Positions 1 to 64,000 of a stretch of DNA of 64,000 nucleotides are shown here, in pieces. Position numbers and translations under genes: made by a program. A model generated the notes under the pieces. That model was not told the origin of the DNA. It saw only the letters and a list, made by a program, of their open reading frames with translations, and ran no database searches. Numbering within the stretch: the first letter of the stretch is position 1; every line of letters begins with the position of its first letter. Source of the DNA: Psychrobacillus lasiicapitis (GTDB lineage: Bacteria > Bacillota > Bacilli > Bacillales_A > Planococcaceae); assembly GCF_006861795.1 (NCBI RefSeq), contig NZ_VDGH01000001.1, positions 314,117-378,116 on the forward strand, in the 5' to 3' direction.

Positions 1-306
1 GATCATGATTCCTCCTACTGGCTGGATCTGTTAGACAAAAATGGTATCCCTTCTGGACCAATTTACTCGTACGATCAAACACTTGCAGATGAGCATATTC
101 TTTCACGAGAAATGATTTTAGAATATGAGCACCCTGTTGCTGGTGCGATGAAGACACTTGGCTTCCCTGCTAAATTCTCAGAGACGCCAGGTCAATTTAA
201 AAGCCCCGCTCCCCTTCTTGGTCAGCACAATAAAGAAGTGTTAACAGAGCTTGGTTATTCGATCGAAGAAATTGATGCTTTCCAAAAGAAGCATGTCCTT
301 TCCTAG
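1..306 (+). CDS. CaiB/BaiF family CoA-transferase, C-terminal part
   Basis: The frame is open from the first base and ends at TAG 304-306, giving 101 C-terminal residues of a gene that begins before the window. The stretch GIPSGPIYSYDQTLADEHI followed by EHPVAGAMKTLG is typical of the C-terminal third of class III CoA-transferases (CaiB/BaiF). These enzymes move CoA between acyl-CoA thioesters and free carboxylic acids in the cytosol. The catalytic Asp region lies upstream and cannot be seen, so the substrate cannot be stated. A strong terminator follows directly, so this is the last gene of its transcript. Confidence 0.85.
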   Translation, partial: DHDSSYWLDLLDKNGIPSGPIYSYDQTLADEHILSREMILEYEHPVAGAMKTLGFPAKFSETPGQFKSPAPLLGQHNKEVLTELGYSIEEIDAFQKKHVLS

Positions 307-322
307 ATAGTGTGACTAAATT

Positions 323-356
323 AAAAACGTTTACTCGAATTGAGTAAACGTTTTTT
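323..356 (+). terminator. Rho-independent terminator
   Basis: A 13-bp stem (AAAACGTTTACTC paired with GAGTAAACGTTTT) encloses a short loop and runs into a T-tract. It lies about 20 bp after the CoA-transferase stop. Confidence 0.9.
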
Positions 357-473
357 AATTGGTTAAGAAACTGTAGAAGATTTAGATAGGTGGATAGCTT
401 TTTCAAGTAGCATAAGGAACGGCATGTTTTTATTTTAATCGTGTTATAGGGAAACTGTGTGGTAGTCAGTTGT

Positions 474-616
474 AGGAAGTATTCGCTGGGATTTCCGCTA
501 CAGGGCGGACGCTTTCCGCGGGCACGGCTTCCATCTCCTCGGAGCTTTCGTTCCTGCGGGGCTTTCAGCTCGTACTGTTCCCGCCGGAGTCGCCATCCCT
601 TCGCTACAATCCAATA
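474..616. repeat. GC-rich interspersed repeat, copy A
   Basis: This is a GC-rich island in an AT-rich spacer. Shared marks with the copies at 41620-41750 and, inverted, 885-1012 are TTCCGCT near the start, GGACGCTTTCCGCGGG, a central CTCCTCG...GCTCCTGCGGGG-like part, then CGGAGTCGCC and CGCTACAATCCA at the end. The centre of this copy differs from the others. Open frames over it follow the GC bias and are not genes. The spacer 307-1184 contains this copy, copy B and no gene that I can support. Confidence 0.8.
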
Positions 617-884
617 TAGTTTATATTTACTCCATAATAAGACACTAAATTTAGTACTATGCTGCATTTTCTATGGGTGAAAACCTTTCATTAGTGGAAT
701 AAGATATACTATCTAGCGATTGTTATCCATTATTGGGAACTGCCATTGCTTGAATGGTTTATAGCAACCTTTCCTATAATTTATACTGTACATAAAATGA
801 TTCTAAATAAAAAACTGCTGGACAGTTGTAAATAAATTAAATAGCTTTTTTGCATTTAATTATGGATTAGTTAGCAAGTTCTAT

Positions 885-1012
885 TGATTGAAGCGTAAGG
901 CGGCGACACCTGCGGGATCAGCGGGACAGGTGAGACCCCGCAGGAGCGTGCGACGAGGAGGCTCACCTTCCGCCCCGCGGTAAGCGTCCGCCTGGAGCGG
1001 AAATCAAGTGCC
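885..1012. repeat. GC-rich interspersed repeat, copy B (inverted)
   Basis: The reverse complement matches the copy at 41620-41750 closely: GCGGACGCTTACCGCGGGGC, GTGAGCCTCCTCGTCGC, CTCCTGCGGGGTCTCACCTG and a terminal GTCGCCGCCTTACGC. Copies A and B sit in opposite orientation in the same spacer about 270 bp apart. Confidence 0.8.
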
Positions 1013-1184
1013 TTTGCCGTATCTCTTTACGACGCTATTATGTGCGTTATTCTATTTTATCGTTCTCATAAGCTTAATTGGGCAGACGATAGGCGCTAGC
1101 GCTTTTGTTATGAGCAGAAGTTTTATAAAGGGACCATAAAGTGGTAAGATTAAATGGAGATATCATTAAAAGAAGGTAATATAA

Positions 1185-1751
1185 ATGGTAAAGCGTTTAG
1201 TTGTAACGGGTTATAAAGCACATGAATTAGGAATCTTTAATGATTCGCACCCAGGTATTCCAGTTATTAAGCAAGCGATAAAAAACAAATTGATCACTCT
1301 TATGGATGAGGGATTGGAATGGGTAATACTAAGTGGACAGCAAGGTGTCGAAACTTGGACGGCCGAAGTCGTGCTCGAATTAAAAGAGGAATTTCCATCC
1401 TTAAAGTACGCCATCATCACCCCTTTTTTAGAGCAAGAAAAGAATTGGAATGAGCTGAAACAAGAAAAATATAGAAGCTTATTATTTCAAGCCGATTATG
1501 AAACAAGTTTAACGAAAAGACCGTATGAAGCACCTTGGCAATTCATCGAAAAAAATAAATTTTTACTTCGTAATTCAGATGGTATACTTATTGTTTACGA
1601 TGAAGAAAATGAAGGATCTCCAAAATTTATAAAAAAATTAGCGGAAGCATACATGGAGAAGGAAAATTATACACTTTTTACGATAGATGCTTATGACCTT
1701 CAAACGATTGCGGAAGAAATAGCAGAAGAAACGAGGAATGATTTTATATGA
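1185..1751 (+). CDS. ypsA: YpsA family protein (DUF1273, SLOG superfamily)
   Basis: The 188-residue protein has the YpsA layout: an N-terminal VVTGYKAHELGIF motif, the Rossmann-like segment WVILSGQQGVETWTAEV (about residues 46-63), and later ILIVYDEENEGSPKF. YpsA belongs to the SLOG nucleotide-binding superfamily; in Bacillus subtilis it has been linked to cell division and stress. Length and start agree with the family. Its stop overlaps the start of the next gene by 4 bp, so the two are translationally coupled. The ligand is unknown. Confidence 0.9.
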   Translation: MVKRLVVTGYKAHELGIFNDSHPGIPVIKQAIKNKLITLMDEGLEWVILSGQQGVETWTAEVVLELKEEFPSLKYAIITPFLEQEKNWNELKQEKYRSLLFQADYETSLTKRPYEAPWQFIEKNKFLLRNSDGILIVYDEENEGSPKFIKKLAEAYMEKENYTLFTIDAYDLQTIAEEIAEETRNDFI

Positions 1752-2194
1752 GCAATCAACAGGTAGTATGTGAAAGATATGATAAAGAAACAGAAGAACT
1801 AGTATCTAAGGATTCGATGGAATTCTTAGCAACTCCCCTTTCCCATTTCAAGGAAAAGAAAAACGAATACGCTTATTTACAAACAGAAAACTTAAATGCT
1901 TTAAAAGTAGATGGTCTTGTCTTAGAATACGACGAAGTATTTGAAGTATACACAGCAATGTTTGGACTAGCTGTACAAAAGAAATTGGCATCCAAAATAG
2001 CGACATACTTAGACAAACATTATAACAAAGAAAAAATGAACTATAGCATGATGTTCTCAGGAGATGAAGGCTTATGGGAAATTAATCTGCCATTAAATTA
2101 CATCAATCAATTCAGCGAAAACTTTACGATAGAAGAAGCGTATCAATTTATTCAGTCCTTCATCACATCATTAGTGGAAGCACTCGAACTTTAA
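1748..2194 (+). CDS. Conserved hypothetical protein coupled to ypsA
   Basis: The gene encodes 148 acidic residues and starts inside the ypsA stop (ATGA overlap), so the two are co-translated. There is no signal peptide or membrane segment. A central part (FEVYTAMFGLAVQKKLASKI) and a C-terminal helix-rich part look like a small soluble alpha/beta protein. I do not recognise a family with certainty. Coupling to ypsA suggests a shared process, which is an inference. Confidence 0.75.
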   Translation: MSNQQVVCERYDKETEELVSKDSMEFLATPLSHFKEKKNEYAYLQTENLNALKVDGLVLEYDEVFEVYTAMFGLAVQKKLASKIATYLDKHYNKEKMNYSMMFSGDEGLWEINLPLNYINQFSENFTIEEAYQFIQSFITSLVEALEL

Positions 2195-2288
2195 TATATT
2201 TATCCAAGTGATTTTGTATATCAGCCATTCATTTGACCAAACTATAGAGGATGTCCCATCACATTTTCTACAAGGAGGAAATATCTGA

Positions 2289-2924
2289 ATGAATCAAAAC
2301 TCATTTGGTCAAGGTCAAACACATCAAAATATGCAAACTGGAAATGTACCACCACAAATGAATCATGGCGGTCATGAATTGTTCGATGTGCATGAAGTAT
2401 TATCGACAGCTCTTTCCGGCTTGAATTTGAAAACAATACTTCGTCCACATGTGCAAGACCAAGAACTACTTAATATTTTAAATCGTCAATATGCATTTGC
2501 CTTGGATGAATATAATATTACGGTTGAATGTTTCAAAACAGGTAAAGATCCTTCCCACCCTACTTCTAGCTATAAAATGCAAGGTGGCAATGATTTCATT
2601 TATGGGATGAAGCCGTCTCAGCCGAAAAAGCCGATACAAGGACCAAATGAAATTACAGACGAAATGATTTCCGGGTATTTACTTGGTGCTGCAAAAGCTT
2701 CTGCGACAGCTAAAACTGCAGCAGCATTAGAAACAACGAATCCTGTTGTAAGACGTGTGCTTGCAGATTCTATTCCTAACTGTATTGAAATGGCATATGA
2801 GCTTGCCATTTATCAAAACAAGCATCATTACTACCAAGTTCCGCAGTTAACGCAGCAAGATATGCAAGATATACTTAATTCTTACGCACCTGGTCATCAA
2901 TCGATGAACAACCAAGTACAATAA
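2289..2924 (+). CDS. CotF family spore coat protein
   Basis: The protein has 211 residues. A Gln/Asn/Met/His-rich N-terminus (residues 1-30) is followed by a ferritin-like helical region: LNILNRQYAFALDEYNITVECF, then EITDEMISGYLLGAAKASATAKTAA and NCIEMAYELAIYQNKHHYYQVP. This is the pattern of CotF-type spore coat proteins. A strong ribosome binding site (AAGGAGGAAAT, 2269-2279) supports the ATG at 2289. The gene stands alone before a good terminator. It is expected in the spore coat; the exact layer cannot be told. Confidence 0.85.
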   Translation: MNQNSFGQGQTHQNMQTGNVPPQMNHGGHELFDVHEVLSTALSGLNLKTILRPHVQDQELLNILNRQYAFALDEYNITVECFKTGKDPSHPTSSYKMQGGNDFIYGMKPSQPKKPIQGPNEITDEMISGYLLGAAKASATAKTAAALETTNPVVRRVLADSIPNCIEMAYELAIYQNKHHYYQVPQLTQQDMQDILNSYAPGHQSMNNQVQ

Positions 2925-2930
2925 TAGAGA

Positions 2931-2962
2931 CTCATCCCTATTTGCAGTAGGGATGAGTTTTT
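2931..2962 (+). terminator. Rho-independent terminator
   Basis: CTCATCCCTA pairs with TAGGGATGAG around a 7-base loop, followed by TTTTT. It ends the cotF-like transcript. Confidence 0.9.
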
Positions 2963-3032
2963 ATTATCCATTGTTTTCTTTCCATTTACGCTATAATAGA
3001 TAGCAACTACATACAAAGAAAAGGTGAATGGA

Positions 3033-3692
3033 ATGCGAGTTGCAATTTTTGACTTTGACGGAACACTATATGCAGAAGAAACATTCAAGCTGTTGATGAA
3101 TCATTTAAAAGAACACCCCCTTTATCAAACAAAATATAAACGCTTTTACAGATCCATCGTCCCCCCTTATATTGCGAATAAAATAAGGCTCTATCCAGAT
3201 GCCAAAATGAAAGCCCGTTCGATGCAATTATATATAGAAGCTTTTGATGGGATAGCAGAAAAAGAAATGGTCACGTATTTTGATGAGCTAACGACAGCCG
3301 TTCAAAAAGATTTCAATCAAACGGTTTTAGCAAGACTCGAAAAGCATCAAGCTGAAAATATACATATATTGCTTGTTTCTGGAGCCTATACGCAGTTTTT
3401 GCATCAGGTGACAGCTGGAATTTCTTTCAACCAAATTATAGGCACAGAAATTTTCTATAAAGATAGTAAAGTGGATACAAAAACGTTTATTGACCATGTA
3501 AATGGCACACGTAAAACGGAGCATATATTACAAGCATTAGAAGGACAGCCAATTGATTGGGAAAATAGTTACGCATACGGAGACAGCTTTTCGGACCTGC
3601 CAGTACTAGAGCTTGTAGGGAATCCTATTGCAGTAAAACCGGAAGAAAAACTTCTGAACGTAGCGAAAGAGCGTGGCTGGGAGATTATCTAA
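3033..3692 (+). CDS. HAD-IB family hydrolase (SerB-like phosphatase)
   Basis: The 219-residue protein carries the HAD motifs in order: DFDGTL near the N-terminus (motif I, nucleophile Asp), LLVSGAY (motif II, Ser), and GDSFSDLPVLELVGNPIAVKP (motif IV with the two acidic residues). A helical cap of about 70 residues after motif I places it in the HAD-IB class (phosphoserine-phosphatase-like). The start was set at ATG 3033 because AAGGTG (3021-3026) is a fitting ribosome binding site; the GTG three codons earlier overlaps that site. The substrate is unknown. Confidence 0.85.
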   Translation: MRVAIFDFDGTLYAEETFKLLMNHLKEHPLYQTKYKRFYRSIVPPYIANKIRLYPDAKMKARSMQLYIEAFDGIAEKEMVTYFDELTTAVQKDFNQTVLARLEKHQAENIHILLVSGAYTQFLHQVTAGISFNQIIGTEIFYKDSKVDTKTFIDHVNGTRKTEHILQALEGQPIDWENSYAYGDSFSDLPVLELVGNPIAVKPEEKLLNVAKERGWEII

Positions 3693-3762
3693 AGTTTAGG
3701 AATGAAGCTAATACATAGGGGTAAACTTATACTACCAACTATCATAAACGAGGTAAAGATGC

Positions 3763-4389
3763 ATGAGAAACGGTAATTGCGATTTTTCTCCACTGAAAGA
3801 ACGATTGATCAAAGAGCTTAAAGAAGTTTCACTTGAAGTTGATATAGGATTACAAACATTAGCGGAAGATAATTTCTGTCTATTAAGTAAATTAGCAACT
3901 ATTAAAGAACATTTCGAAAAAGCAGAAGCGATGGCGGCTTCCTTCTATTTAAACTGCTATCTGTCTCCGTTTACTGATCGCTATTTAGATATCTCTACTG
4001 CCCTTCAACATCTTTCCAACCAAAGGCATGGTGCATTAATCGTGATTGAGCGAGAGGATGCTGTCGATACGATTATTCGTCCTGGTACTCCTATTGGCGC
4101 AAAGTTAACGCATTCTTTATTAGAATCCATCTTTTACCCAGGAAATCCTCTCCATGATGGTGCTGTATTAATTCGTAGTAATGAAATTCTTTCTGCTGCA
4201 AATGTACTTCCCTTGTCGGGCATATTTGTTGGTGAAAAAAAGCTAGGCACACGTCACCGTGCAGCAATTGGCTTATCGGAAAGGTCTGATGCGCTTGTAC
4301 TCGTTGTTTCCGAAGAGACAGGAAAGGTTTCCTTTACCCTAAACGGAGAGCTCCATCCGATTATTACAACAAGCTCTGCTATCCTTTAA
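3763..4389 (+). CDS. cdaS: Diadenylate cyclase CdaS, sporulation type
   Basis: The 208-residue protein makes c-di-AMP from two ATP. Residues 1-62 form an N-terminal helical part like the autoinhibitory domain of CdaS (YojJ). Residues 65-208 are the DisA_N/DAC domain, with the metal-binding DGA motif (132-134) and the ATP-binding RHR motif (164-166 in LGTRHRAAIG). There are no membrane segments, which separates it from CdaA, and no DNA-binding domain, which separates it from DisA. In Bacillus CdaS acts in the forespore. The neighbours (cotF-like upstream, yjcZ downstream) fit a sporulation setting. Confidence 0.92.
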   Translation: MRNGNCDFSPLKERLIKELKEVSLEVDIGLQTLAEDNFCLLSKLATIKEHFEKAEAMAASFYLNCYLSPFTDRYLDISTALQHLSNQRHGALIVIEREDAVDTIIRPGTPIGAKLTHSLLESIFYPGNPLHDGAVLIRSNEILSAANVLPLSGIFVGEKKLGTRHRAAIGLSERSDALVLVVSEETGKVSFTLNGELHPIITTSSAIL

Positions 4390-4526
4390 CTTCTGTAATG
4401 CTATTAAGTTCAATCGTTTTCGAAATTATTGACGCAGAAGTCCAAAACCATTTTTACTTTTAACATAACATAAGAAGAGGGATGAATTTCTATATTCCTT
4501 TATCCTTACGTAGGAGGTGAAAGTAT

Positions 4527-4673
4527 ATGGGCTTTGGATATGGTGGTGGCTACGGCGGCTATAGCGGTGGTTATGAAGGTGGCGGCTATGGTGGCGGCTA
4601 TGGTTCAAGTTTTGTATTGATCGTCGTGTTATTTATTCTTCTAATTATCGTAGGGGCAACTTTTATTTCATAA
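4527..4673 (+). CDS. YjcZ family small sporulation peptide
   Basis: The 48-residue peptide has an N-terminal half rich in Gly and Tyr (GYGGGYGGYSGGYEGG) followed by one hydrophobic helix (FVLIVVLFILLIIVGATFI). This is the signature of the YjcZ/YrpE-type sporulation peptides seen in many bacilli. TAGGAGGTGA at 4511-4520 is a near-perfect ribosome binding site for the ATG at 4527. The function is unknown; a forespore or coat membrane location is inferred. Confidence 0.88.
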   Translation: MGFGYGGGYGGYSGGYEGGGYGGGYGSSFVLIVVLFILLIIVGATFIS

Positions 4674-4703
4674 AAAGCACAACTGTACATTCATGTGAAA
4701 TAC

Positions 4704-4751
4704 GCACAAAGAGCAGATTTAAAACATCTGCCCTTTGTGCTGTTTTCTTTT
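4704..4751. terminator. Probable bidirectional terminator
   Basis: GCACAAAG(A)GCAGAT pairs with ATCTGC(C)CTTTGTGC, followed by TGTTTTCTTTT on the plus strand. It lies between the convergent yjcZ-like gene and hisF. Confidence 0.8.
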
Positions 4752-4759
4752 ATTATGCT

Positions 4760-5536
4760 TTATTGCATTCGTACATTTATATGCTTTTCTTGTAAATAGG
4801 CTTTAATTTCTGAAATCGTATAATCACCGTAATGGATCATTGAAGCTACAAGTGCTGCATCCGCATGACCTTCTGTGAAAACTTCCTCGATATGCTCAAT
4901 TTTGCCCGCACCTCCAGAAGCGATGATTGGAACATTTACTTTTTCAGAAAGTAATTTAATCAACTCGATGTCATAGCCGTTTTTCATACCATCTTTATGG
5001 ATGCTTGTACAAATGATTTCTCCAGCACCAAGATCTGTTGCTTGCTGCGCCCACTCTACAACATCCATTCCTGTTTTTTCATGACCGGAATGTGTATATA
5101 CTTCCCATCTAATAATTTCTTCCTCTTCATTATAGATAGGCATAGCATCTAATCCTAAAACAACACATTGTTTTCCATAAATGTCGGCAGCTTCACGTAG
5201 AAGTTCAGGTCTCAAAACGGCTGCAGAGTTTACCCCAACTTTATCTGCACCAGCACGAAGTAAACGCTTAAAGTCATCTAAAGTGCGCACACCCCCTATT
5301 ACAGAAAAAGGGATATATACTTGCTCAGCGACTTTTTGAATCCACTCCAGCTTAAGCTCTTGGTTTTTAAGGGAAGCGGTTGTATCCAGATATATTAATT
5401 CGTCTGCTCCATCTTCTGAATACTTTTTTCCTAGCTCAGCTGGATCTCCAATTATTGTTGGATTACGGAACTGTACATACTTTACTGCCTTATCATTCAA
5501 TACATCGATTGCTGGAACAATTCTTTTTCTAAGCAT
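4760..5536 (-). CDS. hisF: HisF-like cyclase (imidazole glycerol phosphate synthase cyclase subunit type)
   Basis: The 258-residue TIM barrel keeps the HisF catalytic acids Asp11 (VPAIDV) and Asp130 (LGLDAMP), Lys19, Lys99, the phosphate loop IASGGAG (about 205-211) and WEVYTHSG. In HisF the ring closure turns PRFAR plus ammonia into imidazole glycerol phosphate and AICAR. There are unusual changes: the usual Cys9 is Ala, and the usual TS(I/M)D(R)DG segment reads TSIHKDG, with His in place of a conserved Asp. A 4-residue acidic insert (NEEEE) follows Asp130. No other his gene is nearby. It could be a true HisF or a HisF-like enzyme of another pathway. Confidence 0.75.
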   Translation of the reverse strand: MLRKRIVPAIDVLNDKAVKYVQFRNPTIIGDPAELGKKYSEDGADELIYLDTTASLKNQELKLEWIQKVAEQVYIPFSVIGGVRTLDDFKRLLRAGADKVGVNSAAVLRPELLREAADIYGKQCVVLGLDAMPIYNEEEEIIRWEVYTHSGHEKTGMDVVEWAQQATDLGAGEIICTSIHKDGMKNGYDIELIKLLSEKVNVPIIASGGAGKIEHIEEVFTEGHADAALVASMIHYGDYTISEIKAYLQEKHINVRMQ

Positions 5537-5550
5537 ATATGTTTAACTCC

Positions 5551-6147
5551 TCATTTACAGTAGTTGTCTAATAATTGAATGCCATATTTCCCGCTTTTTT
5601 CTGGATGGAATTGAACGCCCATTACTTGTTCATTCCCAATTACACTTGCAAAATCTAAACCATAATTAGTAACGCCTAGCACATCCTTTTGTTCGGTAGG
5701 ATTTGCATAAAAAGAATGTACAAAATAGAAGTCAGTATTCTGTGGAATGTGTTGAAATAAGAAATGATTCTGTACATCCTTCACTTGGTTCCATCCCATA
5801 TGAGGTACCTTTTCGACCATTTCTTTAAATACTGGAACGCTTCCTTTGATCAGTTAACATTCCACATCTCCCTCTTCACTTGTTTCTAAAAGAAGTTGCA
5901 TCCCTAAACAAATGCCTAAAAGAGGAATCCCTTGTGCAACTGCCTCTTTCATATAGCTAGTCAAGCCTGATTCATTTAATACGCTCATCGCAACTTTTGC
6001 ATTTCCAACGCCAGGTAAAATAAGTTTTGTGATTGCTTCATCGTGATCATCCGGTTTTGTAATAAGCTTCGTTTGATAATCTAGACGGTCGATTGCTTTT
6101 AAAACACTATGTAAATTCCCTGCTCCATAATCGATTATACCAATCAT
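5551..6147 (-). pseudogene. hisH: HisH-like glutamine amidotransferase split by an in-frame TAA
   Basis: Two halves lie in one frame: 6147-5854 (MIGIIDYGAGNLHSV ... LGICLGMQLLLETSEEGDVEC) and 5820-5551 (MVEKVPHMGWN ... VMGVQFHPEKSGKYG). They are separated by a TAA (5851-5853) and nine sense codons. The nucleophile Cys (GICLG) is in the first half and the His-Glu pair (FHPE) in the second, so neither half alone has the class I amidotransferase triad. HisH proteins usually read EGLGLI where this one reads EC-stop-LI, so the region is one codon shorter and carries the stop. It could be a nonsense mutation, a sequencing error, or a split protein made by restart at ATG 5820. The spacing to hisF (about 14 bp) shows that they form one operon. 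Confidence 0.75.
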
Positions 6148-6196
6148 TGTTTTGCCTCCATTAGTAGTATTCTTCTATTATGCCATCAATCAAACG

Positions 6197-6262
6197 AAAA
6201 AAACAGAAAAACTTTAGTCTGCTAATAGACTAAACCAGTCATTTATAAAATGACTGGTTTTT
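6197..6262 (-). terminator. Tandem hairpin terminator after gltD
   Basis: Read on the minus strand, AACCAGTCATTT / AAATGACTGGTT overlaps the gltD stop. It is followed by a second hairpin, TTTAGTCT / AGACTAAA, with T-runs behind it (GTTTTTCTGTTTTTTT). It separates gltBD from hisH-hisF. The first hairpin also has a T-tract on the plus strand. Confidence 0.85.
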
Positions 6263-7724
6263 TACTCACATATGCATCCACTTTTTTGGCCACATCTTGC
6301 CCTTCTTTTATAGCCCAAACAATGAGGCTTTGCCCTTTCCTTGCATCTCCGGCAGTAAATATTCCTTCCACATTTGTCGCGTAATCCTTATTAGAAGCAG
6401 CAATTTTTTTATTTACAATGTTAACCCCAAATTGGTTGGCTAACGTTAGCTCAGGACCTTCGAAGCCTATAGCGACAAATACAAATTGTGCAGGCCAAAT
6501 TTTTTCAGAACCAGGAACTTCTCGAAAAAAATGATAGCCATCCTCTCCAAGTATTTTCTCCATTTGAATTGTATGGAGCTCTTTCAGATTCCCTTTCTCA
6601 TCCGACACCATTTTCGTTGTTTGAATTAAATACTCACGTGGATCTTTGCCGTATTTTGCTTCCGCTTCTTCATAAGCATATTCCAATTTATAAATAGTTG
6701 GATCGGTTGGCCACAGGTTATCTTCTCCTCTTGTAGCTGGTAACTGTGGATGCTTACCGAACTGGACAACCGATTTACAATTTTGTCGAATGGCAGTTGC
6801 GACACAGTCTGCGCCTGTGTCCCCTCCGCCGATCACAATGACGTCCTTGCCTTTTGTATCGATAAATAGTCCGTCTTTAAAGTTTGAATCTAGCAAGCTT
6901 TTGGTTGTGGAAGTTAGGTAGTCCATTGCCAGATGTACGCCGTTTGATGTGCTGCCTTCCAGATGAAGCTCCCTTTGTTTTTGTGCACCGATACATAAAA
7001 TAATGGCGTCAAATTGTTCTTTTAATTGTTCTGCAGGAATATCCTTACCGATTTCTGTATTTAATACAAAATCGATACCTTCTTGCTTCAATAACTGAAT
7101 GCGACGTTCCACCACATCTTTTTCGAGCTTCATATTAGGTATACCGTAAGTAAGTAGACCCCCAGCGCGATCCGCACGTTCGAATATAGTGACAGAATGT
7201 CCCGCCTGGTTCAGCTCATCGGCACTTGCAAGTCCAGCAGGTCCCGAGCCTACAATAGCAATTTTTTTACCAGTTCGCATAGAAGGAATTCTTGGTACGA
7301 CCCACCCATTTTCAAATCCTTTATCAATAATCGTCCGTTCAATATTTTTGATAGAAACCGCAGGATCCGAAATAGCCAATGTACAAGATCCTTCACAAGG
7401 AGCTGGACAAACCCTGCCGGTAAATTCCGGAAAATTATTCGTCATGGAAAGCCTTTCAAGTGCTTCTTGCCATTTCCCTTTATATACTAAATCATTCCAC
7501 TCAGGGATTAAGTTATTGATTGGACAGCCAGCCGTTGCCCCTCGAATTTCAATCCCCATATGACAAAAAGGAGTCCCGCAATCCATACATCTTGCACCCT
7601 GTGTTTGGAGTGCTTCGTCCGTTAACTTGGAAGCATACTCCCTCCAATTTTTAATACGTTTGAGAGGGGCTACTTCCTTTCCTTTTGCTCGTTCATAGTC
7701 CATAAATCCAGTAGGCTTACCCAT
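6243..7724 (-). CDS. gltD: Glutamate synthase (NADPH) small subunit
   Basis: The 493-residue beta subunit passes electrons from NADPH through FAD and Fe-S clusters to the large subunit. Visible are the N-terminal cysteine clusters (ARCMDCGTPFCHMG, then CPAPCEGSC), a first dinucleotide fold (IAIVGSGPAGLASADELNQAGH, FAD) and a second (VIVIGGGDTGADCVATAIR, NADPH), with a C-terminal FAD motif GIFTAGDARKGQSLIVWAI. Length and start (GAGGGGGAAT upstream) are normal. It lies 17 bp after gltB and is in the same operon. Confidence 0.97.
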   Translation of the reverse strand: MGKPTGFMDYERAKGKEVAPLKRIKNWREYASKLTDEALQTQGARCMDCGTPFCHMGIEIRGATAGCPINNLIPEWNDLVYKGKWQEALERLSMTNNFPEFTGRVCPAPCEGSCTLAISDPAVSIKNIERTIIDKGFENGWVVPRIPSMRTGKKIAIVGSGPAGLASADELNQAGHSVTIFERADRAGGLLTYGIPNMKLEKDVVERRIQLLKQEGIDFVLNTEIGKDIPAEQLKEQFDAIILCIGAQKQRELHLEGSTSNGVHLAMDYLTSTTKSLLDSNFKDGLFIDTKGKDVIVIGGGDTGADCVATAIRQNCKSVVQFGKHPQLPATRGEDNLWPTDPTIYKLEYAYEEAEAKYGKDPREYLIQTTKMVSDEKGNLKELHTIQMEKILGEDGYHFFREVPGSEKIWPAQFVFVAIGFEGPELTLANQFGVNIVNKKIAASNKDYATNVEGIFTAGDARKGQSLIVWAIKEGQDVAKKVDAYVSKKPVIL

Positions 7725-7741
7725 TTGTTATTCCCCCTCTC

Positions 7742-10700
7742 TTATTTTTTCGCAAGTACAGTTTGCTTCTTTTCTTGCTTTGCAGAAGTAGCTAAAAATG
7801 CCTGCATTGCCGCTGCATCATCTGTCAAACCATTGCGTTTTAAATCGGCAATTTTAGTAAGCATCAATTTGTAATCATTCGGTACTACTTTTACGAACTT
7901 TTGAACAAATACATCCCACTGATCCAGTATGTTCATCGCTTTCGTGCTCTTTGTGTAATAGTAATGATCCATTATTAATTGGCGAATTTCATGCCGTTCT
8001 TCTGACAGTACTATTCGTTCCAATCCGATCATTTCCATGTTGCATTTTTGTTTAAATCCGTCCAAGTCATCATCTACAAGTACATACGCAATCCCGCCTG
8101 ACATTCCTGCGCCGAAATTCTTTCCAACATCCCCTAGTATGACAGCACGACCTCCCGTCATATATTCACATCCGTGATCCCCAATTCCTTCTACAACAAC
8201 ATCTACTCCACTATTACGAACTGCAAAGCGCTCCCCTGCACGACCATTTATAAATGCAGTTCCACTTGTCGCACCGTAAAGCGTAACGTTTCCAGCAATC
8301 ACATTTTCTTCTGCAGTACCTTTTAGCGGCGCTGAAACTATTAGTTTTCCTCCAGATAAACCTTTTCCAAAATAATCATTAACATCCCCTGTTACATACA
8401 TCGACATCCCTTTTGGAACAAATGCACCGAAACTTTGCCCAGCTGCCCCTGTAAATCGAAGGGTGATCGAATCCTCCGCTAACCCTCTAGCTCCATATAA
8501 TTTAGAAATTTCGCTTCCAATGATCGTTCCTACTACACGATCTGTGTTTGCGATTGGATAATTTAAGTCCACTTTCGATTCGCTTAAGATTGCATGCTCT
8601 ACTTTTGGTAACAATTGTGTTAAGTCAAAAGTTTGTTCTATTTTATGATTTTGAACTGTTTTAAACGTTCGAGTTCCTTCCGGTTGATAAAGAAGGGCCG
8701 ATAAATTCAGCTGTTTCGCTTTCCAATGATTTTTTGCACGATCGCTTACTTCTAGCACATCCGTACGTCCTACCATTTCTTCTACTGTTCTAAAACCAAG
8801 TAACGCCATATATTCTCGTACTTCTTCTGCTACAAATTTCATAAAGTTAACCACGTAATCTGCACTTCCAGTGAATTTATCACGGAGCTCTGGATTTTGC
8901 GTAGCAATACCAACCGGGCAAGTATCTAAATGACAAGCCCGCATCATGACACACCCTAAGACGATAAGTGGAGCAGTGGCAAAACCATATTCCTCTGCAC
9001 CAAGTAGAGCAGCCATTACAACGTCTTTACCAGTCATCAATTTTCCATCCGTTTCGAGTCTGACTCGATCACGAAGTCCGTTTAACATTAACGTTTGGTG
9101 GGCTTCGGCAAGACCGAGTTCCCATGGCAGCCCCGTATGTTTAATACTTGTTTTAGGGGAAGCACCCGTTCCTCCGTCATATCCACTAATAACAATGACA
9201 TCTGCCGCACCTTTAGCGACACCTGCTGCGATTGTTCCAACACCTGATTTAGCAACTAATTTTACACTAATCCGTGCAGCTCTATTTGCATTTTTTAAGT
9301 CATGAATTAATTGCGCCATATCCTCAATCGAATAAATATCATGATGTGGAGGTGGAGATATTAATCCAACTCCAGTTGTTGAACCACGAACATCCGCTAC
9401 CCATGGATAGACTTTATTGCCAGGTAACTGGCCTCCTTCTCCCGGTTTTGCGCCTTGCGCCATTTTGATCTGCAGCTCATCTGCTTGCACTAAATAATGG
9501 CTTTTTACACCGAATCGACCAGATGCAATTTGTTTGATAGCACTGCGACGATTATCTCCGTTTAGATCTAGTTCATAGCGGCTTGGATGCTCTCCACCTT
9601 CCCCACTATTACTTTTCCCACCAATTCGGTTCATGGCAATTGCTAGTGTTTCATGGGCTTCTTTGCTTAGTGAACCAAATGACATCGCTCCTGTTTTAAA
9701 TCGTTTAACAATCGAATCTACTGACTCCACTTGATCTAACGGGATACGTGTAGCATCTTTTTTGAATGTCAATAAATTACGTAAAAATCCGATCCGTTCT
9801 TCGTTCGCCATTTCAGCATATTGTCGGTATAATCCATAATCCCCTCTGCGAGTGGCCCACTGGAGCGTATGAATCGTTTTCGGATTGAATGCATGATGTT
9901 CTCCTGTGCTTCTCCACTGAAAATCACTACCCGATTCTAAAGAAGCCTCCTTCGATTCGTGTGCTGCTTGATATCGTTTAATTGCTTCTTCAGCAATTGT
10001 TTCTAGATTGATTCCACCTATTTGAGAAGCAGTTCCTGTGAAATAGCGATCGATCACTTCTTTACTAATGCCTACCGCTTCAAAAACTTGTGCACCACGG
10101 TAACTTTGAACAGTGGATATTCCCATTTTCGACATTACTTTGACGACACCATCAGCTATGCCTTTACTATATTTTGCTACGGCTTCTGTGTAGCTTATCG
10201 TAATATGCCCATTTTCGATTGCTTCTGCGATCGTTGCAAAAGCAAGATATGGGTTGATCGCATCTACGCCGTAACCGATTAGCGTAGCGAATTGATGTAC
10301 CTCTCTTGCCTCTCCAGACTCCACGATAATACTTACTTTCGTTCGATTCCCTGTACGTAGTAAATGCTGGTGTAGACTGCTTGCTGCGAGTAAAACGGGA
10401 ATGGTTGTATGATTTACATCTGACTGTCGGTCAGATAGGATAAGCAAGCTTATTCCCTGTGCTATATATTCATCCGCAATATTAGTAATAGTATTCAAAT
10501 TATTTTCTAAGTCTTCTGACATATCAAGATAGATAGTGGCACTTTGAAAATGTTTTGACTTCATGCCTCTTAGTTGTTTAAGTTGGCAATTGGTTAAAAT
10601 TGGTGTATCCAAAAAGATTCGTTTACTATTTTGTTCTGCTGGTTGCAGTAAATCTCCTTCTGCTCCAAGCAGTGTCATCGTCGAGGTGACAATATGCTCT

Positions 10701-12277
10701 CTGATTGAATCGATTGGAGGATTCGTAACTTGTGCAAACAGTTGTTTAAAATAATTAAATAGCGATTGCGGTCGATCCGATAACACGGCAAGTGGTGTAT
10801 CACTACCCATTGAGCCAATTGGGTCTTTCCCGTCTAGAGCGAGCGGAACGATATATTTTTGAATATCCTCATATGTGTAACCAAATACTTTTTGTTTGAA
10901 TAAGAGATCCTCTATTTGCTCGGTTTTTTCATTTTCAGGTGAAATCGATACTAAATTTTCGTTTAACCACTTACCATACGGTAGTGCATTTGCCATATCG
11001 GATTTAATTTCTTCGTCTGAAATAATACGTCCTTGCTCCAAATCGACAAGTAACATCTTTCCTGGACTTAAACGTTCTTTGATCAAAATATTGTCTTCCT
11101 CTACATCTACTACGCCTACTTCAGAAGAAAAAATAATATAATCATCTTTTGTCACATAATAGCGAGCCGGACGTAATCCATTTCGATCTAATATAGCTCC
11201 AATTTGCTTACCATCTGTAAATGAAATGGCTGTCGGTCCATCCCAAGGCTCCATTAAGCTGCTGTGATAGGCATAGAAAGCTTTTTTCTCCTCACTAATA
11301 TGTGGGTTTTCTGTCCAAGGCTCAGGTATTAACATCATCGCTGTATGGGCAGGTGTTCTACCCGCAAGTACAAAAAATTCAAACGCGTTATCAAGCATAG
11401 AAGAGTCACTTCCGTTTGTATCAATAATCGGTAATAATTTTGGAAGATCTTCTCCAAATGCTTTCGATACAAATTGTTGTTCTCGTGCTTTCATCCAGTT
11501 AATGTTTCCCCGTAACGTATTGATTTCCCCGTTGTGGACGATATATCGGTTTGGATGAGCTCTTTCCCAGCTAGGAAACGTATTGGTACTGTAACGAGAA
11601 TGTACTAACGAAAATGCAGACATAAATAATTCATCTTGCAAATCTACGTAAAAAAGATCCACTTCTTCGGGAGTGAGTAATCCTTTATAAACAATTGTTT
11701 GACTAGAAAGACTCGCGCAATAAAATTTCTTTTCTTGTAGATGCGCCCAGTGCTCCACTTGTTTTCTGATGACGTATAATTTCCGTTCAAATGCAAGTGA
11801 GTCAGCTGTATTTACTGCTTTGATAAATACTTGACGAACGACTGGTGCCGTCTCTTTTGCTTTTTCACTTAAGCATTCTGCGTTTATAGGCACCGTTCGC
11901 CAGCCGATAAGCTCTTGCCCCTCTGCCACGATTGTCTCATTTATTTTTTGCTCAATCGCTTGGCGTTCTTCCGTGTTATTTGTAAAAAATAGCATTCCTA
12001 CGCCGTATGCCCCGCTTTCCGGCAAATTCCATTTGTTACAAACAACACGAAAATAGACATCTGGAATTTGTACCATTAAACCAGCACCATCCCCAGTTTG
12101 ACCATCGCTGCCTCGCCCTGCACGGTGATCTAGTCTGCATAACATTTCTAATCCTTTTTTGACAATGTCATGTGTTTGCTTACCTTTTATATGTGCATAT
12201 AAACCTATCCCACATGCGTCATGTTCAAACGCAGGATCGTACATGCCTTGTGCTTTTGGTATTTGATGAAATGTCAT
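7742..12277 (-). CDS. gltB: Glutamate synthase large subunit
   Basis: The protein converts 2-oxoglutarate and glutamine to two glutamates. Order: class II amidotransferase with the nucleophile Cys22 exposed by propeptide removal (EHDACGIGLYAH), a central domain, the FMN/synthase domain (GEGGEHPSRY, VISGYDGGTGASP) with the Fe-S cysteines in CHLDTCPVGIAT, and a C-terminal beta-helix of Gly-rich repeats (GAFVPKGMSMYVTGDVNDY). The start was moved to ATG 12277 because GGAGGG lies just upstream and the sequence MTFHQIPKAQG fits the family; an upstream Met adds 18 unlikely residues. The length of about 1511 is normal. The gene is called gltA in B. subtilis. Confidence 0.96.
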   Translation of the reverse strand: MTFHQIPKAQGMYDPAFEHDACGIGLYAHIKGKQTHDIVKKGLEMLCRLDHRAGRGSDGQTGDGAGLMVQIPDVYFRVVCNKWNLPESGAYGVGMLFFTNNTEERQAIEQKINETIVAEGQELIGWRTVPINAECLSEKAKETAPVVRQVFIKAVNTADSLAFERKLYVIRKQVEHWAHLQEKKFYCASLSSQTIVYKGLLTPEEVDLFYVDLQDELFMSAFSLVHSRYSTNTFPSWERAHPNRYIVHNGEINTLRGNINWMKAREQQFVSKAFGEDLPKLLPIIDTNGSDSSMLDNAFEFFVLAGRTPAHTAMMLIPEPWTENPHISEEKKAFYAYHSSLMEPWDGPTAISFTDGKQIGAILDRNGLRPARYYVTKDDYIIFSSEVGVVDVEEDNILIKERLSPGKMLLVDLEQGRIISDEEIKSDMANALPYGKWLNENLVSISPENEKTEQIEDLLFKQKVFGYTYEDIQKYIVPLALDGKDPIGSMGSDTPLAVLSDRPQSLFNYFKQLFAQVTNPPIDSIREHIVTSTMTLLGAEGDLLQPAEQNSKRIFLDTPILTNCQLKQLRGMKSKHFQSATIYLDMSEDLENNLNTITNIADEYIAQGISLLILSDRQSDVNHTTIPVLLAASSLHQHLLRTGNRTKVSIIVESGEAREVHQFATLIGYGVDAINPYLAFATIAEAIENGHITISYTEAVAKYSKGIADGVVKVMSKMGISTVQSYRGAQVFEAVGISKEVIDRYFTGTASQIGGINLETIAEEAIKRYQAAHESKEASLESGSDFQWRSTGEHHAFNPKTIHTLQWATRRGDYGLYRQYAEMANEERIGFLRNLLTFKKDATRIPLDQVESVDSIVKRFKTGAMSFGSLSKEAHETLAIAMNRIGGKSNSGEGGEHPSRYELDLNGDNRRSAIKQIASGRFGVKSHYLVQADELQIKMAQGAKPGEGGQLPGNKVYPWVADVRGSTTGVGLISPPPHHDIYSIEDMAQLIHDLKNANRAARISVKLVAKSGVGTIAAGVAKGAADVIVISGYDGGTGASPKTSIKHTGLPWELGLAEAHQTLMLNGLRDRVRLETDGKLMTGKDVVMAALLGAEEYGFATAPLIVLGCVMMRACHLDTCPVGIATQNPELRDKFTGSADYVVNFMKFVAEEVREYMALLGFRTVEEMVGRTDVLEVSDRAKNHWKAKQLNLSALLYQPEGTRTFKTVQNHKIEQTFDLTQLLPKVEHAILSESKVDLNYPIANTDRVVGTIIGSEISKLYGARGLAEDSITLRFTGAAGQSFGAFVPKGMSMYVTGDVNDYFGKGLSGGKLIVSAPLKGTAEENVIAGNVTLYGATSGTAFINGRAGERFAVRNSGVDVVVEGIGDHGCEYMTGGRAVILGDVGKNFGAGMSGGIAYVLVDDDLDGFKQKCNMEMIGLERIVLSEERHEIRQLIMDHYYYTKSTKAMNILDQWDVFVQKFVKVVPNDYKLMLTKIADLKRNGLTDDAAAMQAFLATSAKQEKKQTVLAKK

Positions 12278-12316
12278 GTGAATCCCTCCATCTTCTAGAA
12301 AAACTAACTTAGGAAT

Positions 12317-12353
12317 ATTGTATGTTTTCAAACTAATACAAACAATATATAAT
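12317..12353. promoter_or_regulatory. Overlapping divergent gltB and gltC promoters
   Basis: On the minus strand, TTGTTT (12340-12345) and TACAAT (12317-12322) are 17 bp apart and point to gltB. On the plus strand, TTTTCA (12325-12330) and TATAAT (12348-12353) are also 17 bp apart and point to gltC. The two promoters overlap face to face, as expected for a self-regulated LysR gene. I could not place a clear GltC box. Confidence 0.65.
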
Positions 12354-12397
12354 TTGGATATAAATCATCTACATTTTAGATAGATTAGGAGGAAACG

Positions 12398-13300
12398 ATG
12401 GAAATACGCCAGTTGAGGTACTTTATCGAAGTAGCCGAACGGGAACATATTTCGGATGCGGCCATTCATTTGCATGTAGCTCAGTCAGCAGTTAGTAGGC
12501 AAATCGCCAATTTAGAAGACGAGCTTGGCGTCGAATTATTTGAACGTGTTGGGAGAAATGTGAAACTGACACCAATAGGGAAGATTTTTTTAGAGCATTG
12601 CATTTCCGCATTACAGGCAATCGATTATGCAAAAAAGCAAATCGATGAATATTTGGATCCGGATAAAGGGACGATTAAAATAGGCTTTCCTACTAGTTTA
12701 GCAGGCCATTTTTTGCCGACTGTTATTTCCGCATTTAAAAAAGAATACCCGCATGTCGCCTTTCATTTGAGACAAGGGTCTTATCATTATTTAATAGACG
12801 CTGTGAAAAATCGAGAGCTGAATCTGGCATTCCTAGGACCTCTTCCGCCTAAGGATCATTCGATCAACACATCCATCTTATTCACCGAAAATTTTTCGGC
12901 ACTGTTGCCCACTTCTCATCGATTGGCAAAACGAGAGAAAATTCATTTAAAGGATTTGCTGGAGGATGATTTTATTTTATTTCCAGAAGGATATATATTA
13001 CGTAAGATTGCACTAGATGCTTGTAATTCCGTAGGGTTCACTCCTAACACCTCTTCCGAAGGGGAAGATATGGATGCTATAAAAGGATTAGTTGCAGCCG
13101 GTATGGGGGTAAGCCTTCTACCAGAAAGTTCTTTCTATAATGCAACCCCACGTTTTACAGTGAAGCTACCCATTGAATCGCCGATTATTAGGAGAACAGT
13201 AGGCATCATTAGCCCCTCCACCAGAGAGTTGTCTCCTTCTGAAAAAGTGTTTCATCAATTCGTTGTGCGTTTTTTTGCTGTACTCGGACAGTACCAATAA
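12398..13300 (+). CDS. gltC: LysR-type activator of glutamate synthase, GltC
   Basis: The 300-residue LysR regulator, the same length as B. subtilis GltC, is divergent from gltB. The N-terminal winged helix (MEIRQLRYFIEVAEREHISDAA ... QSAVSRQIANLEDELGVELFERVGR) is followed by a periplasmic-binding-like effector domain (TIKIGFPTSLAGHFLPTVI). GltC activates gltAB when 2-oxoglutarate is plentiful and represses itself. Neighbour and sequence agree. TTAGGAGGAAACG precedes the ATG. Confidence 0.93.
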   Translation: MEIRQLRYFIEVAEREHISDAAIHLHVAQSAVSRQIANLEDELGVELFERVGRNVKLTPIGKIFLEHCISALQAIDYAKKQIDEYLDPDKGTIKIGFPTSLAGHFLPTVISAFKKEYPHVAFHLRQGSYHYLIDAVKNRELNLAFLGPLPPKDHSINTSILFTENFSALLPTSHRLAKREKIHLKDLLEDDFILFPEGYILRKIALDACNSVGFTPNTSSEGEDMDAIKGLVAAGMGVSLLPESSFYNATPRFTVKLPIESPIIRRTVGIISPSTRELSPSEKVFHQFVVRFFAVLGQYQ

Positions 13301-13301
13301 G

Positions 13302-13524
13302 AAAAGCGCAAGCGCCTATGTCTGCTCCGACAGGCAATTGGGGATGTGGTAAGTCTGCAAAGTGCGCCACATCCTGTGGCAAAGCAGACATGACCCGCAT
13401 CGTGCGGGTCAAGGAGGCAGTTCCCCAGCCACCACAAGCGATTTTGTTTGCGACGAGCTTGCGCAGGAGCAGCTTTTTCACATTTGACCCCGAGGTGCAA
13501 AGCGCTGGAGCTAGATCGACACTG
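13302..13524. repeat. GC-rich interspersed repeat, GCGCAAGCGCC...GCGCTGGAGCT type
   Basis: This element lies directly after gltC. It starts with AAAAGCGCAAGCGCC and ends AAAGCGCTGGAGCTAGA, a boundary pair that I have seen flanking repeats in other bacilli. Inside are two perfect mini-hairpins: GCCAC-ATCCT-GTGGC (13366-13380) and GACCCGC-ATCGT-GCGGGTC (13392-13410). The segment TGCGACGAGCTTGCGCAGGA is shared with the element at 61935-62240. Open frames across it are by-products of composition. Confidence 0.8.
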
Positions 13525-13554
13525 AGTAAAAAGTATATACTTTCTTATCTTTTG

Positions 13555-13598
13555 AAAAAGACAGGAAATCGTGTGTTTCACGATTCCCTGTCTTTTAT
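13555..13598. terminator. Bidirectional terminator
   Basis: AAAAGACAGGAAATCGTG pairs with CACGATTCCCTGTCTTTT around a 5-base loop. It lies between the convergent gltC and ycsI. Confidence 0.88.
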
Positions 13599-13619
13599 TA
13601 GTTGTTAGGAAAAAATCTA

Positions 13620-14417
13620 TTATAGAACACTTAATTTTTCATCTTTTAAATCACTGATGAACATACAACCGGGTGCATGCGTAATCATAATCGAAGGTTT
13701 ACTTTGCATTGCAACCGCTTGTGGTGTAACTCCACAAGCCCAGAATACAGGGATTTCTCCTTCTTTTATCGTTACGGCATCTCCAAAATCTGGTTTTTCA
13801 ATATCCGAAATTCCAATCTGTGCCGGGTCTCCAATATGAATCGGTGCCCCATGCACACCAGGGAATCGAGAAGTGATTTGAACGGCGCGAATTGCATCCT
13901 TATGAGACATCGGACGCATACTTACTACCATAGGCCCTTCAAAAACTCCTGCTTTTTCACACGCAATATTTGTTTTATACATCGGCACATTACATTCTTC
14001 TTCGATATGCCTGATTGGAATACCAGCTTCAAGTAAAGGTGTTTCGAATGTGAAACTACAGCCGATCAAAAATGCGACCATATCCTCTTCCCAGTATCCT
14101 TTAATATCCGTAACCTCATCCGTAAAAACACCGTCTTTATAAATGCGGTATTTAGGAATATCCGTTCGAATATCTGCTTCATTTCCAATTAAACTTGGCG
14201 TATATGATCCTATCTCTGTTACATCCACTAAAGGGCAGGATTTTGGATTTCTCTGACAAAATAATAAAAAGTCAAATGCATGCTCTTTCTTTAAGATAGC
14301 TAAATTCGCTTGTGTATAACCTTTTGCCATTCCTGCAGTAGGACCAGTGATTTCTCGAGCACGAATTTTGGCGCGCAAGTCATTTGGCGACATAGTTTCA
14401 AAATTTAACATCTTCAT
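13620..14417 (-). CDS. ycsI: YcsI family putative hydro-lyase (DUF1445)
   Basis: The 265-residue protein shows the YcsI/DUF1445 pattern: residues NDLRAKIRAREITGPTAGMA, DEVTDIKGYWEEDMVAFLIGCSF, the motif MVVSMRPM, and C-terminal FWACGVTPQAVAMQSKPSIMITHAPGCMFISD. This family includes D-glutamate cyclase-like enzymes that make 5-oxo-D-proline, which would fit the neighbouring 5-oxoprolinase genes; that link is an inference. ATG 14417 was chosen because AGAGGAGTG is just upstream; an earlier start adds 14 residues without support. It is the third gene of ycsF-ycsG-ycsI, 13 bp after ycsG. Confidence 0.85.
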   Translation of the reverse strand: MKMLNFETMSPNDLRAKIRAREITGPTAGMAKGYTQANLAILKKEHAFDFLLFCQRNPKSCPLVDVTEIGSYTPSLIGNEADIRTDIPKYRIYKDGVFTDEVTDIKGYWEEDMVAFLIGCSFTFETPLLEAGIPIRHIEEECNVPMYKTNIACEKAGVFEGPMVVSMRPMSHKDAIRAVQITSRFPGVHGAPIHIGDPAQIGISDIEKPDFGDAVTIKEGEIPVFWACGVTPQAVAMQSKPSIMITHAPGCMFISDLKDEKLSVL

Positions 14418-14430
14418 CACACACTCCTCT

Positions 14431-15651
14431 TTATTTAAATAGCAATGGAATTTGTTCAATTAACGTGATAATACCTAACACTCCCATTATAACGACTACT
14501 AATCCCCCTGTGATCGTTAACCAAAGTGGATGCTTATAATCGCCTACTATATTTTTCTTGTGGGCAGCTACCAACATGGTTCCAAGCGCTAACGGTAAAA
14601 TTAGTGCATTTAGCGCACCAACAAGAAGGAGAATATTGACCGGTCGTCCAACTAAAGCAAATGTTATGGTCGATACTAAAATGAATAATATAATTATCCA
14701 GTTATGGTATTTTTCAATCATTGGATGGAATGAACGAATAAATGAGACAGATGTATAAGCCGCTCCTACCACAGATGTGATGGCAGCAGCCCACATAATA
14801 ACTCCAAACATCCTAAAACCAATCTCACCCGCTGCGAGTTGAAAGACGGATGCCGGTGGATTTGCCGGATCAATTGCCAATCCTTGACTCACAACACCAA
14901 GTACCGCTAAAAATAGAGCAATTCGCATGACGCCTGTCACAGCAATTCCAGTTACAGAACTTTTTGTCACCTGTGGCAACGATTCCACACCTTTAACACC
15001 AGCATCTAATAGGCGGTGCCCCCCTGCAAAAGTAATATATCCTCCAACTGTACCACCAACAAGTGTCACTATAGCGAATATACTTATTTCAGCTGGAGCA
15101 AATGTATTGATAACTGCTTCACCAACCGGAGGTGATGTAATGAAAGCCACATATACCATTAATATGATCATTACAAAACCGGCAAATTGAGCAACTTTAT
15201 CCATCGCTTTTCCTGCTTCTTTTACAACAAATATAAAGATTGCAAATGCCGCACTGATTATAGCCCCTTTAATCGGATCCAAACCAAGCATTGCATTTAA
15301 ACCTAGTCCTGCTCCGGCTACATTTCCAATATTGAATGCTAGTCCACCCATGACGATGAGAATTGCTAAAAGTACCCCGAGTCCAGGTATTACTTTGTTT
15401 GCGATTTCCTGTCCACGTAAACCTGAAACCGCGATGATCCTCCACACATTCACTTGTGCAAAAATATCGAGCAATAAAGAAATTAATATAACGAATCCAA
15501 AACTAGCTGCAAGCTGCTGAGTGAAGACCGTTGTTTGGGTTAAAAATCCTGGTCCTATAGATGATGTGGCCATTAAGAATGCTGCACCCAGTAAGACGCT
15601 TTTCCCGACTTTCTTATTAGTATTAGTTGTCTCTATTTTTTGCTTTCCCAT
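14431..15651 (-). CDS. ycsG: YcsG, NRAMP-related transporter
   Basis: The 406-residue membrane protein has about 10-11 hydrophobic segments and the NRAMP opening SIGPGFLTQ. The metal-binding motifs of true NRAMP proteins (DPGN in helix 1, MPH in helix 6) are not present; the equivalents read TTVFTQQ and GYITFAGGH. Transport of a divalent metal is therefore doubtful. Its place between pxpA and ycsI suggests import of 5-oxoproline or a related acid, which is an inference. The B. subtilis ycsF-ycsG-ycsI order is kept. Confidence 0.85.
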   Translation of the reverse strand: MGKQKIETTNTNKKVGKSVLLGAAFLMATSSIGPGFLTQTTVFTQQLAASFGFVILISLLLDIFAQVNVWRIIAVSGLRGQEIANKVIPGLGVLLAILIVMGGLAFNIGNVAGAGLGLNAMLGLDPIKGAIISAAFAIFIFVVKEAGKAMDKVAQFAGFVMIILMVYVAFITSPPVGEAVINTFAPAEISIFAIVTLVGGTVGGYITFAGGHRLLDAGVKGVESLPQVTKSSVTGIAVTGVMRIALFLAVLGVVSQGLAIDPANPPASVFQLAAGEIGFRMFGVIMWAAAITSVVGAAYTSVSFIRSFHPMIEKYHNWIIILFILVSTITFALVGRPVNILLLVGALNALILPLALGTMLVAAHKKNIVGDYKHPLWLTITGGLVVVIMGVLGIITLIEQIPLLFK

Positions 15652-15664
15652 ACCAATTCTCCCC

Positions 15665-16426
15665 TTAATCGAACACTGCGGAAACTACAATACTGTTACT
15701 CTCCAAAGTTTCTTTAATATATTTAGCAAAAGATACAGCGTGTTCCCCATCCCCATGAATACAAACTGTATCAGCGTTTATCAATACTTCTGTATGTTGT
15801 TGAGAAATTACTTTTCCTTCAGTGACCATTTTAACTACTTGTGCAACGGAATGATCCTTGTCCGTTATAAGTGCATCCGTTTGTTGACGAGAAGTTAGTG
15901 ATCCATCTGACTGATAAGTACGGTCTGCGAATACTTCATGGGCTGTATGTAAGCCAATTTTCTCTCCAGCATCCGTTAGTTTACTACCTGCTAAACCGAA
16001 TAATACTAATTTAGGAGAAACATCATATACAGCTTGAGCTATTGCTTTGGCGAGCTCCGAGTCTTTTGAAGCCATATTATACAAAGCTCCATGAGGCTTC
16101 ACATGTTGCATCCGCTCTCCAACAGTAGCTAAAAACCCATTTAAAGCGCCAATTTGATAAACAACGAGGTCATAGGCTTCTTGAGGAGTTATATTCATTT
16201 CTCTTCTACCAAATCCATTTAAATCGGGCAATCCAGGATGAGCACCTATCTTTACCCCATTTTCAATTGCTAACTTGACGGTTTCCCGCATAACACTCGG
16301 ATCTCCCGCATGAAATCCACATGCAATATTAGCGGAAGTTACATATTTCAATATTTCCTTTTGTTCTCCTAGTTTATATCTCCCAAAACTTTCCCCAAGA
16401 TCACAATTTAAATCTACTCGAAACAT
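15665..16426 (-). CDS. pxpA: 5-oxoprolinase subunit A (YcsF/PxpA)
   Basis: The 253-residue LamB/YcsF family protein has diagnostic motifs [14 protein letters not shown] (N-terminus), [39 protein letters not shown] and a late CIHGDG. With PxpB and PxpC it makes the ATP-dependent prokaryotic 5-oxoprolinase that opens 5-oxo-L-proline to glutamate. It is the first gene of the minus-strand operon. ATP-hydrolysing subunits PxpB and PxpC are coded on the opposite strand across a 250-bp spacer. In B. subtilis all six genes run in one direction. Confidence 0.95.
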
Positions 16427-16472
16427 TCTTATCCCCTCCTGAAGTAAATAATTGTACTGCGAAAATACTTTT

Positions 16473-16489
16473 GTTCCGAAATACGGAAC
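16473..16489. promoter_or_regulatory. Palindromic operator candidate for KipR in the pxp spacer
   Basis: GTTCCG-AAATA-CGGAAC is a perfect dyad 47 bp before pxpA. Nearby are TTTTGAAACA (about 16495) and ATTTCGAAACT (16653-16663) in front of kipI. IclR regulators bind short dyads of this kind, and the IclR gene kipR lies in the cluster. The assignment is inferred from position. Confidence 0.55.
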
Positions 16490-16678
16490 TTACGTTTTGA
16501 AACATAAAACAATTTTAGCACAGTTAGATTTTTCTGAATAGATACTATTTTGATTTAGCTCTATATAACGTTAAGATATTATTTAACTTGTAATTTGTTT
16601 TTAGAGAATTATAATTATTAATATAATTCATTTTTAGGAACTCAAGTACCATATTTCGAAACTAAAGGAGCTGTTTTT

Positions 16679-17407
16679 GTGCCCAACCAACAGATAAAAG
16701 CCACCATGAAACCATTGGGTGATTCCGCACTAATCGTACAGCTTGGGGAAGGTATGGATCCAACTATTCACGAAAAAGTGAAGAATCTTTCAGGACTATT
16801 AACCAATCAACCATTTGAAGGATTCATTGAACTGGTGCCTGCTTACAATAATATAACTGTCTATTACGATCCATACATTGTGCATACATCCCAAATAGGG
16901 ACATCAACTGCTTTTGTAAAAGTATGTAACCATATAAACCATATAGTGAAGCAAGTGAAGATCAATAAAAAGGAAAGTCCAAGAATTGTGTCCATACCGG
17001 TATGTTATGGGGGAGAGTTGGGACCTGATCTAGAAGATGTTGCCCAGTATCACAATCTGACTCCACAAGAAGTTATTCAAATTCATGCTGAAGGAGAATG
17101 TTTGGTATATATGCTAGGTTTTGCTCCTGGGTTTCCTTTTATGGGTGGAATGGATACTCGCATTGCAACACCTCGAAAAGAAACACCTAGGTTATTCATA
17201 CCGCCTGGATCTGTAGGCATTGCTGGTAAACAGACTGGAATTTATCCTCTGGAAACTCCTGGTGGATGGCAAATTATTGGAAGAACGCCACTAGATTTGT
17301 TTTTACCTAAAATCTCTCCCCCTACTTTACTCCAACCAGGAGATAAGATTAAATTTGTTCCGATTTCTCCTAGTGAATACTTAGAGTATAAGGAGATGAA
17401 ACAATGA
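16679..17407 (+). CDS. pxpB: 5-oxoprolinase subunit B (KipI/PxpB)
   Basis: The 242-residue KipI family protein has the N-terminal strand KPLGDSALIVQLGEG, the conserved IPVCYGGELGPDLEDVA, the signature AEGECLVYMLGFAPGFPFMGG, and PGSVGIAGKQTGIYPLETPGGWQIIGRTP. It starts with GTG after AAAGGAG. KipI was first known as an inhibitor of the sporulation kinase KinA; with PxpA and PxpC it forms the 5-oxoprolinase. A 4-bp overlap couples it to pxpC. Confidence 0.94.
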   Translation: MPNQQIKATMKPLGDSALIVQLGEGMDPTIHEKVKNLSGLLTNQPFEGFIELVPAYNNITVYYDPYIVHTSQIGTSTAFVKVCNHINHIVKQVKINKKESPRIVSIPVCYGGELGPDLEDVAQYHNLTPQEVIQIHAEGECLVYMLGFAPGFPFMGGMDTRIATPRKETPRLFIPPGSVGIAGKQTGIYPLETPGGWQIIGRTPLDLFLPKISPPTLLQPGDKIKFVPISPSEYLEYKEMKQ

Positions 17408-18390
17408 GTATAAAAGTATTGCATCCAGGACTGCTAACAACAGTTCAAGACATCGGAAGATATGGTTCTCAGAAGTACGGAGTTATTGTTAGTGGTGCAA
17501 TGGACAGTTATTCTTTACGCCTTTCCAATATTTTAGTTGGCAATAAAGAGAACGAGGCTGCGCTCGAGATTACAATATACGGAACAACGCTTCAATTGGA
17601 AGAAGATACGTTAATCGCCATTACCGGAGGCGATTTTCTTGCGACGATTGATGGAAAAATTGTCCCTTTGTGGCGTCCTGTGCTCGTAAAGAAAAATGCT
17701 ATCTTAAAGTTCCATTCGGCCATTAAAGGAAGTAGAGCCTATATCGCTTTCGCAGGTGGCATAGATATCCCGCAAATGATGGGAAGTAAAAGTACATATA
17801 TCCGAGCGAATATTGGTGGATTCGAAGGCAGAGCTCTGCAAAAAGGAGATAAACTAAACATCGGTGTCAAAAGCACGCTTAGTGAAGCACTGCTCAAACA
17901 ATTAGATGATAAAAATGTCCCTTGGTCCGTTAATTTCAATGAACTAATAAACTTTAGACAAGAACCGATCATTCGTGTACTAAAAGGCACAGAGTTTGAC
18001 CGATTTGACAAAGAAAGCCGGCAAACATTTTTCCAACAACCTTATACGTTAACAGTTCAGTCGGATCGCATGGGATATCGAATAGAAGGTCCTCCTCTCT
18101 CACTTTCGGAGAAATTCGAACTATTATCAGAAGGTGTGACATTTGGTACAATTCAAATCCCACCTAGTGGTCAACCTATTATCCTAATGGCAGACAGACA
18201 AACTACTGGAGGCTATCCTAAATTTGGACAAGTAATTACTGCAGATTTACCAAGTTTGGCACAACTCCAGCCAGGAATGACCATTCGATTTAAGGAGGTT
18301 ACATTGAAAGAAGCTGAAACTGCTTTATTACAAAATGAACAGTTCATAAATAACGTAAAAACGGCTATACAATATAAATTATTTCATTAA
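17404..18390 (+). CDS. pxpC: 5-oxoprolinase subunit C (KipA/PxpC)
   Basis: The 328-residue protein of the biotin-dependent carboxyltransferase-like family (AHS2) has residues HPGLLTTVQDIGRYGSQKYG at the start, then SGAMDSYSLRLSNILVGN, ITGGDFLATIDG, and a C-terminal SDRMGYRIEGPPL and LMADRQTTGGYPKFGQVI. It is the partner of PxpB in 5-oxoproline hydrolysis, and overlaps pxpB by ATGA. A terminator follows at once. Confidence 0.94.
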   Translation: MSIKVLHPGLLTTVQDIGRYGSQKYGVIVSGAMDSYSLRLSNILVGNKENEAALEITIYGTTLQLEEDTLIAITGGDFLATIDGKIVPLWRPVLVKKNAILKFHSAIKGSRAYIAFAGGIDIPQMMGSKSTYIRANIGGFEGRALQKGDKLNIGVKSTLSEALLKQLDDKNVPWSVNFNELINFRQEPIIRVLKGTEFDRFDKESRQTFFQQPYTLTVQSDRMGYRIEGPPLSLSEKFELLSEGVTFGTIQIPPSGQPIILMADRQTTGGYPKFGQVITADLPSLAQLQPGMTIRFKEVTLKEAETALLQNEQFINNVKTAIQYKLFH

Positions 18391-18394
18391 ACAA

Positions 18395-18427
18395 AAAAAG
18401 TCCTCCAATCATTTTAGAGGACTTTTT
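18395..18427. terminator. Bidirectional terminator
   Basis: AAAAAGTCCTC pairs with GAGGACTTTTT around an 11-base loop. It lies between the convergent pxpC and kipR, with T-runs on both strands. Confidence 0.9.
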
Positions 18428-18428
18428 C

Positions 18429-19178
18429 TTATCTAACATATCCTAGTTTTTCGGATATTTCATTTGCAGCTGCCATTATTTTTTGAGAGAAAATCGCTTC
18501 GTTTTCATTCTGGTAATTCGCTTCAATTCCAGCAATACTAATTCCAGCAATAACTTCCCCTTTATAATTGAAAATAGGTGCTGCGATTGCTGATGTATGA
18601 TTTTCTAACTCTGAATGACTAATAGTATAGCCACTAGTTCTTGCACTTTGGATACTCTCTATCAATTGTTCTTTGTTAATAATTGTACCTATTGCGAAAG
18701 GTTCTAATTGGATATTTTCTAAATAACTTTCTATTTCCTCCTCCTGCAAAAATGATAATATCACTCTCGAGCAAGCCCCAGCATATAACGGACTTCTTCT
18801 ACCGATCGCAGTATACAAACGTACTTTTTGAAAAACATCAACCTTTTCAATATAAATCGCTTCATCGCCTTGTTTAACGATTAGATTAATCGCTTCTTTT
18901 AACTCTTTATGTAATGCTTGCATAATAGGATAGGCAATTTGACGAAGATCCAATCTCGAAGAAACCAGATTTCCGTAAGTAAGAAATAGTAGTCCTAAAC
19001 GATATTTTGAATCATCTCCTTTCTCTATAAAACCCATTTCTTCTAAAGTTAAGAGCATTCGATAAACCGATGTTTTGGGAATACTCGATAGTTCAATGAT
19101 GTCTTGAAATGACAACGCAGCATGCTCCATAAACAAGTTTAAAATATCCATTGAACGGACAACCGTTTTATTTTTCAT
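18429..19178 (-). CDS. kipR: IclR-type regulator KipR
   Basis: The 249-residue IclR family protein has an N-terminal winged helix (SFQDIIELSSIPKTSVYRMLLTLEEMGFIEK) and a C-terminal effector domain (AIGRRSPLYAGACSRVILSFL, SELENHTSAIAAPIFNYKGEVIAGISI). B. subtilis KipR represses the kip/pxp operon. Here it is downstream of pxpC in the opposite direction and overlaps the preceding EamA gene by 4 bp. It is therefore expressed from that gene's promoter, not with the enzymes it is expected to control. Confidence 0.88.
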   Translation of the reverse strand: MKNKTVVRSMDILNLFMEHAALSFQDIIELSSIPKTSVYRMLLTLEEMGFIEKGDDSKYRLGLLFLTYGNLVSSRLDLRQIAYPIMQALHKELKEAINLIVKQGDEAIYIEKVDVFQKVRLYTAIGRRSPLYAGACSRVILSFLQEEEIESYLENIQLEPFAIGTIINKEQLIESIQSARTSGYTISHSELENHTSAIAAPIFNYKGEVIAGISIAGIEANYQNENEAIFSQKIMAAANEISEKLGYVR

Positions 19179-20095
19179 ATGCTCTCCTTTATTTTGTTAT
19201 TTGTTTTTCTAAAGCTAAGAAGCTCCTTGTTCCCTCGATAATTAACGATTAAAATACTTAATCCCACCATTACTAATCCAATCAGAAGCAAATAAGTAAT
19301 TGGTTCGCCCAAAAATACAACTCCTAAAAATACAGCGATAATTGGAACAAGGAAAGTAAAAGCACCAACTTTACTTGCCTCCCCTTCATTAATCAGCTTG
19401 TAATAAATAATATAGGCTATTGGAATGCCAAAAACAGCGCCAAAACTGACTCCAAATAAGTATCTACCATTCCAAATAATATCCGACCAACTTTCAAAAA
19501 CAGTGCCGGTCCCTAATAAAAATGCCCCACCAATAATCGATTGTAATGAAACCATCCAATAAGCATCTAATCGATGGTTTACTTTTTTTACATAAATTAC
19601 GCCGAAAGCCCAACATACCGCAGTTACCAAGCCTAAAGCAACACCTATTACAGATACATGAAAAGTTAATCCATCCAGACTTACAACGACAATTCCTAGA
19701 AAACCAATGAGTAGTCCGATTATTTTAACTGCATTCATCTGTTCCCCTAACCAGATCCAAGCAAACAATCCTAAAAGCACCGGTTGAAAATAAACAAGAA
19801 TAGAAAACAATCCACCAGGTAAATAATTTAGCCCAACCGTTTGTATACCGAAAAACAAGATTGTATTAAATAAAGCCGTAATACAATACAAACGCCTATT
19901 TTCACGCCAATTAATCCTATCTAATCGTTTCAACAAAATAATTCCTAGTAAAGCCCCACCGATCACAGCTCGCATTCCCGCAAACAATAAAGGTGGAGTT
20001 GACGGTAATGTAAATTTATAAATCGGCCAACTGGCACCCCATAAAAAAACTAGAAATAAAAGCAACACAGTCGAATTGTTCCAAATTTTTTTCAA
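19175..20095 (-). CDS. EamA/DMT family exporter upstream of kipR
   Basis: The protein has about 306 residues and ten hydrophobic segments in two EamA repeats (first near LFLVFLWGASWPIYKFTLPS, second near ALGLVTAVCWAFGVIYVKK). The drug/metabolite transporter superfamily exports amino acids or metabolites. A TTG start at 20095 is proposed because AAAGGAAG lies 7 bp before it; a GTG ten codons earlier would place the ribosome site inside the gene. The 4-bp overlap with kipR shows an operon. Cargo is unknown. Confidence 0.8.
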   Translation of the reverse strand: MKKIWNNSTVLLLFLVFLWGASWPIYKFTLPSTPPLLFAGMRAVIGGALLGIILLKRLDRINWRENRRLYCITALFNTILFFGIQTVGLNYLPGGLFSILVYFQPVLLGLFAWIWLGEQMNAVKIIGLLIGFLGIVVVSLDGLTFHVSVIGVALGLVTAVCWAFGVIYVKKVNHRLDAYWMVSLQSIIGGAFLLGTGTVFESWSDIIWNGRYLFGVSFGAVFGIPIAYIIYYKLINEGEASKVGAFTFLVPIIAVFLGVVFLGEPITYLLLIGLVMVGLSILIVNYRGNKELLSFRKTNNKIKESI

Positions 20096-20329
20096 GCAGC
20101 AACTTCCTTTCCCCTTTGTACCCACTCTATTACTCCACTATACACCCAAAAAATAAAAGAGCCTACTAGAATTTTTCATGCTTTATACATGCTGAATACC
20201 GTTTTCAAGTAACTATTATGACACTATCGATATATTATTAAGAATTATCCCACAAATCTAGAATTTTCACGATTTAGTGTGTTAAAATGAATAAATGTTT
20301 AAATTAAATTGGAGGTTGGCATCAATATT

Positions 20330-21592
20330 ATGCAAGTAACAAACACAAAAACCATTCACGTAGAAAATGTACTTATTGCACATCAATTTTTAAAGGATGT
20401 GGTTGTACACACCCCTTTGCAAAAAAATGATTACTTATCAGAAAAATACGGAGCGACCATTTACATTAAAAGAGAGGATTTACAACATGTTCGTTCTTTT
20501 AAACTAAGAGGCGCTTATTACAAAGTTAAAACAATAGAACAAGAAGCAAGGGAAAAAGGAGTCGTTTGTGCTAGCGCTGGAAATCACGCACAAGGCGTAG
20601 CTTATGCATGCGCCCAATTGAGAATTTCGGCTAATATATTCATGCCGTTAACAACACCCAAACAAAAAATTGACCAAGTGAAAATGTTTGGTCGCGAGTA
20701 TGTGAAGATTACCCTTGCAGGTGATACATTTGATGATTCCGCAGCGAGCGCAACTGCTTTTGCAGAGACAGAAAACAGAATTTTCATCCATCCATTCGAT
20801 GACTTAGATATCATCGCAGGTCAAGGTACCGTCGCAGTAGAAATCATGAATGATATCGAAGAGCCAATGGATTATGTATTTGGCAGTATTGGCGGTGGCG
20901 GACTAATAGCCGGAGTTTCTACTTATATAAAGAACCTCTCGCCTTTTACGAAAATAATCGGTGTAGAACCGGCCGGAGCTGGAAGTATGAAAGCTGCTTT
21001 TGGAAATGAGGGGCCAGTTGTTCTAGAGACAATCGATAAATTTGTAGACGGTGCTGCTGTGCAATGCGCTGGAAGTTTAACTTACGAAACATGTAAAAAA
21101 TATGTAGATGATATCGTGCTCGTACCTGAAGGAAAAGTTTGTACAACTATTTTGGATTTGTACAATAAACATGCCATTATCGCAGAACCAGCCGGTGCAC
21201 TACCGATTGCCGCGCTCGACTTTTATAAAGAAGAAATCAAAGGAAAATCAGTTGTATGTGTCATAAGTGGTGGTAATAACGATATTGGTAGAATGCAAGA
21301 AATAAAAGAAAAATCGCTTATGTATGAAGGACTACTCTACTACTTTATCGTGAATTTCCCACAAAGAGCAGGAGCACTCCGCCAATTTTTAGATAAAGTG
21401 CTTGGACCAGAGGATGATATCACAACATTTGAATATACGAAGAAAAACAACAAAGAAAGCGGTCCAGCTCTAGTAGGAATCGAATTAAAACATAAAGAAG
21501 ATTATAATGGTCTTATTTCTCGATTAACTGAGAATGGATTTTCGTACAAAGAAGTAAATAAGGACAGTACATTATTTGACCTACTAATTTAA
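20330..21592 (+). CDS. ilvA: Threonine ammonia-lyase (biosynthetic)
   Basis: The 420-residue PLP enzyme deaminates threonine to 2-oxobutyrate, the first step to isoleucine. PLP lysine motif: RSFKLRGAYYKV; phosphate loop: SIGGGGLIAGV; Gly-rich CVISGGNNDIGRM. A C-terminal ACT-like regulatory domain (LYYFIVNFPQRAGALRQFLDKVL) suggests isoleucine/valine control. The start is uncertain: GGAGG at 20311-20315 is 14 bp from ATG 20330, and a TTG at 20309 touches that site. No T-box is seen upstream; a weak CodY-like run (AATTTTCACGATTTA, 20262) has too many mismatches to call. Confidence 0.93.
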   Translation: MQVTNTKTIHVENVLIAHQFLKDVVVHTPLQKNDYLSEKYGATIYIKREDLQHVRSFKLRGAYYKVKTIEQEAREKGVVCASAGNHAQGVAYACAQLRISANIFMPLTTPKQKIDQVKMFGREYVKITLAGDTFDDSAASATAFAETENRIFIHPFDDLDIIAGQGTVAVEIMNDIEEPMDYVFGSIGGGGLIAGVSTYIKNLSPFTKIIGVEPAGAGSMKAAFGNEGPVVLETIDKFVDGAAVQCAGSLTYETCKKYVDDIVLVPEGKVCTTILDLYNKHAIIAEPAGALPIAALDFYKEEIKGKSVVCVISGGNNDIGRMQEIKEKSLMYEGLLYYFIVNFPQRAGALRQFLDKVLGPEDDITTFEYTKKNNKESGPALVGIELKHKEDYNGLISRLTENGFSYKEVNKDSTLFDLLI

Positions 21593-21707
21593 CGTTAAGT
21601 TTGTTATATTAACGAATCAGCTATCTAGTCAGATAGATCAAAATTAATAGTAAATAAAAACTATTAAAATGTCACGTTTGATTTCTAGCAATATTTCCAC
21701 CAGTTTG

Positions 21708-21722
21708 ATATAATCATTATTG
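21708..21722 (+). promoter_or_regulatory. PerR-like box overlapping the katA promoter
   Basis: ATATAATCATTATTG matches the Per box TTATAATNATTATAA at all but three positions and contains a perfect TATAAT -10 (21709-21714). A repressor there would block RNA polymerase. It lies 35 bp before katA, a typical PerR target in B. subtilis. Confidence 0.7.
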
Positions 21723-21756
21723 AATTATAAAGATTCTAATCTAGGAGGAATTATTA

Positions 21757-23244
21757 ATGCCGGAAAATACAAAAAACAACAAATTAACGACTGCTGCAGG
21801 TGCTCCTGTAGTAGACAACCAAAACTCCATGTCTGCTGGTAGAAGAGGTCCACTTTTACTTCAAGACGTTTGGTTATTAGAAAAACTAGCTCACTTTGAT
21901 AGAGAAGTAATTCCAGAACGTCGTATGCACGCAAAAGGATCTGCTGCATACGGTAAATTTACCGTAACAAATGATATTACAAAATATACGAAAGCAGCAA
22001 TCTTCTCAGAGGTTGGAAAAGAAACAGACATGTTCGTGCGTTTCTCAACTGTAGCTGGTGAACGTGGAGCAGCTGACGCAGAACGTGATATTCGCGGATT
22101 CTCTATGCGTTTCTATACAGAACAAGGAAACTGGGATTTAGTTGGAAACAACACACCAGTATTCTTCTTCCGTGATCCTCTTAACTTCCCGGATTTAAAC
22201 CATGCTGTTAAACGCGATCCAAGAACGAATATGCGCAGTGCAAATAATAACTGGGATTTCTGGACTTCCCTTCCGGAAGCACTTCACCAAGTAACAATTG
22301 TTATGAGTGACCGCGGAATTCCAGCAACTTACCGTAATATGCACGGTTTTGGTAGCCATACATTCAGTATGATTAACGCGGACAATGAACGTGTTTGGGT
22401 GAAATTCCACATGCGTTCTCAACAGCCAATTGAGAATTTAACAGACCAAGAAGCGGAAGAACTAGTTGGTAAAGACCGTGAAAGTCACCAACGTGATCTT
22501 TTAGAAAATATCGACCAAGGCAACTTCCCTAAATGGAAAATGTACATTCAAGTAATGACAGAAGAACAAGCAAGAAATCATCCTGACAATCCATTCGATT
22601 TAACAAAAGTTTGGTACAAAGGAGATTATCCATTAATCGAAGTTGGAGAAATGGAACTAAATCGCAACCCAGAAAACTACTTTGCAGAAGTAGAACAAGC
22701 AGCATTTACACCTGCAAACGTAGTACCTGGTATTAGCTTCTCTCCAGACAGAATGTTACAAGGCCGTCTATTCTCTTATGGAGATGCACAGCGTTACCGT
22801 TTAGGTGTTAACCACCACCAAATTCCAGTTAACCAACCAAGATGCCCTGTTCACTCTTTCCATAGAGATGGAGCTATGCGTACGGATGGCAACCTAGGTG
22901 CAACACTTCATTACGAGCCAAACACTTATGGTCAATGGAAATCACAACCGGAATTCAAAGATCCTGCGCTAGCACTTGATGGTCCAGCGGATATTTACGA
23001 CTTCCGTGAAGATGATGACAACTATTTCGAGCAACCAGGTAAATTATTTAGATTAATGAGCCCTGAGCAACAACAATTATTATTTGATAACACGGGAAGA
23101 AACATGGCAGGTGTTGACAAACACATTCAGTTGCGTCACATTACTCATTGCTATAAAGCAGATCCTGCTTATGGTAAAGGTGTAGCAGAGGCATTGGATA
23201 TTCCATGGGGCGAAGTAGAAGCTGCTTTAGCTTTCGCTGACTAA
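21757..23244 (+). CDS. katA: Catalase KatA (clade 3, small subunit)
   Basis: The 495-residue haem catalase converts hydrogen peroxide to water and oxygen. The catalytic His58 (RRMHAKGSA) and Asn131 ([10 protein letters not shown]) are in place, and Tyr341 ([14 protein letters not shown]) is the proximal haem ligand. The length fits clade 3 enzymes with NADPH binding. TAGGAGGA precedes the ATG. The gene is monocistronic between a PerR-like box and a strong terminator. Confidence 0.97.
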
Positions 23245-23255
23245 TATAAAGTAAC

Positions 23256-23286
23256 AAAAGCACCGCAATTTGCGGTGCTTTTTATT
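23256..23286 (+). terminator. Rho-independent terminator
   Basis: AAAGCACCGCA pairs with TGCGGTGCTTT around a 3-base loop and leads into T-rich DNA. It ends katA. Confidence 0.9.
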
Positions 23287-23299
23287 ATTTTCCTTCTTG

Positions 23300-23908
23300 C
23301 TAAACTGACTTTTCCGGTGTAGTGAAATCATCCATAATTTCCACTACTTCTATTTTCCCATCAATTAACAATTCAGAAAGCTCGTTTTCTACATTTCCTT
23401 GCCAGTATTCTCTAGCTTGTTCGATTTTTTGAGAAAAGGGAACCCCATCCTCTTTTGGCAAAAGGTTTCCGTCTCCCTCAAAAGAATTACCATTAACTTG
23501 AAGTTTAACAATCTGCAAAACCTTCCGATTATAACTCTCAAATAATTCCTTCCATTTCATTACATCTTCATAGGTTTTTGTCGCATATAAACATGACAGT
23601 CTTGAAGGATATTGTGGATATTCTTGAAGCCTGACCATTTCAACAATTACTTCTCTTATCGCTCTTATTGTTTGATTTGCATAGTTAATTGTTACATCCG
23701 CATTTTCTTTATTCAGGGCTAAGCCAGCATTTGAATAATTCTCTTGTAAAATCTGAAAAAAATCTTCTCCTTTAGCATTTATTTGTTCTCTCTCAAAAAA
23801 GAATTGATATAGAGTATTTTTTTGTTTTTTATCAAAGCTAATTATTTGACCTAGCCTCATTTTCTTCCTCGTTACAAGATGATAAACATACAACTCATTC
23901 TCTTTCAT
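23300..23908 (-). CDS. DUF2441-like protein
   Basis: The soluble protein has about 202 residues. The N-terminal half ([21 protein letters not shown], and later [22 protein letters not shown]) resembles the DUF2441 family, in which a His/Arg and a short C-Y-A-T motif line a pocket. This is from memory and unconfirmed. ATG 23908 follows AGGGGAA and is preferred over an earlier start. It is the last gene of the padR-led operon, 29 bp after the esterase gene. The function is unknown. Confidence 0.6.
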
Positions 23909-23937
23909 GACCATTCCCCTATCTGTCTTCGCTTGGT

Positions 23938-25212
23938 TCACTCACTTACCTCTGTTGATGTTGTTTCTTTTAAAATAATAACGCCATCATAGGCCTTATT
24001 GGGTACCATTTCAATCGTATAAAACATTTTTAATAGCTTTTGCCAAGAACGAAAATCGTCCCCCACGTTCACCATTTTTTGTTTACTTTTTATAATGTCT
24101 AACAATTCCTTTGACTCACTTGCTTTTTCAAAATCGACGTAAAAAATATTTGGCTCTACTTCACGAAATGCATCAACCAAATCATTATGATTCTTTATCT
24201 TATAATTCTTTCGTTTATCTGATCCGCGGTTTAAGGCTTGAAAATTACTATTCATTAAGTCAGTACCGATTGCAAAATACTTGGCCCCATATAACTCATC
24301 TAAATAATTTCCCATCGATTTATAACCAGCTAATGAAGCCGACGTTTTTTCGATATGCCCATTATGTCCGGAGAAGAATACCTTCTCATGACCACGAGCC
24401 GCTTCCATTTCAACAATCCATTGCAAATTGTCTGCTAAGAACTGATCACGTAGTTGTTGGTAATCCCCCTCATTTAAAAATAGCTCTGTTCTTTGTTTCA
24501 TTAGTTGGGCGTATTGGAAAGCAAAGGCAAACATATCCGGCGATGAATGTTCGATATATGCAACTTTATTTGATTGCAGATCTAAAATGATATGATCTAG
24601 TACTTCATCAATTTCTTTCAGTTGCTTCGTTGATAATGTTCTCATCATATCATTGGAAGCAGATTCGAGTTGAACTGCATAGTTTTGTTCCTCATCCTCA
24701 TTAACAACTTTATAATAATCAAGCAGACCTTTTTTACTGTAATCATATCGCTGCATATCATTTCCATAAAAATATAGTTTTTCATCGCTACTAGCCATAG
24801 CGTTATAATCATGCATCCATTGAACAAGATCAATCATTTGCGCCGTTTTATAAATGCTATAATCAAGTGCGTTCACGGCTTCTTCTGCAGAACCATTTCC
24901 CTCTAAAATGTATTGATTAATTTCCTGTCCGCCACCAAAGTCCCCTTCTATTACAAACACACGCACATGTTCATTTTTGATTAATGTTTCAAATACATCT
25001 TTTTTCAATTCTTGTAGTTCTACATTCCCATGTGTTGCCTCTCCTAAGCCGATTATTGTTACATCATCTGGAATATTAATTTCTTTTACAGATGAAATAT
25101 ATTTTTCGGCTTCATCAAACACTTTATCGTTATTACTGCACGCCGATAAAACAATCATGAGACAAATAATAGCCAATAATAAAGTTTTCTTTTTAGAAAA
25201 ATACATCTTCAA
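23938..25212 (-). CDS. Erythromycin-esterase family lipoprotein
   Basis: The 424-residue protein starts with a lipoprotein signal ([16 protein letters not shown]), so it is anchored outside the membrane. The body has the EreA-type motifs [22 protein letters not shown] and [18 protein letters not shown], with the His and Glu residues of the metal-free esterase fold. Most members of this family do not degrade macrolides. The lipid anchor and a small-domain operon with a PadR regulator suggest that it acts on an extracellular compound that also serves as the inducer. That is an inference. Confidence 0.8.
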
Positions 25213-25228
25213 ATCCCCTTGTTTATTA

Positions 25229-25795
25229 TTATTCTTTTAACATGGAATACTTTCGATAAGCTTTATAGAAACTGCTACCAAAGAAAACAACCATAAGAGC
25301 GGGAAGTGACCTCAAAAGAGCAAATGGAGTTTCAAATAAAAACGCTTTCCAAAATAAGGAACCTCCCATGTTCCAAAGACCTTCCGCTAAATATAATCCT
25401 GAATCCTTGTAAAGCGTATAAGAAAAAAACAAGAACACTATAGCTAAACTAGCTGAATAACCCATCCATCTTTTATAATAATTACTCGTTGACTCTCGAT
25501 CTGAGAAGATTTCATTTTGGTTATCCTCTTCTTTTTGCCAATAACGAATTCCACCAAGCCAAGGGCCATTTATATAACTCCAACCGAAGTCTTCGTATAT
25601 CCCTCTATAATCTTTAAACTTTTGCTTTGATAAATAATCTTGATAATCCAGTCGCAACACATATCTCTTGTCGGTTTTTTCAAAAGTGTATATACCTAAT
25701 CCACTAATATTTGTACAACGATAGCCCTTTTGTAATTGCTCGTTCAGCCATTGCTCTTCTTTTTCAATATCAAAAAACATCTTAAGCTTCTTCAT
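25229..25795 (-). CDS. DUF2812 membrane protein
   Basis: The protein has about 188 residues. The N-terminal soluble DUF2812 domain (KMFFDIEKEEQWLNEQLQKGYRC ... FDYQD/GWSYI-like pattern: IYEDFGWSYINGPWLGGIRYW) is followed by two hydrophobic segments (about 118-136 and 155-175). DUF2812 proteins are commonly paired with PadR regulators in Firmicutes. ATG 25795 follows AAAGGAAG, which lies inside the end of padR, so the genes are coupled. Its role is probably sensing or antimicrobial resistance. Confidence 0.85.
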   Translation of the reverse strand: MKKLKMFFDIEKEEQWLNEQLQKGYRCTNISGLGIYTFEKTDKRYVLRLDYQDYLSKQKFKDYRGIYEDFGWSYINGPWLGGIRYWQKEEDNQNEIFSDRESTSNYYKRWMGYSASLAIVFLFFSYTLYKDSGLYLAEGLWNMGGSLFWKAFLFETPFALLRSLPALMVVFFGSSFYKAYRKYSMLKE

Positions 25796-26099
25796 TTGAT
25801 TCACTTCCTTTGTACAAGGATAAAATATGCAATAACCTGTTTTGTTCCATTTTTAAAATGGCACTTCCTTCCTCAGTTATCATATAAACTTTTCTCCGAC
25901 CTGACTCTCCGACAGGTTCAATCCAACCATGCTTATTCAAGTTTTCAATCGCCCCGTATAATGTGCCAGCTGCTAAAATAACAGTACCGTTACTTATCTC
26001 CTCAATCTTCTGCATGACGGCATAGCCATGAAGCGGCTCACGCAAGGCCAGCAAAATATAATGCATCGTTTCAGACAACGGCAATAATTTATGTTTCAT
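25782..26099 (-). CDS. PadR family transcriptional regulator
   Basis: The 105-residue protein is a PadR-type winged helix: YILLALREPLHGYAVMQKI, GTLYGAIENLNKHGWI and GRRKVYMITEEGSAIL. It is the first gene of an operon with DUF2812, an esterase lipoprotein and a DUF2441-like gene. It most likely represses its own promoter, where paired dyads are visible. Confidence 0.92.
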   Translation of the reverse strand: MKHKLLPLSETMHYILLALREPLHGYAVMQKIEEISNGTVILAAGTLYGAIENLNKHGWIEPVGESGRRKVYMITEEGSAILKMEQNRLLHILSLYKGSESNEEA

Positions 26100-26110
26100 C
26101 TTCTCACCCT

Positions 26111-26170
26111 CTATTCAGTTCGACTATATAGTTCAACTTAATAAAAAGATAATACAGTTCAACTGAATAG
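26111..26170 (-). promoter_or_regulatory. PadR operator candidate with nested dyads
   Basis: CTATTCAGTT (26111-26120) is the exact reverse complement of AACTGAATAG (26161-26170). Between them AGTTCGACTATATAGTTCAACT holds a second dyad with TATA at its centre. The array is 12-70 bp before padR and covers the promoter zone. Self-repression is inferred. Confidence 0.6.
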
Positions 26171-26368
26171 TCAACAATATTTTCATAATTCGTAAAAGAA
26201 CTATACGTAAAAAGTTTAATAATAAGGAAGAACAATCTAAAAAGCCGCTTCTCTTATGTAAGGGAAAACGACTTTTTGGGTATTCTTATTTAATTAAATT
26301 CAAAATGAAACCCATTTTGAAAAGTGTGACAGATAGGTTTTTAATTAAAAGGTCAGCGTCACAAAATT

Positions 26369-26536
26369 TTAAGTGAAGAAAAAGTGATAAATCATTCCTA
26401 CAATAAATCCTAGTAATCCAGTTATTATATATGTGTTACCAGCTGCTTTTCTGTTTTTCTTGTTCCGCATATAAAGGCCTGCCATGATAAATCCAAGGCA
26501 ATACACCAGTAAAATAAATAGTAAAATAGGCTTCAT
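26369..26536 (-). CDS. Small two-helix membrane protein
   Basis: The 55-residue protein has one N-terminal membrane helix (PILLFILLVYCLGFIMAGLY), a basic loop (MRNKKNRKAAGN) and a second helix (ITGLLGFIVGMIYHFFF). AAGGTGAG precedes ATG 26536. It is on the same strand as paiA and 56 bp after it. A hairpin-like sequence follows at 26239-26277. The function is unknown. Confidence 0.65.
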   Translation of the reverse strand: MKPILLFILLVYCLGFIMAGLYMRNKKNRKAAGNTYIITGLLGFIVGMIYHFFFT

Positions 26537-26592
26537 ATTCTCACCTTACTTCTGATTTTAAGCTTCTTTCAGCCGATTCTATTTCTAAAAAG

Positions 26593-27589
<997 letters not shown>

Positions 27590-27612
27590 AATAAACTCCT
27601 TACTTTGCTTTT

Positions 27613-27677
27613 TGTTGTAAATACAACATTTATTATGGATTAAATTTACCCTATTTTTGTTGTATTTGCAACAAAAA
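27613..27677 (-). promoter_or_regulatory. Two MarR operator dyads
   Basis: The first is TGTTGT-AAAT-ACAACA (27613-27628). The second is TTTTTGTTG-N6-CAACAAAAA (27654-27677). Both share the half-site TTGTTGTA/TACAACA-like core and lie within 90 bp of marR. Autoregulation is inferred. Confidence 0.65.
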
Positions 27678-27729
27678 TGATTGCATACAATTCTATTTCT
27701 AAAGAATCACCTGAGCCCCCTCTACTTCT

Positions 27730-28722
27730 TCAATAGGATGTTAAAAAGACTTTCCCTCTAGATATTTTAGAAGATTCAACAGCATCCACCGCTTGTTTAA
27801 TATTGTCTAGATCGTATTGAGAATCAAGGGACATCAAATGCATTCTTTTGTCTTCTAGTAGTCTTATCAAATAGTTAAAGGTTTCTTGCCATTTATTTGC
27901 GCAGACATTTTTATTCCAATTTCGTAAATGAAATATATTAGCATTCACCTTTGCTCTTTTTACAATATCCCCCCAGTTCACTTGTACTCCTGATAGAAGA
28001 CCAATAGTTAGAAAATGACCATTTGGTTGCACACAAAAAGCTAAGTCGGTGCCCGATGAACCTCCAATTGAATCAATAGCAGCATATGCACCTTTGCCAT
28101 TTGTCAAATCCATAACCGTTTCATATAGCGGACTTTTAGAGGTATCAATCACAAAAGAAGCACCTAGATTAAGTAATTCCGCAGTATGCTTATCATTTCT
28201 TGTAACAGCAATCAATCGAAACCCTAAAATCTTTGATAATTGAGCAAAAATACGACCAATAGAAGATCCACAAGCGTTAACCAACAAAACATCAGCTGGT
28301 TTTAACTTTAATTCTTCATTACAAACTACCATTGCTGTAATTGGATTAATATACATCTGTGCTGCGGTAATATCATCAATAGAGTCAGGTATAGGAACTG
28401 CAAATTCTGAAGATGTTTTAACATGTTCCTGCCATGTGCCTTCTCCACGCAATGGCAAAACACGTTTACCAATTAGATGACGAGAGACTAATGGTCCTAT
28501 ATCTTCTACAATACCCACACCTTCATATCCCGGGATATTCGGTAGAGTAATTCGATGAGCATATGCTCCTCTAATCGGTATCAAGTCAGAAGGATTTATA
28601 GGCCTTGTTAACATTCGAACTAGTACTTCTTGTTCCATTGGTGATTCAATGATTTTATTTTCAACTTTTAAGACGTCTTTAGGTCTACCAAATTCATGAA
28701 ACTTAATACATTTTGCATCCAA
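27730..28722 (-). CDS. MDR/ETR-type NAD(P)H-dependent oxidoreductase
   Basis: The 330-residue medium-chain dehydrogenase has an N-terminal GroES-like domain (PINPSDLIPIRGAYAHRITLPNIPGYEGVG) and a nucleotide-binding domain (LLVNACGSSIGRIFAQLSKIL). The zinc-ligand cysteines of true alcohol dehydrogenases are not seen, so it is likelier an enoyl reductase or quinone oxidoreductase (MECR/ETR-like). It stands alone. The substrate is unknown. Confidence 0.82.
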   Translation of the reverse strand: MDAKCIKFHEFGRPKDVLKVENKIIESPMEQEVLVRMLTRPINPSDLIPIRGAYAHRITLPNIPGYEGVGIVEDIGPLVSRHLIGKRVLPLRGEGTWQEHVKTSSEFAVPIPDSIDDITAAQMYINPITAMVVCNEELKLKPADVLLVNACGSSIGRIFAQLSKILGFRLIAVTRNDKHTAELLNLGASFVIDTSKSPLYETVMDLTNGKGAYAAIDSIGGSSGTDLAFCVQPNGHFLTIGLLSGVQVNWGDIVKRAKVNANIFHLRNWNKNVCANKWQETFNYLIRLLEDKRMHLMSLDSQYDLDNIKQAVDAVESSKISRGKVFLTSY

Positions 28723-28776
28723 AACTTTACTTCTCCTCCATTAAATTTATTTAAATATTTATCTTCAACTTAACTT

Positions 28777-28956
28777 CTAGGTAAAAAGAAACCATTTATT
28801 ACTTCTATGATTCTTTCTACTCCCTATCATTTGTATTGGATAACGAGTTTTATTATATTGTTTCACAAAGAAATGGCCTTGTTCTGTTTTTATTTTCCGC
28901 TTTAAATTCATATAGCCTAAGTCAATTGAAGAAAAATCTAGAATATTAAACCAAAT
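28777..28956 (-). pseudogene. Relic of a phosphotransferase (APH-like) N-terminus
   Basis: A 59-codon open stretch reads LDFSSIDLGYMNLKRKIKT, then EQGHFFVKQYNKTRYPIQM, and then loses meaning before TAG 28777-28779. The run K-T-x-x-G-x-F-F-V-K-Q-Y is typical of the nucleotide-binding beta strands of aminoglycoside phosphotransferase-like kinases. An in-frame TAA lies just before it, and the rest of the kinase (catalytic loop) is missing. The surrounding 28723-29034 holds no other gene. Confidence 0.6.
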
Positions 28957-29034
28957 TTACTTGTTATTGTTTCAAAAATATCTTGCCTAATATCCTACGT
29001 AGTAAGACGGTCATTCTCCTTTACGGATTTTATT

Positions 29035-29379
29035 TTATTTCCAATAACAAATTTGAAGTTTATTGTTGTCTAGATCATAAACATCAAAAAAGTTGTTTAC
29101 ACCATCATTATGTAATTCACTAATATTGACGCCTAGGTCTTTTAGTTTTCTATATGTTTCATTTATATCCTTTGAAAAAAATATAGGATATGTTCCATTA
29201 TTAGTAGACATTACATCAGCTTCTTCAATCGTGAAAGGTACCGCACTGTTTCCAATACTCAAAATTCGATAACCCTCACCTTTATATGTCTCTTTAAACC
29301 CCATAATATTTTGATACCACTTACTTGATTCTTCAACATTCATTACCTTTATACATACGGTGTCAATTCTTTCAATCAT
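29035..29379 (-). CDS. VOC family protein (glyoxalase/bleomycin-resistance fold)
   Basis: The 114-residue protein forms one VOC module pair: IDTVCIKVMNVEESSKWYQNIMGF at the start and FFDVYDLDNNKLQICYW at the end, with a conserved acidic metal ligand expected near ELH and near the end. It could be a dioxygenase, a lyase or a binding protein. ATG 29379 is preceded by AAAGTAGTGA. It has no clear operon partner. Confidence 0.82.
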   Translation of the reverse strand: MIERIDTVCIKVMNVEESSKWYQNIMGFKETYKGEGYRILSIGNSAVPFTIEEADVMSTNNGTYPIFFSKDINETYRKLKDLGVNISELHNDGVNNFFDVYDLDNNKLQICYWK

Positions 29380-29441
29380 TTATGTCACTACTTTCATTTA
29401 TACTACTTGTTCTTGATCAGTATGGGAATTTACTTTTTTAC

Positions 29442-29870
29442 TTAACTGCTGCATTGGTTGAATATCAAGTCATTGATATTTACATAAGGAATTCCAGCTT
29501 CTATATAGCTTCTAACTAACTTCCATTCGTTCTTACTATTTTTTTGGAACGTCTGAAAGAACAAATTGGCTGTCTCTAAACTTTTACCTTGATTAACTAA
29601 AGTAGCTGATATAATAACCATGGTTTCACCTTCTCTTAAAGGAAGCATTGAAATTACATTAATGTTCCACTCGGCATTATTTTCTTTAGCAAATTTAAAA
29701 CCTTGCTCCCATCCTTTTATTGACTCTTCATAACCAAAGTCAACTATCTCTTCACCTGTTATTTCTCTTGCTTTATAATCTTTTGATAAGATATTTTTCA
29801 AGTCCGCTAAAGAAGAATTTCTCCATATTTCTAAATAATTATCTAAAAAACTTGAAAATGAATTTTGCAT
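29442..29870 (-). CDS. NTF2/SnoaL-like small protein
   Basis: The 142-residue protein begins SSFLDNYLEIWRNSSLADLKNILSKDYKAREI, the helix-turn pattern of NTF2-like folds, and has later strands WNINVISMLPLREGETMVIISATLV and WKLVRSYIEAGIPYV. AAGGAG before ATG 29870 fixes the start; a longer frame upstream has no ribosome site. The function is unknown. Confidence 0.7.
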   Translation of the reverse strand: MQNSFSSFLDNYLEIWRNSSLADLKNILSKDYKAREITGEEIVDFGYEESIKGWEQGFKFAKENNAEWNINVISMLPLREGETMVIISATLVNQGKSLETANLFFQTFQKNSKNEWKLVRSYIEAGIPYVNINDLIFNQCSS

Positions 29871-29985
29871 AAAAAACTCCTTAAATGTGTTTATAGTTAC
29901 CATTCTACATAAAAAGACTAATTCCTTTATTAAATTACGCAAGTTCAAAAAACTATTAATATGCGCTATTCATCACAGTGGTAAG

Positions 29986-30855
29986 TCATGGCTTTTTTTC
30001 ATATCTCTCAATGATAAAGTCAATAAAATACTTACTTGCTATTGGCAATACCTTTTTATCCTGGTATGCAAGGCTAATTGTACGAATGACAGATGGCGAG
30101 ATTTCTTTCATGACAATATTATACGGACATCTACTTAGCACAAGCTTTGGTAGAATTGATATGCCAAGCCCCTGCTCAATCATGGACATAATCGTATAAT
30201 CATCATGTACGCGGTATTGTATATTCGGTTCTAAGTTATTTTGTTTAAAAATAGTTAATGGCTCATTAATCTCTCCTTCATCTAAAAGAATATAAGGCCC
30301 TTCCGTTAATTCTTTTAATGTAACCTTTTCTGCTGTAGCGAGAGGATGATTTGCCGACAACACAGCAAGCAGATCATCTTCCTCCAAGGCAATGGTAGTC
30401 AAATTGGATACAGAGTTCGGATTCACAAAGCCAAAATCTACGGATCCCTCTTTGATCCAATTCGAGATATCTGTGTATTCACCCTGATGTAATTCAAATT
30501 GAACTGCAGGATACTTTTTCTTAAAATCCTTCATCAATACAGGTAGCCAATGACATGACACACTAGAAAAAGTTCCGATTCGTATAAGACCTCTATGTAA
30601 CCCCACCATCTCCTGGTGCTTTTCTGCCAATTTTCTATGTGAGTTATAAACGTTCTTAATATATGGAAAAAATTCCTCGCCATCAGGTGTCAATGTAATA
30701 CCTGTACGTGAGCGTAAAATAAGCGTTGTGGAGAGTTCTTGCTCCAATGAATGGACCATTTGGCTAATGGCAGATTGAGTATAACCTAGCTCTTCAGCAG
30801 CTTTCGTAAAACTGCCTGTTTCAATAGCTTTAATAAAAGCATAATATGAATTCAT
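29986..30855 (-). CDS. LysR-type regulator, first pair
   Basis: The 289-residue protein has an N-terminal helix-turn-helix (GSFTKAAEELGYTQSAISQMVHSLEQEL) and an effector domain beginning IRIGTFSSVSCHWLPVLMKDF. It is divergent from an EamA transporter gene starting at 30983 and is expected to control it. It is closely related to the LysR protein at 31917-32804 (shared G(T/I)SSVS-HWLP and WI-GSVDFGFV), showing that the regulator-transporter unit was duplicated. Confidence 0.9.
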   Translation of the reverse strand: MNSYYAFIKAIETGSFTKAAEELGYTQSAISQMVHSLEQELSTTLILRSRTGITLTPDGEEFFPYIKNVYNSHRKLAEKHQEMVGLHRGLIRIGTFSSVSCHWLPVLMKDFKKKYPAVQFELHQGEYTDISNWIKEGSVDFGFVNPNSVSNLTTIALEEDDLLAVLSANHPLATAEKVTLKELTEGPYILLDEGEINEPLTIFKQNNLEPNIQYRVHDDYTIMSMIEQGLGISILPKLVLSRCPYNIVMKEISPSVIRTISLAYQDKKVLPIASKYFIDFIIERYEKKP

Positions 30856-30982
30856 TCAAATCGCCCCCCTTACATTAGAGTTTCTAATAGTTCTATTATA
30901 ATTATTCGTTTTATTAATGCAAATATGGATGATACGATATAGGTTAGATTTAAAGAAATTGAAGAAACGAGGAATGCTAATA

Positions 30983-31843
30983 ATGACACAACGACAAGCA
31001 AACTGGTTGTTAGCGTTGGTTTCAGCGACTTGGGGAGCATCATATATTTTTATGAAAGTTCTTGTAGATGATATCCCTCCACTAACCATTGTCGCTTTAC
31101 GATTTGGCATTGCATTTATCGTGATGATTGCGATATTCTTCCGTAAAATTGTCCTGGTCAATGCTAAAACGTTGAAATACAGTGCATTAGTTGGCGCACT
31201 GCTCTTTAGCATTTTCTTTGCACTCATGTATGGCATGAAAAATACGACTGCTTCTACTGCGGGATTTCTGACGAGTACAACAGTAATTCTCGTTCCCATT
31301 TTACAAATTTTCATTACACGGAGGCTGCCTAGTAAAAAAATTGTATGGGGTGTTGTTATTGTAACTACCGGTTTAGTATTTCTACTAGTTCGGGAGGATT
31401 TCAATATCGCAACTGGTGCATTTCTATGTTTAGTAGCTGCCTTCCTATATGCAATACATATAATTGTGACAAACCGCTTTGTGCGTGAAGTAGATGCCTT
31501 ACTGCTAGGGATATTTCAATTGGGGTTCGCAACCCTTTTTGCGACGATCGGAACTTTTTTGTTCGAAACTCCTGTCTTGCCCAAAAGCACTGTTCATTGG
31601 TTATCCATACTTGGCCTAGCACTTCTTTGTTCTGCTTTTGGCTTTGTCATACAGTCCATCGCACAAAAGTACACGACCGCTGAAAGTGCAGGGTTTCTCT
31701 TCTCGCTTGAACCTATTTTTTCAGCTATACTTGCATACATCTTCCTTCATGAAATTATGGGTCTACAAGGTTATTTTGGGGCTACGCTTATTATAGCTGG
31801 CGTTCTTATAGCAAATACTACATTCAAAACAAAACTCACTTAA
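30983..31843 (+). CDS. EamA/DMT family exporter, first pair
   Basis: The 286-residue protein has ten hydrophobic segments in two EamA halves (WLLALVSATWGASYIFMKVL; FLCLVAAFLYAIHIIVTNRF). ATG 30983 follows CGAGGA at a normal distance; an upstream frame adds 22 residues without a ribosome site. It is divergent from its LysR regulator. The cargo is unknown; DMT proteins of this shape often export amino acids or toxic metabolites. A terminator follows at 31863. Confidence 0.85.
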   Translation: MTQRQANWLLALVSATWGASYIFMKVLVDDIPPLTIVALRFGIAFIVMIAIFFRKIVLVNAKTLKYSALVGALLFSIFFALMYGMKNTTASTAGFLTSTTVILVPILQIFITRRLPSKKIVWGVVIVTTGLVFLLVREDFNIATGAFLCLVAAFLYAIHIIVTNRFVREVDALLLGIFQLGFATLFATIGTFLFETPVLPKSTVHWLSILGLALLCSAFGFVIQSIAQKYTTAESAGFLFSLEPIFSAILAYIFLHEIMGLQGYFGATLIIAGVLIANTTFKTKLT

Positions 31844-31862
31844 ATTATAGGACAAAATTAAA

Positions 31863-31898
31863 GCCTAATTCCTGATCCAAGAGGAATTAGGCATTTTT
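31863..31898. terminator. Rho-independent terminator between convergent genes
   Basis: GCCTAATTCC pairs with GGAATTAGGC around a 10-base loop and is followed by ATTTTT. It lies between the first EamA gene and the second LysR gene. Confidence 0.9.
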
Positions 31899-31916
31899 AC
31901 ATTGAAGCTTGTAATT

Positions 31917-32804
31917 TCAGTTAGCACTTAGCCATGATTTTAGAAAATCAATGAACTTTTTTGTAGCTGGAGCAAGGGATTTAAAAGAAGTAGTCGCAAT
32001 CCCAAGTGTACGATAATTTTCTCCCTCCAACGCAAGCATTCGTACATTGTTTGGAACTCGATGTAAAACCATTTCAGGAAGAATACTGATCCCCATCCCC
32101 TTTTCCACCATCGAAATTATAGCTTGGTCATCTGAAAGTTCAAATTTAATATGCGGTGTGACATTGTTTTCTTTTAGTATTCGGATCAAATCGTTGTCAC
32201 TGCCCTTTTTCGATTTAATGAGAGACTCCTCTTTGATCATTGCAAAACTGATTTCCTCTTGTTCAGCGAGGAGATGGTCTTCTGAAAGGATACAGAGCAT
32301 TCTATCTTTTTTTAATGGCATCACTTCAAATTGTTGCAAGGTCGGAAGTGACACAAAGCCAAAATCAACCGAACCTGTTGAAATCCATTGCTCGACATCA
32401 TCATAATCCCCTTCCATAAGTTTAATTTCGATAGAAGGATGATGTTCATTAAACGTTTTCATGATTTCAGGCAACCAGTGAATGGACACACTCGAAATGG
32501 TTCCAATCCGTACTGTGCCGACTTCCAAACCTTTAATATTCGCTATTTCTTGAACCATTTCTTCATTCCACTTAAGTATTTCACGTATGTACTTTAAGAT
32601 CCGTTCACCATTACTCGTTAGTTGGGTACCCGAACGACCCCGATTAAGTATCGTAAATCCACATTCTGATTCCAAGCTTGCAATAGCGTGACTTACTGCG
32701 GATTGCGTTAAACCAAGTGTCTCGCCGGCCTTTGTGAGGCTCCCTAATTCTACAACCGTACTAAATATCTCAAACTTAGCAAGAGACAAGTTTAACCCCT
32801 CCAT
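31917..32804 (-). CDS. LysR-type regulator, second pair
   Basis: The 295-residue LysR protein has the helix-turn-helix GSLTKAGETLGLTQSAVSHAIASLESE and an effector domain VRIGTISSVSIHWLPEIMKTF. It is divergent from the EamA gene at 32914 and parallels the pair at 29986-31843 in order, spacing and sequence. The start at ATG 32804 follows GGAGGGG. Confidence 0.9.
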   Translation of the reverse strand: MEGLNLSLAKFEIFSTVVELGSLTKAGETLGLTQSAVSHAIASLESECGFTILNRGRSGTQLTSNGERILKYIREILKWNEEMVQEIANIKGLEVGTVRIGTISSVSIHWLPEIMKTFNEHHPSIEIKLMEGDYDDVEQWISTGSVDFGFVSLPTLQQFEVMPLKKDRMLCILSEDHLLAEQEEISFAMIKEESLIKSKKGSDNDLIRILKENNVTPHIKFELSDDQAIISMVEKGMGISILPEMVLHRVPNNVRMLALEGENYRTLGIATTSFKSLAPATKKFIDFLKSWLSAN

Positions 32805-32913
32805 TTACATTAAATTATTTCATCTAAAAGCTTAAAAACATTCATTTTATTAATCTACAGTTTACATTTATACTTATCAATAATCAATTTTAGAGAAGGA
32901 AGGTGTGCTAAAA

Positions 32914-33858
32914 ATGGATGGGAATAAATTATTCGGGATGATAAATGGAAGAGGATTAAACACTCAATTAAAAGCAGACTTCATGATGTTAATGGTAACA
33001 ATGTTATGGGGTTCATCCTACTTGTTTATGAAGATGGGCCTCGATTCTCTACAAGAGTTTAACTTAATAGCTTTACGTTTTGGCATAGCCTTTATTTTAG
33101 CCGGGGCAGTATTTAACAAGCGTCTAATTCGGATTGAATTTAAAACGTTTTTTTATGGATTAATATTAGGAACCATCTTGTTTTTAGTAATTTCTGCTGT
33201 CACTATTGGATTAAAATTTACGTCTATTTCAAATGCGGGATTTTTATTTAGCCTCTCTGTAGTATTTGTCCCTTTGTTATTAGCAATATTTTTCAAAATA
33301 AAACCTGAGAAAAAAGTTGTTTTTGGCGTTGGTATCGCAATAATAGGGATTGCCCTTTTAACATTAAATAATGGATTAATGATTAATTCAGGAGACTACT
33401 TAATTATCTTAGGTGCAGTATTTTATGCAACACAGATCATTGTTACGGATAAGTTGACGAAAAACGTGGACTCGATCACCCTCGGGATTATACAACTAGG
33501 GGTTGCTGGGGCATGGGGACTACTATTTTCATTGGTATTTGAAGAGCCACATCTTCCTGGCACAACTGAATCATGGGTTTCCATTATGGCTTTAAGTATC
33601 CTATGCAGTGCAATTGGGTTTATCGGCCAAGCTGTAGCACAAAAACATACAACACCTACGCACACAGGGCTTATATTTTCATTAGAACCGGTTTTTGCAG
33701 CAGGTTTCGCTTTCATTTTCGTTGGAGAAACACTTCCAGCTAAAGGTTATATAGGGGCAATTCTCATTTTTATAGGCGTCGTAGTTGCAGAAATGAATTT
33801 CAAGAAGCCTTTTATGAGAAAAAGATTTCACAAAGCTGCGAAAGGCTCTAAAGCCTAG
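32914..33858 (+). CDS. EamA/DMT family exporter, second pair
   Basis: The 314-residue protein has ten hydrophobic segments (MLMVTMLWGSSYLFMKMGL; DYLIILGAVFYATQIIVTDKL) and a basic C-terminus (RKRFHKAAKGSK). Its closest visible relative is the transporter at 30983-31843 (shared NLIALRFGIAF, QLG-A, ILCSAIGFI-Q-VAQKHTT). ATG 32914 was chosen over GTG 32905 because GAAGGAAGG overlaps the latter. The cargo is unknown. Confidence 0.85.
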   Translation: MDGNKLFGMINGRGLNTQLKADFMMLMVTMLWGSSYLFMKMGLDSLQEFNLIALRFGIAFILAGAVFNKRLIRIEFKTFFYGLILGTILFLVISAVTIGLKFTSISNAGFLFSLSVVFVPLLLAIFFKIKPEKKVVFGVGIAIIGIALLTLNNGLMINSGDYLIILGAVFYATQIIVTDKLTKNVDSITLGIIQLGVAGAWGLLFSLVFEEPHLPGTTESWVSIMALSILCSAIGFIGQAVAQKHTTPTHTGLIFSLEPVFAAGFAFIFVGETLPAKGYIGAILIFIGVVVAEMNFKKPFMRKRFHKAAKGSKA

Positions 33859-33933
33859 CTTGTACGGGTTGTTTTAGTTGATCCAAAAGAGAGCTGTATT
33901 ATCACCTCTCTTTCCTTGTTCAACTAAAGTACT

Positions 33934-34278
33934 TTACTGATATTTAAAAGGAAAATCCTTTATGAGATCATGGAATTTACTTTCCCATTGTAAAAAATCC
34001 GTTGTAGGTAATTTACCCCAAAACTGCAGTCCAGACGGTTCAAAAGAAACAGTGATAAAGTATTTATCTCCTTTTTCCTCATCACCGAACCAACTAGGAA
34101 GCGTGGTTTGGTTGCCTGTGTAAGAAGGCAACATTTCATACACTTTCCCTAAAGCCTCATACGTTTTATCATTAAATTGGTATTCATCCACCATATAGAC
34201 TCTTTCAAACTGTATAAAATCGTAAACAACTTCATATCTATTATTATAGTAATGTTCGTCTTCTAAAATCCTATTCAA
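33934..34278 (-). CDS. Conserved hypothetical protein, TTG start
   Basis: The 114-residue soluble protein is rich in aromatic residues (YYNNRYEVVYDFIQFERVYMV; SGLQFWGKLPTTDFLQW). The TTG at 34278 has AAGGAG nine bases before it, which supports this rare start. I recall similar short proteins in bacilli but no function. No membrane segment or signal is seen. Confidence 0.65.
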   Translation of the reverse strand: MNRILEDEHYYNNRYEVVYDFIQFERVYMVDEYQFNDKTYEALGKVYEMLPSYTGNQTTLPSWFGDEEKGDKYFITVSFEPSGLQFWGKLPTTDFLQWESKFHDLIKDFPFKYQ

Positions 34279-34377
34279 AATATATACACTCCTTGCCGAA
34301 ATTCAATTATGCTTACTAAATTGCCTTTCTGTAATTTATAGAGATTTTTCAGTATTAACATTTCAATGATAATCACT

Positions 34378-34809
34378 TCATTTTTTAAACAAAAACTGCC
34401 AAATGATTAGCAAATGATAATAAAGAAGTGAAGCAATTATTCCCAATAATAAAAAACTAAATGTTTCTGTATTTGATATAATTTTTCCTTTTGAAATAAT
34501 AAATAAAAAAATCACTGTACTAACTAGACCTGCTATTATATATAAAATAAATTTTGTAAAATATCTTTTACTTCTTGTTAGATATTTCACACTTATTTTA
34601 TCAAAGATAAATGACCAAATAACACCAGCAATTACGAGGACTGGACCCGAAAATAAAGCATAGATAGTAAAAAGTCCCAACAGAGAATTATAGGAAGAAT
34701 CTAGTTCTCTATTAGAAGCGGGTGTGTACACAAATATTGCAAGCGAAATAGAAAATAATACTGTCGAAATAACAGCAATTAAAATTCGTTTAACTATTTC
34801 ATGTGTCAT
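34378..34809 (-). CDS. Four-helix membrane protein coupled to a small kinase
   Basis: The 143-residue protein has four hydrophobic segments (about residues 8-27, 43-68, 85-106 and 117-138). It overlaps the end of the kinase gene by 4 bp, so the two are co-translated. I recognise no family. Confidence 0.7.
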   Translation of the reverse strand: MTHEIVKRILIAVISTVLFSISLAIFVYTPASNRELDSSYNSLLGLFTIYALFSGPVLVIAGVIWSFIFDKISVKYLTRSKRYFTKFILYIIAGLVSTVIFLFIISKGKIISNTETFSFLLLGIIASLLYYHLLIIWQFLFKK

Positions 34810-35327
34810 TTATTATATCCCTTCTGAACTTTATCTAAGAAAAGTCGTACCTCTCTTGGAGACTTTAAAATAATGACTTTTTTATCATTAGGCAGTTGTT
34901 CAAGCTTCATTAATACATTAGGTTTCTTTGTTTTTGGATAATCCCAAACCCATTTTAAGAAATTAAAATCCAGCCTTTCATTGACACCCTCCGCCATATC
35001 TGGTCTCGTTTTTCCACGATATTGAATCATCCGCTTCAAAACTCTATATACGCATATTACTCTATTAATATCTACAAAGACAACGGTATCTGCGGCATTG
35101 AGTCTTATATCCATCGTACCATTATAATTTCCGTCAATAATCCACTCTTCTTTGATTACCAACATGTTTTGAATTTTTATTTGCTCCTCTTTAGATGATG
35201 GTGTCCAATTTGGCTTCCATAACAATGCATCTAGGTGATAAACATTTATATTCAACTTTCGCCCTAACCTACGTGCCAGGGTAGACTTTCCTGACCCTCC
35301 CGAACCTATTAATGCAATCTTTTTCAT
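34806..35327 (-). CDS. P-loop kinase, FlaR/DNA-topology-modulation family
   Basis: The 173-residue P-loop protein has the Walker A motif LIGSGGSGKSTLARRLG and the family marks VYHLDALLWKPNW and WIIDGNYNGTMDIRL, a shikimate/adenylate-kinase-like fold. Database entries often call it a DNA topology modulation protein FlaR. The start at ATG 35327 follows AAAGAGG. It lies in a two-gene unit with the membrane protein above. The substrate is unknown. Confidence 0.82.
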   Translation of the reverse strand: MKKIALIGSGGSGKSTLARRLGRKLNINVYHLDALLWKPNWTPSSKEEQIKIQNMLVIKEEWIIDGNYNGTMDIRLNAADTVVFVDINRVICVYRVLKRMIQYRGKTRPDMAEGVNERLDFNFLKWVWDYPKTKKPNVLMKLEQLPNDKKVIILKSPREVRLFLDKVQKGYNK

Positions 35328-35534
35328 AGTCTGCAACCTCTTTATGTACTTTTTATAATTAGAAGGTTAGAAATTTGTATAACCATCTAAATCTAAACAT
35401 TTAAAATATATATACGTTTAATAAAACGGTTGGTTTCAGAAGTTTTAGAACTTAAAAATACCCCATCTTATAAATAAGATGAGGTTGACCTAAAATAGTT
35501 TGTTTTTTGATAAATTCTTAATAAAACTGCTAAG

Positions 35535-35918
35535 TTACTTCTGCATTATCTGAATAAGGTTACCAGTAGTATCATCTAAAACAGCTATAGTGACATCTCC
35601 CGCTTTCGTCGGCTCCATCGTAAACTTTACACCGTTTTCCAACAGTCGTTTATATTCCTTATGAATATCTTCTACACCAAACATGGTTGCTGGTATACCA
35701 TCGTCAAATATTTTCTCCTGATACTCTTTGGCAGCTGGATGGTCATTCGGTTCGAGTAAAAGCTCGGTACCTTCCGGATTATTGGGTGAAACAAGTGCAA
35801 TCCATCTAAATTTACCCATAGGAATGTCATGTTTTTTTACAAATCCTAGCTTTTCGGTATAAAACTCCAGTGCCTTGTCTTGATCTTGTACAAATATACT
35901 CGTAACTATAATGTTCAT
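35535..35918 (-). CDS. VOC family protein
   Basis: The 127-residue protein forms a VOC fold: IIVTSIFVQDQDKALEFYTEKLGF, ELLLEPNDHP, and TIAVLDDTTGNLIQIMQ at the end, with the usual acidic ligand near the end replaced by Asn/Gln. It resembles the PhnB/YdeT-like glyoxalase group. No operon is seen; the MFS gene 60 bp upstream runs the same way. Confidence 0.82.
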   Translation of the reverse strand: MNIIVTSIFVQDQDKALEFYTEKLGFVKKHDIPMGKFRWIALVSPNNPEGTELLLEPNDHPAAKEYQEKIFDDGIPATMFGVEDIHKEYKRLLENGVKFTMEPTKAGDVTIAVLDDTTGNLIQIMQK

Positions 35919-35979
35919 ACTGTTGTTGCCTCCCTTGTTATTTCTGACGCGTATTATTACAGTGCTAACAATCTTTTAA

Positions 35980-37194
35980 CTATAACATACCTCTATTAAA
36001 ATAATTCTTCTGACCTTCACTTGCCACGGCTTTCCATGCCACTAACCCTACTAAGAAGAAGCCAAATGATCCTATCAATCCTACGAGCCGAATGGAGGTT
36101 AATTCAGCTGCTAAGCCTATCAAAACCGTTAACACAATAATAAACCCTGCTTCCATAACACTGAAGATACTTTCAAACCTTCCCATTATTTTCACAGGAA
36201 CATGATTTTGATAGAAAGTTAAATACCCTGTATTTGCAAAGGTTACCGCAAACCCAATTAAAAACACACCAGGAGCAGCACTAAAAAAGCCATTCGAACT
36301 GTAAAGCATTATATACCCAATTGCGGTAAAAATGGTACCATAACCTATTAAAAGATTGACTGCCAGCCGATTAGTGAAGATGGAATTAATGATGGATCCT
36401 ATTATAATCCCTGCTCCAAAAACACTTAATAAAAACCCATAATTAGTATCGGATATGGAAAGTACACCTTTAGCAAATGCTGCCTCGAGAGAATCGATTG
36501 CAGTCATGCATATAGTAGCACCGCAAAATAATATATAGATTTTCGTGATATAGACATGGTCCTTACTGAAATGTAAAACAACTTGAAAGTCTTTTTTTAT
36601 TATATCCCAATTAAATCTTTGTCCCTCTATCTCTTCAAGTCTTGAATCGACATCCGGTAGCATCCTAATAATAAATGCTGAAAAAACTAAAGCCCCTGTA
36701 TTCACATGGATGGCTGTATAAGGAGTCCCCATCCAAAATAAAATTCCTGCAATGGCAGGGCCTATTAGTGATCCACAAGAGTTGATAAAACCACGTAAAG
36801 CATTAAAGCGCTGCCGGTCTTTTTCAGGTATTAATTTAGTCATATAAACCATCGATGTCGGCTGAAAAATAGCACTTCCCATATTAATGATAAACGCTAG
36901 TATATACACATAGAAAAGGGAAGGTAAAAAGGGAATGAACGCAATACATAGTGCTCGGAAAACGTCCAATGCCATCATAAATCGCCGTGTATTTACCCGA
37001 TCAATTAAACTTCCGGCCCAAATATTGGAACATATCGTTGCAATGGGGCCAAGTATATACAATAAAGCAATTGCAAGGGGGGACCCTGTTTTATTTAATA
37101 TAATTAAGTTTAGTGCGATTAGGTAAACCCAAGCTCCCACATTTGAAATTCCTATTCCTCCAAGTAGCATTAAAGGATACTTCCAATTAGACAT
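35980..37194 (-). CDS. MFS transporter under T-box control
   Basis: The 404-residue major facilitator protein has about 11-12 hydrophobic segments with the MFS loop GSLIDRVNTRRFMMALDVFRA. The length and LIPEKDRQRFNALRGFINSCGSLIGPAI are typical of MFS drug/solute exporters (MFS_3 type). ATG 37194 follows GGAG. A T-box leader precedes it, so its expression should rise when one tRNA is uncharged. An amino acid or related compound is therefore a likely cargo, inferred from regulation and not from the protein. Confidence 0.88.
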   Translation of the reverse strand: MSNWKYPLMLLGGIGISNVGAWVYLIALNLIILNKTGSPLAIALLYILGPIATICSNIWAGSLIDRVNTRRFMMALDVFRALCIAFIPFLPSLFYVYILAFIINMGSAIFQPTSMVYMTKLIPEKDRQRFNALRGFINSCGSLIGPAIAGILFWMGTPYTAIHVNTGALVFSAFIIRMLPDVDSRLEEIEGQRFNWDIIKKDFQVVLHFSKDHVYITKIYILFCGATICMTAIDSLEAAFAKGVLSISDTNYGFLLSVFGAGIIIGSIINSIFTNRLAVNLLIGYGTIFTAIGYIMLYSSNGFFSAAPGVFLIGFAVTFANTGYLTFYQNHVPVKIMGRFESIFSVMEAGFIIVLTVLIGLAAELTSIRLVGLIGSFGFFLVGLVAWKAVASEGQKNYFNRGML

Positions 37195-37224
37195 ATGCAC
37201 CACTCCATTTTATTTTTAGTAAAA

Positions 37225-37530
37225 CAAAAATAAAAAAACTCACCCCCAAGATTTTCATCTTGGGGGCGAGTCATATCGCGGTGCCACCCCAGTTCACTTC
37301 TACATTGCTGCGGAAGTCTTATCAAGTACGGCTTGGTGAATAAATCCACTAGCGATACTCTATCTCGTTAACGTGAGAATACGTTGCATCATCATTGTTC
37401 CAAGCAAACAAATCCACTGCACAGCTCCAAGCCTTGTTTCAACACATTTCCTACCCCTCTTTTTCAGCTAGCAGAGGTCTCTGTAGATAGTACGTATGTT
37501 TACTCTTCTTTTCATCGCTTTTTATATAGA
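37225..37530 (-). promoter_or_regulatory. T-box leader (tRNA-sensing riboswitch)
   Basis: Reading the minus strand, a stem I begins GCGATGAAAAGAAGAGTA (37525-37508). Its AGTA bulge is followed by AACATA that pairs with TGTGTT (37446-37441), then GAA (37440-37438). By the geometry of known T-boxes the specifier follows GAA: ACA (37437-37435, Thr), with AAC (Asn) one register earlier. The T-box GGGGTGGCACCGCG lies at 37290-37277, and the terminator ACTCGCCCCCAAGAT-GAAA-ATCTTGGGGGTGAGT (37271-37238) is followed by T-runs. The bulge UGGC predicts a G73 tRNA, which suits Asn better than Thr. Confidence 0.9.
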
Positions 37531-37646
37531 TTTTGTATATCCTATATTATTTTGAACTAAAACGCAATAGAGAACGACAAATAATAATGTTTAAAATAAG
37601 ATTTTGAGAGTCTGTTGTAAAGGAAATAATTATCATTGATTCCTAG

Positions 37647-38000
37647 TCATTGTTTAATCAAAATAATTTCTTTAGCTACAATTTCTCTGCTTTCTTTACT
37701 TTTTTGAATATATTGCGGATTATCTAAAATAACTCTTATATTTGAATTTCTAGTATAATCTTGAGCACTTAATTGCTCTCCAGTTTCGTTACGAAATATT
37801 GTTTTATTTGTAATTTGGACAAAACAAACGTAGCCTATATCTTCATCGCCTGTGTTTTTCACTTCATCGGAACAGTCAACTTCAATATAATTATCTTCCA
37901 CTCTCTCAATTTTGGTGTCAAAATATTCTACCCTTGAGCAACCGGCCATTAGTAAACTAACTGTGATTATTAAAATTATTCCTATGTTAATAATATTCAC
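37647..38000 (-). CDS. Small lipoprotein of unknown function
   Basis: The 117-residue protein has a signal IIGIILIITVSLLMAGC-like region (lipobox LMAGC) and a short exported domain with many Asp/Glu residues. It should be anchored on the outer face of the membrane. No family is recognised and no operon partner is present. Confidence 0.7.
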   Translation of the reverse strand: MNIINIGIILIITVSLLMAGCSRVEYFDTKIERVEDNYIEVDCSDEVKNTGDEDIGYVCFVQITNKTIFRNETGEQLSAQDYTRNSNIRVILDNPQYIQKSKESREIVAKEIILIKQ

Positions 38001-38080
38001 TCCGTTTATTTCATTATACTGTCTATAACTATTTTCCTTTCCATGTTAAGTTTAATGTAGGAAAAGAAGGAGGCTATAAT

Positions 38081-38248
38081 ATGTCAACATTTTTATTTGT
38101 CTTGATTCTTATATTGATTGGTATTTTATTCATAATTTTCAATAACAAGCTTCCAAACCCAATCACGGTATTCTTCTCTGTGTTTGTTATCATGTGTATT
38201 ATTTATGCTATACAATATATTCCAATGTTAATAAACATTTTCTTGTAA
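38081..38248 (+). CDS. Small hydrophobic membrane peptide
   Basis: The 55-residue peptide has two hydrophobic helices (FVLILILIGILFIIF; ITVFFSVFVIMCIIYAI) joined by NNKLPNP. AAGAAGGAGG at 38065-38074 is an excellent ribosome binding site for ATG 38081, which supports a real gene. The function is unknown. Confidence 0.7.
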   Translation: MSTFLFVLILILIGILFIIFNNKLPNPITVFFSVFVIMCIIYAIQYIPMLINIFL

Positions 38249-38430
38249 AGATGATAATCTATTGATTAAAGGCGAACCATTAACAGTAAGATTCCGTATC
38301 AGAATATAACAAAGGTTTCTCCAACAACCAAAAAATTTACTAGTTTTCGAATTTCCTCGTCTCAAATAGGACCCGAATTTTTTACAAATCAGCAAGCATG
38401 GAAAGTATAAGGATTTTACCAAAGTATAAA

Positions 38431-38470
38431 AAAACGGCTACTAAATCATCTGCAATTTAGTAGCCGTTTT
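38431..38470 (-). terminator. Terminator of the ABC importer operon
   Basis: AAAACGGCTACTAAAT pairs perfectly with ATTTAGTAGCCGTTTT around an 8-base loop, with T-runs on both strands. It lies about 60 bp after the ATPase stop. Confidence 0.9.
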
Positions 38471-38526
38471 ATATTAGATGCTAAAAGCTAGTGAAAAGAC
38501 TCCTGTAAGTATGAACAGCTCTTTGT

Positions 38527-39324
38527 TTAGACAGACAATAAGGTCCGGTCACTCGTTAATTTTTCACCGCGAATCCGTTGGAATTCATCCATGAGTTTTG
38601 CGATGGTTAAATCTTTCTTTTCTTCTTCCCCAACTTCTAATATGATTTGCCCTTTATCCATCATGATCAATCGATTTCCAAGATCTAATGCCTGCTGCAT
38701 ATTATGTGTCACCATAAGCGTCGTTAATTGATCTTTTTCTACAAGCTGCTTCGTTAGTTTGGAGATCAAGTCTGCTCTGGATGGATCTAGTGCTGCAGTA
38801 TGTTCATCTAGTAATAAAATGGATGGCTTTGTGAATGTAGCCATCAATAGCGAAAGTGCTTGTCTTTCCCCACCCGATAATAGCCCTACTTTTGCATTTA
38901 ATCGATTTTCTAGATTTAAATGCAGCGTCTCGAGCGATTGCAGAAAAAACTCTTTTCGCTGTTTGTCTACACCACTTTTTAAGCTCCGTTTTTTATTTCT
39001 AGAAAAAGCAATTGCTAAATTTTCTTCAATCGTCATTGTTGGAGCGGTGCCTGCCATTGGATCTTGAAATACTCGCCCTATTAGCTGAGAGCGTTTATAT
39101 TCTGGCAGTCTTGTTACATCTTTGTTATCAATTATTATTTCCCCAAAATCTGGAGTAAGTGCTCCTGAAATCATGTTTAACATCGTGGATTTTCCTGCAC
39201 CATTACTACCAATAACTGTGACAAAATCCCCTTCTTTTAGGTTAAGATTTATATGGTCTAATGCAATCTTTTCATCCGCAGTCGCTTCATTAAACACTTT
39301 GTTTATCGCTTGTAATTTAAGCAA
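38527..39324 (-). CDS. ABC importer ATPase
   Basis: The 265-residue ATPase has Walker A VIGSNGAGKSTMLN, the Q-loop GRVFQDP, signature LLSGGERQALSLLMAT, Walker B ILLLDEHTAALDP and the H-loop VTHN. It overlaps the permease gene by 8 bp and completes a three-gene importer. The signature cassette and the permease type are typical of the TrpXYZ/branched-amino-acid-like class. Confidence 0.92.
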   Translation of the reverse strand: MLKLQAINKVFNEATADEKIALDHINLNLKEGDFVTVIGSNGAGKSTMLNMISGALTPDFGEIIIDNKDVTRLPEYKRSQLIGRVFQDPMAGTAPTMTIEENLAIAFSRNKKRSLKSGVDKQRKEFFLQSLETLHLNLENRLNAKVGLLSGGERQALSLLMATFTKPSILLLDEHTAALDPSRADLISKLTKQLVEKDQLTTLMVTHNMQQALDLGNRLIMMDKGQIILEVGEEEKKDLTIAKLMDEFQRIRGEKLTSDRTLLSV

Positions 39325-40351
39325 GGTTTTTCCCCTCCTGCTCTGTTACAATAGTGGAACTAGCCCTTCTTTCGGCATGTCGTTTTGCTTTTCTACTTTT
39401 CTCTCGACGTTTATCAAAGTAGTTTGGTAGAACTAAAGCAATAATTACAATTAAAGCCGTAATTAGTTTCATATCTCCTGTATCCAGTAAATCGATACGA
39501 AGTGCGAACGCAAGTATGATTCGATAAATAATCGCACCTGCAATTACAGCAAGTGTTGTACGTACGATTGATTTTGTGCCAAATATCGCTTCGCCAATAA
39601 TAACAGACGCTAAACCAATAACAATCATTCCAATACCCATTCCGATATCCGCAAACTTCGAATACTGTGCGAGTAATGCACCAGAAAATGCGACAAGCGC
39701 ATTGGAAATCCCAAGTCCAACGATAACTAGATTATCTGTATTCGCTGAAAAACTGCGAATCATCTTTTTGTTGTCGCCGGTTGCACGAATGGCTAGACCT
39801 ACTTCTGTTTTTAAGAACCAATCGAAAATCAATTTAATCAGTACAACTAAAATAAATACGATGATAATTGTTCCCCAAGTCTGCGGTAATGACTTCACGC
39901 CAATTCCGCTCAAAGCATTATTAATTGCTTCATTAACCCCTAAACTTCCCCACCAATTGTTGAATTGGCTAAACAATGTTTCTGAATTCAATAAAGGTAT
40001 ATTCGGCCGACCAACGGAATTCTCCACCGTGAACCCCATGATCCGCAAGTTAATCGAATATAAAGCAATCATCATTAAAATCCCAGACAATAAAGGATTA
40101 ATCTTCCCTTTCGTATGTAACAATCCAGTAATACATCCAGCTATAAAACCAGCTATTATTGCAACAATTGTTGCAATGACCGGATGATATCCTAACACAA
40201 TCATCATCGCTGCTGTTCCTGCACCCGTAACGAAACTTCCATCTACGGTTAAATCAGGAAAATCTAACACTCGGAATGTTAGATACACCCCGAGTGCCAT
40301 GATTGCATAGATGATTCCTTGCTCTACAGATCCAAAAACAGCTGTAAACAT
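39317..40351 (-). CDS. ABC importer permease (LivH/TrpY-like)
   Basis: The 344-residue permease has about eight hydrophobic segments and LivH/RbsC-like marks (GSFVTGAGTAAMMIVLGYHP; IAIMALGVYLTFRVLDFPDLTVDG near the start), followed by a basic tail rich in Arg/Lys (NYFDKRREKSRKAKRHAERR). It pairs with the ATPase downstream and the binding lipoprotein upstream. The solute is not known. Confidence 0.9.
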   Translation of the reverse strand: MFTAVFGSVEQGIIYAIMALGVYLTFRVLDFPDLTVDGSFVTGAGTAAMMIVLGYHPVIATIVAIIAGFIAGCITGLLHTKGKINPLLSGILMMIALYSINLRIMGFTVENSVGRPNIPLLNSETLFSQFNNWWGSLGVNEAINNALSGIGVKSLPQTWGTIIIVFILVVLIKLIFDWFLKTEVGLAIRATGDNKKMIRSFSANTDNLVIVGLGISNALVAFSGALLAQYSKFADIGMGIGMIVIGLASVIIGEAIFGTKSIVRTTLAVIAGAIIYRIILAFALRIDLLDTGDMKLITALIVIIALVLPNYFDKRREKSRKAKRHAERRASSTIVTEQEGKNLA

Positions 40352-40369
40352 AAAGAATCAAACTCCTAT

Positions 40370-41350
40370 CTATTCAGCAAATTCTGCTTTCCACTCATCT
40401 TTTACTTCCAATCCAAGGGCATCTACAGTGTCTTTGTTCAGAACAAATCGTAAATTTTGTGGATATTGAACTGGTAAATCAGCTGGTGTACTTTCCCCAT
40501 TTAAAATCTTTACCGCCATTTCTCCTGCTTCATAACCGATATCAAAGTATTCAAAACCGTAAGCCCCTAATCCTCCACGTTTAACGGAGTCAAATTCGCC
40601 TACCATCATAGGAAGCTTATTGTCATTTGCAACAGAGATAACGGATTCAAGTGCAGAAACAACTGTGTTATCCGTAATAATATACAAAGAATCTACTTTT
40701 CCAATTAACGATTCAGTAGCCTGTTTTACTTCAGCTGAAGTAGATACAGACGCTTCTACTACATTTAATCCAACTGCACTCATTTGCTCTTTTACTGCAT
40801 CTACTTGTGCTCGTGAGTTTTGTTCTCCTGCGTTAAACACCATACCTACATTTTTTGCACCTAGCTCATCTTTTAAGAAGTTGATAGTACTTGGAATTGC
40901 ATCTGGCTGTGTATCAACAGTTCCAGTAACGTTTCCTCCTGGCTGTTCCATTGACTGCACTAATTCTGCGCTAACTGCATCTGTTACAGATGTAAAAACG
41001 ATTGGAATATCTTTTGTCACACTCGCAACCGCTTGAGCACTTGGTGTGGAGTTTGCAAAAATAAGATCTACTCCTTCGCTTACTAAGTTGTTTGCTATAG
41101 TTGTATTTTGGCTATTATCATTTTGTGCGTTTTGAACATCATACTCAACATCTAAGCCAGCATCTTCTAAAGCTTTTTGAAAACCGTCATATGCTGCATT
41201 TAACGATGGGTGTTCGACAATTTGTGTGACACCGATTTTAAATGTTTTCGTTCCTTCCTTCGCATTCGCTTCTGGGCTTTGCCCACTCTCTTCCCCGCAT
41301 GCCGCTAAAAATAAAATAGCCGCCAATAAAATAAATGCTATTTTCTTCAT
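40370..41350 (-). CDS. ABC transporter substrate-binding lipoprotein (TrpX-like)
   Basis: The 326-residue protein has a lipobox (ILFLAACGEE) and an ABC_sub_bind domain (IGVTQIVEHPSLNAAYDGFQKAL, IANNLVSEGVDLIFANSTPSAQAV, MVFNAGEQNSRAQ, YIITDNTVVSALES). It captures solute outside the cell for the permease and ATPase coded next in the operon. Related proteins bind tryptophan, tyrosine or other aromatics, but the ligand cannot be read from sequence. ATG 41350 gives the best signal peptide. Confidence 0.9.
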   Translation of the reverse strand: MKKIAFILLAAILFLAACGEESGQSPEANAKEGTKTFKIGVTQIVEHPSLNAAYDGFQKALEDAGLDVEYDVQNAQNDNSQNTTIANNLVSEGVDLIFANSTPSAQAVASVTKDIPIVFTSVTDAVSAELVQSMEQPGGNVTGTVDTQPDAIPSTINFLKDELGAKNVGMVFNAGEQNSRAQVDAVKEQMSAVGLNVVEASVSTSAEVKQATESLIGKVDSLYIITDNTVVSALESVISVANDNKLPMMVGEFDSVKRGGLGAYGFEYFDIGYEAGEMAVKILNGESTPADLPVQYPQNLRFVLNKDTVDALGLEVKDEWKAEFAE

Positions 41351-41420
41351 CTCTATTATTACCCCCTCTATCAATAGTCCACATCAGCGATTCAACTCGT
41401 TAAAGTATGGATTTAAGGAT

Positions 41421-41449
41421 ATGTTACACTGCAATTGATTGATAGTCAA
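41421..41449 (-). promoter_or_regulatory. Promoter of the ABC importer operon
   Basis: On the minus strand TTGACT (41449-41444) and TAACAT (41426-41421) are separated by 17 bp. It lies 70 bp before the binding-protein start. No T-box or other leader structure is seen between. Confidence 0.65.
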
Positions 41450-41619
41450 TAACATTATGAATTTTTTAATATTTTCCAATTAATAAAGAGTAAGGCATAC
41501 AGCTATATTTCATCTGTTTCCTATGAACAAAGAAGCCTCTTTAGATTTATGACACTGACTACAAGAGCAATACATTTTAGGGGAATTGTGCGGTAGAATG
41601 TTTTATTAAGTGACCGCTA

Positions 41620-41750
41620 GAATTTTCGCTGCAGGTGGACGCTTTCCGCGGGGCGGGCGGTGAGCCTCCTCGTCGCTAACGCTCCTGCGGGGTCTCACCT
41701 GTTCCGCTTAATCCCGTCGGAGTCGCCACCTTCCGCTACAATCCATTAAG
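41620..41750. repeat. GC-rich interspersed repeat, copy C
   Basis: This copy runs from TTTTCGCTGCAGGTGGACGC through TTCCGCGGGGCGGGCGGTGAG and GCTCCTGCGGGGTCTCACC to GTCGGAGTCGCCACC and CGCTACAATCCATT. It lacks the mini-hairpins found in copy D. Together with copy D and the 21-bp array it fills most of the spacer 41351-42558, which holds no other gene. Confidence 0.8.
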
Positions 41751-41906
41751 AATAACGCTATCTAATTTGCGTCTCTGTTTAACAAATCAAACTTCTTCAG
41801 GAATTTTCCAACTATTAAATGCTGATAAATGATGTAACGCGCCAAACTATCCTCTAAACACTACAAGTCGACATCTCATTCCAAGTAAACTTATGTTATG
41901 AAAAAA

Positions 41907-42011
41907 TGGTTGCTTTCAGGCATAATTTGGTTGCTTTCAGACTTCTACTGGTTGCTCTCCACCGTCGTTTGGTTGCTTTCGATAGCTGTTTGGTCGCCCT
42001 TAGCCATTTAT
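41907..42011 (+). repeat. Tandem array of five 21-bp units (TGGTTGCTTTC type)
   Basis: Five consecutive 21-bp units start at 41907: TGGTTGCTTTCAGG..., TGGTTGCTTTCAGA..., TGGTTGCTCTCCAC..., TGGTTGCTTTCGAT... and TGGTCGCCCTTAGCC.... The first 10 bases are conserved and the last 10-11 vary. A frame across it (41898-42068) would give W-L-L-S-x-x-x repeats, but it has no ribosome site, so it is listed as repeat only. Confidence 0.85.
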
Positions 42012-42094
42012 TGGATTTATACAGTCCAAAAACTCTTTATGATTTTGTTTTTAACAAGTCGATACTGAATAAGTAAGAAATATCTATTGATTTT

Positions 42095-42290
42095 CGCTTC
42101 AGACGGCGACTCCTGTGGAGGCCAACAGGATGTTGGTTTCGAAGGCGTTGCCACACGATGTGGCGTTCTTAGCCTTTGTTCCACATGGGCTAATGAGATA
42201 TCCCAACGTACGCCTAAGCGGCGGGGATGGCTCATCGCTCACCCCACGGAAAGCGTCCGGCTGGAGTGAAAATCACGGTGGACACCTATT
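42095..42290. repeat. GC-rich interspersed repeat, copy D with mini-hairpins
   Basis: The outer ends (GGCGACTCC at 42104 and GCTCACCCCACGGAAAGCGTCC at 42237-42258, then GAGTGAAAATC) match copy C inverted. The centre is replaced and carries CCAAC-AGGAT-GTTGG (42122-42136) and GCCAC-ACGAT-GTGGC (42150-42164), the latter between two GGCGTT copies. Confidence 0.75.
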
Positions 42291-42558
42291 AAAGCCTTAC
42301 GTCGCAGTTTCCCTAAACTACGTCATACTTGTTTAACAACAATTACTCAGATTGGATTGAATAACAATAAGCTAGCATCACCTCTTCTTTTGATCTCTTG
42401 GTTTGGTTATTACTAAATAGCCTAAACCAAGTAATGAGAAAGCGCATTTGAACACTTTGCTGTTACTGATTATTTACATGCCCTTTACACTAGCTAGATA
42501 TTTCGAAACTATAATATAGATTGAACAGTGTCTGTTCATTTTAGGGGGAATTAGTAAA

Positions 42559-44334
42559 ATGGCAATTGAAGATCATGACTACGGAGAATTATTTTCTTAT
42601 ATATTAAAAGAGCGAGCAATCCAAACAGTATTTCAACCAATTATTTCACTGCATAGTGGACAAATATATGGTTACGAAGCCTTATCAAGAGGTCCTGCAA
42701 ATACAGTATTACATAATCCCGAAATGTTGTTTGATTATGCATTAAAAAATGGACAACTTTGGGAGCTTGAAAACTTATGTAGAGCCAATGCTTTGAAATG
42801 CGCGCATGATTTAAAAGCGGAAGGAAAATTGTTTTTAAACGTTAATCCTAATATTATGAACGACTCTAAATTCAAGCAAGGCTTCACTAAAGAGTATTTA
42901 TCTAAATTTCACATGGACACCGATAGCATTGTATTTGAAATTACGGAAAGAGAAGCGATTAACAACTTAAAAGATTTTATCAGTACAATCGATCATTATA
43001 AAAACCAATATTATCAAATTGCAGTAGATGATGTAGGAGCGGGTTATTCGGGGTTAAATGTTATTACGGATGTGCGCCCGCATTATATGAAACTGGACAT
43101 GAAACTTATTCGAGATATTGACCGGGACCGAACGAAACAATTGCTAGTGAGTTCTTTAAGTGAATTTGCAAATTACTCTCAAATAAACATTATCGCTGAA
43201 GGAATAGAAACAAAGGACGAGCTTCGTACATTAATCGATATCGGTGTGCATTTTGGACAAGGTTATTTTATACAAAAACCAACGACACAATTATATCCAG
43301 TTCGTGAGGAAGTCAAAACGATTATTAAAGCGGAAGTTTCCAGAAAGAATCGCGTTAGCAGAAATCGATTAACGGATACTTCTATCGAACAAATAGCGAC
43401 TCCGTTAAAGACCATTCCTAGTCAAATGCCTATTTCCAAAGTAAGCAATCTAATGGAAGCTAACGATTCACTCCCTGGATTTTGTATTCAAGATGGCAAT
43501 AAATTGATCGGCGTTATTACTAGAAATAAACTGCACTTAAAGTTTAGCGGTCCATATGGATATAGTTTATACAACAAAAAACCAGTCGCTGCAATTATGA
43601 GCCGTAACTATATGAAAGTAGATGCAGAAACTCCAATCGACGTAGTGGCAAAAATAGCAATGAACAGGGATCCGCTTCATTTGTATGACTTCATAACTGT
43701 AACAAAAGATGATCAGTATTTTGGTGTCGTGACAGTAAAAGATCTGCTCGAAAAAAGTATGCAGCTAGAAATAGACTACGCCAAGCATTTGAACCCACTT
43801 TCTGAGTTGCCGGGTAATCTGATGATCGAGCAGCAGCTACAAGGCTGTATAGACGCAGATTCTCCGATGACTGTTTTATACGTCGATATAGATAATTTTA
43901 AACCTTATAATGATGTGTATGGATTTGAAAAAGGAGATAAAGTAATTATGCATTTAGCAGAAATTATTCAGAATAGCTGCCCTTCGGATGGATTTGTGGG
44001 TCATATTGGTGGGGATGACTTCTTATTAATAACTGCTACTTCCAAAAGTAAACAGCTTTGCGAGAAAATTATTCAGAAATTCGACAAATCTGTGGAAAAA
44101 TTTTATCATGCACAGGATTTACTAAAAGGACATATCGTATCCAAAAATAGACACGGAATTGAGGAATCATTTCCCCTTCTCACTATTTCTATCTCTGGAG
44201 TGTCGAATAGAAATACTCAATCTATTTACGAACTTTCCGAGCTTGCTAGTCAAATCAAGAAACAATGCAAACAAATCCCTGGCAGTAACTATCTATTGCA
44301 GGAACCGAATGCCTTTGTTACCATGAAAGGTTAA
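42559..44334 (+). CDS. EAL-CBS-GGDEF cyclic-di-GMP protein
   Basis: The 591-residue cytosolic protein has an N-terminal EAL phosphodiesterase (residues 15-250) with EAL at 40-42, NVNPN, EITER, VDDVGAGYSG, KLD and IAEGIE, that is, all usual metal and catalytic residues. Two CBS motifs follow (about 288-400), then a GGDEF domain (about 415-585) whose signature reads GGDDF (484-488). That Asp in place of Glu suggests weak or absent cyclase activity. The likely role is to break c-di-GMP under control of an adenosyl ligand on the CBS pair. GGGGGAATTAGTAAA precedes the ATG. Confidence 0.9.
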   Translation: MAIEDHDYGELFSYILKERAIQTVFQPIISLHSGQIYGYEALSRGPANTVLHNPEMLFDYALKNGQLWELENLCRANALKCAHDLKAEGKLFLNVNPNIMNDSKFKQGFTKEYLSKFHMDTDSIVFEITEREAINNLKDFISTIDHYKNQYYQIAVDDVGAGYSGLNVITDVRPHYMKLDMKLIRDIDRDRTKQLLVSSLSEFANYSQINIIAEGIETKDELRTLIDIGVHFGQGYFIQKPTTQLYPVREEVKTIIKAEVSRKNRVSRNRLTDTSIEQIATPLKTIPSQMPISKVSNLMEANDSLPGFCIQDGNKLIGVITRNKLHLKFSGPYGYSLYNKKPVAAIMSRNYMKVDAETPIDVVAKIAMNRDPLHLYDFITVTKDDQYFGVVTVKDLLEKSMQLEIDYAKHLNPLSELPGNLMIEQQLQGCIDADSPMTVLYVDIDNFKPYNDVYGFEKGDKVIMHLAEIIQNSCPSDGFVGHIGGDDFLLITATSKSKQLCEKIIQKFDKSVEKFYHAQDLLKGHIVSKNRHGIEESFPLLTISISGVSNRNTQSIYELSELASQIKKQCKQIPGSNYLLQEPNAFVTMKG

Positions 44335-44393
44335 CATTTAGCTTTTGAACATGCTATGATAGTTGTATACATAGTTTGTACGGAGGGAATTGT

Positions 44394-44546
44394 ATGACAA
44401 CCGTTTTTATCATTGGGGCACTTACGTTTATCATTATACTTGCGCTTAGCATCTATACTGTTAACAAAGGCTATGCATATAAGCATACAATTGATGAACG
44501 TCCAGCTAAACAGAACGAAACTACAGAAAAAACGCATCGCCCATAA
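44394..44546 (+). CDS. ytzI: YtzI-like small membrane protein
   Basis: The 50-residue peptide has one hydrophobic helix (FIIGALTFIIILALSIYTV) followed by NKGYAYKHTID, a run I recall from the YtzI family of bacilli. CGGAGGGA at 44381-44388 is a good ribosome binding site. The downstream terminator overlaps its last codons. The function is unknown. Confidence 0.65.
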   Translation: MTTVFIIGALTFIIILALSIYTVNKGYAYKHTIDERPAKQNETTEKTHRP

Positions 44547-44565
44547 GGCGAATGCGTTTTTTTAG
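44527..44565. terminator. Bidirectional terminator
   Basis: AAAAAACGCATCGCC pairs with GGCGAATGCGTTTTTT (one bulge) around ATAA. It overlaps the end of the ytzI-like gene and lies beside the rlmN stop. Confidence 0.88.
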
Positions 44566-45629
44566 TTCTTCACTTTTTCTTTTTTGATTTGTTTACTACG
44601 TAACTGACCACATGCTGCATCGATATCCGTTCCTTGTTCCATGCGAACTCCACAGTTAATCCCGTGATTTTTCAGCGTTTGGAAAAAGGCACTGATTGAT
44701 TTTTCAGAGCTACGTTGGTATTGTCCATGCTCATCCACTGGATTGTATGGAATCAGATTGACATATGACAAATGACGTTTGTTTTCAAGTAGCTTCGCTA
44801 GTTGCTGCGCTTCTTCCACATGATCATTTACGTCTTTTAGTAAGATGTATTCAAATGTAATACGGCGATTTGTTTTTTCTAAATAATAATCTACTGCTGC
44901 CATTACTTTTTCAATTGGGAATGCTTTATTGATCACCATGATTTTTGTACGTAATTCATCATTAGGTGCGTGTAATGATACTGCAAGATTTACTTGAATA
45001 TTTTCATCTGCAAAATCCATAATTTTTTTCGCAAGTCCACTTGTCGAAACGGTAATATGACGAGCACCAATAGCTAGACCTTTTTGATCGTTGACAGTGC
45101 GTAAGAAACTCATCAGGTTTGTGTAGTTATCAAATGGTTCTCCGATCCCCATAACAACGATATGACTTACACGCTCGTCTTTTTGCATTTGGTCTAAGTG
45201 CTGTTGCACTTTCATAATTTGTCCAACAATTTCGCCTGCGTCTAAATCACGATTTTTCTTCAGTAATCCACTCGCACAGAAACTACAGCCGATATTACAG
45301 CCGACTTGAGTTGTTACACAAACCGATAAACCGTATTTAAAACGCATGAGCACTGTTTCGATTAAGTTGCCGTCTTGCATTTCAAATAGGAATTTAATCG
45401 TTCCATCTGCTGATTCCTGTTTAACAGATTCTTTTAGCGTTTGGATTACAAAGTTTTCTTTTAAAATTTCTAGACATTCTTTGCTTACGTTAGTCATGTC
45501 ATCAAAACTTTGTACTCGTTTAATATATAACCAGTCCCACACTTGTTCAGCACGATATTTCTTTTGTCCGTGTTCTAATAACCATTCTATTAACTGGTCT
45601 CTTGTTAGACCATATATTGATTTTTTCAT
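44562..45629 (-). CDS. rlmN: 23S rRNA (adenine2503-C2)-methyltransferase RlmN
   Basis: The 355-residue radical-SAM enzyme has the CxxxCxxC cluster at Cys111, Cys115 and Cys118 ([13 protein letters not shown]) and a late mechanistic Cys340 (DAACGQL). It methylates A2503 of 23S rRNA and some tRNAs. [10 protein letters not shown] and [10 protein letters not shown] are also typical. The related resistance enzyme Cfr is less likely since RlmN-specific residues and length match. The gene is single. Confidence 0.94.
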
Positions 45630-45850
45630 TTTTAGCCCTCATTTCATCCGTATACAATTCGCCTATTATACCCCAATTGTTTACATACGACAACTTATTA
45701 TAACGGAAATGAACGATAAAAGAAATCATTTTGTTTACTCGTGAAATTTTCCGACAACGGTAAAAGAAAATGGGTGGATTATTTGTAATTTAGCTTGAAT
45801 AGGATAGTAAAAGAGATTTTATTCCGTGAATTTACAAGGGGTTGATTAAA

Positions 45851-46219
45851 ATGGCTAAACGGACTAAAAAGATTATTGCTAAAAGAGTACGCAAAGGGCT
45901 TTTCAAGTTAGGATTATTCATCGTCGGAATTTACGCTTTTTTACCTTCTCATTTTTTAGAATCGAATTTACAAAATTATGAGGATGCTTTGGAAAAGGAT
46001 TTTGCAGCCTATGCATTAGAAACGACTGCCGATATATTTAGTAACACGCTGGAACAGTCTTTGATCGTTTCCTATGCAATTGAATCGATTGAGGAAGTGG
46101 AAGGTGAACCACTATCTTCCGTCATTATTGCTTATACTGCTTTCGGACTTCCTTACGCTGAAATTATTGTCAACGAGAACGTAGCATATGTAAACAAAAA
46201 GCTACTGTTTCAAAAATAA
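45851..46219 (+). CDS. Hypothetical protein with one membrane segment
   Basis: The 122-residue protein starts with a very basic stretch (AKRTKKIIAKRVRKG), then one hydrophobic helix (KLGLFIVGIYAFLPSHFL), then an acidic domain. ATG 45851 lies six bases after AAGGGG (45836-45841-like). I recognise no family. It is followed by a hairpin shared with the convergent sulfurtransferase gene. Confidence 0.65.
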   Translation: MAKRTKKIIAKRVRKGLFKLGLFIVGIYAFLPSHFLESNLQNYEDALEKDFAAYALETTADIFSNTLEQSLIVSYAIESIEEVEGEPLSSVIIAYTAFGLPYAEIIVNENVAYVNKKLLFQK

Positions 46220-46222
46220 GAA

Positions 46223-46265
46223 AGCACAGGCCCCATTTCTACAATAGTCGCCATGGGGCCTGCTT
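46223..46265. terminator. Hairpin between convergent genes
   Basis: AGCACAGGCCCCAT pairs with ATGGGGCCTGCTT. The stem is strong and the T-run is short. It probably ends the sulfurtransferase and the small gene. Confidence 0.6.
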
Positions 46266-46269
46266 AACA

Positions 46270-47082
46270 TCAGTCTTGCTCTACTTCATTTTCTCGGATC
46301 CAGTCACTGTAGCTGCCTACATATAATTTTACATGAGTATAACCAGCTTCTTTTAGTCCGGCATATAGTGGTGCTGCAGTAACGCCGCTTCCGCAATACG
46401 CGATGACCGGATTATTTTTATCCGTTACATTCCGCAGCTGTTCTGCAAGCATGTCCTTTTCTAAAAACTTGCCATCCTTTTTTAACTGCTCCCAATCAAA
46501 ATTAACGGCAGAGGGAATATGCCCGGCAATTGGATCAATTGGTTCACTTTCTCCTTTAAAACGAAAAGCCGCACGAGCATCTATAAGTTGTCCCTCTATC
46601 TCCCCTGCTACTACTTTTTTTACATCTTCCACATCGAGATAAATAGCATCATTCCAATTTGGTTCTATATCGGAAACAGGGATTTCGGGCTCTTCTTTTG
46701 AAATTGGAAATAACCCTTTTACCACCTCAAACCCTTCACGCAATACATACACATTCGTAAAGCCAGCCCATTCCAGTAAAAAATATGCTCTTAATGCAAA
46801 CGGTGAAGCTCCTTGATCATAAACAATAATTGTATCCTCTAGTTGAAGTCCTGCTTGTCTGCATAGCTCTGTCATCTTGTCTTTTGAAATCATCGGATGG
46901 CGTCCGTTATTACTGGTCATATCAGATAAATCCTGTTCGAGATCCCAGTAAATTGCCCCTTTTAAATGACCTTCTTTATACATATTTGGACCTGCCGCCT
47001 TATCGGATAGATCAAATCGTGTGTCAATGAAACGTACTTTCTCCGGCTGTACATCTTCCCAATTAATAAAAACGTTCGTCAT
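46270..47082 (-). CDS. Tandem-rhodanese sulfurtransferase (SseA type)
   Basis: The 270-residue protein has two rhodanese domains. The N-terminal one (VRFIDTRFDL ... YDQGASPFALRAYFLLEWAGF) lacks the Cys; the C-terminal one has the active Cys230 in YCGSGVTAAPLYAGL. The protein moves sulfane sulfur, as a thiosulfate or 3-mercaptopyruvate sulfurtransferase; the loop does not decide which. The dynA stop is 13 bp away on the same strand. Confidence 0.9.
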   Translation of the reverse strand: MTNVFINWEDVQPEKVRFIDTRFDLSDKAAGPNMYKEGHLKGAIYWDLEQDLSDMTSNNGRHPMISKDKMTELCRQAGLQLEDTIIVYDQGASPFALRAYFLLEWAGFTNVYVLREGFEVVKGLFPISKEEPEIPVSDIEPNWNDAIYLDVEDVKKVVAGEIEGQLIDARAAFRFKGESEPIDPIAGHIPSAVNFDWEQLKKDGKFLEKDMLAEQLRNVTDKNNPVIAYCGSGVTAAPLYAGLKEAGYTHVKLYVGSYSDWIRENEVEQD

Positions 47083-47095
47083 ATAATCCGCCCCT

Positions 47096-50000
47096 TTAGT
47101 TTGAAATTATAGCATACAGTTCTTTCCATTTCGCTAGCATTTCCTCTTGCTCTAATAGTGCACGCTCAGCATCTAACTGACTAATCGAATCATTTAACCA
47201 TTTCAAACGAACCGCTTCCGCTTCCATATCAGCATATTGCTCCGCCCATGTAAAAAGTCGCCCTTGTTGTTCGTTTAAATAGCTTTCCGCCTCCACTTTT
47301 GTTTGTTCAGAAAGGGAGTCACGTAATTTTTCTTTGTCGTTTTTCTCGAAAAAGGATTTATTGTTTTTATACAAGGATTTTACTTGCTCATATTTTTGAA
47401 CATGCTGGAATGGTCCTTCAAAGTCAAGTAAATCTTGGTTTTCGAATTCATGTGGCGTGTATGTAAAACTTGGATTCCAGTCTTTTAACACGCGCATCTC
47501 TTCTTTTTCTAGCTCCTTCATTTGTTTTTGGATAAATTGCAATAAACGGAAGTTGGTTACACGTAACTCTTGTTCGATATCAAAGCGCAACATATTTAAT
47601 ATATCTTTCAATGCGATTTCGAGAGCGACATTGGCAGATCGGTTTGAAAATAAGGAGGGGTTATACGCTTCCTTAAAAAATTCATTGAAACGATAATAGA
47701 CTCTTTGCAATAAATAGTAAAGCAATGTTTCTAGCTCCTGCTTCGCTTCTTTTGCAATTAATGCCCCTTTAGAATTGGTGTAACGCTTTCGTGTATTTTG
47801 TTCTAACGAACGTAATTCGCCTAGCCTTTCATCCTTCCTAGCTAAGTTCATTTCTGTTTGTTCAATCATCTGATGCAATTTCATTTGTTGACGCGTTGTT
47901 TCTTCTTCTAATGTCGTTACTGCCATTCGTTTCAAATCATGCGCTAAAAAATGATAAAATGCTTCTTGGAACTGGAACATTCCTTCATGTAACGGAGCAT
48001 TCGTTTGTTTTTCATGTAAGGCTTGTAAGCTAGAAACTCCATATACACGAGGGAATCTGATGCCAAATCTCTGTAACTCACCTTGCACATAATTTTTGAC
48101 AAGCGCTTCTTCTTCCTCATTTGCAGCAAGATCAATTGCGTTGACGACGAAGAACATTTTATCTAACTCAAAGGAGTCCTTCACTCGGCCAAGCTGAATT
48201 AAAAATTCTCGGTCAGCTTTTGCAAACGCGTGATTAAAATAAGTCACAAATAGAACGGCATCTGCATTACGAATATAGTCAAATGCAACACCAGTATGTC
48301 TAGCGTTAATCGAATCGGCTCCTGGTGTATCAACTAATGTAACACCAAGTCTCGTTAACTCACAGTCATAATAGAAATCGATAAAATCTACAAAGCAGCT
48401 ACGAGATTCTTCCGCGACAAAGCGATGAAATTCTTCCGCATTGACACGTAACGTTTGCCCAAGATTTGCTTCGAATTCTGCATAGCCTTTATGAAAGGCT
48501 ACAATAAACGATTTATGCACCTCTTCTGCTACGGATTGCTCTTTTATAGTTGGCGCCTTTTCAAAAGCTTCTTTCAACGAAGAAACCGTCACACCAAGCA
48601 TACTATAGGCAAATTGGACATCCTCTAATAGCTGTTGTTTTGTTTTTAACGTTACATCCGCCGTATTATGAGGATGGCCCTCTGAAACTGGTTGAATTTT
48701 ATTGATCGCAGCAGTCGTTGGATTTGGCGATACCGGCAACACATTTTCCCCCATTAATGCATTGGAGAAACTAGACTTACCAGCACTAAAGGCTCCAAAT
48801 AACGCAATTGTAAACTGTTGATGCTCCACTCTACTTGCTTTTTTCTTCAAATAACTTGCCGCTTCTTTAAATGCAGGAAGCTGTCCGATTGCTTCTGCCA
48901 TTTTGTTGGCTCTTTTAAGTACAGCTTCTTGGGAGAAATCCACTTCTTTCAATTCTTGCTGTTTTTCTTCTATAACTTGTACAACGTTTTCTTCTATATC
49001 TTGCTTTGTTTCATCATATTCCGTAATAGCATTTTCAAATGCAATTCGCTCTTTTTCCCATTCGATAAGGAGCGTGTCCCGTTCCTTCCGAATAGCAAGT
49101 GAAGGAGTTTTGATTTCCTTTGTAAATGCCTTCATTTTGTCTTCCATTTCTTCTATTGTATGAATGGCCAGCAATTTCTTATTTAATTGAAGAATTTTCT
49201 GCTCGACTTTTTCGTTTTCTTCCATTGGATGTTCATTTATTTGTTTCGCCATTTCTACCTTCCAACCATCTGTTTCTCTCACAAAAAACCGATTAATCGC
49301 TTCCTGTACTCGGTTGGCAAAATGGAGTATTGCATCACCTGATGTATTTGCACCTTCATGAAGTGATTTTTGTATAATGGATATCGGTAATTGAAAAGTC
49401 GTATTCTCTATTTCAAGTGCTTTATCATCTGAGAGCAAAGACACATTTTTTAGCATATGTTTCATCAATTGTTTTAAATGTGCAGTAATATTCGTTTCTA
49501 CAATCTTTTCTAACAGGTCGCTCGCTTCCTGCAGGCGAGTTGCTCTTTCCTCTTCGGTTTTCTTTTTACTGTTGAAAAACCCTACTTTAAATGAGCTTTG
49601 CATTGCTTCGGCATATATTTTCAGAGCCTCTCTCATTTCATAAGGCATGACGGAAGCATTTTGTAAAAGCGATTTTCGTCCTTCTTCAAATTCAGTTTTC
49701 CATAGACTTGCGTCTTGTAATTTTACATGCGTTTCGGATAGCTCTAATTGTTTCTTTAACTCTTCTTTGTTTTCCCATTCTTCTCTTGTCAGCTCTTCTT
49801 CGAATGTTTCAAAACATGTTTCTTTTTCTTCTTCCAAAAAATGCATATGTTCATCTTCTAGTTTTTTAAGCGTGCTTTTCGCAGAAGTGATAAAGAGCTC
49901 TTCTTTATGATCAATGGAATGCTGTACGATATGCTGTACTTTTGGAAAATCATTATGTATGAATGTTTTATCTTTTAAAGAAGTAAAAAAGATATCCTTT

Positions 50001-50692
50001 GGCTCCACTGACCAAGCCAGGAACGCATTGGCTACCGATTGTTTAAATGCTTCAAAGGAAAGCTCTTCTTCTCGATGTTTATCGACTTGGTTTACGATTA
50101 AATACACATTTTCATTATAATGAAGTAATTGCTTCGTAAATTGGAAATTAAGTTCGGATTGGACATGATTATAATCCATTACATAAAACACAATATCAGC
50201 TAAATGAAGTGCGGATTCGGTTGAAACTCGGTGTGCATCATCTGTAGAATCAACTCCTGGCGTATCCATTACACTAATGCCTGCAGGTAATCCTGATGAT
50301 TTATGGCCAATTTCAATTTGAGAAACTTGGCTGCCATCCTTGGAATACTTTTTTACTAGTCCAATATCATATTCGCCTGAGAACTTAACAGGTGCTTGAT
50401 CGACAAAGTGAACAAGTGCATAGTTTTCTGCTGTTTTTTGAACGGTAACTATGTTTGCAGAAGTAGGAATTGGGCTTGTTGGTAAGAGCTGTTCTTCTAC
50501 TAACGCATTTATCATACTCGATTTCCCAGCAGAGAAATGCCCTGCAAATGCAATGGTAAAAGTCCCTTGCTCTATTTTCTGTGCAAATAATTTTGCTTTC
50601 GCAAATCGTTCTTCATCTTGTTGCTCGTGAAATAATGCAGCTAGTAATGCGTTTTGTTCTTTAATGTTAAGTAATTCCGCTGAATGGACCAT
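47096..50692 (-). CDS. dynA: Double dynamin-like GTPase DynA
   Basis: The 1198-residue protein has two dynamin units in one chain, as in B. subtilis DynA (YpbR). The first GTPase: GHFSAGKSSMINAL, DTPGVDS, NQVDK. The second: GAFSAGKSSFSNALMG, DTPGADS, and NAIDLA. Long coiled-coil stalks follow each. DynA tethers and fuses membranes and has been tied to membrane repair and phage delay. ATG 50692 is chosen because AAAGGAGAAG lies upstream; a longer frame adds 29 residues. Confidence 0.95.
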   Translation of the reverse strand: MVHSAELLNIKEQNALLAALFHEQQDEERFAKAKLFAQKIEQGTFTIAFAGHFSAGKSSMINALVEEQLLPTSPIPTSANIVTVQKTAENYALVHFVDQAPVKFSGEYDIGLVKKYSKDGSQVSQIEIGHKSSGLPAGISVMDTPGVDSTDDAHRVSTESALHLADIVFYVMDYNHVQSELNFQFTKQLLHYNENVYLIVNQVDKHREEELSFEAFKQSVANAFLAWSVEPKDIFFTSLKDKTFIHNDFPKVQHIVQHSIDHKEELFITSAKSTLKKLEDEHMHFLEEEKETCFETFEEELTREEWENKEELKKQLELSETHVKLQDASLWKTEFEEGRKSLLQNASVMPYEMREALKIYAEAMQSSFKVGFFNSKKKTEEERATRLQEASDLLEKIVETNITAHLKQLMKHMLKNVSLLSDDKALEIENTTFQLPISIIQKSLHEGANTSGDAILHFANRVQEAINRFFVRETDGWKVEMAKQINEHPMEENEKVEQKILQLNKKLLAIHTIEEMEDKMKAFTKEIKTPSLAIRKERDTLLIEWEKERIAFENAITEYDETKQDIEENVVQVIEEKQQELKEVDFSQEAVLKRANKMAEAIGQLPAFKEAASYLKKKASRVEHQQFTIALFGAFSAGKSSFSNALMGENVLPVSPNPTTAAINKIQPVSEGHPHNTADVTLKTKQQLLEDVQFAYSMLGVTVSSLKEAFEKAPTIKEQSVAEEVHKSFIVAFHKGYAEFEANLGQTLRVNAEEFHRFVAEESRSCFVDFIDFYYDCELTRLGVTLVDTPGADSINARHTGVAFDYIRNADAVLFVTYFNHAFAKADREFLIQLGRVKDSFELDKMFFVVNAIDLAANEEEEALVKNYVQGELQRFGIRFPRVYGVSSLQALHEKQTNAPLHEGMFQFQEAFYHFLAHDLKRMAVTTLEEETTRQQMKLHQMIEQTEMNLARKDERLGELRSLEQNTRKRYTNSKGALIAKEAKQELETLLYYLLQRVYYRFNEFFKEAYNPSLFSNRSANVALEIALKDILNMLRFDIEQELRVTNFRLLQFIQKQMKELEKEEMRVLKDWNPSFTYTPHEFENQDLLDFEGPFQHVQKYEQVKSLYKNNKSFFEKNDKEKLRDSLSEQTKVEAESYLNEQQGRLFTWAEQYADMEAEAVRLKWLNDSISQLDAERALLEQEEMLAKWKELYAIISN

Positions 50693-50941
50693 TTGAAAAA
50701 ACTTCTCCTTTGTAATTCGACAATGTAATTTAATCATAGCAGAAAATGTTCTAAAAATAGAGCCTAATTGTCTAGACAAATAAGATTGTTTAGCTCAGAC
50801 ACTTTAAAAATAGATGCAAATGTTTTAGATAAAGTTGTTTGTGGAAAGATAAAGGTACGGGTATCTGCAATTAGTTTTAACGCATACTTATAATATCGTT
50901 TCAACTAGACCCCAAATTATATGAAAGAGAGGAGTTTCAAA

Positions 50942-51763
50942 ATGAGTTTAACTCCTAAGCAAAGAATTGAGTTACATGGTTTTAATAACCTGACAAAGAC
51001 CTTAAGCTTTAACATGTATGATATTTGCTATACACGCTCAAAAGAAGAGCGAGAAGCTTATATCGACTATATCGATGAACAATATAATGCGGATCGTTTA
51101 ACCGAGATATTAACAAAAGTAGCGGATATAATTGAGGCAAATGTCTTAAATATTGCAAAGCAAGATTATGAACCACAGGGAGCGAGTGTCACGATCTTAG
51201 TTTCGGAAGGACCTGTTGATGATTCTCCTGTAGATTCATTTAAAGAATCACCAGGACCCCTACCTGCATCCGTCGTCGGTCATCTAGATAAAAGTCATAT
51301 AACCGTTCACACTTATCCGGAATATCACCCAGATGAAGGAATTAGTACATTCCGTGCGGATATTGATATTTCCACTTGTGGTGAAATTTCTCCTTTAAAG
51401 GCATTAAATTATTTGATTCATTCATTTGAGACGGATGTTATGGTCATGGATTATCGTGTACGTGGCTTTACTAGAGATGTGACAGGACATAAGTTATTTA
51501 TCGATCATGATATTAATTCTATTCAAAACTATATTCCAGTTAGCTTACAGGAATATTATCAAATGATTGATGTGAATGTATACCAAGAAAATATTTTTCA
51601 TACAAAATGCAAGCTAAAGAAATTCGACTTAAATAACTACCTATTCGGATACCGAGAAGACGCGTTAACAGATGAAGAAAAAACCTCAATTACGAAAAAG
51701 TTAAAAACAGAAATGGAAGAGATTTTTTACGGTAAAAACATGGCACGAACAGAAGAAAAGTAA
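50942..51763 (+). CDS. speD: S-adenosylmethionine decarboxylase proenzyme, long (proteobacterial) type
   Basis: The 273-residue proenzyme cleaves itself at Ser118 in [14 protein letters not shown] to make the pyruvoyl group. Its C-terminus carries [22 protein letters not shown] and [11 protein letters not shown]. This is the long E. coli-type SpeD and not the short (about 126 residues) B. subtilis SpeH type. The product feeds spermidine synthesis. ATG 50942 follows GAGGAG; a longer frame adds 7 residues. No spermidine synthase gene is next to it. Confidence 0.93.
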
Positions 51764-51769
51764 TAAAAA

Positions 51770-51826
51770 CAGACTGTAGACAATCCACTTTCAGGGGGCT
51801 TGTCTACAGTCTGACTATTTTTTTTC
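51770..51826 (+). terminator. Rho-independent terminator
   Basis: CAGACTGTAGACAA pairs perfectly with TTGTCTACAGTCTG around a 16-base loop, followed by ACTATTTTTTTTC. It ends speD. Confidence 0.9.
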
Positions 51827-51844
51827 AGTTCTATTTATCCAAAA

Positions 51845-53194
51845 TTATTTAAACTTCATCGCATCTGATATAATTTTAGGTAGGTCTGTGTTATCGTGGA
51901 ATCCTACAAATTTATCCGATTGCGGACCGAATGCAAATACAGGTACAGGAGCTGCAGAATGACCATATCTGGTCCAGCCGATACCTGCACGTTCACTTAA
52001 AACCTTGTTTATAGCAGACTTTGTATCTTTTGCTTGTTGAATAGTTGTTACTTCGTCAACCGTTAATTCAATTCCAGTGTATTCCGATACAACCTCTTTT
52101 ACATTTAAACGATCTTCCGTTAATTGACTAGCCATGAATCCACCAGTAGCTGTTACATTTTTAAGAATGTCGGCTGCTGCATCGGATGAGGTAGCTGACC
52201 CAACTGACATACCACCAGTCTCATGATCACCAGCAATAACGACTAATGTTTTGCCATCTTGCTCTGCAAATTCAATTGCTTCTTGCACTGCTTCTTCAAA
52301 AGCTTTGGTATCATGCATAGCATAAGCTGCATCGTTTTCTTCTCCAGCCCAGTCAATTTGGCTTCCTTCTACCATTAAGAAGAACCCATCTTTATCTTGG
52401 CTCAAGGCATCGATTGCCGTTTCAGTCATTTCTGCTAAGCTTGGTTCTTCGGTCTCCACACGATCAAATTCTGGAACAAGCGCTTCATCTGCAAACAAAC
52501 CAAGTAATTTTTCCCCTTTTTCTACATTTACGTTTTCAGCATTTGCTAGTTGTGCACGAGTTTCAACAAATTCGAATCCTTTGCTTTCTGCTTCATCGAT
52601 TAAGTTTAGTTCAGTTTGCTTGCCACCTTCTGAGGTAGGTACGAAATTATTTTTACCCCCACCCAAAATTACATCTACACCACTTTCCTGGATGTATTGA
52701 CGGGCAATTTCTATTTCATTACTTCGATGTTCCACATGAGAAGCAAAACTGGCTGGTGTTGCATGTGTAATCGTTGAAGTTGCAATTAAACCGGAGGATT
52801 TCCCTGCTTCCTCTGAAGCTTCAAGAATTGTTTTTACCTTATTCCCTTCGGGATCAAATCCAATGACACCATTGTTTGTTTTTACTCCAGCAGCCATTGC
52901 TGTACCAGCAGCTGCAGAGTCTGTAATATCAGCATTTGCTGAATATGTAGTATACATTCCTTTAATGTGAGAATCCCATACTGCTTCTTGTCCTTTAAAG
53001 ATACGGTAATTTGCTGCATGATTAGCTCCAAATCCATCCGGAATCATATAAATAACATTTTCTACTGGTCCATTCATATTAATTTTTACTTTTGAGATAT
53101 TACCCTCTTTTTTGGCAGCATCTGCATTGATTAAACCCCCTCCCGAAAGAACAAGTCCCGTACTTAGTGCGATTAGGCCAACTTTTTTAAACAT
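51845..53194 (-). CDS. Alkaline phosphatase (PhoA/PhoB type)
   Basis: The 449-residue exported phosphatase has a signal peptide (VGLIALSTGLVLSGGGLINADA), the metal Asp53 (IPDGFG) and the nucleophile Ser93 (ITDSAAAGTAMA), later EGSQIDWAGEEND, AGDHETGG and WTRYGHSAAPVPVFAFGP. It frees phosphate from monoesters outside the cell. B. subtilis phoA/phoB are under PhoP. The 500-bp upstream spacer was searched for Pho boxes but spacing was not convincing. Confidence 0.94.
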   Translation of the reverse strand: MFKKVGLIALSTGLVLSGGGLINADAAKKEGNISKVKINMNGPVENVIYMIPDGFGANHAANYRIFKGQEAVWDSHIKGMYTTYSANADITDSAAAGTAMAAGVKTNNGVIGFDPEGNKVKTILEASEEAGKSSGLIATSTITHATPASFASHVEHRSNEIEIARQYIQESGVDVILGGGKNNFVPTSEGGKQTELNLIDEAESKGFEFVETRAQLANAENVNVEKGEKLLGLFADEALVPEFDRVETEEPSLAEMTETAIDALSQDKDGFFLMVEGSQIDWAGEENDAAYAMHDTKAFEEAVQEAIEFAEQDGKTLVVIAGDHETGGMSVGSATSSDAAADILKNVTATGGFMASQLTEDRLNVKEVVSEYTGIELTVDEVTTIQQAKDTKSAINKVLSERAGIGWTRYGHSAAPVPVFAFGPQSDKFVGFHDNTDLPKIISDAMKFK

Positions 53195-53481
53195 AAAAAC
53201 CTCTCCTCAAAATAGTATTTTTGTTGCTATTAATAGTTTATTAGTTACGTATTAATAGCGAATGAAGGAGTGGTAAATGTTTGATGACAATTTTTTATCC
53301 TTATTACCTATTTAATCTTTTTTTTAAAAACAAAACGCATTACTAAAGAATCGGTTTTTCGGAATATATAGTAAAATAGGATTTTTCAGAACAAAATTTA
53401 TGATTTTTATCTTAACAAAATTTACATTTGAAAATTTCTAAAATATTGGTTTAGAAGCTTCTTTTCATTTTATTTATAGAA

Positions 53482-53580
53482 TTATTTTGGTTGTGGAGTT
53501 ATGGAACGTAACACATAGGCTGTTATACCACTAAATAACAAAACAGTAGAACCAATAAATAGAGCTAACAAATAAATCAT
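53482..53580 (-). CDS. Possible very small membrane peptide
   Basis: A frame from ATG 53580 gives 32 residues with one helix (LLALFIGSTVLLFSGITAYVL) and tail RSITPQPK. GGGAGG touches the ATG; a TTG three codons later has an ideal 8-base distance. It lies between phoA and cheX on the minus strand. The case rests on the ribosome site and hydrophobic composition only. The rest of 53195-53711 shows no gene. Confidence 0.45.
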   Translation of the reverse strand: MIYLLALFIGSTVLLFSGITAYVLRSITPQPK

Positions 53581-53711
53581 CCTCCCTGCATTTGAAAACC
53601 ATTCTCATTTACAACATAACACATTATTTCACTACTTTCTACAATTTCTATTCTTTTTCCCGCTTTTTCATGCTAAGATTGTACTATCTTTATGTTAAGG
53701 ATGGGGAAAAA

Positions 53712-54164
53712 ATGAGTGCTTCAAAGCATATACAAACTATATTAAATGGAACAATCCAATCTTTAAAATCAGTTATCCCTCTTTCGATGGATATAAAGTC
53801 CCCTTCTCTAATGGTACAACCTTTTGAGCAAACAGAAATGAGTGTACTAATAGGAATTATTGGTGATATTAAAGGTCGAATAATAATAGATTCTACTACT
53901 AATGGCTTCTCCCAAATCGGAGCAACTATGTTCGGAATGCCTTTAGAAGGAGAGATGCTCGAATCATTTACTGGAGAATTAGGTAATATGATTGCTGGCA
54001 ACTTGTGTACGTCGGTAGCTGCAAATGGAGTGGAAATTGATATTACCCCCCCTACTGTTATAGTTGGGACGTCCAGATTATTCGGATTTCAGCATGCTTT
54101 TAAATTACCAGTGGAAATAGCGGATGTTGGTGAAATAACGATTATTTTGACGATTGATGAATAG
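53712..54164 (+). CDS. CheX-like protein (CheC/CheX/FliY phosphatase family)
   Basis: The 150-residue protein carries the family phosphatase motif ESFTGELGNMIAGNL, in which Glu89 and Asn92 are the residues needed to strip phosphate from CheY. Repeated beta strands (SVLIGIIGDIKGRIIID) fit CheX. No chemotaxis genes are near, so its partner is elsewhere. GGATGGGG precedes ATG 53712; a longer frame upstream has no ribosome site. Confidence 0.85.
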   Translation: MSASKHIQTILNGTIQSLKSVIPLSMDIKSPSLMVQPFEQTEMSVLIGIIGDIKGRIIIDSTTNGFSQIGATMFGMPLEGEMLESFTGELGNMIAGNLCTSVAANGVEIDITPPTVIVGTSRLFGFQHAFKLPVEIADVGEITIILTIDE

Positions 54165-54176
54165 TAAGCAGTCAAA

Positions 54177-54212
54177 AGATCTTCCTTTTAAAGGGAGGTC
54201 TTTTTTTATTGG
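54177..54212 (+). terminator. Rho-independent terminator
   Basis: AAGATCTTCC pairs with GGGAGGTCTT (with G-T pairs) around a 7-base loop, followed by TTTTTTT. It ends cheX. Confidence 0.85.
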
Positions 54213-54338
54213 TTAGAAAACTAAAAGAAGATTTAGAAATGCTGCGAAGCAAATTGCTAGCATTCGCCCTTCCCGCAGACATACAGGGCAGCTCTATTCA
54301 TCTTTGTCCCATTTGAAGAAAACTTGTTATTTAAGAAT

Positions 54339-54421
54339 TGGTTGCTTTCAGTAGCAATTTGGTTGCTCTTATGCTGATTTTTTTGCTTTTATTGACTAAT
54401 TGATTGCCCTTAACCATTAAC
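54339..54421 (+). repeat. Second 20-21-bp tandem array
   Basis: Four units start at 54339, 54360, 54380 and 54401: TGGTTGCTTTCAGT..., TGGTTGCTCTTATG..., TTTTTGCTTTTATT... and TGATTGCCCTTAACCATT.... The last unit matches the last unit of the 41907-42011 array (TGGTCGCCCTTAGCCATT) and both run into TGGAT. The rest of spacer 54213-54659 holds a degenerate inverted repeat (54238-54273) and no gene. Confidence 0.8.
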
Positions 54422-54659
54422 TGGATAAACGTTCAGCGAAATTCTTCCTATTATGAAGAAACAGCTTTGTAAAATAGCCAACGAACTCTTTATCACGAAT
54501 TTACCAGTCCAATTTGTTGCATTCACAGCATGCTCTGTCGTTCAGCACATTAATTAACTGAATAATTAATTTTATCTGGTTAGTAAACTCTTTTTTGGGG
54601 GATGTGAAAAATGAGATTTAGTGATTCTTCACATTTAGTTCACACAATCGGTTATTATG

Positions 54660-54702
54660 TGTGACTTTTATCACATCGTCTATTTAAAAATGTATTTATG
54701 AT
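54660..54702 (+). promoter_or_regulatory. Fnr/CRP-type site with class II promoter for the ba3 oxidase
   Basis: TGTGA-CTTTTA-TCACA (54660-54675) is a perfect Fnr/CRP-family dyad. TATGAT (54697-54702) is a -10; a start near 54709 puts the dyad centre at -41.5, the classical activator place. A further partial dyad (GTGATTCTTCAC, 54621-54632) lies upstream. The regulator gene is not in the window. Confidence 0.75.
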
Positions 54703-54738
54703 ATGACTATACAAGAACAAAATTTGGAGGTGTATAAA

Positions 54739-54861
54739 ATGTCGAAAAAACGCGAGAAAGAACCAGATTTAAAAGGTACACTTTATTCGGTTGGTGTTCT
54801 TGGGGCATTTATTATAATCACATGGTTTATGGCATTTTATTTATTTATTGATCGATTTTAA
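54739..54861 (+). CDS. Cytochrome c oxidase subunit IIa (ba3 type)
   Basis: The 40-residue protein has a charged start (SKKREKEPDLKG) and one helix (SVGVLGAFIIITWFMAFYLFI), matching the small subunit IIa of ba3-type oxidases. TTGGAGGTG precedes the ATG. It is the first gene of the oxidase operon, 20 bp before subunit II. Confidence 0.85.
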   Translation: MSKKREKEPDLKGTLYSVGVLGAFIIITWFMAFYLFIDRF

Positions 54862-54881
54862 TTTATTGGAGGTTTGAAGCT

Positions 54882-55358
54882 ATGCATATTCATAAATATG
54901 AAAAATGGTGGCTCACATTTGGAATTAGCTCACTTGTTTTATTTTTAGTTGTTGTTGGATTTAGTGCTTTCCATTACGGTTCCCATCCGCCAAGTGCAAA
55001 AGTTTACGTGGATCCTGAAAGGGTCGATGAGATTGCACCATTTAATAATCCGGGTGTTCATAAAGTAGAAGGAAAAGATTGGGATTACGAGGTTGTCTTT
55101 GTTGCTTCTGCATTTTATTACAATCCACCTGAAATTGAAGTTCCACTTGGGTCTACCGTTAAGTTTATTGCAACAACGAAAGATGTAGTACATGGTTTCC
55201 AAGCAGCTGGAACTAATATTAATATGATTTTGGAGCCTGGCTATGTATCAGAATATATAACAACTGTTGATAAAGCAGGAGAATATTTAATATTATGTAA
55301 CGAATATTGCGGGGTTGGACATTCGTCCATGACGTCCATGTTAAAGGTGGTAGAGTAG
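54882..55358 (+). CDS. cbaB: Cytochrome c oxidase subunit II (CbaB, ba3 type)
   Basis: The 158-residue protein has one N-terminal helix (ISSLVLFLVVVGFSAFHYG) and an outer cupredoxin domain with the CuA ligands: His in VVHGF and the set CNEYCGVGHSSM (two Cys, His, Met). It accepts electrons from cytochrome c and passes them to subunit I. One helix, and not two, is typical of the B-family. It is 1 bp before cbaA. Confidence 0.93.
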   Translation: MHIHKYEKWWLTFGISSLVLFLVVVGFSAFHYGSHPPSAKVYVDPERVDEIAPFNNPGVHKVEGKDWDYEVVFVASAFYYNPPEIEVPLGSTVKFIATTKDVVHGFQAAGTNINMILEPGYVSEYITTVDKAGEYLILCNEYCGVGHSSMTSMLKVVE

Positions 55359-55359
55359 A

Positions 55360-57027
55360 ATGACAACTGTAGCTGAAAGAGCAAAAGATTTAGTAAAAGT
55401 AGATAGAAGAGATGGTAAATTAGCTCTGGCACATATTTACGTCGCGTTCATTGCATTAGCGATTGGTGGACTTTGCGGTCTATTACAAACATTAGTACGG
55501 TCTGGTACATTTACACTTCCTTGGGGAATTGGCTATTATCAAATTTTAACTGTTCACGGTGTATTACTCGGACTCGTATTAACAACTTATTTCATTTTTG
55601 GTTTCCAGATTGCCGCTGTTAGCAGAACCTCTGGCACGTTGACAGACAAACAACGTATGCTGGGTTGGGTCGGCTTTTGGGTAATGACCATTGGTACTAT
55701 CGCCTCTGCAACAATGGTTTTACTTAACCAAGCATCTGTGCTTTATACTTTTTATGCACCGCTCCAAGCTCATTGGATTTTCTATGCAGGCTTGGCATTA
55801 GTCATTGTTGGTTCATGGATCGGCGGAGCTGGTCAAATTGGCAAATATATCGAATGGCGAAAAGCGAATCCTGGACAATCAAGTCCACTACTTACTTTTA
55901 TGGTTGTAGTTAACTTATCTATGTGGATTGTATGTTCACTAGGAGTGGCAGTCGAAGTATTATTCCAACTGCTCCCTTGGTCTTTAGGATGGGTAGATAA
56001 AGTAGATGTACTGCTTTCACGTACATTGTTTTGGTACTTCGGTCATCCACTTGTTTACTTCTGGTTATTACCAGCGTACATGGTTTGGTATGTAGTCATT
56101 CCAAAAGTTATTGGCGGAAAAATTTTCTCTGATGCACTTGCTCGATTATCGTTTATGTTGTTTTTGTTATTCTCGATTCCTGTAGGATTTCACCATCAAT
56201 TAGTGGAACCTGGAATTAGTTCTTTTTGGAAGTTCCTGCAAGTAGTATTAACCTTAATGGTAGTGATTCCTTCTTTATTAACAGCATTCTCGATGTTCGC
56301 TACTTTTGAAATTAGAGGTCGAGCATTAGGCGGAAAAGGAGTTTTAGGTTGGTTCAAAAAATTGCCATGGGGAGATGCACGCTTCCTTGTACCATTTATC
56401 GGGATGGCAGCGTTTATTCCAGCAGGTGCGGGTGGTATTATTAACGCTTCTCATCAAATGAACCAATTAGTTCATAATACCATTTGGGTAACGGGGCATT
56501 TCCATTTAACTGTTGCAACTACAGTTGTGTTAACATTTTTTGGTGCTGCTTATTGGTTAATCCCCCACCTTACTGGTCGAGTTTTAACGAAACAAATGAA
56601 CAAGCTTGCAATTATTCAGGCAATCGTTTGGGCGTTCGGTATGTCCATCATGTCAGGAGCGATGCATATCGTTGGACTATTCGGCGCACCAAGACGTTCA
56701 GACTTCTCTACTTATGGAGGATCTGCACAAGCAGCTGAGTGGATTCCGTATCAAATTGCACAAGCGGTCGGTGGTACTATCCTATTTATCGGAATCGTGT
56801 TAGTTCTTTATATCGTTGCAAATTTACTTTGGTTTGCTCCTAAAGGAGAAACAGAATTCCCAGTTGGTGAGATTTCGGAAAATGCTGAGAAAACACCAAT
56901 GGCATTGGAAAACTGGAAAATATGGTTGACAATTTGTATCGCATTGATATTGTTCGCTTATACCGTTCCAGTAATCGATATGATTCAAAATGCACCTCCA
57001 GGATCAAAAGGATTTAAATTGTGGTAA
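55360..57027 (+). CDS. cbaA: Cytochrome c oxidase subunit I (CbaA, b(a)3 type)
   Basis: The 555-residue haem-copper oxidase subunit has about 13 hydrophobic helices. Haem and CuB ligands are visible: HGVLLGL (helix II His), GHPLVYFWLLPAY (CuB His and cross-linked Tyr), HH in VGFHHQLVEPG, and GHFHLTVATTVVL (late His pair). This is a B-family oxidase with high oxygen affinity, which pumps protons. A strong terminator follows. Confidence 0.95.
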   Translation: MTTVAERAKDLVKVDRRDGKLALAHIYVAFIALAIGGLCGLLQTLVRSGTFTLPWGIGYYQILTVHGVLLGLVLTTYFIFGFQIAAVSRTSGTLTDKQRMLGWVGFWVMTIGTIASATMVLLNQASVLYTFYAPLQAHWIFYAGLALVIVGSWIGGAGQIGKYIEWRKANPGQSSPLLTFMVVVNLSMWIVCSLGVAVEVLFQLLPWSLGWVDKVDVLLSRTLFWYFGHPLVYFWLLPAYMVWYVVIPKVIGGKIFSDALARLSFMLFLLFSIPVGFHHQLVEPGISSFWKFLQVVLTLMVVIPSLLTAFSMFATFEIRGRALGGKGVLGWFKKLPWGDARFLVPFIGMAAFIPAGAGGIINASHQMNQLVHNTIWVTGHFHLTVATTVVLTFFGAAYWLIPHLTGRVLTKQMNKLAIIQAIVWAFGMSIMSGAMHIVGLFGAPRRSDFSTYGGSAQAAEWIPYQIAQAVGGTILFIGIVLVLYIVANLLWFAPKGETEFPVGEISENAEKTPMALENWKIWLTICIALILFAYTVPVIDMIQNAPPGSKGFKLW

Positions 57028-57031
57028 TGAT

Positions 57032-57066
57032 AAAAACGCTTGGTTTTTTTTACCAAGCGTTTTTAT
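57032..57066. terminator. Bidirectional terminator
   Basis: AAAAACGCTTGGT pairs with ACCAAGCGTTTTT. It ends cbaA and faces the first spore-protein gene. A near-copy with similar right flank (TTTTTATATxxAAACTAATCTGCT-like) lies at 58035-58062. Confidence 0.92.
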
Positions 57067-57084
57067 ATGCAAACTAATCTGCTA

Positions 57085-57828
57085 TTAGCCTAAACCTAAA
57101 GCATCCACTCTCACTTGTCTTACTTGCAGTACTTTTAGTGTAAGATCCACTACGATTTTCTCACGTAAAACACTAAACGATTCACCTACATTTGCAGGAC
57201 ATGGTGAAAAATCAAGCTCAAAGAAATCAGCACTTATTAATTCGCAATATGGCTGCTCATTATAATAGACATTATTTTCAAAGAAGAATTTATCCAAACG
57301 TGGGGTATGACCGTTTTTCGGATTAATAAACCGTGACCTGCTTTCGGATGAAGACCCAATTATCGGGAAAACAAAAAATTCCCCAGGAGTTAATTCTGCA
57401 AAACCAGAAAATGGTACAGTAGCAATTCGATCACGAATAACGCCATTACAATTCGAAGTAGCATATTCTATATCCTTTCGAATATACCCTTCTACAAACA
57501 ATTTAGCTCTTGTAACTGTACGAATATTACCATCACATGGATCCGTTCCAAAACGTACAGGAATTAGTTTACATTGCGTGAGAAAGACATCTTTAAACAC
57601 TCGTTTAATTTCACTTGCTGGTGGATTAAGGGGAATATTCGCTTCTACTACGATTTGAAGTGTAGTTTCTGCTAATACAACAGGAATTTTAATGATTGGA
57701 TTAACATTTGATGGAACTAAACAAGGTGTTGCTACTTCATCAGCTAGAGGTGTTAATGTCACTGCCTCAACTGGGCATGGGTTAACAATTGGACACTCTC
57801 CATTACTCATACTATTTTGTTCACTCAT
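57085..57828 (-). CDS. CsxC/SPOCS-like spore-surface protein, paralogue 1
   Basis: The 247-residue protein has an N-terminal Cys/Pro stretch (CPIVNPCPVEAVTLTPL), then VPVVLAETTLQIVVEANIPL-like, KRVFKDVFLTQCKLIPVRF, AKLFVEGYIRKDIEYAT, VPFSGFAELTPGEFFVFP, NEQPYCELISADFFELDFSP and KIVVDLTLKVLQVRQVRV. These parts look like the SPOCS (DUF3794)/CsxC exosporium group. ATG 57828 follows AGAGGAGGTGAT. A SigK-like -10 is upstream. Spore-coat or exosporium location is inferred. Confidence 0.75.
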   Translation of the reverse strand: MSEQNSMSNGECPIVNPCPVEAVTLTPLADEVATPCLVPSNVNPIIKIPVVLAETTLQIVVEANIPLNPPASEIKRVFKDVFLTQCKLIPVRFGTDPCDGNIRTVTRAKLFVEGYIRKDIEYATSNCNGVIRDRIATVPFSGFAELTPGEFFVFPIIGSSSESRSRFINPKNGHTPRLDKFFFENNVYYNEQPYCELISADFFELDFSPCPANVGESFSVLREKIVVDLTLKVLQVRQVRVDALGLG

Positions 57829-57898
57829 TAAAATCACCTCCTCTCCTCTTTTGCAGTTTATTATCAATCATTTGATTGGAAATACTGCTCGTTCAGTC

Positions 57899-57907
57899 TA
57901 TAGTATG
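57899..57907 (-). promoter_or_regulatory. SigK/SigE-like -10 before paralogue 1
   Basis: CATACTATA on the minus strand fits the SigK -10 CATANNNTA and SigE-like CATAC-T. It lies 71 bp before the start. The same element occurs at 58915-58923, and CATACTTTA at 59764-59772. Confidence 0.6.
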
Positions 57908-58034
57908 CGGTTTATCACTTACTCTCTAAGCTATTGTAATTGGTATTGTAAATAATATTTGCTATAAAGTTCCTATCATTGGTTTGTTCAAAAAGCATAA
58001 CTAGAATCTAATAGAGAAAATTAAGAACATTATT

Positions 58035-58062
58035 AAAACGCTTGGTTTTCACCAAGCGTTTT
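58035..58062 (-). terminator. Terminator after paralogue 2
   Basis: AAAACGCTTGGT pairs with ACCAAGCGTTTT around TTTC. It is a near-copy of the hairpin at 57032-57066, which shows that the duplication took the terminator with it. Confidence 0.85.
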
Positions 58063-58084
58063 TATATAAACCAATCTGCTGGAG

Positions 58085-58846
58085 CTAGTCTTTTGAATGA
58101 TGTTCTCCCAAACCTAAAGCATTAACTCGCACTTGTCTTAATTGTAATACTTTAAGAGTTAGATCAACTACAATCTTTTCACGTAAAGTATCAAATGATT
58201 CACCTACACCTGTTGGACATGGTGAAAAATCAAGTTCAAAGAAATCAGCACTTACTAACTCGCAATATGGCTGCTCATTATAAAAAACATTATTTTCAAA
58301 GAAGTATTTATCTAAACGTGGAATATCACTGTTTTTCGGGTTAATGAATCGGGATCTGCTTTCGGAAGAACCTCCTATTGTTGGGAAAACAAAAAATTCT
58401 CCAGGAGTTAATTCTGCAAAACCAGAAAATGGAACAGTAGCAATTCGATCGCGAATAAATCCATTACAATTTGTTGTAGCATACTCAATATCTTTGCGGA
58501 TAAATCCTTCTACAAACAATTTTGCTCTCGTTACTGTACGAACATTACCTTCACATGATTCCGCACCAAAACGTACAGGAACAAGCTTACATTGCGTGAT
58601 AAAAACATCTTTAAATACTCGTTTAATTTCACTTGCCGGTGGGTTAAGTGGAATATTCGCTTCAACTACAATTTGAAGGGTGGTTTCTGCTAATACAACA
58701 GGAACTTTAAGGATTGGATTTAGATTCGCTGGAACTAAATTAGGTCTTGCTACTTCATCAGATAGAGGTGTTAGTGTCACAGCATCAACTGGACACGGAC
58801 GAATAATGGAACAATCCCCACTATTTGTAATATTTTGTTCACTCAT
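58085..58846 (-). CDS. CsxC/SPOCS-like spore-surface protein, paralogue 2
   Basis: The 253-residue protein is nearly identical in layout and most residues to paralogue 1 (CPVDAVTLTPLSDEVARPN, KIPVVLAETTLQIVVEANIP, RKDIEYATTNCNGFIRDR, VPFSGFAELTPGEFFVFP). Differences cluster at the N-terminus and in the tail (GEHHSKD). ATG 58846 follows GAAAGGAGGTGATAT. The pair seems the most recent duplication of the three. Confidence 0.75.
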   Translation of the reverse strand: MSEQNITNSGDCSIIRPCPVDAVTLTPLSDEVARPNLVPANLNPILKVPVVLAETTLQIVVEANIPLNPPASEIKRVFKDVFITQCKLVPVRFGAESCEGNVRTVTRAKLFVEGFIRKDIEYATTNCNGFIRDRIATVPFSGFAELTPGEFFVFPTIGGSSESRSRFINPKNSDIPRLDKYFFENNVFYNEQPYCELVSADFFELDFSPCPTGVGESFDTLREKIVVDLTLKVLQLRQVRVNALGLGEHHSKD

Positions 58847-58914
58847 CAATATCACCTCCTTTCAAATTTTCTATTTTCAGTGCTCACTCACTTGAACAAA
58901 CACAATATTTATCT

Positions 58915-58923
58915 TATAGTATG
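58915..58923 (-). promoter_or_regulatory. SigK/SigE-like -10 before paralogue 2
   Basis: CATACTATA on the minus strand, with GACT 15 bp before it, fits a SigK promoter (-35 AC, -10 CATANNNTA). The flank ACCGCATACTATA is shared with paralogue 1. Confidence 0.6.
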
Positions 58924-58987
58924 CGGTTCATCTCTTTAGTCTCTAAACTTTTGTAATAGGTAATGTCTTTTTTATTTTGCTTAGAGA

Positions 58988-59728
58988 TTATAGCCCTAAT
59001 GCGGTAACTCTTACTTGTCTTATCTGAAGTACTTTTAATGTAAGATCTACTACAATTTTCTCTCGTAAAATACTAAATGATTCATCTACATCTGTAGGAC
59101 ACGGTGAAAAATCGACTTCGAAAAATTTTGCACTTACTAGCTCGCAATATGGCTGCTCATTATAAAAAACACTATTTTCAAAGAAGAATTTATCCAAACG
59201 TGGAATTTCACTATTTTGCGGATTGATGAATCGCGATCTACTTTCTGAGGAATCACCTAAAATAGGGAAAAGGAGAAAGTCGTTATCTGCCAAATCAGCA
59301 AAACCAGAAAATGGAACTGTGGCAATTCGATCACGAAGTACATCATTACAATTCGTTGTAGCATACTCAATATCTTTGCGAATGTATCCTTCTATAAACA
59401 ATTTTGCTCTCGTTACTGTACGAACCGTATCATCACACGATTCTTCTTCAAAATGCACAGGGACAAGTTTACACTGTGTCATAAAAACATCTTTGAATAC
59501 TCTTTTAATTTCACTAGCTGGTGGATTAAGAGGGATATCTGCTTCCACTACGATTTGAATGGTTGTTTCTGCCAATACCACAGGAACTTTAAGGATTGGG
59601 GTAGCAGGCGGTGGAATTATACAAGGTTTTGCTCGTTCATTACTTAATGGGGTTAATGACTTTGCCTCAACCGGACATGGAATAACATCAGGCCAATACT
59701 CATTGCTTGTTTTGATTTGCTCACTCAA
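58988..59728 (-). CDS. CsxC/SPOCS-like spore-surface protein, paralogue 3
   Basis: The 246-residue protein has the same order of motifs as paralogues 1 and 2 but more changes (VPVHFEEESCDDTVRTVTRAK, ADLADNDFLLFPILGDSSES). TTG 59728 is proposed as start because GGAGGAAATAATACT lies before it and the product then begins SEQ as in the paralogues. An ATG at 59749 with AAGGAAG is the alternative (253 residues). Confidence 0.72.
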   Translation of the reverse strand: MSEQIKTSNEYWPDVIPCPVEAKSLTPLSNERAKPCIIPPPATPILKVPVVLAETTIQIVVEADIPLNPPASEIKRVFKDVFMTQCKLVPVHFEEESCDDTVRTVTRAKLFIEGYIRKDIEYATTNCNDVLRDRIATVPFSGFADLADNDFLLFPILGDSSESRSRFINPQNSEIPRLDKFFFENSVFYNEQPYCELVSAKFFEVDFSPCPTDVDESFSILREKIVVDLTLKVLQIRQVRVTALGL

Positions 59729-59763
59729 AGTATTATTTCCTCCGTTCATTCTTCCTTACGTTC

Positions 59764-59772
59764 TAAAGTATG
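59764..59772 (-). promoter_or_regulatory. SigK-like -10 before paralogue 3
   Basis: CATACTTTA on the minus strand fits CATANNNTA. It is only 15-36 bp before the possible starts, so the leader is short. A match of this degeneracy could be chance alone, but the shared place in three paralogues supports it. Confidence 0.5.
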
Positions 59773-59884
59773 TTATAAACGAAATTGGGATATAAGCAAT
59801 TAACACAGAGGAAAGGGAAATAAAAAGTCCTCTTATTGATACAAATAATCTGCGTTTAGATTTAACTACAATTAAAAGTAAAAC

Positions 59885-59928
59885 AAAAGACACCTTTACA
59901 TTCCCTATTGGAAAGAAGGTGTCTTTTT
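59885..59928 (-). terminator. Terminator after the 622-residue spore-protein gene
   Basis: AAAAGACACCTT pairs with AAGGTGTCTTTT, with T-runs on both strands. It separates this gene from paralogue 3. Confidence 0.88.
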
Positions 59929-59981
59929 TGTAGAATAATTAAATTAATCTTGAGCATGTATTCTATTCACTTAGCTAAAAT

Positions 59982-61850
59982 TTAAGTTAACTGCTGATTA
60001 ATAACCGTTTGGACTTGTAGCAGCTGGATTATTAATTCTATAACAATGTTTTGATGTATTGAATGAGAAAATTGTTCCTCTTTTAACGACACGGAATTTT
60101 CTTCTACTTTTATCCTTGGAAGATACTGAATACTTTGATGAATATTTCCTTCCATAAATAATTTCCCTTTTAATGCAATACGGTTCTTACCTGTCGATGA
60201 AGGAGAATATTTAGTTGGAACAAACTTGCAATTTATTAATTCAACAACTTTAGAAATTTCTTTTACCTTATAAACTTTCTCTTTAAATAAAACATCTTCG
60301 TCTAAACAGACTTCCACATTATATTCCCCTACTATTACTGGAACTCGAGTATATACATACTTGTGATTGGGATATGTTTTATCTGTTTCTCCTTCTTTCA
60401 TTGAAATTGAATTATGAATTGAGACGACAACAGCCCGATGGTACGCCTTCTGCTTGTTATTACTCTCTCGTTCAACACTTTTCTGACTCGTAGTGAAGAT
60501 AAGTTCATGTGATTTAAATCCAATTAGGTGGCAATATGGTTGTTCATGAAGATAAGTGACTGTATCAACTAATTTTGTGTCCAATTGAGGGGGCTTATTA
60601 TCAGATGGATCAATAAAAGTAAATGTCTTTTGATCTGTACTTCCGAATAACGGAGGATGGAGAAAGTTATCGATTTCTACGAAGGTAGAGAATGGGATTG
60701 TTAACTTTCTTAAACGTGTCTCAGTCTGTCCACTCAACTTATTTGATTGGTTTATTTTATCGTCTTCATAGTTATTTTGATAATCTTTATTTGAATCATC
60801 TACAATAGTGTCTGATGCTATTATCTCCTCCATTTCAAGATTAGGCTCAGACGGCGACACTATCTCCTGCTCCGCTTGATCTTCGATTTGTGGAACACAA
60901 GTAGTATTCGCTTCGGTTGAGATGGGAGGATAACGAAAATTATGGATCTTTTCAAAAAGAGAGAATGGGATTTTTATAGTCTTTTTGGACATTTTGTTGA
61001 GTTGATCAGTTTCATTTTGAAGATTGAATTCTTGTGTATCTTCTAGAACATCTAGCACTACCTCATCTTCCAATTCAAAGTTTAGCTCAGACTTTAATAC
61101 TATCTCCTGCTCCACCTGAGCTTCGATTTGTGGAACAAAATTAGTATTCGCTTCGGTTAAGATCGGTGGGTAACGGAAATTATGGATCTTTTCAAAAAGA
61201 GAGAAAGGAATTCTTATAACCTTTTTACTTACTTTTGGATATTTATCAGGGTCATTCGTAAGATTAAATTCTAGCGAATCTTCCATTTCATGGTTAGATT
61301 CAGACTTAAACACTATGTCTTGCTCATCTTGGACCTCGATTTGATAAACACTGTTCGTATTCGCTTCAATCGAGATTGGTGGATAACGGAAAGTATGGAT
61401 TTTCGCAAAGAGGGAAAAAGGAATTTTTATAGCCTTTTTGCTGACTTTCGGATGCTTAGCAGATTGAATAGTAGGCTCTTTTTTTATGTCATCGACAAAA
61501 GTATCATATTGCATCTTTCTCCTATGGCTTTCTCGTTTTTTGGGGAGGTCGGCAGTTTCGTTCCTTTTATACGCAACAAGTTTATCCTCTGTTTTTTCTG
61601 CAGTAAGTGAAGCTAAAACAGTATCACGTCCCTCTTTTTCCTCTGCTGGCAAATCATGAGTAGCCCCGGTAGCTGAAAAAGTAAAAACATTTTTTTGTGA
61701 AACATGCCTCTTTTGCATAGTTTCCAAGTCAAACCAGGGAAGGGGCAACTTCCCCTCGTTGTTCATATTATGAAAATCATGAGTAATAGCAGTCACGCTT
61801 ACTTTTTCGGGATTAAATTTTATTTTTGGTATAGATCGACCGTTAAACAT
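59982..61850 (-). CDS. Large CsxC/BC_2427-like spore protein with permuted module and repeats
   Basis: The 622-residue protein has no signal peptide or membrane segment. Residues 135-158, 206-229 and 286-309 repeat (K)(V/M)SKK-x-I-x-IPFSLF-x-KIH-x-FRYPP, and 379-400 is a fourth, weaker copy, with acidic linkers between. The C-terminal half holds EQPYCHLIGFKSHELIF (436-452), then VPVIVGEYNVEVCLDEDVLF (503-522), NCKFVPTKY (540-548), GKLFMEGNIHQSIQYLP (562-578) and IVIELIIQLLQVQTVI (602-617). The same parts occur in the three paralogues in another order. A role in spore coat or exosporium is inferred. Confidence 0.7.
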   Translation of the reverse strand: MFNGRSIPKIKFNPEKVSVTAITHDFHNMNNEGKLPLPWFDLETMQKRHVSQKNVFTFSATGATHDLPAEEKEGRDTVLASLTAEKTEDKLVAYKRNETADLPKKRESHRRKMQYDTFVDDIKKEPTIQSAKHPKVSKKAIKIPFSLFAKIHTFRYPPISIEANTNSVYQIEVQDEQDIVFKSESNHEMEDSLEFNLTNDPDKYPKVSKKVIRIPFSLFEKIHNFRYPPILTEANTNFVPQIEAQVEQEIVLKSELNFELEDEVVLDVLEDTQEFNLQNETDQLNKMSKKTIKIPFSLFEKIHNFRYPPISTEANTTCVPQIEDQAEQEIVSPSEPNLEMEEIIASDTIVDDSNKDYQNNYEDDKINQSNKLSGQTETRLRKLTIPFSTFVEIDNFLHPPLFGSTDQKTFTFIDPSDNKPPQLDTKLVDTVTYLHEQPYCHLIGFKSHELIFTTSQKSVERESNNKQKAYHRAVVVSIHNSISMKEGETDKTYPNHKYVYTRVPVIVGEYNVEVCLDEDVLFKEKVYKVKEISKVVELINCKFVPTKYSPSSTGKNRIALKGKLFMEGNIHQSIQYLPRIKVEENSVSLKEEQFSHSIHQNIVIELIIQLLQVQTVINQQLT

Positions 61851-61934
61851 GTAATTTTCATCCCCACCTTACTTATAAATTAACAATTAGAAACTGAATT
61901 GCTTTAGCTCTGTATATAAAGTGAAACTTCAATT

Positions 61935-62240
61935 AGTGTGGGTTTTTCGACGCACAGGACGTGCTAGTGGGGACGTTGCGACATGGAAGTCGCACTTTGG
62001 TCCCCGTCCTACCCCACTGATTGTTAGTTGTGTTCTACACGATGTGGGTCACACAGACGTTGCAAACGCTCTTTTATTTTGCGACTAGCTTTGCGCAGGA
62101 GCAACACGATGTTGCGTACTTAGTCTGGGATCATTTCATTGGGCGCATGCCAGCAGTTGATCTCCCACTTATCTTTTCGCTTTTCTTCAATCTTGAAGTC
62201 GGAGTCTTACTGCCCGTAAAGCGGGATAAATGTTTTTCAA
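61935..62240. repeat. GC-rich interspersed repeat with mini-hairpins
   Basis: This island carries GCAC-AGGAC-GTGC (61952-61964), GCGAC-ATGGAA-GTCGC (61978-61993), CTAC-ACGAT-GTGG (62035-62047) and GCAAC-ACGAT-GTTGC (62101-62115). The run TTGCGCAGGAGCA matches the element at 13302-13524, where the hairpin is absent. A frame at 62021-62257 lies inside it and lacks a ribosome site. The rest of spacer 61851-62428 shows no gene. Confidence 0.75.
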
Positions 62241-62428
62241 ATTTGAGGATGTTTTAGGCCATTGTATTATTTATTCTATGCATATTCCCTAAATTAGTTC
62301 TTCCCTTAATAAAGCATCGCTCCAATTATCACGAGACAAAAAATCCACTCTATGTATGACCATTCTCCTATAAATCCCCAGTAAATAATTTCTTTAAAAA
62401 TATTGAAAATTAATTAACTATCGTATAT

Positions 62429-62453
62429 AGTGTATATAAAGTATATATACACT
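62429..62453 (+). promoter_or_regulatory. YtrA-type operator
   Basis: AGTGTATATA-AAGTA-TATATACACT is a perfect dyad with the YtrA form AGTGTA-N13-TACACT. It lies 21 bp before the GntR gene, across its promoter. Autorepression is inferred. Confidence 0.8.
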
Positions 62454-62473
62454 AATTAAAAAGAGGTTTTTGC

Positions 62474-62851
62474 ATGCAAATTATAATCTCGAATTATTCG
62501 AAAGAACCAATTTACGAACAAATTTATACGCAAGTGAAGAAACATATTTTGACGAATGAATTGCAGCCTGGTCAGTCCCTGCCCTCTATGCGCCAATTAG
62601 CGAAGGATTTAGATATTAGCGTCATTACAACAAAAAGAGCATACGAAGAACTTGAAAAAAATGGTTTTATTTATTCAGTAGTCGGAAAAGGATCATATGT
62701 ATCCGAACAAAATAATGAAATGATAATGGAGCGAAAAATGAAAGTAATCGAGGAACAGTTAATGACTGCGATTCAAAATAGTAAAGAAATAGGGGTTGAA
62801 TTATCCGAGTTAAGGGAACTGCTTACATTGTTATATAAGGAGGAAGCATGA
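62474..62851 (+). CDS. GntR family regulator, YtrA subfamily
   Basis: The 125-residue protein has the GntR winged helix (PIYEQIYTQVKKHILTNELQPGQSLPSMRQLAKDLDIS) followed by a short dimer helix pair, the YtrA form without a large effector domain. YtrA repressors guard ABC operons induced by cell-wall antibiotics. Its stop overlaps the start of the ATPase gene (ATGA). Confidence 0.92.
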   Translation: MQIIISNYSKEPIYEQIYTQVKKHILTNELQPGQSLPSMRQLAKDLDISVITTKRAYEELEKNGFIYSVVGKGSYVSEQNNEMIMERKMKVIEEQLMTAIQNSKEIGVELSELRELLTLLYKEEA

Positions 62852-63732
62852 TGGAAAATATAATTGAACTGCAAGGTGTAAATAAGTCTTTTAACGGATT
62901 TAAACTACAGGACTTCACTATATCGGTAAAGAGAGGGTTTGTTACTGGGTTTATTGGTGGAAATGGAGTAGGAAAATCCACCACGATTAAACTAATTATG
63001 AACTTATTGCAACCTGACAGTGGAACCGTTTCTATTTTTGGCTTGGATTACAAAAATCACGAAAAAGAAATAAAACAACGAATCGGTTTTGTGTTCGATG
63101 AAAACATATTATATGAAAATGTCACCTTAAATGAAATGAAGCGAATTATTAAGCCTGCCTATAAAAACTGGGACGATGCATTATTTAACCAGTATGTAAA
63201 AAAGTTTGAACTACCCTTGAATAAAAATATAAAAAACTTTTCCAAAGGCATGATGATGAAGGCTTCTTTAACGATTGCATTATCTCATCATGCAGAATTA
63301 ATTATAATGGATGAACCAACATCGGGACTAGATCCCATATTTCGTCGAGAACTTTTAGAGCTTCTCCATGAATTAATGCAAAATGGGGAGAAAACAATCT
63401 TTTTTTCCACACATATTACAACAGATTTAGATCGGATAGCTGATTATATAACTTTTATTCATAATGGAGAGCATATATTTACTAAAGAGTATTATAAAAT
63501 CGAAGAAGAATATGCGATTGTAAAAGGGGAAACGAATCTATTAGATCGTGATACAGAACGAGAATTTATTGCTATTCGAAAATCCAATTATGGTTTTGAG
63601 GCATTAACGGGAAATAAACAGCGTACAGAAGAAGTTTTTGGAGATGCGGCCATTTTAGAAAAGCCGACACTGGAAGATATTATGTTATATACAAAGAGAG
63701 GAAAAGATAAATATGTTGAATCTCATTCGTAA
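62848..63732 (+). CDS. ABC transporter ATPase (YtrB-like)
   Basis: The 294-residue ATPase has Walker A GFIGGNGVGKSTTIK, signature NFSKGMMMKASL, Walker B LIIMDEPTSGLDP and H-loop FFSTHI. The signature reads FSKGM in place of LSGGQ, as in YtrB/EcsA-type exporters. AAGGAGGAAGC precedes the ATG at 62848. It overlaps the permease gene by 20 bp. Confidence 0.9.
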   Translation: MMENIIELQGVNKSFNGFKLQDFTISVKRGFVTGFIGGNGVGKSTTIKLIMNLLQPDSGTVSIFGLDYKNHEKEIKQRIGFVFDENILYENVTLNEMKRIIKPAYKNWDDALFNQYVKKFELPLNKNIKNFSKGMMMKASLTIALSHHAELIIMDEPTSGLDPIFRRELLELLHELMQNGEKTIFFSTHITTDLDRIADYITFIHNGEHIFTKEYYKIEEEYAIVKGETNLLDRDTEREFIAIRKSNYGFEALTGNKQRTEEVFGDAAILEKPTLEDIMLYTKRGKDKYVESHS

Positions 63733-64000
63733 AGACATTGCTTTACAGAAAAAAACATTAATAATTTTGTTACTACCTCTATTCGCTTATTTATTTTTTG
63801 GCAGTTCTACAATCTGGATAGGTGTTTTGTTTTGTATCGCCATCATCATGCAAGGTTTTTCAATGGATGAAAAATCCTCTAGCAATCTTTTATTCAATTC
63901 TTTACCTTATACTCGAAAAGAAATTGTTAGTTCTAAATATGTAGGGGCATGTGTTTTTACTTTCCTAGTTTTGGCCACTATTTTCATGGGAAATTTGATT
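63713..64000 (+). CDS. ABC-2 type permease, N-terminal part
   Basis: The frame runs open to the window end, 96 residues. It starts NLIRKDIALQKKTLIILLL and continues with helices (FGSSTIWIGVLFCIAIIMQG) and SMDEKSSSNLLFNSLPYTRKEIVSSKYVG, the first-half pattern of ABC-2 permeases in YtrC/YtrD-like operons. GAGAGGAAAAG precedes ATG 63713. The rest lies outside the window. Confidence 0.85.
   Translation, partial: MLNLIRKDIALQKKTLIILLLPLFAYLFFGSSTIWIGVLFCIAIIMQGFSMDEKSSSNLLFNSLPYTRKEIVSSKYVGACVFTFLVLATIFMGNLI

Follow-up and report, generated by a model that had tools for sequence, protein, structure and literature searches.

The discoverers of the Bacillaceae-1 element are said to have noted its nearness to rRNA operons. 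The RNA was described by Weinberg et al. 2010 (PMC2864571), and its Rfam entry, RF01690, classes it as an sRNA gene. Sequestration of CsrA by a small RNA from the complementary strand has been proposed on the basis of a motif match, and the same paper quotes the discoverers as unsure of the strand of Bacillaceae-1 (PMC4333381).

We analysed a 64,000-nt stretch of the Psychrobacillus lasiicapitis genome, hereafter the window, in which the original prediction had described seven mini-hairpins with a common loop and recognised no named element of such form. All seven hairpins were confirmed in place. A name for them does exist: by covariance-model search and alignment, the mini-hairpins are stem-loops HP1 and HP2 of RF01690. 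The family is thus already known, and its setting is new. A literature search that took in few subscription papers found no prior account of carriage by TTTAT-type or other repeats, of the flush sense position at tRNA and rRNA genes, of wobble-free stems or of tRNA arrays of Bacillaceae-1, and nothing on repeats in tRNA spacers or in Lysinibacillus.

Bacillaceae-1 units in the window

The Bacillaceae-1 unit is about 67 nt long and consists of a 5′ box AAGGA, an outer stem around HP1, and then HP2, with loops RUC(C/G)U. The RF01690 alignment equates the predicted hairpins with its two conserved stem-loops, the outer stem enclosing the first, and this architecture is present in the window units with its pairing kept by covariation. 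With the Rfam covariance models (cmscan), three loci of the window pass the 35-bit gathering score, and they share with the described RNA the two hairpins, the outer stem and the RUCCU-type loops. A model built in the present analysis, R1, adds a fourth unit at 61951-62016. The four units lie in three unlike repeat elements, as follows.

13342-13408, plus strand: Bacillaceae-1 unit, copy 1 (RF01690 59.5 bits; R1 72.0 bits)
13353-13358 with 13384-13389, plus strand: outer stem of copy 1, GTCTGC paired with GCAGAC
13366-13380, plus strand: HP1 of copy 1, GCCAC-ATCCT-GTGGC, loop ATCCT
13391-13411, plus strand: HP2 of copy 1, TGACCCGC-ATCGT-GCGGGTCA, 8-bp stem, loop ATCGT
42122-42188, minus strand: Bacillaceae-1 unit, copy 2, with confirmed hairpins HP1 at 42150-42164 and HP2 at 42122-42136 (RF01690 66.3 bits; R1 74.1 bits)
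61951-62016, minus strand: Bacillaceae-1 unit in repeat family A, with confirmed hairpin HP2 at 61952-61964 (R1 45.6 bits; below the Rfam cut-off at 34.1 bits)
62034-62139, minus strand: Bacillaceae-1 unit in repeat family A with a 39-nt insertion after HP1, and with confirmed hairpins HP2 at 62035-62047 and HP1 at 62101-62115 (RF01690 41.9 bits; R1 40.0 bits)

The host differs from the described RNA in carrying the element as a dispersed repeat within larger elements, with at least 119 copies in the genome (150 of 479 candidates were scored), whereas elsewhere it occupies tRNA/rRNA operon spacers. Bacillaceae-1 is present in 89 of the 121 genomes of the host’s family and in 46 of 200 genomes of its class. 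Loops read RUCCU or RUCGU in most of 120 copies, and the T and C positions of the loop are nearly invariant.

Hairpins with a stem of at least 5 bp and a 5-nt loop A[CG]GA[TC], or its complement, were counted as one class. The window holds six, whereas 100 dinucleotide-preserving shuffles average 0.57 and never exceed 3, which bears out the predicted excess over a shuffled control. Five of the six are inside repeats, and the sixth, AAATA-ACGAT-TATTT at 54133-54147, looks like chance. Throughout 400 kb of host genome without a copy of the element, hand-picked stretches that serve as a control for other DNA and not as a random genome sample, three class hairpins were found where 1.5 were expected, a result near chance. 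The hairpin excess is therefore due to one repeat family. Elsewhere in the window, the Rfam covariance models place a T-box leader at 37259-37524 on the minus strand (101.5 bits).

Stem covariation and the scarcity of wobble pairs

The original prediction was right that the loops are common to copies whose stems differ yet pair. Far from varying no more than the rest of the unit, the stems are its most variable part, with mean column identities of 0.49–0.69 against 0.88 for the loops and 0.84–0.97 for box, linkers and closing pairs (linkers 0.89–0.95). Covariation of the three stems was assessed over 16 base pairs in an alignment of 102 sequences less than about 93% alike. Standard pairs fill 95.7% of the paired cells, double-change cells number 425 versus 120 in shuffles (score 0.67 versus 0.17), and the signal collapses when pair partners are slid by one column. 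Among 120 sequences there are 31 versions of the HP1 stem and 58 of the HP2 stem, a few of them misparsed.

Box AAGGA, linker CUAAG and linker CAACG are common to copies with different stems, so the copies are homologous and were not drawn from unrelated DNA. Such stems had been thought unexpected from descent of a single sequence; they reflect compensatory change within one family. Nor is the suggested building of each stem from local DNA visible, as box, linkers and loops are conserved around the paired changes. Within the window, stem variation lies mostly between three subfamilies and not among the copies of one.

A broader form of that idea has the stems newly formed from local DNA, or their perfection maintained by arm-to-arm template switching, with no selection on structure. 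We consider it very unlikely. Strict Watson–Crick pairing without wobble is what it would lead one to see, and in some operon copies the HP2 pairing continues through the first 2-3 bases of the gene that follows, although this extension is not general. Set against these points are the loops, linkers and box conserved between copies with different stems, and individual dispersed genomic copies that carry unrepaired single-sided stem changes. These changes imply that stems are not continually rebuilt in the host genome.

The structural case rests on covariation and not on folding energies, because single-copy energy folding is only moderate (z -3.8, -1.0 and -1.9) and favours, in copy 1, GGAUGUGG with CCACAUCC instead of HP1. 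Within copy 1 (13342-13374), CCACATCC of HP1 has its complement in the 5′ segment GGATGTGG, and this alternative is energetically preferred to HP1. For a pseudoknot joining the 5′ AGGA to the UCCU loops, 82–86% of cells could pair, with little covariation beyond shuffles for HP1 and none for HP2.

Functional RNA stems accept G-U, but not A-C, on the RNA strand. Inner stem pairs of Bacillaceae-1 contain the two equally rarely, at 10 of 1326 pairs each (0.75% each), and the operon copies taken separately have 3 G-U and 2 A-C among 429 inner pairs. By comparison, tRNA stems at the same loci contain 5.4% G-U in the acceptor stem and 12.9% in the T stem, with A-C at 0.8% and 0.2%, respectively. The equality in Bacillaceae-1 is not a search artefact, since a covariance model would more readily pick up G-U than A-C. 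Frequent stem changes run from C-G to G-C or from C-G to A-U, a route that avoids G-U. The rarity of G-U hints at a constraint on the DNA as well as on the RNA. The equality is compatible with a constraint acting on folded DNA, on both strands, or with stems that must be as stable as possible; the usual selection for a sense-strand RNA explains it poorly. Given this scarcity, a DNA-level process may help to keep the stems perfect.

Units between stable-RNA genes

Outside the host’s family, in other Bacillota, Bacillaceae-1 lies inside stable-RNA operons and often fills the whole spacer. Within 150 nt of a tRNA or rRNA gene, 80 units are sense and 2 antisense; the 80 are drawn from related genomes and from tandem arrays, so they do not amount to as many independent events, and both antisense units belong to one locus, in genome G277. 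The sense units end no more than 2 nt from a mature 5′ end in 46 of the 80 cases (26 tRNA, 16 5S and 4 16S). The following arrangements were found.

tRNA-unit-5S and tRNA-unit-tRNA: loci L219, L249, L250, L266 and L268
16S-unit-5S-23S: loci L222 and L259
23S-unit-5S: loci L267 and L271
unit-16S: loci L215, L243 and L277

Pairs of spacers with and without the unit identify it as an optional sense insert able to form the entire spacer. In Tumebacillus avium NZ_CP021434.1 (our G295, identified by an exact junction match), the gap from tRNA-Ile to 5S measures 2 nt in some operons, and in another it contains the unit and measures 66 nt. Similarly, tRNA-Pro and tRNA-Gly are separated by 1 nt in one genome and by 68 nt in a related genome. 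The host genome has one sense unit in a 16S leader, 22 nt before 16S, and at least 100 copies that are not near stable RNA. The 16S leaders of related genera contain no Bacillaceae-1 unit, and descent of the unit from the 16S leader was rejected on this ground.

Several spacers and leaders showed further peculiarities. The 16S-leader unit of G277 is antisense and that of its sister genome G140 is sense, at the same distance from 16S (L214 1501-1567, L276 1534-1600). A different insertion of about 150 nt is found in the 16S leaders of the relatives G096 (L178) and G111, about where the host has Bacillaceae-1. Tandem arrays of partial units occur between tRNA genes (L250 457-594, L268 1256-1363, L230 1369-1566, L236 1333-1566 and L218 1501-1826), in which box, outer 5′ arm and HP1 recur at intervals of 36-56 nt and the last repeat alone has HP2. 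In L261, L263, L264, L231 and L256 (tRNA-Lys/Leu and tRNA-Asp/Phe spacers), the unit sits within an apparent decayed extra tRNA copy, arranged as GGACTCTCACC...unit...TCGGAGTCCAGTATGGCTCACCA and followed by a repeat of the tRNA 3′ end.

The flush ends raise the question of whether the unit is a processing signal in tRNA, 5S and 16S precursors, with HP2 ending at the mature 5′ end and helping a nuclease to cut. That position recurs in three RNA classes and several families, and the single sense unit of the host’s 16S leader would suit such a role. Paralogous and orthologous spacers nevertheless lack the unit, as do the rRNA leaders of relatives; the flush position could result from insertion in very short spacers, and the host copies away from stable RNA number at least 100. 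A processing role is, on this balance, distinctly unlikely.

The sense position inside tRNA/rRNA operons fixes the transcribed strand in those genomes, and it disfavours CsrA sequestration, which needs the opposite strand. The complementary strand does have A(G/C)GAU loops, and csrA is found in 105 of the 121 genomes of the host’s family, including the host. However, the transcribed strand in operons bears UCCU and not GGA, and many loops are AUCGU/ACGAU with GGA on neither strand. Units are abundant in genomes where csrA was not found (37 copies in G091 and 20 in G082) and missing from many that bear it, so copy number does not follow the presence of csrA. In all, csrA was not found in 7 of the 89 unit-bearing genomes, such absence being weaker evidence in drafts (G082 consists of 2 contigs). 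We regard the proposal for Bacillaceae-1, a CsrA-sequestering small RNA from the complementary strand, as extremely unlikely.

Carrier repeats and mobility

Three repeat families carry the units in the window.

13298-13515, plus strand: carrier repeat family C (GAAAAGCGCAAGCGCC...GCTGGAGCTAGATC), delimited by BLAST against its own copies, some of which match to about 13559
42066-42317, minus strand: carrier repeat family B, limits approximate
61916-62230, minus strand: carrier repeat family A, 315 bp, TTTATCCCGC...TTTCACTTTAT, with two Bacillaceae-1 units, delimited by copy boundaries

Family A has sharp ends with TTTAT at both, and its tandem copies share a single TTTAT. Matching sites in relatives were compared, as the original prediction had proposed, and the insertions at 13298-13515 and 61916-62230 are absent in some of them. 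In the window, and likewise in G124, the closest relative compared, the family C insertion separates a stop codon from a terminator; it is absent at the matching site in G126, G123 and G057. The family A insertion is present in G124 and absent in G117, where the flanks are contiguous. In G124 the copy 1 unit is broken by an internal deletion, which indicates that it is dispensable. Relative to the genes beside them, dispersed host copies show no preference for either direction (36 sense, 28 antisense). In family A, the 39-nt insertion in the HP1 region, at 62063-62101 (GCTCCTGCGCAAAGCTCGTCGCAAAATAAAAGAGC), resembles part of family C (13430-13480) in reverse complement; the repeat families therefore share modules.

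Integron attC sites conserve structure and leave stem sequence free. Bacillaceae-1 is like them in both respects but has three stems with fixed loops; the comparison is one of architecture. Family A recalls the bcr repeats of Bacillus cereus, in which TTTAT has been tied to site-specific recombination-like movement (PMC6542083): both have TTTAT at each end, a single TTTAT shared by tandem copies, copy numbers in the tens and insertions that differ between species. Family A differs in its two Bacillaceae-1 units and in its genus, and the likeness is one of description. REP palindromes and their RAYT partners (PMC3733652) offer a further parallel in dispersed short hairpins, tandem groups and stems variable between families, but Bacillaceae-1 shows no GTAG tag at the stem foot and no Y1 link, and it is the loop, not the stem, that is fixed. 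Y1 transposase (PF01797) is absent from 7 genomes with at least 10 copies and present in 13 genomes without any. A REP/RAYT-type Y1 transposase was accordingly rejected as a partner, as it has no association with Bacillaceae-1 across genomes.

These parallels bring in the possibility that the unit is mobile and recognised as a folded single DNA strand, like integron attC or REP palindromes, by an enzyme that reads hairpin shape and loops, so that stem sequence is free but perfect DNA pairing is required. The equal rarity of G-U and A-C, the many C-G to G-C or C-G to A-U changes that bypass G-U, and the presence of the unit in many unlike flanks and tandem arrays argue for this reading. The strong sense bias in operons (80:2), the lack of gene-orientation bias among dispersed host copies (36:28) and the distribution of Y1 transposases argue against it; moreover, no candidate enzyme and no clean cut sites were found, and the dispersed copies move within larger elements. 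We consider recognition as folded single-stranded DNA possible but doubtful. The sense bias points against a DNA reading drawn from the wobble counts. A fuller version, in which Bacillaceae-1 is first of all a mobile folded-ssDNA cassette rather than an RNA gene, its loops read by sequence and its stems by shape only, and in which it inserts precisely in tRNA/rRNA operon spacers and hitch-hikes in TTTAT-type repeats, appears unlikely.

The explanation we place first is that Bacillaceae-1 is a self-contained folded passenger cassette, and we give it about an even chance of being correct. It draws on homology along the whole unit, covariation of the three stems, carriage within several unlike repeats, and the optional operon inserts on the strand of the stable RNAs. 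An operon unit would be transcribed together with the stable RNAs, fold alone without disturbing its neighbours, and be discarded when the spacer is processed away. Self-folding and removal with the spacer would account for the tolerance of the unit and for stems in which nothing but pairing counts. Loops and linkers would make specific contacts. In the host genome most of the carriage is by small mobile repeats, including one with flanking TTTAT, and within such repeats the cassette would spread in the host’s genus. Against the passenger cassette stands the wobble count, as sense-strand folding alone should tolerate G-U, yet G-U is as rare as A-C. The exactness with which spacers are filled also hints at something beyond passive tolerance.

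For more than 15 years Bacillaceae-1 has stood in the lists as an RNA without a known function and, as its discoverers are quoted, of uncertain strand. Its operon position gives the transcribed strand in those genomes and removes the main support for a CsrA sponge, the only functional proposal found in the literature searched. Operons that occur naturally in both states, with the unit and lacking it, permit direct functional tests. Counting G-U against A-C is a cheap test of DNA- versus RNA-level folding that could serve for other candidate structured RNAs from repeat-rich genomes. If the folded-DNA reading is true, a family of RNA annotations needs reclassifying, and the folded-ssDNA cassette would represent a novel class of structure-specific mobile elements.

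Follow-up and report, generated by a model that had tools for sequence, protein, structure and literature searches.

A BC_2427-family protein beside CsxC paralogues in Psychrobacillus lasiicapitis carries their beta-domain modules in a non-circularly permuted order

The three modules that build the CsxC-family proteins in the order A-B-C are arranged as B-A-C in a 622-residue neighbor, P0001, and this permutation was confirmed. Both kinds of gene lie in a 64,000-nucleotide stretch of the Psychrobacillus lasiicapitis genome, the whole of which is referred to here as the window. Our preferred reading, to which we assign a probability of roughly 62%, is that P0001 is a spore-surface scaffold of the BC_2427 family and that its six-stranded beta-domain is a non-circularly permuted form of the CsxC domain, itself remotely related to the SPOCS domain, with both orders sharing one fold.

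The C-terminal end of P0001 is a ~240-amino-acid beta-domain made of the same three modules as the CsxC-family paralogues, whose three genes lie downstream of the BC_2427 gene on the same strand. The features of the locus are listed below, with residue numbers of P0001 in parentheses.

59982..61850, minus strand: BC_2427-family gene, 622 amino acids (P0001); open frame; PF25250 E = 8.6e-91, NF045793 314 bits
60717..61850, minus strand: N-terminal tail (1-378), with the conserved PW...MQ...Q motif region at its start and three strand copies within it
61377..61442, minus strand: tail copy 1 of strand B1 (137-158)
61164..61229, minus strand: tail copy 2 of strand B1 (208-229)
60924..60989, minus strand: tail copy 3 of strand B1 (288-309)
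60483..60725, minus strand: module B (376-456), strands B1 and B2, first here and second in CsxC; hhalign E = 2.1e-12, AlphaFold strands
60396..60449, minus strand: lead-in segment of A (468-485, RAVVVSIHNS), found ahead of A in the A-B-C orthologues as well
60111..60365, minus strand: module A (496-580), strands A1 to A3, second here and first in CsxC; hhalign E = 2.9e-17, AlphaFold strands
60003..60089, minus strand: module C (588-616), the final strand, last in either order; hhalign E = 2.1e-5
58988..59749, minus strand: CsxC-family paralogue P0002, order A-B-C; NF045794 196.6 bits
58085..58855, minus strand: CsxC-family paralogue P0003, order A-B-C; NF045794 199.2 bits
57085..57867, minus strand: CsxC-family paralogue P0004, order A-B-C; NF045794 203.4 bits

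P0001 belongs to the BC_2427 family: NF045793 matched it at 314.3 bits against a cut-off of 200, covering profile positions 2-236 of 236, and the B-A-C order of this profile was followed in a single run from residue 380 to residue 616. PF25250 (DUF7852) likewise covered residues 379-616, nearly its entire profile (E = 8.6e-91). With the CsxC profile, NF045794, P0001 scored 72.9 bits, below the cut-off of 135, and its module order is also not that of CsxC; P0002, P0003, and P0004 each matched the whole of this profile above the cut-off (197 to 203 bits). Among named relatives, Psychrobacillus sp. NEAU-3TGS is the nearest to the window, at 98% in the domain. PF18094 (DNA polymerase beta N-terminal domain) reached E = 7e-7 in P0001, best at residues 261-314 of the tail, which we take to be a match to the repeated tail sequence. 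An Rfam Bacillaceae-1 RNA (RF01690, 41.9 bits; gathering threshold, 35) was also found at 62034-62139 on the minus strand, ~180 nt upstream of the BC_2427 gene start and on the same strand. The listed TTG start of P0004 (57867) is probably too far upstream, and an ATG at MSEQN, 13 codons in, better fits the alignment with P0003.

The sequence-only reading from which this work started had described the segments of the paralogues as permuted in P0001, and the positions it gave for these segments hold within 1 residue: LTIPFST at 383-389, EQPYCHL at 436-442, HELIF at 448-452, VPVIVGEY at 503-510, NCKFVPTKY at 540-548, KLFMEGNIHQSIQYLP at 563-578, and IVIELIIQLLQVQTV at 602-616. The order A, B, C that it assigned to the paralogues was recovered in all three (54-131, 142-214, and 229-246 in P0002; 50-127, 138-210, and 225-242 in P0003; 60-137, 148-220, and 235-252 in P0004); their block begins at 57085, as it had proposed, but is slightly longer, ending at 59749 rather than 59728. 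In a BLASTP comparison of P0001 with P0002, crossed matches were obtained for B (E = 6e-12) and for A (E = 4e-10), and the short C piece alone reached E = 0.15. Profiles were then aligned with hhalign, using 30 BC_2427 domains (30 of 33 rows, the three A-B-C orthologues described below being set aside) and 63 CsxC proteins (63 of 64 rows, one split CsxC piece being set aside). BC_2427 positions 121-205 matched CsxC positions 48-133 for module A (E = 2.9e-17), 1-81 matched 136-218 for module B (E = 2.1e-12), and 213-241 matched 218-246 for module C (E = 2.1e-5), and these complementary matches tile the CsxC domain. Since A and B trade places while C stays last, and no rotation of A-B-C gives B-A-C, the permutation is non-circular. 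The term "transposed module" used in the first reading was well chosen, and the sequence data extend it: the exchange of A and B is non-circular and family-wide, and a set in the CsxC order occupies the same orthologous locus.

The two orders separate two curated families, BC_2427/DUF7852 and CsxC, and the difference is therefore wider than this window. Across 32 named loci, the long proteins were B-A-C in 29 cases and A-B-C in 3, and the short proteins were A-B-C in 61 of 62 cases, the remaining one being a piece of a split gene. This split gene, at L082:10885-11698 in Lysinibacillus xylanilyticus SR-86, is the CsxC gene after the BC_2427 gene and is divided into overlapping frames of 108 and 173 amino acids, probably by a frameshift in the strain or its assembly. 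Among 81 further proteins with an A module, 6 were B-A or B-A-C, 42 were A-B or A-B-C, and in 33 A alone was detected. Three divergent B-A proteins adjoining CsxC genes (L115, L116, and L117; ~100 bits, below the BC_2427 cut-off) may represent an additional branch of the permuted family. The distribution of BC_2427 is patchy: of 200 genomes from the order, 21 had it above the cut-off, as did 1 of 299 from the phylum (the source genome itself) and 4 of 299 from the order around a Peribacillus genome, and 4 of the 36 Peribacillus genomes searched carry the gene. A CsxC-family gene lay no more than 1.3 kb downstream of the BC_2427 gene, on the same strand, in all 32 named loci, which were picked via BC_2427 and not via CsxC.

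Comparison with the SPOCS domain bears on which order came first. A SPOCS set from 27 of 30 loci with PF12673 matches in Bacillota aligned to CsxC as a single piece (50-157) running through A1, A2, A3, and B1, with 93% probability and a score of 47.3 (best of 59 column shuffles, 20.3). The same set aligned to BC_2427 as two exchanged pieces, 125-208 and 2-20, with scores of 31.8 and 22.8 (best of 59 column shuffles, 16.8), and 21 chosen distant A-B relatives gave a single-piece alignment to SPOCS at 88%. Because the SPOCS match is contiguous on CsxC but split and exchanged on BC_2427, these profile alignments indicate that A-B-C is most likely the ancestral order. The link is a remote one: the Pfam SipL model matched 9 of 63 CsxC proteins (best E = 0.0079) and 3 of 30 BC_2427 proteins (best E = 0.0017), P0001 gave no SipL match up to E = 5 in the Pfam search, and a SPOCS-domain query found no chain among PDB sequences.

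In three genomes, the BC_2427 gene itself is in the CsxC order: L091 (Peribacillus loiseleuriae), L092 (P. huizhouensis), and L093 (Paenibacillus sp. FJAT-29882, whose genome was classed in the same genus as the other two by genome search). Since the arrangement is present in three genomes, an assembly error is unlikely. A profile of these proteins matched BC_2427 in crossed pieces (E = 7.5e-40 and 2.4e-34; C, E = 1.4e-4) and CsxC in one run (50-250, E = 1.1e-21), and the two that were scanned, L091 (254.6 bits) and L093 (247.1 bits), both exceed the BC_2427 cut-off. Their N-terminus (KTPW...MQEIISKQINIVNSSRVQ) finds its best match outside the group in an Aeribacillus B-A-C protein (E = 5e-9). 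Sharing locus, N-terminus, and sequence family, the A-B-C proteins are orthologues of the B-A-C gene. A chimera with a CsxC gene was considered as their source and rejected, because modules A and B of these proteins each group within the BC_2427 clan (support, 1.0). Because a few related bacteria thus carry the BC_2427 gene in the usual order, one gene shows both arrangements, probably of one fold.

Whether these orthologues reverted from B-A-C or never left A-B-C is a closer question. In FastTree and quick IQ-TREE trees, the three A-B-C orthologues fall among Bacillaceae B-A-C proteins; the trees behind the tests given below drew on 11 of the 63 CsxC rows (every sixth). It is quite conceivable, if not the reading that we prefer, that they instead keep the original order as the sister of all B-A-C proteins, so that one exchange and no reversion took place. 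Such a tree requires one order change fewer, and an approximately unbiased (AU) test of the alternative that places all B-A-C proteins in one clade apart from the A-B-C orthologues did not reject it on A+B columns (P = 0.458, and P = 0.502 once 14 rows were added, 9 from chosen outgroups and 5 from divergent B-A-C proteins). Against it stand the nesting in the trees, the P value of 0.0498 obtained when the N-terminus, linkers, and C were added and these 14 rows dropped, albeit with segments chosen after the first trees, the nearness of the N-terminus to Aeribacillus rather than to Psychrobacillus (E = 0.07 only), and the B-A-C order of P. cavernae, which is classed in the same genus. Reversion from B-A-C is therefore favored at about 2 to 1, although it is not proven. 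As for a trace of duplication, the linker before A in the A-B-C orthologues matched the BC_2427 linker in all three (0 of 2,000 shuffles as good in each case), and the match of a supposed second copy after B was weak (76, 468, and 11 of 2,000 shuffles as good); BC_2427 columns 97-106 align at both places, before A and after B. Among the matches listed, none carried a complete A or a complete B module in duplicate.

Structure models suggest that the permuted strands may fill the same places as in the paralogue. The AlphaFold2 model of a CsxC protein (mean pLDDT, 74.9) places A1 at 52-78, A2 at 80-102, A3 at 109-130, B1 at 138-153, B2 at 201-215, and C at 225-247, and that of the permuted domain places B1 at 4-18, B2 at 64-79, A1 at 123-147, A2 at 151-173, A3 at 184-203, and C at 221-244. 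Confidence in the permuted model is low (mean pLDDT, 63.8, with three of five models near 45, and <50 over domain residues 24-60); within this model, the same six long strands appear as in the CsxC model, in exchanged order and with pairwise similar lengths. The connections differ, being 7 residues for A3-B1 and 9 for B2-C in CsxC and 43 for B2-A1 and 17 for A3-C in the permuted domain. VIA-align runs with either model gave Z scores of 2.8 or less, and a search of PDB sequences returned none for BC_2427 and nothing better than E = 0.95 for CsxC; these results do not by themselves mark a new fold.

From these models we infer that both orders build one shared fold. The exchange would have started from A (A1-A2-A3), B (B1-B2), and C, with A and its lead-in segment swapping with B and C being kept at the C-terminus. 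On the assumption that strand direction alternates, B would probably start and finish at a single end of the sheet, as would A together with its lead-in, and the swap would rewire loops at that end only. The A3-B1 and B2-C connections would be replaced by B2-A1 and A3-C; such rewiring needs longer connections, and the new ones are longer than the old. The swap would also set strand B1 at the start of the domain, adjoining the tail. It is possible, but in our judgment unlikely, that the pieces instead fold as separate small units (B on its own, and A together with C) with no common closed fold, which would amount to ordinary domain shuffling. The low confidence of the permuted model is compatible with this, as are the B2-A1 and A3-C connections, which are long and poorly predicted, as they would be between separate units. 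However, B has two strands and C has one, so that both need partners, the strand lengths pair up between the two models, and the SPOCS match spans the A3-B1 junction in CsxC.

The first strand block had been described as repeated four times. Three copies of B1 in the tail are indeed real (137-158, 208-229, and 288-309), but the fourth is the domain's own first strand (379-400), which differs (IPFSTFVEIDNFLHPP). At the DNA level, the tail consists in part of three 203-nt repeats, one per unit, of 74 to 76% identity at spacings of 213 and 240 nt, and each copy of B1 is followed by NF..PP or TF..PP. The copies are basic (net charge +5, +4, and +4, versus +1 for the domain copy), and the spacers are acidic (-9, -13, and -14). 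With a profile built from this window's copies, which favors close relatives, 6 of the 32 named long proteins showed tail copies (L063, 4; L064, 11; L065, 8; L066, 1; L067, 21; L069, 1), and the remaining 26, among them the three A-B-C orthologues, showed none; a stricter profile found fewer (L064, 9; L065, 5; L067, 10). The copies are confined to proteins with a B1-opening domain, but the proteins that carry them belong to one clade, the Psychrobacillus/Paenisporosarcina group, with 1 to 21 copies each. At L067:4502-11017, Psychrobacillus vulpis has a 2,172-residue open frame with 21 tail copies and a unit of ~80 residues.

The presence of tail copies makes strand exchange between subunits, with the copies as donor strands, a reasonable hypothesis. 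The sequence-only reading had gone further and suggested that permuted strands are exchanged between neighboring subunits and so link a coat lattice, a putative role that we regard as doubtful. Consistent with it, B1 stands at the domain start and is attached by the long loop of low pLDDT, the tail copies retain the B1 pattern while their charge turns basic, and up to 21 of them occur in a relative and none in the three A-B-C orthologues. On the other hand, the restriction of the copies to one clade tells against it, and since the other 23 B-A-C proteins are without tail copies, the permuted order does not need them. More speculative again is the combined scenario in which the module order of one orthologous gene changed from A-B-C to B-A-C and later back again without loss of the single beta-fold, and the freed B1 became a donor strand whose copies, up to 21 in a tail, cross-link the lattice; we consider this a long shot.

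Circular permutation by duplication and trimming, with the linker before A as a leftover C strand, can be dismissed as highly improbable: a conserved strand-like motif (VVV.IH) does lie between B and A, but the linker did not match C (hhalign E = 0.89 and 0.37), goes with A, given that it weakly matches the CsxC segment before A (E = 0.027 alone) and also stands before A in the A-B-C orthologues, and C is last in either order.

The designation "spore protein" in the first reading is supported by the CsxC neighbors, the profile link to SPOCS, and collagen-tailed relatives, and on these sequence grounds P0001 is most likely a spore-surface scaffold. Collagen-like runs occur in exosporium filaments. 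Seven of 69 proteins of at least 330 amino acids (L140 to L146) have an A-first CsxC-type N-terminal domain followed by a collagen-like GXX run of 75 to 441 residues, and these may be anchors of spore filaments. Upstream of CsxC genes, CATANNNT boxes, which we take to be close to the sigma-K -10 consensus, were present in 34 of 45 cases (14.9 expected; at most 23 in 200 shuffles), and before BC_2427 genes there was no excess of them (8 of 19; 5.3 expected), both counts being of distinct placeable genes, a subset of those in the loci. P0003 and P0004 (minus strand) have AACCGCATACTATA, presumably a sigma-K-like box, in common at ~75 nt or less upstream of their listed starts, 58855 and 57867. 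P0001 would assemble in the outer layers of the spore together with the CsxC proteins encoded next to it. CsxC was named from the purified exosporium of Clostridium sporogenes (PMC4942563), and a passage of PMC10867305 was also counted toward a spore-surface scaffold role. The Brevibacillus "exosporium protein C" was considered as a CsxC relative and set aside, as the available parts of PMC5335551 and PMC13308469 established no link.

Within the BC_2427 family (NF045793; PF25250, DUF7852), P0001 has the same domain across the full profile and the same B-A-C order, and it is set apart by its B1 tail copies, a trait of the Psychrobacillus/Paenisporosarcina group. The BC_2427 profiles carry no function, PF25250 being a domain of unknown function. 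The CsxC family (NF045794), encoded by the adjacent genes, has the same three modules with clear sequence similarity but differs from P0001 in its A-B-C order, its length of ~250 to 280 amino acids, and the absence of a long N-terminal tail. Since both families are curated, the existence of this kind of protein is not new. In the open literature, with subscription papers mostly outside its scope, we found nothing on BC_2427 together with the exosporium, on circular permutation in a spore coat protein, or on CsxC joined with SPOCS or DUF3794, nothing related on a permuted exosporium protein, and no mention of DUF7852 among the matches listed. The SPOCS domain (PF12673, DUF3794), a spore-coat assembly domain of SpoVID, CotE, and SipL, aligns remotely with A1-A2-A3-B1, and the A3-B1 junction that is contiguous in SPOCS is broken in the BC_2427 protein; SipL has three DUF3794 domains and a LysM domain (PMC6436350). 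The little-studied CsxC and BC_2427 spore-surface proteins would thereby be tied to coat-building SPOCS domains.

Structures related by swaps of segments have been described as a class (PMC2213659). The nearest parallel is the major capsid protein of phage BPP-1, a shell protein with a non-circularly permuted HK97-like fold in which two of three elements are swapped and the third is fixed; its authors, citing Vogel and Morea 2006, call non-circular permutation rare, and they could recognize no similarity in sequence to the other topology and report that exchanges made by engineering were non-functional (PMC3863775). In contrast, the similarity between BC_2427 and CsxC is clear and both orders occur among orthologues, although the shared fold here is inferred from models, and we claim no homology to the capsid protein. 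Because both orders occur in neighboring genes and among orthologues with clear similarity, the survival of a fold after an exchange of its pieces becomes traceable and can be tested with small proteins. If true, the double order change would mean that a protein of the spore shell has undergone a natural non-circular permutation that is reversible and can be traced in sequence. In the BPP-1 case the sequence trail has been lost, whereas between BC_2427 and CsxC it has been retained.
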